Shown: positions 1 to 23,894 of the stretch, one piece after another | Layout: each line of letters starts with the position of its first letter | Numbering within the stretch: position 1 is the first letter of the stretch | Virus record (IMG/VR): IMGVR_UViG_3300047551_000749 | Coordinates: 1 to 23,894 of that record | DNA: 23,894 nt | Reading direction: 5' to 3' (one strand) | Origin: a virus | The notes under the pieces: model-generated | Told to the model about the DNA's origin: nothing | Database searches by the model: none | What the model saw: the letters and a program-made list of their open reading frames with translations, nothing else | Made by a program: the position numbers and the translations under genes

Positions 1-1
1 G

Positions 2-445
2 AAGCCCGATCGATGGCGCGACACCATCAGCATCAACTATGGCACCGGCACGGGTAATAACGTCCATACGCCGGTTTTCCCGCGCTCATACGAGTACATC
101 CGTAGCTATTGGCCAAATGAGACGACCACGGGTGAGCCTCAGTTTTACGCGGATTACGACTATAAGCACTGGATCTTTGCGCCGACTCCGGACGCGGATT
201 ACCCGCTAGAAGTGCTGTATTACGAACTGCCGCCGCTTCTGGACGAGACAAATCAGACCAACTGGCTGTCGGAGTTCGCACCGAATTTACTGCTGTACGG
301 GTCGCTGGTGGAGGCTACGCCCTTTGTTAAGGACGACCAGCGCGTGCAGTTGTGGCAGTCCTACTACGACCGATCGCTGGCCGCGCTTAATGGCGAGGAC
401 CTCCAGAAGATTGTTGATCGGTCTACGAATCGCCGGGAGGCATAA
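2..445 (+). CDS. Phage adaptor-like protein (SU10-type), 5' end cut off
   Basis: The reading frame is open from the first bases of the window to TAA at 443-445, so this is the C-terminal 147 residues of a longer protein. The stretch rich in Tyr and Trp, followed by a segment reading LLYGSLVEATPFVKDD and then WQSYYDRSLAAL, resembles the C-terminal part of podovirus adaptor proteins that sit under the portal and connect it to the tail (SU10 adaptor family). Adaptors are usually about 200 residues, so roughly the first quarter is probably missing. Position next to an appendage gene and a nozzle-like gene supports a connector role. The family call rests on remembered motif similarity, not a search. 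The next gene begins immediately after the stop codon. Confidence 0.6.
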   Translation, partial: KPDRWRDTISINYGTGTGNNVHTPVFPRSYEYIRSYWPNETTTGEPQFYADYDYKHWIFAPTPDADYPLEVLYYELPPLLDETNQTNWLSEFAPNLLLYGSLVEATPFVKDDQRVQLWQSYYDRSLAALNGEDLQKIVDRSTNRREA

Positions 446-1642
446 GTGACTACCTATACCAATACGTTTGGTGGGACGAATATCTACCCGAGCGATGTCT
501 CGTACCGTTATGTATCGCTGACCATTGATCAGGTGCTTGACTGGCCGTTAGAGGCTGCTCCGAGCACGGACGTTGTGGCTTCCATTATGGATGTCAACGC
601 AACGGCGACGAGCCTAGTCATCACGATGCCTGATGCGACCGAAGGCAGCAATGGGGCAACGGTTCTTTTCAACAACGTCGGTGCTAACACCTTTACGGTT
701 AAGACCAGCACGGGCACAGTGATTTGCGCTCCTCAATCGGGCGATGCGTTTCAGATCTATCTAACCAACAACAGCACGGCAGCGGGCACTTGGCGTTCGT
801 TCCAATATGGTGCATCGGTATCGTCAACCAATGCGGCTGCTTTGGCGGGGCTTGGCATCAAGGCCATCACCACAACGCTAAACCAATCTACGCCGGTCAG
901 CACGCTTAGCACCAATTACACAGCTGGTCCAAATGACCGAGCGAAGGCTTTAGTGTGGACAGGCGGTGCTGGCACGTTGTCATTTAATTCCGCGCCGACG
1001 CTGGGCAATGACTGGTTTATTAATATCCGAAATGGCGGAACTGGCGATCTAACTCTGGACCCAAGCAGCAGCGAAAACATTAATGGCGCGGCTACTTTAG
1101 TTTTGTCTCCCGGTGATAGCGCAATCGTTATTACGGACGGAGTTGAATTTTGGACAATTGGTCTTGGTCAGTCTGCGGTTTATGCATTTAGCGTTCTTCA
1201 GATTGACATTTCTGGCAGCGGTAATTACACGCTATCAGTTTCTGAACTTAACAAAACAGCGTACATTTTTACCGGAACGCTGACTGGCAATCGCGACATC
1301 ATTGTTCCGACGACTGTTCAACAGTACTGGGTTAGCAATCAAACTAGCGGCGCTTATACCCTAGGCATTCGCACGGCTGGGCAATCAAGCCCCGGCGTTA
1401 CTGTTTCTTCTGCTGCACGAGCCATCTTGTATTGCGATGGAACGGATGTGGTAGATGCTGATACGTCAACAATTGGTCTTCCCGTACCAATTAGCCAAGG
1501 TGGCACAGGCGCAACAACCGCAGCCAACGCGAGAACAAACTTGGGCGCTACGTCCATTGGTAATGCTGTCTTTACTGCGGCAAATGAAGCAGCGGCACAA
1601 ACTGCGCTTGGACTGAATCCGATTGAGGGCGGTACGTACTAA
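446..1642 (+). CDS. Beta-rich virion appendage/fibre-like protein with three modules and a C-terminal hinge motif
   Basis: 398 residues starting at GTG 446, one base after the adaptor stop, with GGGAGG five bases upstream. The protein is rich in Thr, Ser, Gly and Asn, typical of beta-structured tail appendages. Three similar segments follow each other (about residues 40-125, 128-240 and 245-340). Each ends in a strand-turn such as FQIYLTNNS...W, AIVITDGVEFW or AILYCDGTDV, which suggests tandem beta-sandwich modules. Residues from about 348 carry PISQGGTGATTAANARTNLG, a hinge or collar signature common near the ends of phage tail-fibre proteins. No catalytic motif is visible. A receptor-binding or head-decoration role is inferred. 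Its place between adaptor and nozzle-like genes argues for a virion structural protein. The stop overlaps the next start by one base (TAATG). Confidence 0.6.
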   Translation: MTTYTNTFGGTNIYPSDVSYRYVSLTIDQVLDWPLEAAPSTDVVASIMDVNATATSLVITMPDATEGSNGATVLFNNVGANTFTVKTSTGTVICAPQSGDAFQIYLTNNSTAAGTWRSFQYGASVSSTNAAALAGLGIKAITTTLNQSTPVSTLSTNYTAGPNDRAKALVWTGGAGTLSFNSAPTLGNDWFINIRNGGTGDLTLDPSSSENINGAATLVLSPGDSAIVITDGVEFWTIGLGQSAVYAFSVLQIDISGSGNYTLSVSELNKTAYIFTGTLTGNRDIIVPTTVQQYWVSNQTSGAYTLGIRTAGQSSPGVTVSSAARAILYCDGTDVVDADTSTIGLPVPISQGGTGATTAANARTNLGATSIGNAVFTAANEAAAQTALGLNPIEGGTY

Positions 1643-3252
1643 TGCCCCTTCAGCCGGTCATCGTTCGCTCTGAAGCGGGGATTAAACGCGACGGAACGAA
1701 GTTTGAAGGTAACTTTTATGTGGACGGGCAGTGGGTCCGTTTTCAGCGTGGGTTGCCTCGAAAGATCGGTGGCTTTCGTGCGCTGCAAGATCGGCTGGAT
1801 GGCATTGCTCGTGGCATGCACGTTCACAATCATAATGCTTATACGTATGTACACGTAGGTACAGCGCAGGGCGTATTCCGGTTTCGGCTTAGCCAGAACG
1901 GTCAGTCCAGCATTGTTACCGATCGCACGTACAGCGGATACGTTGCCAACTCCAATAACCTTTGGCAGTTTGATGTGGCGTTTAACACCACAAACAGTCA
2001 GAACGAAATTCTGGCTCATGCTGCACCAAACATTGAAGACATCTCTTCGGACGCTTCTGGGCAGCTTTACCAAGGTTTTGATAACGGAACGAGCGAGTTG
2101 GTCCCGGTTTCTGGCATTACCGTTTCTGGCGGTATCGTTGCCCTTGCGCCGTATGTGTTTGCGTATGGATCAGATGGCTTCATTCAATGGAGTCGAGCAG
2201 GGTACACGGACGACTGGTCAGGCGGCGATGCTGGTGAGGCGCGTGTTACGAGCCAGAAGATTGTCAAAGGTCTTCCGCTTCGATCCGGTGCAGGTAACGC
2301 TCCATCTGGACTTTTTTGGTCATTGGATTCCGTAATCCGAGCCACGTATGTCGGTGGCGCTGCCGTTTTTCAGTTTGACACCATTACCTCGCAGTCAAGC
2401 ATTCTCTCGTCGCAGAGTGTGATTGAGTACGACGGTATCTACTTCTGGTGCGGTGTTGACCGTTTCTTGATGTTTAACGGTGTCGTGCGTGAAGTGCCGA
2501 ACTCGCTGAACCTAAACTGGTTCTATGACAACTTGAACTACGATCAGCGACAGAAGGTCTTTGCGTTTAAGGTGCCGCGTTGGGGGGAGATTTGGTGGTG
2601 TTACCCGCGTGGTAATGCAACCGAGTGTACGCATGCGGTCATCTACAACGTGCGTGAGAATACGTGGTACGACACGGAACTTCCGAACGGCGGTCGCTCT
2701 GCGGGTCAGTACGCGCAGGTCTTTAGTTCGCCGCTGGTGATTGGCGTCATTGATACCGAGACGACGCAGTATCGTGGCACGCAAGATAGCGAGCGCCGCG
2801 TAACGGAAGACGACCAGCCGCGCATCATCAACGACCCCAAGGGCAACGTGGTGTGGCAGCACGAGTACGGCACCGATGAGATTAACGGCGATCAGATTCG
2901 CCCGGTGCAGTCGTATTTTGAGACGGCAGACATGTCTCTTTTAACTTCTGAACAGCCGCAGAACATGGCGGTTCGTGTGGAGTACCTAGAACCCGACTTC
3001 GTGCAGTCTGGGAACATGACCGTACAAGTCACGGGCCGCGCTAACGCCAAATCAGGCGAGGTCACGAGCGATCCGCAAACGATTTATGCTACGCCCACCG
3101 AGCGTCAGCAGCAGTTGGTGTACTTCCGTGAGATTCGTCGCGAAATGCGCTTTCGGTTTGAAAGCAACACGCTGGGTGGGAACTACCAGATGGGGCAGAT
3201 TATTGCTCACATCGAACCGGCTACGGGTACGATCCTTGGAGAGAATCCATGA
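1642..3252 (+). CDS. Tail nozzle / packaged-DNA stabilisation-type protein
   Basis: 536 residues. The N-terminus contains AGIKRDGTKFEGNFYVDGQW followed by VRFQRGLPRKIGGFRAL, an opening seen in many podovirus proteins annotated as phage stabilisation or nozzle proteins (P22 gp10-like in role). The rest is dominated by Trp, Tyr and Gly with alternating strand-like segments (for example WCGVDRFLMFNG and VIYNVRENTWYDTELPNGG), consistent with a beta-propeller-like or beta-rich tail tube tip. There is no signal peptide or membrane segment. Gene order adaptor, appendage, this protein fits the connector-to-tail axis. The start overlaps the upstream stop (TAATG) and has only a weak ribosome site (GAGGG about 12 bases upstream), suggesting translational coupling. 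The exact family is inferred; a plain structural protein is the alternative. Confidence 0.5.
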   Translation: MPLQPVIVRSEAGIKRDGTKFEGNFYVDGQWVRFQRGLPRKIGGFRALQDRLDGIARGMHVHNHNAYTYVHVGTAQGVFRFRLSQNGQSSIVTDRTYSGYVANSNNLWQFDVAFNTTNSQNEILAHAAPNIEDISSDASGQLYQGFDNGTSELVPVSGITVSGGIVALAPYVFAYGSDGFIQWSRAGYTDDWSGGDAGEARVTSQKIVKGLPLRSGAGNAPSGLFWSLDSVIRATYVGGAAVFQFDTITSQSSILSSQSVIEYDGIYFWCGVDRFLMFNGVVREVPNSLNLNWFYDNLNYDQRQKVFAFKVPRWGEIWWCYPRGNATECTHAVIYNVRENTWYDTELPNGGRSAGQYAQVFSSPLVIGVIDTETTQYRGTQDSERRVTEDDQPRIINDPKGNVVWQHEYGTDEINGDQIRPVQSYFETADMSLLTSEQPQNMAVRVEYLEPDFVQSGNMTVQVTGRANAKSGEVTSDPQTIYATPTERQQQLVYFREIRREMRFRFESNTLGGNYQMGQIIAHIEPATGTILGENP

Positions 3253-3488
3253 GAACGCATCGCATCGTAGACCCGCGTGGCATTGACTTGCAGTACTGGG
3301 CAGACACGCTCTGCTTGGACTTGGACGAGTATGCGGTCATTCCGCAGCTTTATGATAAGAACCGATGGCAGGACTGGGCTGCGGGCTTGATCGGCATCAA
3401 CGGCATCTCGCAACTAAACCCTCCGTCGCCGTATCAGTTTGACGATTGGCGTGAATGGGCGCTTCGCTTCTATCAGGTTTTGGATTAG
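3249..3488 (+). CDS. Small conserved phage protein, unknown function
   Basis: 79 residues. ATG at 3249 overlaps the upstream TGA (ATGA) and has GGAG eight bases upstream, so translation is probably coupled to the nozzle-like gene. The protein is rich in Trp, Asp and Tyr (for example WADTLCLDLDEYAVIP and DDWREWALRFYQVLD), with no Cys motif, membrane segment or recognisable enzyme motif. Small proteins of this kind are common between tail genes in podoviruses and may be minor virion components or assembly factors. I do not recognise a named family. The context and clean start make it very likely to be a real gene. Confidence 0.7.
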   Translation: MRTHRIVDPRGIDLQYWADTLCLDLDEYAVIPQLYDKNRWQDWAAGLIGINGISQLNPPSPYQFDDWREWALRFYQVLD

Positions 3489-3495
3489 GTGAACC

Positions 3496-6492
3496 ATGGC
3501 TAGCTACTACACTTACGGCGCAGTTCCAACGGCTGAGGAAACGGTCTTCGGCCCGCTTTCTTCTGGTTACGCTGATGGTGGTGAAGTGGACGATTTAATT
3601 CCGCAAGCCCCTCCAGAAGATCCAATGCGCGGAGTTAGTGGTCCCGAAATGTTTCGTTGGTCAGACGGCACATATCACTTTATGCCTGAAGGGTCTGGGC
3701 AAAGAACTCCAATTGATCAGCTTCCTGACTATTATCGTCGTCTAACTGAAGAGGCTTTGGCTAAGTCACCGCTTGAAAGTTCCCCCGGACCGGGACTAGG
3801 TGGAGACGAGCCGGTTTACACCCCGCGTGGGGAGGATGTTCCGGTAACGCCGCTTGCTTCTGCTGCGCCGCCTCCGCCGCCTGCTGCCGCTCAATACGAC
3901 GAAAAGGGAAACTTGCTTGCCTCGTCAGATTCGCCGTTGTCTCAAATGAGCGGAGGTACGCCTGACTGGATTAAGAGAATGCAAGCCTTTGGGGCAGCGC
4001 CATCCCTTGTTCAAAATCTTGTAAATATTGGAACTGGCGGTACAGATATTGCTGCTGGAAATCTTTACAAGGTTAAAAAAGATCAAGCAATAAAAAGCTT
4101 TGAGGAGCGACTTAAATCAGTAGAAGCCGGTGGTTACTTAACGCCGGAAGTTGAGCAGTCCTTAAAGGATAATTTGTCTTATGAGTTAGAACAAATTTCT
4201 GCTGGAGAGAGCGCGTATTTAAATTCTCTTCCTCAAAGACAAGTCCTTTCCGACCTGTTGAAGAACAACCAATTCTCCGAGGCAATTAAGTACGCTCAAG
4301 ATAATGGGATGCAGACTTTGCTGACTCGTCCGGATGAGTTAAGCAACCTTCGCCAGCCTTTCACGAAAGACGAAGCCCGTCAGTTTATGCGGAGCTTAAC
4401 TCCCGAGTTTTTTAAGAGCGCATACGGCGATCAATACGAATACGACAAGGCTTGGAAGTTTGACCCAGAAGGCGCTGAAGAGCGCGGTGCATTGGCTTGG
4501 GTATCCGGAGCAGGTACTCCGGGGATGGCTATGTCGGAAACCGGCTACCCGATGCTCGATAGGGTTCTTAAGGCGCAAGAGTTAAGAAGCGAAAAAGGCT
4601 CTGTCTTTGAAAAAATATTTAAAGCAGCCGCGATCGCCGCAGCAGTGTTTGGCGGTGCTCAACTTCTTGGAGCATTAGGCAGTGCAGGGGGCGCAGGGGC
4701 TGCGGGAGCTGGAACCGCTGGTGCTGGTGCTGCGGGTGGTGCGGGAGCGGGGGCTGCTGGTGCAGGGCTTTCTGGGGCGGCGGCTGGCGCTGGAGGGTTA
4801 AGCGCTGCTCAGCTCGCTAGCGTATTACCTGAAGTAGTCATTACTGCAAGTAAAGTAAGTCCGCTTTTAGCGGGAGCTGGTGCTGCTGGAGCAGGACTCG
4901 CAGCTTCAGAGCTAGCTGGAATGGGATCAAAAGCTGCCGTTGCTCAACCTTCCACGCAAGTTCCACCTACTGATGGCCTAGAGGAAGTTGTGGTTCAAGC
5001 TGCTAAACGCGGACCATATTCATTGCTTGGTCCCGGCACTTTGGCATCAACGTCATTAATGACTCCTGGGTCAATATCAGACATTCCAACTGACATTTAC
5101 GGTCAACCGACTGAACCGACCGAAATCACGGAGCCTGCGGAACAAACGCAGAAAAAACCATTTGAAGATCGACTTGAAGAAGTTGTAGTCACGGGTAGCA
5201 AGTACAAACCCGGAATAATTGATCTTGGTGCTATTGGTACTGGTGGCTTAACAGCAGCTCAACTAATGCAAGGCTTTACGGAGCCGACGCTGCGGCCTTA
5301 TGAAGAACTACCGCCAGAAGGAGGGCCTATTGAGGAAGTTGTTGTCACCGGAAGCAAGCCTTCACCGATTGATCTTATGGATGTTGGAATTGGCGGGCTT
5401 ACTGCTGCTCAGTTAATGCAAGGATACACACAACCAAATATTGGACCATACGAGCAAGTGGCAACAGAGCCTTCTCCTGAAGAAACGAAACAGCCGTTTG
5501 AAGATCGCTTGGACGAGGTTGTTGTTACTGGTAGCAGGTATCAGCCCGGTATTCTTGATTTGGGAGCAATTGGAACTGGTGGGTTAACAGCAGCAGAATT
5601 GTTAAAGGGATTTACTGAACCCAGTCTTCGTCCATATGAGGAACTTCCGCCAGAAGGCGAACCTATTGAGGAAGTTGTTGTCACGGGAAGCAAGCCGCCA
5701 CCGATTGATCTTATGGATGTTGGAATTGGCGGGCTTACTGCTGCTCAATTAATGCAAGGGTTTACACAGCCAAAGGTTGATCCGTTTACAGGCGAACCAA
5801 AAGAGCCGCCAAAAACAGAGCAAGAGTTAGACAAAATTCAGGCTGCTTTAAAAGCAGGAACTCCCATTCCGGGAACAAGTTCTTTCCTCAAAGACTTAAT
5901 AAGCAAATACGGCACTCTTGAAAACGCGCTTAAAGTTCTCGGCGCTCTTGGCGCTGGCGCTGCTAAGGGTCCCAAGATGCCTACTGGTGGCGCGGGTGCA
6001 GGCACAGGCGGTATGGGTGGCGCGTTGCCGAAGTACACCTACGCTCGTCAGCAGTTGAGTCCAGATATTGATTACTACACCTACGGCACTCGACCGGAGG
6101 CGCGGTTCTTTGAGCAGGGGCTTAAATTAGAACAGCCTACGCAACCTGAGCCGCCGCAAGGTCCGCCTTCTAAGCCACCAGTGGAAGAGCCGGTCTTTGC
6201 CACGGGCGGTCTGACGGGCTACGCCAAGGGTGGCTCCAAGAGTTCGCGGTACGTAGATGGCCCCGGCTCCGGGCGGGACGACAAGATCCCGGCTCTGCTG
6301 AGCGATGGGGAATATGTGATTGATGCTGAAACGCTGGCTCTGCTCGGGGACGGCTCGACCAAGGAGGGTGCTCGGCGCATGGATAAGTTCCGTGCTAAGA
6401 TCCGCAAGCACAAGGGTCGTGCCCTATCGCGTGGCCGGATTAGTCCAAACGCAAAGTCGCCCGAAAAATATATGGGCGGAGGGTTGACCTAA
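3496..6492 (+). CDS. Large repetitive virion protein with TonB-box-like repeats
   Basis: 998 residues; ATG 3496 is preceded by AGGTGA. In order: an N-terminal YYTYG motif and acidic/proline segment (residues 1-150); a charged helical region (about 150-370); an Ala/Gly-rich hydrophobic stretch (about 375-445); then a proline-rich repeat region with six TonB-box-like motifs starting near residues 446, 496, 561, 613, 673 and 725. The last four read (E/D)EVVVTGS(K/R). A second YYTYG lies near residue 857. The C-terminus (about 915-998) carries DDKIPALLSDGEYVIDAETL and LLGDGSTKEGARRM, a segment I associate with many phage structural proteins. No enzyme motif is visible. Neighbours are nozzle-like and ejection-like genes, so a virion or ejected protein is likely. 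The TonB link is inference. The stop overlaps the next start (TAATG). Confidence 0.6.
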   Translation: MASYYTYGAVPTAEETVFGPLSSGYADGGEVDDLIPQAPPEDPMRGVSGPEMFRWSDGTYHFMPEGSGQRTPIDQLPDYYRRLTEEALAKSPLESSPGPGLGGDEPVYTPRGEDVPVTPLASAAPPPPPAAAQYDEKGNLLASSDSPLSQMSGGTPDWIKRMQAFGAAPSLVQNLVNIGTGGTDIAAGNLYKVKKDQAIKSFEERLKSVEAGGYLTPEVEQSLKDNLSYELEQISAGESAYLNSLPQRQVLSDLLKNNQFSEAIKYAQDNGMQTLLTRPDELSNLRQPFTKDEARQFMRSLTPEFFKSAYGDQYEYDKAWKFDPEGAEERGALAWVSGAGTPGMAMSETGYPMLDRVLKAQELRSEKGSVFEKIFKAAAIAAAVFGGAQLLGALGSAGGAGAAGAGTAGAGAAGGAGAGAAGAGLSGAAAGAGGLSAAQLASVLPEVVITASKVSPLLAGAGAAGAGLAASELAGMGSKAAVAQPSTQVPPTDGLEEVVVQAAKRGPYSLLGPGTLASTSLMTPGSISDIPTDIYGQPTEPTEITEPAEQTQKKPFEDRLEEVVVTGSKYKPGIIDLGAIGTGGLTAAQLMQGFTEPTLRPYEELPPEGGPIEEVVVTGSKPSPIDLMDVGIGGLTAAQLMQGYTQPNIGPYEQVATEPSPEETKQPFEDRLDEVVVTGSRYQPGILDLGAIGTGGLTAAELLKGFTEPSLRPYEELPPEGEPIEEVVVTGSKPPPIDLMDVGIGGLTAAQLMQGFTQPKVDPFTGEPKEPPKTEQELDKIQAALKAGTPIPGTSSFLKDLISKYGTLENALKVLGALGAGAAKGPKMPTGGAGAGTGGMGGALPKYTYARQQLSPDIDYYTYGTRPEARFFEQGLKLEQPTQPEPPQGPPSKPPVEEPVFATGGLTGYAKGGSKSSRYVDGPGSGRDDKIPALLSDGEYVIDAETLALLGDGSTKEGARRMDKFRAKIRKHKGRALSRGRISPNAKSPEKYMGGGLT
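5161..5780 (+). repeat. 336-bp in-frame tandem duplication inside the 998-aa virion gene
   Basis: Two copies of a 112-residue unit start at about 5161 and 5497, each opening with FEDRL(E/D)EVVVTGS. Each unit holds two half-units (52 and 60 residues), and each half-unit begins with a TonB-box-like motif and continues into a GGLTAA(Q/E)L segment and a proline-rich turn. By eye, the first half-units differ at about 27 of 99 bases, mostly at third positions. The second half-units (from 5332 and 5668) differ at about 5 of 93 bases. Confidence 0.85.
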
Positions 6493-7931
6493 TGGGTGTC
6501 CTAGACTTTCTTTTCGAGGGCAGCGCCCCGACTCCCGGCACGACCGGAACGACAACTTCTACTCAGCTTCCTGAGTGGTACACCCAGTACACAACGGACA
6601 TGCTGGGCCGCGCTCAAGCAGCCACAAACCTTCCGTATGCCCAGTACACGGGGCCGCGTATTGCCGCGTTCACTCCGACTGAGCTAGCCGGATTTGAAGC
6701 TACCAAAGCAGCAGCTAGAGCTTATCAGCCGTTTCTCCAACAGGCTGGGGCTACATTAGGACAAGCGGCGGGCGTTAGCGGCGCGGCAGCGGCTGATCCT
6801 TATTTGTCTCAAGCGACGAGTATGAGAGGTGCCGTTACGGCAGCGCCTTATCTTACTCAGGCCGGAGGGATGTCTGCATTAACCGCAGCTCAACCCATGT
6901 TTACGCAGGCCATGGCTCCGATCCAGCAGGCCGGTCAAGCATCAGCAGTAACCGCAGCCAGTCCGTTCTTGGCCGGTGCAGCTCGCACGTTCCCGCAGGC
7001 GGCTCAGGAATACATGAGTCCGTATCTCAAAAATGTCGTGGAACAGATGGGCGACATTGGCGTGCGTCAGCTTAAAGAGAAATATCTTCCAGCGGTCGGC
7101 CAAGAGTTCATCCAAGCCGGTCAGTTTGGCGTGGGTCCGGGTAGCACCCGTATGGGCGAGTTTGGCGCTCGGGCGTTGCGCGATGTGAACGAAGCCATTC
7201 TTGCCGAACAGGCCAAAGCGCTACAGACGGGATACGGTCAGGCTGCGGATATCTACGGCGAAGATGTTCGTCGCTTGGGTCAGCTTGCTAGTACGGTCGG
7301 TCAGCTCAGCACGGCGGATTACAACCGGCTTCTCGAAAGCGGTGTTCGTATTGCTGACATTGGCGCAAAGACTGGACAGCTTACGAGTGACGATGCACAA
7401 AGACTGGCCGAGATCGGAAAAGTAACAGGCACTCTTACGCAACAGGATGCCGCTAACCTTGCGCGAATCGGAGAGGCAAGAGGTCAGCTCTCGCAGCAAG
7501 ACGCTGCCAATCTTCAAAACATTGCTGCCAAGTACTCCATGCTTGGAGAGTTTGCTCAAACCGCTGGCTTGCGAGGCGCTGGAGCCATTACCGGCGTTGG
7601 CGAAAAAGAGCGTCAGATGCAGCAGGCTAATCTCAACTTGGCCTATCAGGACTTCTTGCGTCAAGAGCAGTATCCGAAAGAGCAGATCAAGTTCTTGTCG
7701 GATGTGCTTGGTGGCGTGCAGTTGCCGCAGACGACGATTAGCAGCACTACATCAATGCCAGCCATGCCGGGGGACCCGTCTACAATTGAAAAAATTATTG
7801 GCGGTGCTGGCGGTGTGGGCAAATTAATTGATTTGTTTAAAAAGTATTATCCTTCTGGATCAAGCGGCTCAACTACTATGCCAGATGTAGATTATATAGA
7901 TGAGCTTCGACGGCTTGGCATTTTGAAATAA
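6492..7931 (+). CDS. Helical virion protein with 18-residue repeats, probable internal/ejection protein
   Basis: 479 residues; ATG 6492 overlaps the previous stop and has GGAGGG upstream. The N-terminus (LPEWYTQYTTDMLGRAQ, then YAQYTGPRIAAFTPTE) matches an opening I recall from podovirus structural proteins of unknown fold. Residues about 75-170 are Ala/Gln-rich with loosely repeated PYLxQA and PFLxxA elements. Residues 295-348 contain three consecutive 18-residue repeats of the form GQLTxxDAxxLAxIGxxx. The C-terminus is a short Ser/Gly/Pro linker ending in DYIDELRRLGILK. There is no membrane segment or catalytic motif. Sequence style and position between large virion proteins suggest a virion component, perhaps ejected with the DNA. 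Function is inferred. Confidence 0.6.
   Translation: MGVLDFLFEGSAPTPGTTGTTTSTQLPEWYTQYTTDMLGRAQAATNLPYAQYTGPRIAAFTPTELAGFEATKAAARAYQPFLQQAGATLGQAAGVSGAAAADPYLSQATSMRGAVTAAPYLTQAGGMSALTAAQPMFTQAMAPIQQAGQASAVTAASPFLAGAARTFPQAAQEYMSPYLKNVVEQMGDIGVRQLKEKYLPAVGQEFIQAGQFGVGPGSTRMGEFGARALRDVNEAILAEQAKALQTGYGQAADIYGEDVRRLGQLASTVGQLSTADYNRLLESGVRIADIGAKTGQLTSDDAQRLAEIGKVTGTLTQQDAANLARIGEARGQLSQQDAANLQNIAAKYSMLGEFAQTAGLRGAGAITGVGEKERQMQQANLNLAYQDFLRQEQYPKEQIKFLSDVLGGVQLPQTTISSTTSMPAMPGDPSTIEKIIGGAGGVGKLIDLFKKYYPSGSSGSTTMPDVDYIDELRRLGILK
7374..7535 (+). repeat. Three tandem 54-bp (18-aa) repeats in the helical virion gene
   Basis: Units at 7374-7427, 7428-7481 and 7482-7535 encode GQLTSDDAQRLAEIGKVT, GTLTQQDAANLARIGEAR and GQLSQQDAANLQNIAAKY. 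A partly matching copy lies just upstream (GQLSTADYNRLLES). The protein pattern is kept better than the DNA, so this is a maintained helical repeat rather than a recent slippage product. Confidence 0.8.
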
Positions 7932-7949
7932 GTTTAGGTAAAGATACTT

Positions 7950-9119
7950 ATGGACAGAGAAACAGCCGCACTGCTTGGCCTTCCTTATGAAGAGGAAGGG
8001 GTTGAAGCTCCTTTATCCGGTCTTGGCTATCGCGATCTTTTGCGTAAACGCCTTCAAAAAGATATTGAAGAGTCCGAGACGGAAGAGAGCCAAAGCTTTC
8101 AAACTGTCCTTAACAACATTGAACTGGCCAAGCAGCGTCTTTTGGCTCAACCTTCACGCCAAGAAACTCTTCAGCAAATAGCGTCCAAACTGACGCAGCC
8201 TAGAGAGCGTACTGACCCGCGCTTTTTTGAGCGGCGAAACCTATACACGTTCTTGCGTGATATTGGCGAGTATGGATCTGAGCGAGAGGCTGCGCAAAAG
8301 AAGGCACAAGAACAAGCGGCTAAGCTTGAAGATCTTGCTGCTAAGTACAAGTTTGAGCGTGCGCAAGAGCGCGGCAGTAAGGCTCGTCAGTTGATGGCGC
8401 AGTACTTGTCGAAGGAAGAAGCCGAGAAAAAAGATGAACTTCCTTCTGAGGTTCGTCAGGTTGAGTACTATCAAAACATTGTTGCAAATCCCAATCAGTT
8501 TGCTTCAGACAGAGTTCAGTTTGCAAAAGACTGGCTTGCAAAAAATGTTCGTGTTCCGGAAGACGGAAAAGATAAGACTGGGCTTTCTCCGGCTGAGATT
8601 AGATCTATTGGTATGGAAGTTCGATCGCAAACTGATCCAGCTAGAGAAAAAGTTGGTTTTGCAAATGATGCCCTTGGCAAGTTAAAGCTTGCTATGGAGG
8701 GTAACCCGCAGGCCGAGGTTCAGGTTGACCGTGCTTTGGCAACGCTTGCCGGTGATAAGCAACTCAGTCTTGCAGAAGTTCAGAGTATTACCGGAGCTGG
8801 GTCTTTTGCTCAGCGCGTAACTAACGCTATTAGCAAGTTCTTCACCGGCGGCGCTGGGGAGCTTACGAATGAGCAGAAAAAAGAACTTCTTGAGTTTTAC
8901 GAAGATTATTACGGTAATGCCTTTAACAATGCTAGAGAGCGTGTAAAAAGAATCTATTCCGGCACTGGATATGAAGCTTTGCCAGAAGACATCTTTGGCT
9001 CTCGCTATGTAACTATTCGTGAGAAAAGAGAAAAGCAAGAAAGAGAGGCAGCTTCTGCTAAACCGGAAGGCGAGTCTATTAGCACAAGCACCGGCAAAAC
9101 AGGCAGAAAGGTAGATTAA
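7950..9119 (+). CDS. Charged helical protein, putative internal virion protein
   Basis: 389 residues; ATG 7950 has a weak, distant AGG upstream. The composition is Lys/Glu/Gln/Arg-rich with long heptad-like stretches (about residues 25-60 and 105-170), suggesting coiled coil. A central segment (about 235-345) is more globular, with LTNEQKKELLEFYEDYYGNA near its end, followed by a polar tail. No signal peptide, membrane segment or enzyme motif is visible. It sits between two large putative ejection proteins in the same orientation, so a role in the virion interior or in DNA ejection is plausible. It could also be a scaffold or chaperone for those proteins. I do not recognise a named family. 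Confidence 0.55.
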   Translation: MDRETAALLGLPYEEEGVEAPLSGLGYRDLLRKRLQKDIEESETEESQSFQTVLNNIELAKQRLLAQPSRQETLQQIASKLTQPRERTDPRFFERRNLYTFLRDIGEYGSEREAAQKKAQEQAAKLEDLAAKYKFERAQERGSKARQLMAQYLSKEEAEKKDELPSEVRQVEYYQNIVANPNQFASDRVQFAKDWLAKNVRVPEDGKDKTGLSPAEIRSIGMEVRSQTDPAREKVGFANDALGKLKLAMEGNPQAEVQVDRALATLAGDKQLSLAEVQSITGAGSFAQRVTNAISKFFTGGAGELTNEQKKELLEFYEDYYGNAFNNARERVKRIYSGTGYEALPEDIFGSRYVTIREKREKQEREAASAKPEGESISTSTGKTGRKVD

Positions 9120-9131
9120 TAGGGGACTTCG

Positions 9132-12100
9132 ATGGCTAATAATGTCTACGTGATTGCTGGCCAGAAGTACGCATTTGACGAGCCTCTGACCCCGGCGGAA
9201 TTGCGCGAACTTGAGGAAAAGCTTGGCGGCAAGCCTGCTGCTCCTACGCCCGCCCCTGTTGCGGCTCCTGCCCCTGCTCCTACTGACGTTGCTCCCAAAA
9301 AGCCGGAAGAGCCTCCGGGCACGTTTGATTATTTACTTAATGCTGCACGGCGAGGAATAACCGGCACGACCTCTATGTTGGGTGCTGCTTACGAAACCGG
9401 CGTAGAAATGAACCGCAGACTCAAGGAAATGGAGGAGCGGGCACGACGAGAGAAAATGGGTATTGGAGAGCGCTTTCAGATGTTTCGCGAAAGCGATTAC
9501 TTCCCAAGCCTTTCTGAACTTGCAGAAAAGTATGGCGAACAGCAGCGCAGGGCAGGTCGCATAACGGGCGCTCGCGATTTAACGGCTCCGGGTCCTGTAA
9601 CAGAAATTGTTGGGGCTGGTGTTGAAGCCGCGACAGATCCGTTTGGTTTGGTGGGTAAACTAAAAGCCATCCCAACAATTGGCCGTGCTACTGGTGAGTT
9701 CTTGACCGGCGTTTCGGCGGACATTGCAGGTCGTGGTGGCGCTGCCGCTGAAAAGGCTGTAACCGGAGAAGATACTGGAATTAGTCGTTTAATAGCTTCT
9801 TTGGCCGGAGGTGCTGCAAGCGCGTCTCAACGTGAAGCTCTCTCAAACATTGCTGGACAGGCAATTGAAAAAGCAAGGCAAGTACCGCTGCGCGCTTCCT
9901 CTGTCAAGGCGGAAGAAGATTATGCCAAGGGCGCTGCCAAGCGATTGCTTGAATTTGCAGCTAAAGAGCAGGGCGCTAAGTCCATTGACGAAATTATCGC
10001 TGAAGCTGGCGAAGCTTCTCGTTTTGCTGCGGGTAAAGAAGCTCCGTTACTTGTTGCTATGGCAGATAACCCTGTAATCAGGCAGCAGGTCATTAGGCTT
10101 GCCAAGAGCGATCCTGTATTTCGCCAACAAGTTAATGAGACGCTGGCTTCGCTTCGTGGCGATATGCGTGCAAAGGTTGAGAAGATCTTTGGCGTTCGTT
10201 ATGAAGCTGGCGGCAAAGAAGCATCTATTTTTGAGCCGGGATATGTTCCGGGCAAAGAGCCTCCAAAGGGTGTTGATGTAGGAAACGTAGCCCAAAGACG
10301 AGAGGCGCTAACTCGACGTATTGAGGATATTGCGTCTGGGTTTGAGCCTACTAAGTCCAAGGAAGAGATTGGCGCTCGCATTGAAAGTCTTGTTGAAGAC
10401 AAGAAAAAGCTTGCTCGTCAGGAAGTTTCTCCCGAGTACGAAAGCCTTTTAGCAGATGCCCGTAGTTCTGGTGTAAAAATGCCGCCAGAGGGCGTTGGTA
10501 CTATTTACGACTTTGTTGTTCAAAACAATTTGCGTGACATTTTTGGAAAATCAACCGACCTTGACCGCCGCATCATGGGCGTTTTAGCTCCAAAAGAAAT
10601 GCCTGTTCCGGGTACTGCTGAGACTGTCACCGAACACTTGCCCATGAGCTTTGACAACGTAGAGTCACTCAAGAAGGCAATTAACGAACTCAAGCGGCAG
10701 CGTATGAGCGAAGACTCGATGCGCAAAGTTTTGCAGCTTGAAGAGGTGGTTGACGAAGCTCGTAAGACCATATCGGGAGACTTTAGCGACAGGCTTAACG
10801 CAATTGACTTGAAATACTACGAAAAGGTAGGCGTGCCGTTTGGCGCTCAAGGCGTTAAAGATATTGACTCTAAAAAGTACGCGACTCAGGTTGCCCCTGT
10901 CATCGTTAAGAACAGCGAGTCTTTTGATCAGTTTATCCGTGCTGTGGGAAAAGAGCAGGGGTACAAGATTGCCGAAGACTCTATCATTAGCGAGATTTAC
11001 GATAGGGCGGTTAAAAACGGCGAGCTAAACCCCGGCGCTTTGGCAAAGTATCTCAAGACTAAAGAGGGCATCATTCGTCAGATTCCGGGTCTTGAGGACA
11101 AGCTTCGCACGGCTCTTTCCGACGATTCTGCTTTAAGAGCAAGGATTAGCCAGCTTGACGACGCTGCGGCTGCGGCTGAAAAACGTATTGCTGATAACGC
11201 GCTGACTAAGTTTGATGCGCCTAACTACAACGCGCTTGCTCGTTCTTTTATGGTCGATCCCAAGTCGCGTGAAAAGCTGCTGCGGGATATTGGTGACTTG
11301 GACGCTGATTCTGCCAAGGCTGTTCGTCGAACTCTTCGTGCTGAAGTTATTGCTTTGGCAGATGAGAACCCGGCTGGGTTTATGGATTACTTGATGAATC
11401 CGGCGAACAAGGATGCCTTGGACAAGATCTTTGGCTCTGCGTTCCAGCCTGCCTTGAAAAAAGTAGGGTTGATGGCTGACAAACTTTCTCAAGCCGATAT
11501 CAGCAAAGTAGGCGTTGCCGTAACTAAAGAAGACCTAGACCCGCTAGCAAAACTGGCTCCGGGCTTGGACATTCCCTACATCTCGTCAACTTTCCGAGAT
11601 CGCATCACGAGCTTGCCGCAAAAGATTGTTCGATTGATGTCTCGTGTTAACTCTGCGCGTCTGTTGCAAAAAACCGACGAAACGATCAAGGAGCTATTGC
11701 TTGACCCGAACGGGGTGCAAAAGTTGGCTAACGTGGCTACGGAAATCGACTTCTCACTAAATGCTGCGGATAAAGTCAAAAAGCTGGGGAATGCTGTTGC
11801 GGCGGTATTGCCACGCGCTTTCTACACCTCTGGGAAAACTGCCGTAGCCGGAGAAGAGCGTGAGCAGCGTGCTGAAGAGCGACGTAAAGAAGTCAGTTCG
11901 GATATCGTTTTAGGCGGATTTGAGGATCAGTCTGGACAACCATCAGAGAGCGGTGCCCCGCCTATTTCCGCCCCGCCAGAAGCTCCTGAAGAGGGGGCTG
12001 AGCCTTACAGCTACGAAAGCCTGACCAGCAATCAGGTCAACGAACTGGGACGCTATCTCGACTCTTTGGGCATCAACAAAGACTTCTTGATGAACCCCCA

Positions 12101-12233
12101 GACATTTAATTCCACCCCCGTAGAAAAGCGTAAGCAGTTGTTTGCTCGTCTTCAAGCAAAAAATATGGCCCGTGGCGGCGTTATGTACACACCTGCTGAA
12201 CAGCTCTTGCTAAGAAGGTACGCAAGCAGGTAG
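9132..12233 (+). CDS. Very large helical protein, putative ejection/internal virion protein
   Basis: 1033 residues; ATG 9132 has AGGGGA five bases upstream. The N-terminus is a short module of about 32 residues (MANNVYVIAGQKYAFDEPLT, then PAELRELEEKLGG) joined by an Ala/Pro linker (about residues 34-58) to a long, mostly helical body rich in Ala, Lys, Glu and Asp. The body has Gly/Ala-rich patches (AARRGITGTTSMLGAAYE near residue 70). The C-terminus (from about 930) is a proline-rich linker and a small domain containing SLTSNQVNELGRYLDSLGI. No lysozyme or peptidase signature was found by eye. Size, position as the last big gene of the virion block and helical character resemble internal core proteins of podoviruses that cross the envelope during ejection. 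That role is inferred. Confidence 0.55.
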   Translation: MANNVYVIAGQKYAFDEPLTPAELRELEEKLGGKPAAPTPAPVAAPAPAPTDVAPKKPEEPPGTFDYLLNAARRGITGTTSMLGAAYETGVEMNRRLKEMEERARREKMGIGERFQMFRESDYFPSLSELAEKYGEQQRRAGRITGARDLTAPGPVTEIVGAGVEAATDPFGLVGKLKAIPTIGRATGEFLTGVSADIAGRGGAAAEKAVTGEDTGISRLIASLAGGAASASQREALSNIAGQAIEKARQVPLRASSVKAEEDYAKGAAKRLLEFAAKEQGAKSIDEIIAEAGEASRFAAGKEAPLLVAMADNPVIRQQVIRLAKSDPVFRQQVNETLASLRGDMRAKVEKIFGVRYEAGGKEASIFEPGYVPGKEPPKGVDVGNVAQRREALTRRIEDIASGFEPTKSKEEIGARIESLVEDKKKLARQEVSPEYESLLADARSSGVKMPPEGVGTIYDFVVQNNLRDIFGKSTDLDRRIMGVLAPKEMPVPGTAETVTEHLPMSFDNVESLKKAINELKRQRMSEDSMRKVLQLEEVVDEARKTISGDFSDRLNAIDLKYYEKVGVPFGAQGVKDIDSKKYATQVAPVIVKNSESFDQFIRAVGKEQGYKIAEDSIISEIYDRAVKNGELNPGALAKYLKTKEGIIRQIPGLEDKLRTALSDDSALRARISQLDDAAAAAEKRIADNALTKFDAPNYNALARSFMVDPKSREKLLRDIGDLDADSAKAVRRTLRAEVIALADENPAGFMDYLMNPANKDALDKIFGSAFQPALKKVGLMADKLSQADISKVGVAVTKEDLDPLAKLAPGLDIPYISSTFRDRITSLPQKIVRLMSRVNSARLLQKTDETIKELLLDPNGVQKLANVATEIDFSLNAADKVKKLGNAVAAVLPRAFYTSGKTAVAGEEREQRAEERRKEVSSDIVLGGFEDQSGQPSESGAPPISAPPEAPEEGAEPYSYESLTSNQVNELGRYLDSLGINKDFLMNPQTFNSTPVEKRKQLFARLQAKNMARGGVMYTPAEQLLLRRYASR

Positions 12234-12243
12234 AGTCAACCCC

Positions 12244-12459
12244 ATGAAAAAGCGGGAGAAGTACATCCCTGTCCAGATTGAGGATGGGAAGTGGTACCGC
12301 ATGAGGGGTTACACGCACACGGAGTGCTGTGACTGTGCACTTGTACACAAGGAAGAGTTCCGCGTGGTGGACGGCCATATTGAATGGCGGGCTGTTAGGG
12401 ATGACAAGGCTACGGAAAAACGCCGCAAGGAACTCGGCATCAAAATCACCAAGAAGTAA
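12244..12459 (+). CDS. Small Cys-containing phage protein, unknown function
   Basis: 71 residues, starting at ATG 12244, ten bases after the preceding stop. The ribosome site is weak. The centre reads YTHTECCDCALVHKEEFRVV, with a CCxC cluster and flanking His residues that could bind one metal ion. The ends are Lys/Arg-rich. I have seen similar short proteins with a CCDCxLVH motif in tailed phages, without known function. It lies two bases upstream of the metallophosphoesterase gene and is probably co-expressed with it. Nucleic-acid binding is possible from the charge but not shown. Confidence 0.65.
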   Translation: MKKREKYIPVQIEDGKWYRMRGYTHTECCDCALVHKEEFRVVDGHIEWRAVRDDKATEKRRKELGIKITKK

Positions 12460-12461
12460 TC

Positions 12462-13460
12462 ATGCCCAAATACACAGACGATTCCGAGTTTATAGATGCT
12501 TGGAAACGATTTAAGAAAGCGAGCTTAATTGCCAAACACTTCAAGATGAATGTGAGATCCGTCTACGAAAGGCGACGGATAGTAGAGCAAAGGTACGGTA
12601 TTTCTCTTGTAAGCAACCAAAAGAGCACGCCCTCCAGTAGCATCAAAAACCAGATTGGCGACAGGCTTAACGAGCTGGCCAAGACTCGACAAGAAAAGTA
12701 CGAATTAGAAATGTCCGACACGCTTAAAGACGGCGTGTTAATGATTGCCTCTGATGCCCACTATTGGCCCGGTATTGTCACCGCTGCCCACAAAGCCTTC
12801 TGCAAGTTAGCTAAGCAGCTTAGTCCGAAAATGGTGATCCTGAACGGGGACATTTTGGACGGCGCTCGCATCAGCCGTCATGCGCGGATCATGTGGGAAA
12901 AGCAGCCGCTGATGAAGGACGAAATCGCTGCCGTTCAAGACCGCTGTGCGGAGATCGAAAGGGCGGCTGGCAAGGCAAAGTTCATCCGCACCATTGGCAA
13001 TCACGATGCCCGGTTTGAGAACTATCTCTCTAGCCGCGTGGGCGAACTGGAAGAGATGACGGGCATGACCTTGCTTGACTATCTGCCCCGCTGGCGTGCT
13101 GGGTGGGCGATACATCTCAACAGAGAAACTGAGGGCTGGCTTACCATCCGGCATCGACCTGTATCCGGTGGGATACACGCTTCCTACAACAGCACCTTAC
13201 GAGCGGGCGTGTCCTACGTTCACGGACACCTTCATAAGCTTCAGGTTACGCCTTGGGCGGACTATCGCGGTCGAAGATACGGCGTAGACACAGGGACGCT
13301 TGCGGAGCCATACGGGCCGCAGTTCAACTACTGTGAGGCTGGCCCCGTCAACTGGGCGTCTGGGTTTGCCGTTGTGACGTTTGTGGGCGGTAAGATGCTT
13401 CAGCCTGAATTGTGCGTCGTCGAACATGGCAAAGCTTGGTTCCGAGGGGAAGAAGTATGA
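12462..13460 (+). CDS. Metallophosphoesterase with N-terminal helix-turn-helix
   Basis: 332 residues. Calcineurin-like phosphoesterase motifs appear in the usual order: SDAH (D98, H100), NGDILDGA (D130), GNHDARF (N180, H181, D182) and GHLH (H256, H258 with H254 nearby). Together these form a two-metal site that hydrolyses phosphoester bonds. The first 50 residues are a separate segment (FIDAWKRFKKASLIAKHFKM, then NVRSVYERRRIV) that looks like a helix-turn-helix of the kind found in terminase small subunits and resolvase-like proteins. DNA or RNA binding is therefore plausible, with a nuclease or phosphatase as the activity; the substrate is unknown. It follows the 71-aa gene closely and its TGA overlaps the next ATG. 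Family confidence is high; role in infection is inferred. Confidence 0.9.
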   Translation: MPKYTDDSEFIDAWKRFKKASLIAKHFKMNVRSVYERRRIVEQRYGISLVSNQKSTPSSSIKNQIGDRLNELAKTRQEKYELEMSDTLKDGVLMIASDAHYWPGIVTAAHKAFCKLAKQLSPKMVILNGDILDGARISRHARIMWEKQPLMKDEIAAVQDRCAEIERAAGKAKFIRTIGNHDARFENYLSSRVGELEEMTGMTLLDYLPRWRAGWAIHLNRETEGWLTIRHRPVSGGIHASYNSTLRAGVSYVHGHLHKLQVTPWADYRGRRYGVDTGTLAEPYGPQFNYCEAGPVNWASGFAVVTFVGGKMLQPELCVVEHGKAWFRGEEV

Positions 13461-13651
13461 CGCGCTGTGCGCAATGCCGTCACTTTATCAAGACTTATGA
13501 CGATGAGGGGTGGTGTTCTCACCCCAAGCATTCAGGGTTTGTGGCGTTGCAATTCAACGAAGAGCGTTGCCAAGGGCATGGTTTTGTTAAGGAAAGCGAA
13601 TCCCGCTTATCTCCACCCGCTGAGCCTGTAAAGAGTCTACATACGCCGTAA
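13457..13651 (+). CDS. Small Cys/His zinc-finger-like protein
   Basis: 64 residues. I chose ATG 13457 because it overlaps the upstream TGA (ATGA) and has GAGGGGAAG just upstream; a longer reading from 13412 would run inside the phosphoesterase gene. The residues C4, C7, H9, C20, C38 and H41 form a compact pattern C-x2-C-x-H ... G-W-C ... C-x2-H-x-F that could hold zinc. The same spacing occurs at the C-terminus of the Cas4-like nuclease in this window (C248, C251, H253, C264, C280, H283). The last 65 bases overlap, tail to tail, the leftward DUF6511-like gene. No function is known; a metal-binding accessory protein is likely. Confidence 0.65.
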   Translation: MTRCAQCRHFIKTYDDEGWCSHPKHSGFVALQFNEERCQGHGFVKESESRLSPPAEPVKSLHTP

Positions 13652-13931
13652 TGATGGCTTCGATGAACTGATCAAACTGATCAGGCTTAAAGTCCATAAA
13701 GTTAGAAACGCCGCAAGCTTCGATGAAATGCCCCGCCGCTGCTGAGGCATCGTTAATGGCGATCTGTTCGTTTGGTGTCTTGTCGATCATATAGCTATCC
13801 ATGCACCGTATTGAACAAAAGCGTGCCGGAGGTCGGCTCACTCCCGGCGGAGCTGAGTACAGAAACCCGCGCTCCTCCCGTCTGCATATCTTGCATAAAT
13901 TTGACTTCAACAATTTCTGTGTACTTCCCAT
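13587..13931 (-). CDS. DUF6511-like zinc-binding phage protein
   Basis: 114 residues from ATG at 13931. The N-terminal half has C13, C16, C39 and C43 (CKIC and FCSIRC), a four-cysteine zinc pattern. It is followed by YMIDKTPNEQIAINDASAAA and by a C-terminal helical part ending FDQFIEAIITAYVDSL. This arrangement strongly recalls the DUF6511 family of phage proteins, function unknown. The first 137 bases overlap the 3' end of the helicase gene in another frame, and the whole zinc motif lies in that overlap. The last 65 bases overlap the rightward 64-aa gene tail to tail. A shorter start at the internal MDSYMIDK (about 13802) would avoid the overlap but lose the cysteines, so the long form is favoured. 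Confidence 0.7.
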   Translation of the reverse strand: MGSTQKLLKSNLCKICRREERGFLYSAPPGVSRPPARFCSIRCMDSYMIDKTPNEQIAINDASAAAGHFIEACGVSNFMDFKPDQFDQFIEAIITAYVDSLQAQRVEISGIRFP

Positions 13932-15474
13932 TCTTACGAACCTGAATCTCGACTGGCTTTAATAGCGAATCCGCTTTGGAAATTGCATCTACCGTGTTTG
14001 CCGGAAGGATGCCGGGACCACTCATTCTTCTGCGCCACCACTTGAGCGCCTTTTCCTTGGGATAGCCCTTGTGATCAAAGCAAACCCACTCTCGGTACAC
14101 CTCCATCCCGCAGCGATACTCCACGCGCATTGAGTCAGGTTTACCGGCCTTCTTGTGTATCCTATAAGCTACACTGTTAGTTTTTAGCCATACTGCCGGG
14201 GAGTCAAAAGTCATCGCTGGCAGCGTCGTAGCCGTCCGGTCTATCTCGGGTTCCGTAGGGGGCCAAACGTACCCACAGTCGGGGCATTCAGAGCACCCGG
14301 CGAATACGATGCTCTCGCACTTGGGGCAGTCTTTAGTCGGCGCTACGCCCTCTCCGTCGCCTTTACGGGGCTTCTTGGGGTTTACCCTATCCACAGGCCC
14401 ATGTCGGGCGATATTGCCTGCAAAGTCCAATACGAGACAGTTATCCTTGCCTGCGAAGTTCCGCATCCCACGGCCCATGATCTGGATGTAAAGGCCGGTC
14501 GATTGGGTAGGCCGGAGCAACGCCAGCATGTCCACGGCAGGAGCGTTAAAGCCCGTTGTCAGCACCCCCATAGACGCAATGGCACGGATCTTGCGAGCCT
14601 TGAAGTCGGCCACGATCTGATCCCGCTCTGCGATAGGGGTGTCCCCAAAGATGGTCGCGCAGTCAATCCCGTGGCTACGGACTAGCTCAGCGATGTGGGT
14701 GGCATGACTTACGCCCGAGCAAAAGAGCAGCCATGACTGCCTGTCGGCTCCGTAAGAGACGATCTCTCGCACTACGGACTCATTAACGTCTTTACGGTCT
14801 ACAGCCCGCTCTAGCTCTCCGGGAACAAACTCGCCGCCACGGATGCTGACCCCGCTGACATCAAGACGGGTCTTGGGCTGCTTGGACACTAGCTTGGTCA
14901 AGTACCCCTGCTCCACCATGTCCCGTAGGTCTGCCTCATACGCCACGGCATCGAATAGCGCGTTCTCTCCCGAGTGTAGAAGCCCAGAGTCAAGCCGATA
15001 TGGCGTTGCAGTCAACCCAACCACCCGCACATGCGGGTTCATAATCTTTAAGTTGTTAAGGAACTTTTGGTACATCGTGTTGGTCTTTCGTGGGATCAGA
15101 TGCGCCTCATCCACGAGCACAAGGTCTACCTTCGTAAACCGAGAAGCCTTGTTGTAGACCGACTGAATCCCGCAAAACACGATTGACGGGTCATATTCTC
15201 GCTTCTTGAGTCCAGCAGAATTGATACCCGCAGGAGCCTCTGGCCAAAGAGTCTTTAACTCGTCGTAGTTTTGCCGGATCAACTCACGAACGTGCGTAAT
15301 GACAAGAATCTTGGTGTCGGCCCACTGCGCTAGAATGCGTTTGCAAAAGTCCGCGATCACCACGCTCTTACCTGTTCCGGTAGGAAGCACGATCAGCGGG
15401 TTGCCCTCTTCCTCCTGAAAGTACTTCAGGGTGCTCTCAATGGCCTGTTCTTGATATGGCCTTAATTGAATCAT
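13795..15474 (-). CDS. SF2 DEAH-box DNA helicase
   Basis: 559 residues. Superfamily 2 motifs are complete: RPYQ (5-8), Walker A PTGTGKS (31-37), motif Ia ITHVRELIRQ (about 59-68), DEAH (122-125), motif III TAT (155-157), a second RecA-like domain with LLFCSGVSHA, and motifs V and VI in GVLTTGFNAPAVDML and QIMGRGMR. After the core comes a four-cysteine ribbon (CPKC ... CPDCGY, about residue 385-405) and a C-terminal domain. It uses ATP to unwind or remodel DNA, most likely in phage replication or repair. ATG 15474 overlaps the upstream TGA. The final 45 residues are encoded by DNA that also encodes the zinc motif of the DUF6511-like gene and look unstructured, so this tail may be a late extension. 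Confidence 0.93.
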   Translation of the reverse strand: MIQLRPYQEQAIESTLKYFQEEEGNPLIVLPTGTGKSVVIADFCKRILAQWADTKILVITHVRELIRQNYDELKTLWPEAPAGINSAGLKKREYDPSIVFCGIQSVYNKASRFTKVDLVLVDEAHLIPRKTNTMYQKFLNNLKIMNPHVRVVGLTATPYRLDSGLLHSGENALFDAVAYEADLRDMVEQGYLTKLVSKQPKTRLDVSGVSIRGGEFVPGELERAVDRKDVNESVVREIVSYGADRQSWLLFCSGVSHATHIAELVRSHGIDCATIFGDTPIAERDQIVADFKARKIRAIASMGVLTTGFNAPAVDMLALLRPTQSTGLYIQIMGRGMRNFAGKDNCLVLDFAGNIARHGPVDRVNPKKPRKGDGEGVAPTKDCPKCESIVFAGCSECPDCGYVWPPTEPEIDRTATTLPAMTFDSPAVWLKTNSVAYRIHKKAGKPDSMRVEYRCGMEVYREWVCFDHKGYPKEKALKWWRRRMSGPGILPANTVDAISKADSLLKPVEIQVRKNGKYTEIVEVKFMQDMQTGGARVSVLSSAGSEPTSGTLLFNTVHG

Positions 15475-15689
15475 GCGTCGAACTCTGCTTTCGGCAAGTT
15501 TTTAAGAATCTTTACGGCAAGCGTTTTAACAAGCTCAAGTTCAGTTTGTGACTGCGAAATGATGAGCGCGTAGGCGTAGACATCTAAAGCCTTCATCACA
15601 AGGTATAGATCGTCGCCGGTAACAAAAAACTCAGCCTCTACGTCCTCTTCGCTAAAGTCTTCGTCATCTATTTCGTCGCGTCTATCCAT
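15471..15689 (-). CDS. Small acidic protein, unknown function
   Basis: 72 residues from ATG at 15689, with AAGGA about ten bases upstream. The first 20 residues are very acidic (RRDEIDDEDFSEEDVEAEFF); the rest is a predicted helical pair (LYLVMKALDVYAYALIISQS, then LVKTLAVKILKNL). It begins 22 bases inside the end of the nuclease gene and its TGA overlaps the helicase ATG, so all three are likely translated from one message. A small partner or inhibitor of one of these enzymes is possible but not shown. I recognise no family. Confidence 0.6.
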   Translation of the reverse strand: MDRRDEIDDEDFSEEDVEAEFFVTGDDLYLVMKALDVYAYALIISQSQTELELVKTLAVKILKNLPKAEFDA

Positions 15690-16621
15690 ACCGTGCCGTC
15701 CTTCATCAGATACTCGACCCAGTTCGGTCCCGAGTTTATCTGTTCTCCGGGAATGATGTCCGGCACAAAAAGATGGTGATCGCAGCCCTTGAGCTGTGCT
15801 TCTGTGTCTAACTCCTTGTTATGCCATTCGCACTTCCATCCGCCTGTCTTGAGCGGACTACTGTGTAAACAAGTGCGACATGACTTTTGCCTTGGAATTT
15901 CATTCTCGTGGCATAGGCTATGGAAAGTGCAGTATTTGCACTCGTGCCACGCAGGGTCTGAAGAAATCTTGCCCGCCGGTCGCGGTGAGAAAATGATGCG
16001 TCGTGCTTTCTCAATAAACTTTTCGGCATCGCCACTGTTGTATTCAGTGACAACACTCGTAATGTCTCGCACCCCCGGACTCGCTGCCGTCAAGTAATGC
16101 TTCTTGGCTTCAAAGAAGTGCATATAGACCTGAGCTTGTGCGTAATACACGTAGTCCCAATTCTTCAACGCCTCTGCTTCGCCCTTGGTTGCTTTAAGCG
16201 ATATCAGCTTTTTGTACTTTGCCTCGTTGATGACTTTGCATTCCCAAACGTAAAGCGTCTCTGGATCTTGCAATAGCCCAGTAAGCAGTCCGTCGCAGTT
16301 GCCGCGAAAGTGACCACCAACAGCTTCAAACGAGTGCTGAACACCGGGTTCCTTTTCCGTGGAAAGGTCAACTGAAGGGATGGCCTTCAGCAGCGCTGCA
16401 ACTACCTGTTCGCCCCGGTGTCCATCATTAATCCTGCGCAGCCCTGCGGCTTCAATAAAGCCCCGCTTGACCCAGCGTAAACTAAGCCAGAGCTTGCGAT
16501 CGCAAACATCCCCGATTGAGGATGCGCCTAAATAGTTCCTTGCTCGACTCTCTTGGGACGACTCCATCACAGAGTCCATAGCCCTCAAGGTCGGATCTTC
16601 GATCTCCGGTAACTTGACCAT
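15668..16621 (-). CDS. Cas4-like PD-(D/E)XK nuclease with Fe-S and extra Cys cluster
   Basis: 317 residues from ATG 16621, chosen because GGAG sits five bases upstream; an in-frame TTG at 16654 would add 11 residues. The nuclease core shows D110 (GNCDGLL), E127 and K129 (WECKV) and a QxxxY motif (Q162, Y166), the metal-dependent exonuclease signature of RecB/Cas4-type enzymes. C40 near the N-terminus plus C228, C231 and C237 (CKYCTFHSLC) match the one-plus-three cysteine layout that holds a 4Fe-4S cluster in Cas4/AddB proteins. A second Cys/His module follows (C248, C251, H253, C264, C280, H283). It probably trims DNA ends for recombination, beside the Sak4-like ATPase and DUF669 genes. There is no CRISPR array here. 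Confidence 0.85.
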   Translation of the reverse strand: MVKLPEIEDPTLRAMDSVMESSQESRARNYLGASSIGDVCDRKLWLSLRWVKRGFIEAAGLRRINDGHRGEQVVAALLKAIPSVDLSTEKEPGVQHSFEAVGGHFRGNCDGLLTGLLQDPETLYVWECKVINEAKYKKLISLKATKGEAEALKNWDYVYYAQAQVYMHFFEAKKHYLTAASPGVRDITSVVTEYNSGDAEKFIEKARRIIFSPRPAGKISSDPAWHECKYCTFHSLCHENEIPRQKSCRTCLHSSPLKTGGWKCEWHNKELDTEAQLKGCDHHLFVPDIIPGEQINSGPNWVEYLMKDGTVWIDATK

Positions 16622-16635
16622 GCCCACTCCAAAAG

Positions 16636-16695
16636 AGGGCGCGACATCTAGCAAGTGGGGGATAGCAAATAAATGCTAGCCAAATGCCGCGCCCT
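16636..16695 (-). other. Nested inverted repeat between DUF669 and nuclease genes (attenuator, processing site or weak terminator)
   Basis: Outer arms AGGGCGCG (16636-16643) and CGCGCCCT (16688-16695) are perfectly complementary over eight bases. Inner arms CTAGCA (16648-16653) and TGCTAG (16674-16679) add six more, and CAT/ATG can pair between them. On the leftward transcript the outer stem is followed by C-TTTT and then directly by the GGAG ribosome site of the nuclease gene. The T run is short, so partial termination, RNase III cleavage or control of ribosome access are all possible. The structure fills most of the 78-base gap, which is unusual in this compact genome. Confidence 0.6.
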
Positions 16696-16699
16696 TGTT

Positions 16700-17173
16700 T
16701 TACTTCTTGTGACGTTCCCAAGGCTTCGGCGCAGGGGCAGAAGCGGCAGGAGCAGACTCTGCTTTTGGAGCAGCGCCATCGGCCTTCAGGTAAGAAGCAC
16801 GAGTCTCAAGACTGCCCTGCTTGTTTTCCTTGTGGGTAATGGCAACTTTCAAAGGCTTGAAGTGAAGCTGATCGGAGTCGGTCGGCAACGTCGCAAAGTT
16901 CAGTGCTGCGGAAATCGCTGCAAGCTGCTTCTTAGCCACTTTGACGGTAACTTCGTTTTTGTTAAAGAGGTTAAGCCTTTCCCAAAACTTGCGACCAGTG
17001 TACTTCGGGCCAAGAATTTCAAACTCTAGCCACAAGTATTCACCGTCGCCCGCTTTAGTAGAGCGCATCTCAGATTGCACGATCTGCATCGTGTACTCGC
17101 CTACCGGAAGAATCTCCGGAGCGCCATCGTTCAGACCTTCAAAGTCAGCAGGATTTAAATTTAACTTAGCCAT
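16700..17173 (-). CDS. DUF669-type protein, putative single-stranded DNA-binding/annealing partner
   Basis: 157 residues from ATG 17173, with GGGGAA about six bases upstream and the preceding gene's TAA one base away. A TTG 12 bases further up is a poorer start. The core (LPVGEYTMQIVQSEMRSTKA ... YLWLEFEILGPKYTGRKFWE) follows the pattern of DUF669 phage proteins, small beta-rich proteins found in recombination cassettes. The C-terminus is Ala/Pro/Lys-rich and ends PWERHKK, a flexible tail rather than an acidic SSB tip. Its position directly after a Sak4-like ATPase and before a nuclease suggests it binds single strands for annealing. Function is inferred from family and context. Confidence 0.75.
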   Translation of the reverse strand: MAKLNLNPADFEGLNDGAPEILPVGEYTMQIVQSEMRSTKAGDGEYLWLEFEILGPKYTGRKFWERLNLFNKNEVTVKVAKKQLAAISAALNFATLPTDSDQLHFKPLKVAITHKENKQGSLETRASYLKADGAAPKAESAPAASAPAPKPWERHKK

Positions 17174-17174
17174 G

Positions 17175-17939
17175 TTATTCCCCAATTACGTTTGACATCG
17201 CCGTGCTGAGTGCATCGGCAAACTTGCTATATTCAAGCGGAAGCGAATCAGGCAAAGGCCATCTTGATTTGGCTTGCCAGCCCGGACGCTCCTGCGTGTA
17301 AAGAACACGATTACCACTACCCACCGCACGAGTGACTTTTTGGTTAAACCCAACATCGCTCTTGACGGTCGAGTACTGTTGATTTGCAAACATCAGAATG
17401 TCGCACCACTCCGCAATCAAACTCGCACTGCCGTGGTGTAAGTCCAATTGATAACGATCGTAAGGATCAGCGAGCGGATCATCAAACCGCTTCACCTGCG
17501 TATGCGCGAGCAAAATGACTTGCATATTTTTATCGGAACGCAAGTGATCAAGCCCATCCAGAATTTGCCGCCAGTAGTCGGTTGCAGCTTTATAGCCACG
17601 GCCATATCCAATAGCGTCAATCGTAGCGACGTTGTTATCGCGAGCGACTTTCTTGTGGACCAACTGCTCTGCCCAGTCAGCAGAGTCGATAACGACCGTT
17701 GCGTAGTCGTGATCTTCAGAGGCCAACGAACCAATTGAGTCCATGATGTCCTCAAAGGACTGGCACTGTGGAAATGCCATGACGTTGATCGCGTCAAGTC
17801 CTTCTTCGGTCTGGATGAACACAGGGTTCGGGGCTTGTGCGGCAAAGGTTGACTTGCCGATACCGTGAGTCCCATAGACCACGATTCGCGGCGGTCGCGC
17901 TACGCCAGTCTTTTTCAGGCTTTTTAGTGAAATAGCCAT
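17175..17939 (-). CDS. AAA_24 / Sak4-like ATPase, putative recombinase
   Basis: 254 residues from ATG 17939, with GGGAG six bases upstream and one base after the upstream TGA; a TTG at 17957 is in frame but lies within the upstream gene. A RecA-like fold is shown by Walker A (GTHGIGKST, residues 23-31), an acidic-tipped strand (FIQTEEGLD), Walker B (VVIDSAD, D85) and a sensor-like strand VILLAHTQVKRF. The length and motif order match phage AAA_24 proteins, including the Sak4 group of single-strand annealing proteins, which act with a partner SSB-like protein. The adjacent DUF669 gene fits that partner. It may help anneal DNA during replication or repair. A generic AAA ATPase is the fallback. 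Confidence 0.82.
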   Translation of the reverse strand: MAISLKSLKKTGVARPPRIVVYGTHGIGKSTFAAQAPNPVFIQTEEGLDAINVMAFPQCQSFEDIMDSIGSLASEDHDYATVVIDSADWAEQLVHKKVARDNNVATIDAIGYGRGYKAATDYWRQILDGLDHLRSDKNMQVILLAHTQVKRFDDPLADPYDRYQLDLHHGSASLIAEWCDILMFANQQYSTVKSDVGFNQKVTRAVGSGNRVLYTQERPGWQAKSRWPLPDSLPLEYSKFADALSTAMSNVIGE

Positions 17940-17940
17940 C

Positions 17941-18315
17941 TCATGCTCCCATGACAATAGTTACGGTTGTTTTTGCAGGCTTGACGGTCAATGCCGGAGC
18001 CAAGATCTTGTAAAGCGCTGGCTCGTTATTAGCCAGATACTTTACGCCGGGTTCATCAAGCGCCCGCTTCACAGGCCAGAGCGATTCCGGAATCTTGTTC
18101 GACACTTGGTCAAACAATTCCCAGTCGATCTTACGATTGATTCGCCCAGTAATCGTGACCTTGTAGGTTCCGACAGAGTGCGTCTTGCTTCCTTCTTCCC
18201 GCTGCCCCAAAACGGCAACGAGTTCTTCTTCAAGTGCTATCCGACGTTGTTCAGCTTCACGTTCATCTTGTTTCGCTTTAAACAGGTCTTCAGCAATTTC
18301 AATTTCAGTTCGCAT
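17941..18315 (-). CDS. Small phage protein with coiled coil, first gene of leftward operon
   Basis: 124 residues from ATG 18315, with AGGA eight bases upstream. A longer reading to 18369 uses a weak start and would run into the control region. Residues 1-37 are a charged coiled coil (EIAEDLFKAKQDEREAEQRR). The second part has VGTYKVTITGRINRKIDWEL and LWPVK...GVKYL, ending in ALTVKPAKTTVTI. I recall similar proteins beside Sak4-like ATPases in other phages, with no known function. It is the promoter-proximal gene of the recombination/replication operon and its TGA is one base from the ATPase start. A small accessory to the ATPase is plausible. Confidence 0.7.
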   Translation of the reverse strand: MRTEIEIAEDLFKAKQDEREAEQRRIALEEELVAVLGQREEGSKTHSVGTYKVTITGRINRKIDWELFDQVSNKIPESLWPVKRALDEPGVKYLANNEPALYKILAPALTVKPAKTTVTIVMGA

Positions 18316-18420
18316 TTTCAAGTTCCTAAGTTCCACCGGACGACCCGGTAAGACAGAACATACGCCCACTTGTGACGGAATGCAAGGAGTGGCAATATGT
18401 CACCGTCCGAGGAGGTCGGA
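18316..18420. promoter_or_regulatory. Divergent early promoter/operator region
   Basis: This 105-bp gap separates the leftward recombination operon from the rightward regulator operon and is the longest gene-free stretch in the window. For the rightward side, TTGTGA (18370-18375) and CAATAT (18393-18398) are 17 bases apart, giving a short leader with the AGGAGG ribosome site of the regulator. For the leftward side, TTGCAT (complement of 18380-18385) and TATGTT (complement of 18357-18362) are also 17 bases apart. An inverted repeat GTGAC (18372-18376) / GTCAC (18399-18403) spans the rightward elements and could be the regulator's operator. Promoter matches are only partial. Confidence 0.4.
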
Positions 18421-18774
18421 ATGTCCCTTAAAGAGTGGTTGGAACGAAATAACTTGACGCACGCAGAATTCGCTGCTATGTGCGGGTGTACCCGTGCCGC
18501 CGTATCCCGGTGGGTGTCGGGATCAAGAGCACCGTCGCCCAAGTGGCTGAAGGTAATTGAGCGCAAAACAAAAGGTCAAGTCGTCGCATCTGGCAATACA
18601 TCGTCAGATCGTGAGAGAGCTTTTCTTCAAATTTATCGAAAAGGTTACACCGTATCGGCTGCTGCAAAGAAGTTACGCATTCATCGCAATACGCTGAGTC
18701 GATACTTTTCTGGACAGTCCTACACGCCATCGGACATTGTTTCAAAGATTTATAAATTAGCGGGGTTGGAATGA
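18421..18774 (+). CDS. Transcription regulator with two helix-turn-helix segments
   Basis: 117 residues. ATG 18421 is preferred over 18397 because AGGAGG lies five bases upstream. Residues 12-34 (LTHAEFAAMCGCTRAAVSRW plus VSG) form a Cro/CI-type helix-turn-helix. Residues 76-98 (YTVSAAAKKLRIHRNTLSRY plus FSG) form a second, different HTH with the same closing (S)R(W/Y)xSG pattern. There is no peptidase or dimerisation domain of the lambda CI kind, so it is more Cro-like. It heads the RusA-PrimPol operon, faces the recombination operon and has a candidate operator in the gap, so it likely controls both early operons, perhaps including its own gene. The TGA overlaps the RusA start. Confidence 0.8.
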   Translation: MSLKEWLERNNLTHAEFAAMCGCTRAAVSRWVSGSRAPSPKWLKVIERKTKGQVVASGNTSSDRERAFLQIYRKGYTVSAAAKKLRIHRNTLSRYFSGQSYTPSDIVSKIYKLAGLE

Positions 18775-19148
18775 TTGACATCGTGATTCACGGCAAGCCG
18801 GTGGGCAAAGCTCGACCGCGTTTTGGCCGAAGAAAAGATGGTGGCGTAATGACATACACGCCGCGTGAAACAAAGAACTACGAGCAGTCTGTGGCTGCGC
18901 TAGCTCAATGCGCCATGATGGGAAAGTCCATGATGCAGGGGCCATTGCGTGTCACGATTAGTGCGTACTTTCAGCACAAGACAAAAACGGGATATCACAT
19001 ATCGCGTCCGGATCTCGACAACATCGTCAAAGCAATCCTAGATGGTTTAAACGGGGTTGTGTTTGAGGATGACGCAGCAGTCGCTTCAATCGTGGCAATG
19101 AAGCAATACGGTGAAGAGCGCGTAGAGGTCATAGTCGAAAATGTCTGA
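18771..19148 (+). CDS. rusA: RusA-family Holliday junction resolvase
   Basis: 125 residues, close to the usual 120 for RusA. It starts ATG 18771, overlapping the regulator's TGA. The N-terminus has IHGKPVGKARPRFGRR, and the catalytic region reads RPDLDNIVKAILDGLNGVVF followed by EDDAAV. D81, D83 and D100/D101 match the three acidic residues that bind magnesium in RusA, and K87 the conserved lysine. RusA dimers cut four-way DNA junctions symmetrically, here probably to resolve branched replication or recombination DNA before packaging. It lies in an operon with PrimPol-helicase, and its last eight bases overlap that gene. Confidence 0.92.
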   Translation: MIDIVIHGKPVGKARPRFGRRKDGGVMTYTPRETKNYEQSVAALAQCAMMGKSMMQGPLRVTISAYFQHKTKTGYHISRPDLDNIVKAILDGLNGVVFEDDAAVASIVAMKQYGEERVEVIVENV

Positions 19149-21378
19149 TTCTTACGTCGATCAATACGCCTCAAAGCTGGTAGACGGCGGCTATCGCATC
19201 ATTCCTATCATGCCGGGGACCAAGCGTCCCGGTCGTTTCGATGGGGAGAAGTGGGGTGATTTGGCTCGCTGGACAGAAATCAACGCCCATCAAGTCCATG
19301 TCGATCTGTGGTCAAAGTGGCCGGGGTGCGGCCTTGGTATTCTGACCGGAGAAGTCGTTGCCGTTGACATCGACATTTTGGATGAATCCATCGCCATCGC
19401 AATTGGTGAGGTCTTCCAGAATAAACTGGGACGCACTGACCTGATTCGCGTCGGCAAGTCGCCCAAGGCGCTCTATCTCTATCGAACTTTAGAGCCGTTT
19501 ACCAAGATTTCCTTGCACCCCATAGAGGTCTTGGGACAGGGCCAGCAATTTGTAGCCTATGCCACACATCCCGAAACAGGCAGACCCTACAGCTGGCCTC
19601 TGGACGCTCCGCATCAAGTCCCGGTTCAAGCGTTGCCACTCGTTACCCGAGAGCAAGTCCTAGAGGCTGCGGAGGAAGCGTATAAGACTTTACCGCCCTC
19701 CATGCGGCGTACCCGTCTCGTCACTACGGTTATTCCAGACAAGGATGCCAAGACCTCTTACGACGGTTTGGTAGGTACTCTGGCTGCGGTTGAGGACGCG
19801 CTGAAGTTCATCCCGAATCCAGATCTGTCGTGGGACGATTGGAACCGCATCGGTATGGCTATCTACTGCGCTACCGAAGCCAAGGGACTGCACATTTTCG
19901 ACCAGTGGTCACGCTCATCCGGTAAGTACAGCAGCTCAGAAACCACTCAAAGGTGGGATCATTACAGCAAATCCCCGCCGTCGAAGATTGGTGCAGGGAC
20001 GCTTTACTATCACGCGCAACGTAATGGTTGGTTACCGCCGCCCCATCTGGATCTGAACCCGGTCAAAGCGGTCAAGGTAGATCTGACGGGGTTGAAAGAG
20101 CCTAAGCGATTACCCAAAAGCTCAAAGGAAAACTTCCCGCAAGACTGGTTCACCAGTCCGTCTTTGGTAGGGCGAGTGGTCCGTTGGGTCAACTCTACAG
20201 CGCAGCAACCTCAGCCAACCTTTGCGCTGATGAATACGCTTTGCATGTTTGGCGCGATCTTTGGGCGACGGTATGCCATGGCTCATCTGAACACGCGCTG
20301 CAATCTGTTCTCTATCGCCGTTGCCAAGCCGGGTGCGGGTAAGGATCATTCTCGCCAGCGCATTAAAGAACTCATGGCTGCGGCAGGGCTGCATCAACTC
20401 ATCTGCGGCGACCGCTTCAGCTCGGGCGTGGCGATCCTTCGGACGCTGCATGACTTTCCCTCACGCATCTCGCACCTTGACGAAATGGGCCTGTACCTTC
20501 AGAGCTTGATCGCCAAAAACGCTGCGAGCCATCAGCGCGACATCATCAAAACATTGCTTGAGGTCTACTCCAGCAGCAGCGGTATGTATCACGGTCAAGA
20601 ATATGCCGATGCCGTGAACAGGGTGCGTCTTGACATCAATCAGCCTAACTTTAACTTCTTCGGCACTACAACGCCGCGCACACTGATCCCGGCGCTGAAC
20701 TTCGACATGGTAGATAACGGCACACTGAGTCGAATCCTGTTGATACCGCCGTTTGAGGATTACCCCGAGACGCAGATTCCTCAGCTTACGTCGCCGCCAG
20801 AAGACATTGTGAAAGACATTATGGACTCTTACAACGTCGTCCCGGCAGGGCTTGGCAACTTAACCAACATGCCATCGCTCCCAAGTTCTCCCGTCGTCAC
20901 CATGACGGTTCATTGGGAAGAGGCAGCGTTTGAGGAATACAAACTGGTCAAGGATTGGCAGATCAAGCAGTCTCGAAACGAGGACGCGCTCTGGGTGCGC
21001 TACAGCGAAATCACGGTCAAGATTGCCATGATCGAAGCCATTGCTCGTGATCCGGTTTCGCCCACCGTGACCTTTGAAGTATTCAAGATGGCTAATGATC
21101 TTGCCCGTTGGTCGTTTAACTACACGGCTGACTTATTGGTGCGCGAAGTATCTGAAAACGAAATTGAAGCCTCGCATAAGAAAGTGCTGAACTTTATCCA
21201 AAAGCAGGGCGAGTCTGGAGCCAGCAGCACTCAGTTGGCAAAATCCATGCAGGGTATGAAAGCCCGCGATCGCAACGAAATACTTCAGACCCTGTTGGAA
21301 TCTGGCGACATTTTGGAAGAGGTCATCAAGAAGGACGGCCCCGGTCGTGACCGCAGAGTCTATCGGGCAAGGAAGTAA
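19141..21378 (+). CDS. Primase-polymerase/helicase fusion (PrimPol, PriCT-2-like linker, DUF3987-like ATPase)
   Basis: 745 residues. The N-terminal 165 residues are a primase-polymerase domain with the catalytic pair D76 and D78 (VVAVDIDI) and a later GQGQQFVAYATHPETGRPYS segment. Residues about 210-300 (FIPNPDLSWDDWNRIGMAIY ... WDHYSKSPPSKIGAGTLY) match the PriCT-2 domain. The C-terminal ATPase has a P-loop PGAGKDHS (397-404) and Walker B HLDEM (D447, E448), as in DUF3987-type primase-helicases; the usual Ser/Thr after the P-loop lysine is Asp. The last 80 residues look like a winged helix. It would prime DNA synthesis and unwind the template. The start overlaps rusA by eight bases and has a weak ribosome site, suggesting coupling. 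Confidence 0.88.
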   Translation: MSDSYVDQYASKLVDGGYRIIPIMPGTKRPGRFDGEKWGDLARWTEINAHQVHVDLWSKWPGCGLGILTGEVVAVDIDILDESIAIAIGEVFQNKLGRTDLIRVGKSPKALYLYRTLEPFTKISLHPIEVLGQGQQFVAYATHPETGRPYSWPLDAPHQVPVQALPLVTREQVLEAAEEAYKTLPPSMRRTRLVTTVIPDKDAKTSYDGLVGTLAAVEDALKFIPNPDLSWDDWNRIGMAIYCATEAKGLHIFDQWSRSSGKYSSSETTQRWDHYSKSPPSKIGAGTLYYHAQRNGWLPPPHLDLNPVKAVKVDLTGLKEPKRLPKSSKENFPQDWFTSPSLVGRVVRWVNSTAQQPQPTFALMNTLCMFGAIFGRRYAMAHLNTRCNLFSIAVAKPGAGKDHSRQRIKELMAAAGLHQLICGDRFSSGVAILRTLHDFPSRISHLDEMGLYLQSLIAKNAASHQRDIIKTLLEVYSSSSGMYHGQEYADAVNRVRLDINQPNFNFFGTTTPRTLIPALNFDMVDNGTLSRILLIPPFEDYPETQIPQLTSPPEDIVKDIMDSYNVVPAGLGNLTNMPSLPSSPVVTMTVHWEEAAFEEYKLVKDWQIKQSRNEDALWVRYSEITVKIAMIEAIARDPVSPTVTFEVFKMANDLARWSFNYTADLLVREVSENEIEASHKKVLNFIQKQGESGASSTQLAKSMQGMKARDRNEILQTLLESGDILEEVIKKDGPGRDRRVYRARK

Positions 21379-21414
21379 AAAAATCCCCGGAGGAACTTGC
21401 GCTCAACTCCGGGG
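21377..21414 (-). terminator. Intrinsic terminator for the leftward glycosyltransferase/DUF3310 operon
   Basis: CCCCGGAG (21385-21392) pairs perfectly with CTCCGGGG (21407-21414) across a 14-base loop. Read leftward, the stem is followed at once by A and seven T (complement of 21377-21384), the classic form of a rho-independent terminator. The T tract overlaps the TAA of the rightward PrimPol-helicase gene. Rightward there is no T run, so the stem would end only leftward transcripts efficiently. Confidence 0.85.
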
Positions 21415-21456
21415 TAACGTACTCACAGGAGAATAACGAGATAGCACGCCCCGAGG

Positions 21457-21804
21457 CTACTCCCTTGGATCTTGGTTTGCAAGCCACGAGACATACCACA
21501 TCGTTTTGCGGGCATCCTGCTCAACCGGGTCTTTGTGCCCAAGCCGCCAGAGATACGCCACTGACGTACCCTTCAGAAACCCCCGCCACTCGTCCTCAGT
21601 CAGCATCGACCGAATGGCATCAATGCACTCAATCTCGCCCTTCCGGTAATGGCTCGGATTTACCGGATCGCTTTTTGGCTTTTCGCTTGGCGTGGCTGAG
21701 TTTGGCCATTCGCTGGTAGTGGGATTTAGGTCGTCGCTTTTTAGCCCCGGTAGCAGCGCTTCCACCTCGGCTTCCGATAGTCGCCAAATATTCTCGGATG
21801 GCAT
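21457..21804 (-). CDS. DUF3310 protein (SaV-like / T7 gp1.7-related)
   Basis: 115 residues from ATG 21804, with AAGGAG six bases upstream, the best ribosome site in this block. The conserved core begins DPVNPSHYRKGEIECIDAIR (from residue 46) and continues FLKGTSVAYLWRLGHKD ... DARKTMWYVSWL, the hallmark of DUF3310. T7 gp1.7, a nucleotide kinase, has been related to this family, so a role in nucleotide metabolism is possible but not established here. Residues 1-45 are a variable, Ser/Pro-rich linker, and exactly this part is overlapped by a basic 63-aa reading frame. It is the last gene before the terminator. Confidence 0.85.
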   Translation of the reverse strand: MPSENIWRLSEAEVEALLPGLKSDDLNPTTSEWPNSATPSEKPKSDPVNPSHYRKGEIECIDAIRSMLTEDEWRGFLKGTSVAYLWRLGHKDPVEQDARKTMWYVSWLANQDPRE

Positions 21805-21820
21805 CTTTATCTCCTTTCAT
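21629..21820 (-). CDS. Overprinted small basic protein candidate
   Basis: 63 residues from ATG 21820 in a frame different from DUF3310, which covers almost all of it. The middle reads YLATIGSRGGSAATGAKKRR, then PKSHYQRMAKLSHAKRKAKK. Small phage proteins with a G-x-(K/R)-G-G-S start followed by basic residues and an HYxxM element are common, so the sequence looks protein-like and not random. The ribosome site is weak (GGAG ten bases upstream), while the AAGGAG inside its own first codons serves DUF3310. It could be a real nucleic-acid-binding protein, a remnant, or a chance frame. Confidence 0.45.
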   Translation of the reverse strand: MKGDKDAIREYLATIGSRGGSAATGAKKRRPKSHYQRMAKLSHAKRKAKKRSGKSEPLPEGRD

Positions 21821-22013
21821 TTCTCAATAACTCCAACTCTGCTTTTAAAGTAATAATTTCCTGCTCCAACACCGCTGCCTCATTCCACATTCCGTGTGAA
21901 CGAATTTCAGCCAGAGCAAACTGAACCTTCTTGTCCTGCGACTGACCGTAACCCCACGGCGCAGCCTTCAGCTCATTCTTCCACGACCCCGGAGGGCTTT
22001 GATTGTCGATCAC
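21807..22013 (-). CDS. Small protein with C-terminal coiled coil, unknown function
   Basis: 68 residues from GTG 22013, with AGGAG nine bases upstream. The N-terminal half has Trp and Pro (SPPGSWKNELKAAPWGYGQS); the C-terminal half is a leucine-rich helix (AAVLEQEIITLKAELELLRN) likely to form a coiled coil. It overlaps the end of the TPR-glycosyltransferase gene by 41 bases, and its TAA is two bases before the DUF3310 ATG, with the DUF3310 ribosome site lying inside its last codons. That spacing supports a translated gene. No family is recognised. Confidence 0.6.
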   Translation of the reverse strand: MIDNQSPPGSWKNELKAAPWGYGQSQDKKVQFALAEIRSHGMWNEAAVLEQEIITLKAELELLRNERR

Positions 22014-23382
22014 GGATCATCTCTCCTACTGCTTGCGTGACTTTCTCCACCACGCTATTCCACGGAGCGATCATGTTTTCTCTTGGAAAAATTCTTACGC
22101 TTGGATACCAAACACTACGGTCGCCCCGGACGTTGCCCCAGTACCAAAGCTTGTTCGCATCCATCAGCATCACTGGAGCACCCAGCGCACCGGCTAGATG
22201 AACCGTTGAACTACTAATGGCTACGATCACATCACACAACTTGCAAAGCGCAGCCAAACCTTCAAAGTCAGTATGTAAATTTACCGAAGAGGTCTGGATG
22301 TTTACGCCATTCTTCTGATTAAAATAATCAACCGCCTTCTTGTCGCTGCCGTACTGCAAGTTAATGAGGTTCACATCAAGATTCATTACCGGCAGTAGTT
22401 GACCAAGGTCGATGCTTTTGTGAGGCCCGATCTTGGGGGCTACGCTCACCCACGACAAACCCACCGTCAGCTTGTTCGGATCAAGGTTAAGTTCCTTACG
22501 GTACTTCTCCACCAGCTCTGGGTCAGCCTTTAGATACTCCCGAGCGGCGTAGTACTCAATGTCATCTAGGCTCTTGATAAACGATCTGCCAATGCTTGCA
22601 AACGGAATCTGCGAGGTATGCAAATCAGATTTAACTTGATCAATGCTCGACATGAAATTGATATCGGGCATCGACCGGCTAAACAAAGAGATCAGCCTTG
22701 GGTCAACCATCGCCGTTACATAGTCCGCACGCTTGCGAATCGACGGCAGAAGCGACCCATAGATGATCATGTCACCGATGCCCTGCTCGCCCCACACAAG
22801 CACGGACTTGTGCTCACTTTCAAGCGACCATTGCGGTTTCTGCGTTACAAGGCGACGACTCTTGAATCTGTTGCTGCCCCATCGTTTCTCGTACAGAGGC
22901 CAACCCGTTTCAAAGTCGTTTTGCTGAAGCGAGAGCAGCCCCAATATCCACCCGGCATTGTCATCGTTCGGTGAAAGTTCGTTGGCTTTTAAGAAGTCCT
23001 GCTTCGCCAAATCCCACCGCCGCATCTCCCAATGTGAGGCTCCACGCTGAATGTATGCTTGAGGATAGTCGGGTTTTAACTTCAACGCCTCTGTAAAATC
23101 CTTAACAGCTTCGTCGTATTTTTGCTGCTCGCCCTTGGTGATCCCGCGATTAATAAGATCATCCGCTGTAAGTTTCCCACGCTTTTCAGCCGCGTCGTAA
23201 TACTTCTCAGACTCTGCAAAGTCTTTCTCAATCTGAAGCAGTCGCGCCTTGGCACGGTACGCAGTAATGTCCTTGGGATTCAGCGCAATCGCGTAGTTGC
23301 AAAGATCCATGGCTTCGGCGTATTTGCCCGCCTGAAACTTGGCTTCGATTTGCTGAATCGCACGTTGGTGTTTGGTAATCAT
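21973..23382 (-). CDS. TPR protein fused to GT9-like glycosyltransferase domain
   Basis: 469 residues. ATG 23382 is chosen because it overlaps the upstream TGA (ATGA); ATG 23406 is in frame but lacks a ribosome site. Residues 1-165 hold about four tetratricopeptide repeats (for example YDEAVKDFTEALKLKPDYPQ). The C-terminal domain has GEQGIGD (198-204) and HLAGALGAP (395-403), motifs typical of TPR-linked heptosyltransferase-like (GT9/GT-B) proteins, plus GLSWVSVAPKIGPHKSI. It would transfer a sugar, perhaps to a host surface glycan or a virion protein; the acceptor is unknown. Such proteins occur in bacteria and environmental phages, so host origin is plausible. It forms a pair with the upstream DxD glycosyltransferase. 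Confidence 0.82.
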   Translation of the reverse strand: MITKHQRAIQQIEAKFQAGKYAEAMDLCNYAIALNPKDITAYRAKARLLQIEKDFAESEKYYDAAEKRGKLTADDLINRGITKGEQQKYDEAVKDFTEALKLKPDYPQAYIQRGASHWEMRRWDLAKQDFLKANELSPNDDNAGWILGLLSLQQNDFETGWPLYEKRWGSNRFKSRRLVTQKPQWSLESEHKSVLVWGEQGIGDMIIYGSLLPSIRKRADYVTAMVDPRLISLFSRSMPDINFMSSIDQVKSDLHTSQIPFASIGRSFIKSLDDIEYYAAREYLKADPELVEKYRKELNLDPNKLTVGLSWVSVAPKIGPHKSIDLGQLLPVMNLDVNLINLQYGSDKKAVDYFNQKNGVNIQTSSVNLHTDFEGLAALCKLCDVIVAISSSTVHLAGALGAPVMLMDANKLWYWGNVRGDRSVWYPSVRIFPRENMIAPWNSVVEKVTQAVGEMIRDRQSKPSGVVEE

Positions 23383-23894
23383 ATTGTTGATGCCACCGCC
23401 ATCCATTCACGACCGTAGTCCACATCGCACCAGTCCTTAAACCAAGGACCTCCGCGTGTGAAATGCACTGCGATGGGATCTGGCTCGTCCTTGCGGGTGT
23501 ACCACCCTTCTAGATAGTTGTATGCGATCGGAAGATCACCGATCAGCGAGTCGTCGAGCCATTCAAACCTGTGAAGATACATCCCCGTGGCAATGTTTAC
23601 CACCTCTGGCGTCAGTTTCTTAACTGCTTCATGCTCACAGTTGATGAACATAAAACTCGACCAGTTCTTGCGAGGGTATTGATGCTGCGCCTTGTTATCC
23701 ATCTTGACCGTTTCGGTCGGCCTGTAGTCGTGCTTTACAAGCATGCACGCTTTTGTCCGGTCGGCGTAGCCAAGCAGTCCCGCGATGTCCCGCCGGAAAA
23801 GAAAATCGCAGTCGCAAAACACGGCCCAGCCGGTATACCCCGCGAGGTATGGAGTCAGAAACCGCGTGAAGCTGAACTCCGTAGACGAGAGCGG
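23379..23894 (-). CDS. DxD glycosyltransferase, 5' end beyond the window
   Basis: The leftward frame is open to the window edge, giving the C-terminal 171 residues. It includes STEFSFTRFLTPYL, FCDCDFLFRRDIAGLL with a DxD-type metal site, VKHDYRPTETVKMD, YPRKNWSSFMFINCEH and LHRFEWLDDSLIGDLP. This order is familiar from GT-A fold glycosyltransferases (GT8-like) found in bacterial polysaccharide loci and in environmental phages. It would use a nucleotide sugar donor with a divalent metal ion. GTG 23822 is an internal valine and not the start, because similarity-type sequence continues upstream. The TGA overlaps the TPR-glycosyltransferase start, so the two are translated together and may act in one glycan modification. 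Confidence 0.8.
   Translation of the reverse strand, partial: PLSSTEFSFTRFLTPYLAGYTGWAVFCDCDFLFRRDIAGLLGYADRTKACMLVKHDYRPTETVKMDNKAQHQYPRKNWSSFMFINCEHEAVKKLTPEVVNIATGMYLHRFEWLDDSLIGDLPIAYNYLEGWYTRKDEPDPIAVHFTRGGPWFKDWCDVDYGREWMAVASTI

Follow-up and report, generated by a model that had tools for sequence, protein, structure and literature searches.

TonB-box-like motifs in a putative DNA-ejection protein of an uncultured P22-like short-tailed phage

An uncultured, short-tailed phage encodes a 998-aa virion protein in which six short segments resemble the TonB boxes of TonB-dependent receptors (TBDRs) to a degree that, at the level of sequence, lies beyond chance. From the position of its gene, this protein is best explained as the DNA-ejection (pilot) protein of a short-tailed phage resembling P22. 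We infer, with a probability of roughly one half, that the ejected protein presents its boxes in the periplasm and there engages the host TonB.

Results

Gene setting and identity of the box-bearing protein

The window, that is, the whole stretch of 23,894 nucleotides analysed here (IMG/VR record IMGVR_UViG_3300047551_000749), carries the gene in the following cluster:

1642..3252, + strand: P22 gp10-like tail / packaged-DNA stabilization protein, upstream neighbour (phrog_3287, 3.6e-36)
3496..6492, + strand: coding sequence of the virion protein with the boxes, a putative ejection protein of 998 aa (open reading frame)
6492..7931, + strand: DNA-ejection-protein homologue, downstream neighbour (37% identity to RW_GP065c)
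7950..9119, + strand: further cluster gene (position)
9132..12233, + strand: large protein at the cluster end, where relatives have the DNA-transfer protein (gene order)

The upstream product shares 50% identity with RW_GP068c of Caulobacter phage RW and 23% with the annotated stabilization protein of phage DSL-LC04, while RW_GP065c, the relative of the downstream product, matches phrog_4287, "DNA ejection protein". The counterpart of the box protein in phage RW, RW_GP066c, lies between RW_GP068c and RW_GP065c, and the Caulobacter phages RW, GB2A, RLK and KcrB all possess a homologue, their genes being arranged as in the window phage. Flanked in this way by stabilization and DNA-ejection homologues, the box protein can be assigned to the tail/ejection module of a short-tailed phage of the P22 kind. 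Farther along the cluster, the 7950-9119 product had no PHROG match, and the 9132-12233 product gave no significant sequence match to the DNA-transfer proteins found at that place in relatives.

Searches with the box protein itself returned weak PHROG matches to internal virion and tape-measure families (phrog_342, an internal virion protein family, at 28.8 bits over residues 233-611) and no Pfam match, and no signal peptide is evident from the sequence at its start. Its label as an ejection protein is taken from gene position, since it resembles proven ejection proteins only weakly in sequence. The sequence-only reading had proposed an ejected or exposed virion protein offering TonB boxes; the gene setting and the disorder predicted for the box region (below) both fit an ejected protein. 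Five IMG/VR contigs with homologues were recovered in the first search, and more by a search with the C-terminal domain. The host of the window phage was not found; most matches of the genome scan fell in contigs assembled from metagenomes, and these may have been binned incorrectly.

Anatomy of the protein

Outside the boxes, four parts can be distinguished:

4033..4485, + strand: folded helical domain, residues about 180-330 (AlphaFold2 pLDDT mostly 81-94 up to residue 310)
4603..4674, + strand: hydrophobic helix that may be a membrane segment, residues about 370-393 (Kyte-Doolittle peak 1.69)
4675..4830, + strand: Gly/Ala-rich stretch before box 1, residues 394-445 (sequence and composition)
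6196..6489, + strand: family-wide C-terminal domain, residues 901-998 (62% identity to the Caulobacter phage RW protein)

The structural prediction comes from a single AlphaFold2 model set built on 26 sequences (mean pLDDT 47, pTM 0.32), and because of this low overall confidence we rely on nothing in it beyond the disorder and the helical domain. Residues 251-300, within that domain, are conserved in the alignment of homologues. Helices also appear in the model at 370-393, at low confidence. The pLDDT is below 50 at residues 364-585, 592-698 and 703-758, stretches that contain all six boxes and take in nearly the whole of 394-758; such predicted disorder following the hydrophobic helix suggests that the box region is accessible and unstructured. 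The C-terminal end is the most uniform part of the family, with column conservation of 91-97% from residue 926 and the last 98 residues nearly invariant.

Six boxes and a tandem duplication

The six TonB-box-like motifs that had been claimed from the sequence are all present in frame, residue for residue, across nt 4831-5694. They were scored with a TBDR weight matrix of 12 columns, derived from TBDRs of metagenome-assembled Proteobacteria genomes met in the searches; the scores are given in bits. A weak point of the matrix is that it comprises only 25 boxes, picked partly by eye, and that its leave-one-out scores run from -5 to 35.

4831..4854, + strand: box 1, EVVITASK, residues 446-453 (14.4 bits)
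4981..5007, + strand: box 2, EEVVVQAAK, residues 496-504 (15.0 bits)
5176..5202, + strand: box 3, EEVVVTGSK, residues 561-569 (24.2 bits)
5332..5358, + strand: box 4, EEVVVTGSK, residues 613-621 (23.1 bits)
5512..5538, + strand: box 5, DEVVVTGSR, residues 673-681 (21.8 bits)
5668..5694, + strand: box 6, EEVVVTGSK, residues 725-733 (23.1 bits)
5151..5443, + strand: tandem duplication, copy 1, with boxes 3 and 4 (self-comparison)
5487..5779, + strand: tandem duplication, copy 2, with boxes 5 and 6 (81% identical to copy 1)

The two copies align over 293 nt and lie 336 nt apart. Boxes 3-4 and 5-6 are therefore duplicate pairs, so that these four do not represent independent gains, and the number of independent boxes in the window may be four, of which two were doubled. 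No visibly stronger constraint on the motif codons than on the rest of the duplication was found: among changed codons, the change was nonsynonymous in 1 of 7 within the motifs and in 13 of 39 elsewhere.

Resemblance to receptor boxes and enrichment over chance

The likeness to TBDR boxes, also asserted from the sequence alone, holds column by column. Both follow [LIV]-x-E-[VI]-x-V-T-[GA]-x-[RK] and agree in which positions are fixed and which are free, and the column between the two fixed valines is variable in phage boxes and in real TBDR boxes. In the genomes searched, TBDR boxes range over VEEIVVEETRQ, LPEVKVIGEK, LEEITVTGSR and IEELVVTPNR, and particular phage variants run parallel to particular receptor variants (LEEVVIETTKP to VEEIVVEETRQ; LEEITVTGKK to LEEITVTGSR; VDEIVVTPSQP of a Caulobacter phage to IEELVVTPNRI), the receptor boxes in these comparisons being drawn from the genomes searched here and not from an identified host.

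Enrichment was assessed in homologues gathered by the conserved C-terminal domain only, and hence blind to the motif. The 32 close homologues contain 85 boxes of at least 10 bits, distributed over 26 of the 32 proteins, against 0.8 in shuffled proteins. Their density of 2.97 boxes per 1000 aa compares with 0.047, a 63-fold lower value, for 461 neighbouring ORFs taken from these loci. Among distant homologues, 17 of 55 have a box of at least 10 bits. The plain pattern [ED][VIL][VILTKE][VI]T[GA], for which no matrix is needed, gave 54 matches in 28.6 kaa of close and 24 in 39.9 kaa of distant homologues, whereas control ORFs from six-frame translation, 550 kaa in all, gave 11; the enrichment is thus independent of the matrix. 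A codon-level scan of IMG/VR located EEVVVTGxK at 33 loci, the T-G swap EEVVVGTxK at one and the permuted VEVETVGxK at none; many of the 33 loci are closely related, so these counts attest to order-specificity rather than to 33 origins. The raw count of a short pattern, for which about as many matches are expected by chance, was set aside as evidence.

Conservation and variation in the family

Across 26 aligned homologues, box 2 is the best conserved box position, with L495 retained in 23, V500 in 24 and K/R504 in 22. Its core, L-x-E/Q-[VI]-x-V-[TS]-[GAT]-x-[KR], is conserved in the same alignment in which the inter-box spacers show 11-27% column identity; at the box-1 position homologues vary widely. 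Close homologues carry from one to six boxes each, in such variants as EEVVVTGSK, EEVVVTGNR, DEVIVTGSK, QEILVTGSK, QEIEVTGKR, EEITVTGKK and PEIVITATK. They also contain proline-rich repeats reading EEVVIETTKP or EEVVVEGTRP, and many of these secondary repeats are EEVVIETTKP, which is not a TonB box proper. Distant homologues have [DG]DIVVTG and DEIVVTGNR forms, which we take to be typical of alphaproteobacterial receptors. The homologue in Caulobacter phage RW, of 580 aa, has one good box (VDEIVVTPSQP, 12.9 bits), against six in the box protein. The host of phage RW is Caulobacter vibrioides CB15, and matches to the Plug family in C. vibrioides, which was among the control genomes, indicate that it possesses receptors of this type.

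Whether homologues keep the core of the motif, a question on which the TonB interpretation had been staked, has a divided answer. Most retain an EEVVVTG-type core, but one lineage (L002/L003/L159) has lost it and bears EVKVEAPxDKP repeats instead, and many repeats elsewhere read EEVVIETTKP. Together with the many distant homologues that lack a box, this lineage implies that the family can do without the motif. With regard to hosts that lack TonB, a small sample showed no box in the tape measure of Butyrivibrio phage Idris or in two actinobacterial proteins with the C-terminal domain; the Vibrio phage homologues in it have none either.

Boxes in other virion proteins

Comparable motifs are found in unrelated constituents of virions. 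Of 22 close homologues of a lambda-type tape measure (Pfam PF09718), 9 have a box at one shared internal position and two more have box-like text there; none of the distant homologues has a box, nor do the Vibrio phage tape measures that were checked. A T4-type baseplate tube cap carries one or two boxes near its N-terminus, and the tube-cap homologues of the cultured pelagiphages HTVC008M and Mosig carry none. A second protein of the ejection cluster displays EAPEIVVTAPRI near its N-terminus (loci L187/L190) and PSEEIVVTATEG near its C-terminus (loci L183/L184). Our impression is that proteins which enter or cross the envelope are over-represented among the carriers.

Discussion

The interpretation that we favour, engagement of host TonB by an ejected pilot protein, would proceed as follows. 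Packaged in the virion, the box protein would be released into the cell envelope on infection, where its predicted disordered region of 370 residues would expose at least one TonB box to the periplasm. The C-terminal domain of host TonB could then add such a box to itself as a beta-strand, in the way known for the boxes of receptors, colicins and pyocins, and this pairing would either anchor the ejected protein to the energized ExbB-ExbD-TonB motor of the inner membrane or allow the motor, driven by proton motive force, to pull the protein across the envelope. Several boxes on one chain may confer higher avidity or repeated capture. Pyocin S2 provides a precedent in that its own TonB box is delivered from an unstructured N-terminus (PMC10994204). 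In TonB-box activity, local secondary structure matters more than individual side chains (PMC11658791), and a box that works mainly through its strand conformation could accommodate the spread of variants seen among the phage proteins.

The strongest competitor, in our judgement rather unlikely, holds that the motif is a beta-strand element of the virion or ejectosome itself, pairing with a phage partner or with other copies of its own kind, and that its likeness to a TonB box is convergence. Repeats composed of a strand motif with proline spacers would be natural on that account, as would the EEVVIETTKP and EVKVEAP forms, which keep the alternation and not the TG, and the lineage whose repeats persist without the TonB-box core. 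Against it, swapping T and G leaves one locus where the proper order has 33, conservation extends from [LIV] at -3 to [RK] at +6 just as it does in TBDR boxes, and the motif recurs in unrelated proteins that have no known common partner. Improbable to our minds is a decoy, in which the box protein, once in the periplasm, would occupy TonB and block receptors used by other phages, colicins or the host, serving competition or superinfection exclusion and not entry. Phages do block TBDRs by other means, through the T5 Llp and Cor lipoproteins (PMC9586334), and several boxes on one disordered chain would suit titration; a decoy should nevertheless need a high copy number, whereas ejection proteins are present in few copies per virion, and the protein lacks an evident signal peptide for later export.

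Two further explanations appear very improbable. The near identity of EEVVVTGSK/R to receptor N-termini had raised the thought of a captured fragment of a host TBDR, retained as a linker. That suggestion finds no support in a profile search of the box protein, which matched no TBDR model: neither Pfam nor NCBIfam yielded a TBDR match that would mark a plug domain (PF07715) or a beta barrel. (A phmmer search of the PDB with a 20-residue box segment, too short a query, also gave no match.) Moreover, boxes occur singly and repeated, in varied proteins and at varied positions, and their variants follow the box consensus rather than any one donor. The remaining explanation is a cleavage site for a T4-type prohead protease, which has [LI]-x-E before the cut. 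Most boxes do read [LI]-x-E-[VI], yet conservation runs six residues past the glutamate, and tape measures and the tube cap, in which the motif is also found, are not processed with the head.

That foreign proteins can carry TonB boxes, and that some phages depend on TonB, is already known. The box protein resembles the group B colicins and S-type pyocins in being foreign to the cell and in bringing TonB boxes of its own within a (here predicted) unstructured stretch, where TonB would be encountered in the periplasm. Those bacteriocins, for which the use of TonB is proven, are toxins in soluble form that have one domain to bind a receptor and another to kill, whereas the box protein is a virion protein in which no toxin domain was found, with up to six boxes and a use of TonB that is proposed here. 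With TBDRs (FhuA, BtuB and environmental examples) it has the box consensus in common; unlike them it has no evident signal peptide, plug or barrel, and its boxes are internal and repeated. Its gene context and its hydrophobic, Gly/Ala-rich segment recall the podovirus ejection proteins (P22 gp7, gp16 and gp20; T7 gp14-16), to which no sequence homology was shown and in which, among the papers searched, boxes are not described. TonB was itself discovered through phage T1, phi80 is likewise TonB-dependent, and phage H8 reportedly uses host TonB in infection; for these three it is the receptor of the host that carries the TonB box, whereas here the phage would bring its own. The use of host TonB in T1 infection is documented (PMC11658791). 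A literature search of titles and abstracts, with subscription journals and preprints outside its coverage, found no work joining TonB boxes with virion proteins.

We put forward, tentatively and as a possibility to which we give less credence than to TonB engagement by the box protein itself, that virion proteins which cross the envelope in phages of Gram-negative bacteria have acquired TonB boxes as a module recurrently and independently, among them ejection proteins, tape measures and baseplate tube caps, and that many phages may thus bring their own box and use the proton-motive-force motor of the host for entry. The wider question touched by these observations is that of the energy source and the route by which phage DNA and pilot proteins pass over the periplasm and the inner membrane. 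If the proposal is true, the question of entry energy would be open to test by ordinary deletions of tonB and exbBD in strains kept in the laboratory, and phage-borne recruitment of TonB would join the ways of crossing the envelope, in parallel to that of colicins and pyocins.

TonB-box-like motifs in other viral proteins

The homologue of the window protein on viral contig L001 (4873-8787) carries an Ala/Arg/Glu/Gln-rich insertion of roughly 300 residues near its N-terminus, which is missing from the window protein; a similar insertion is present in L028. Further downstream in the DNA-ejection gene clusters of relatives, large proteins have a box-like motif close to one end (EAPEIVVTAPRI, PSEEIVVTATEG, PVSEVVVTSPKR).

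Large downstream cluster proteins with a box-like motif
L187: 7877-10117
L190: 7915-10155
L183/L184: 7420-10272
L228: 3732-6323 (+)

Lambda-like tape measures of viral contigs L301, L302, L305-L311 and L322 contain the motif at a fixed internal site, and none was found in distant homologues of that family. EEVVVTG also occurs in fixed context in three additional viral protein families, one of which shows a weak virion-structural match, related to Pseudomonas large-phage proteins; the other two gave no database matches.

Additional viral protein families bearing EEVVVTG
L041, L048, L051, L123
L013, L031, L112
L046, L059, L080, L124

Some viral contigs have genes for proteins, about 547-549 aa long, that look like TonB-dependent receptors and combine a signal-peptide-like start, an EEVVVTG box, the Plug domain PF07715 and a BtuB-like TIGR01779 match.

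Apparent receptors, by contig
L021: 5969-7609 (-)
L068: 5026-6672 (+)

The other contigs with receptors of this kind are L008, L024, L029, L064, L095 and L098. Judged by eye, the genes adjoining those of L021 and L068 have the appearance of T4-type replication genes. In the phage collection searched, the closest match to such a protein was a Salmonella B12 receptor record (22%). These apparent receptors may reflect either a phage-carried receptor or a misassigned contig.
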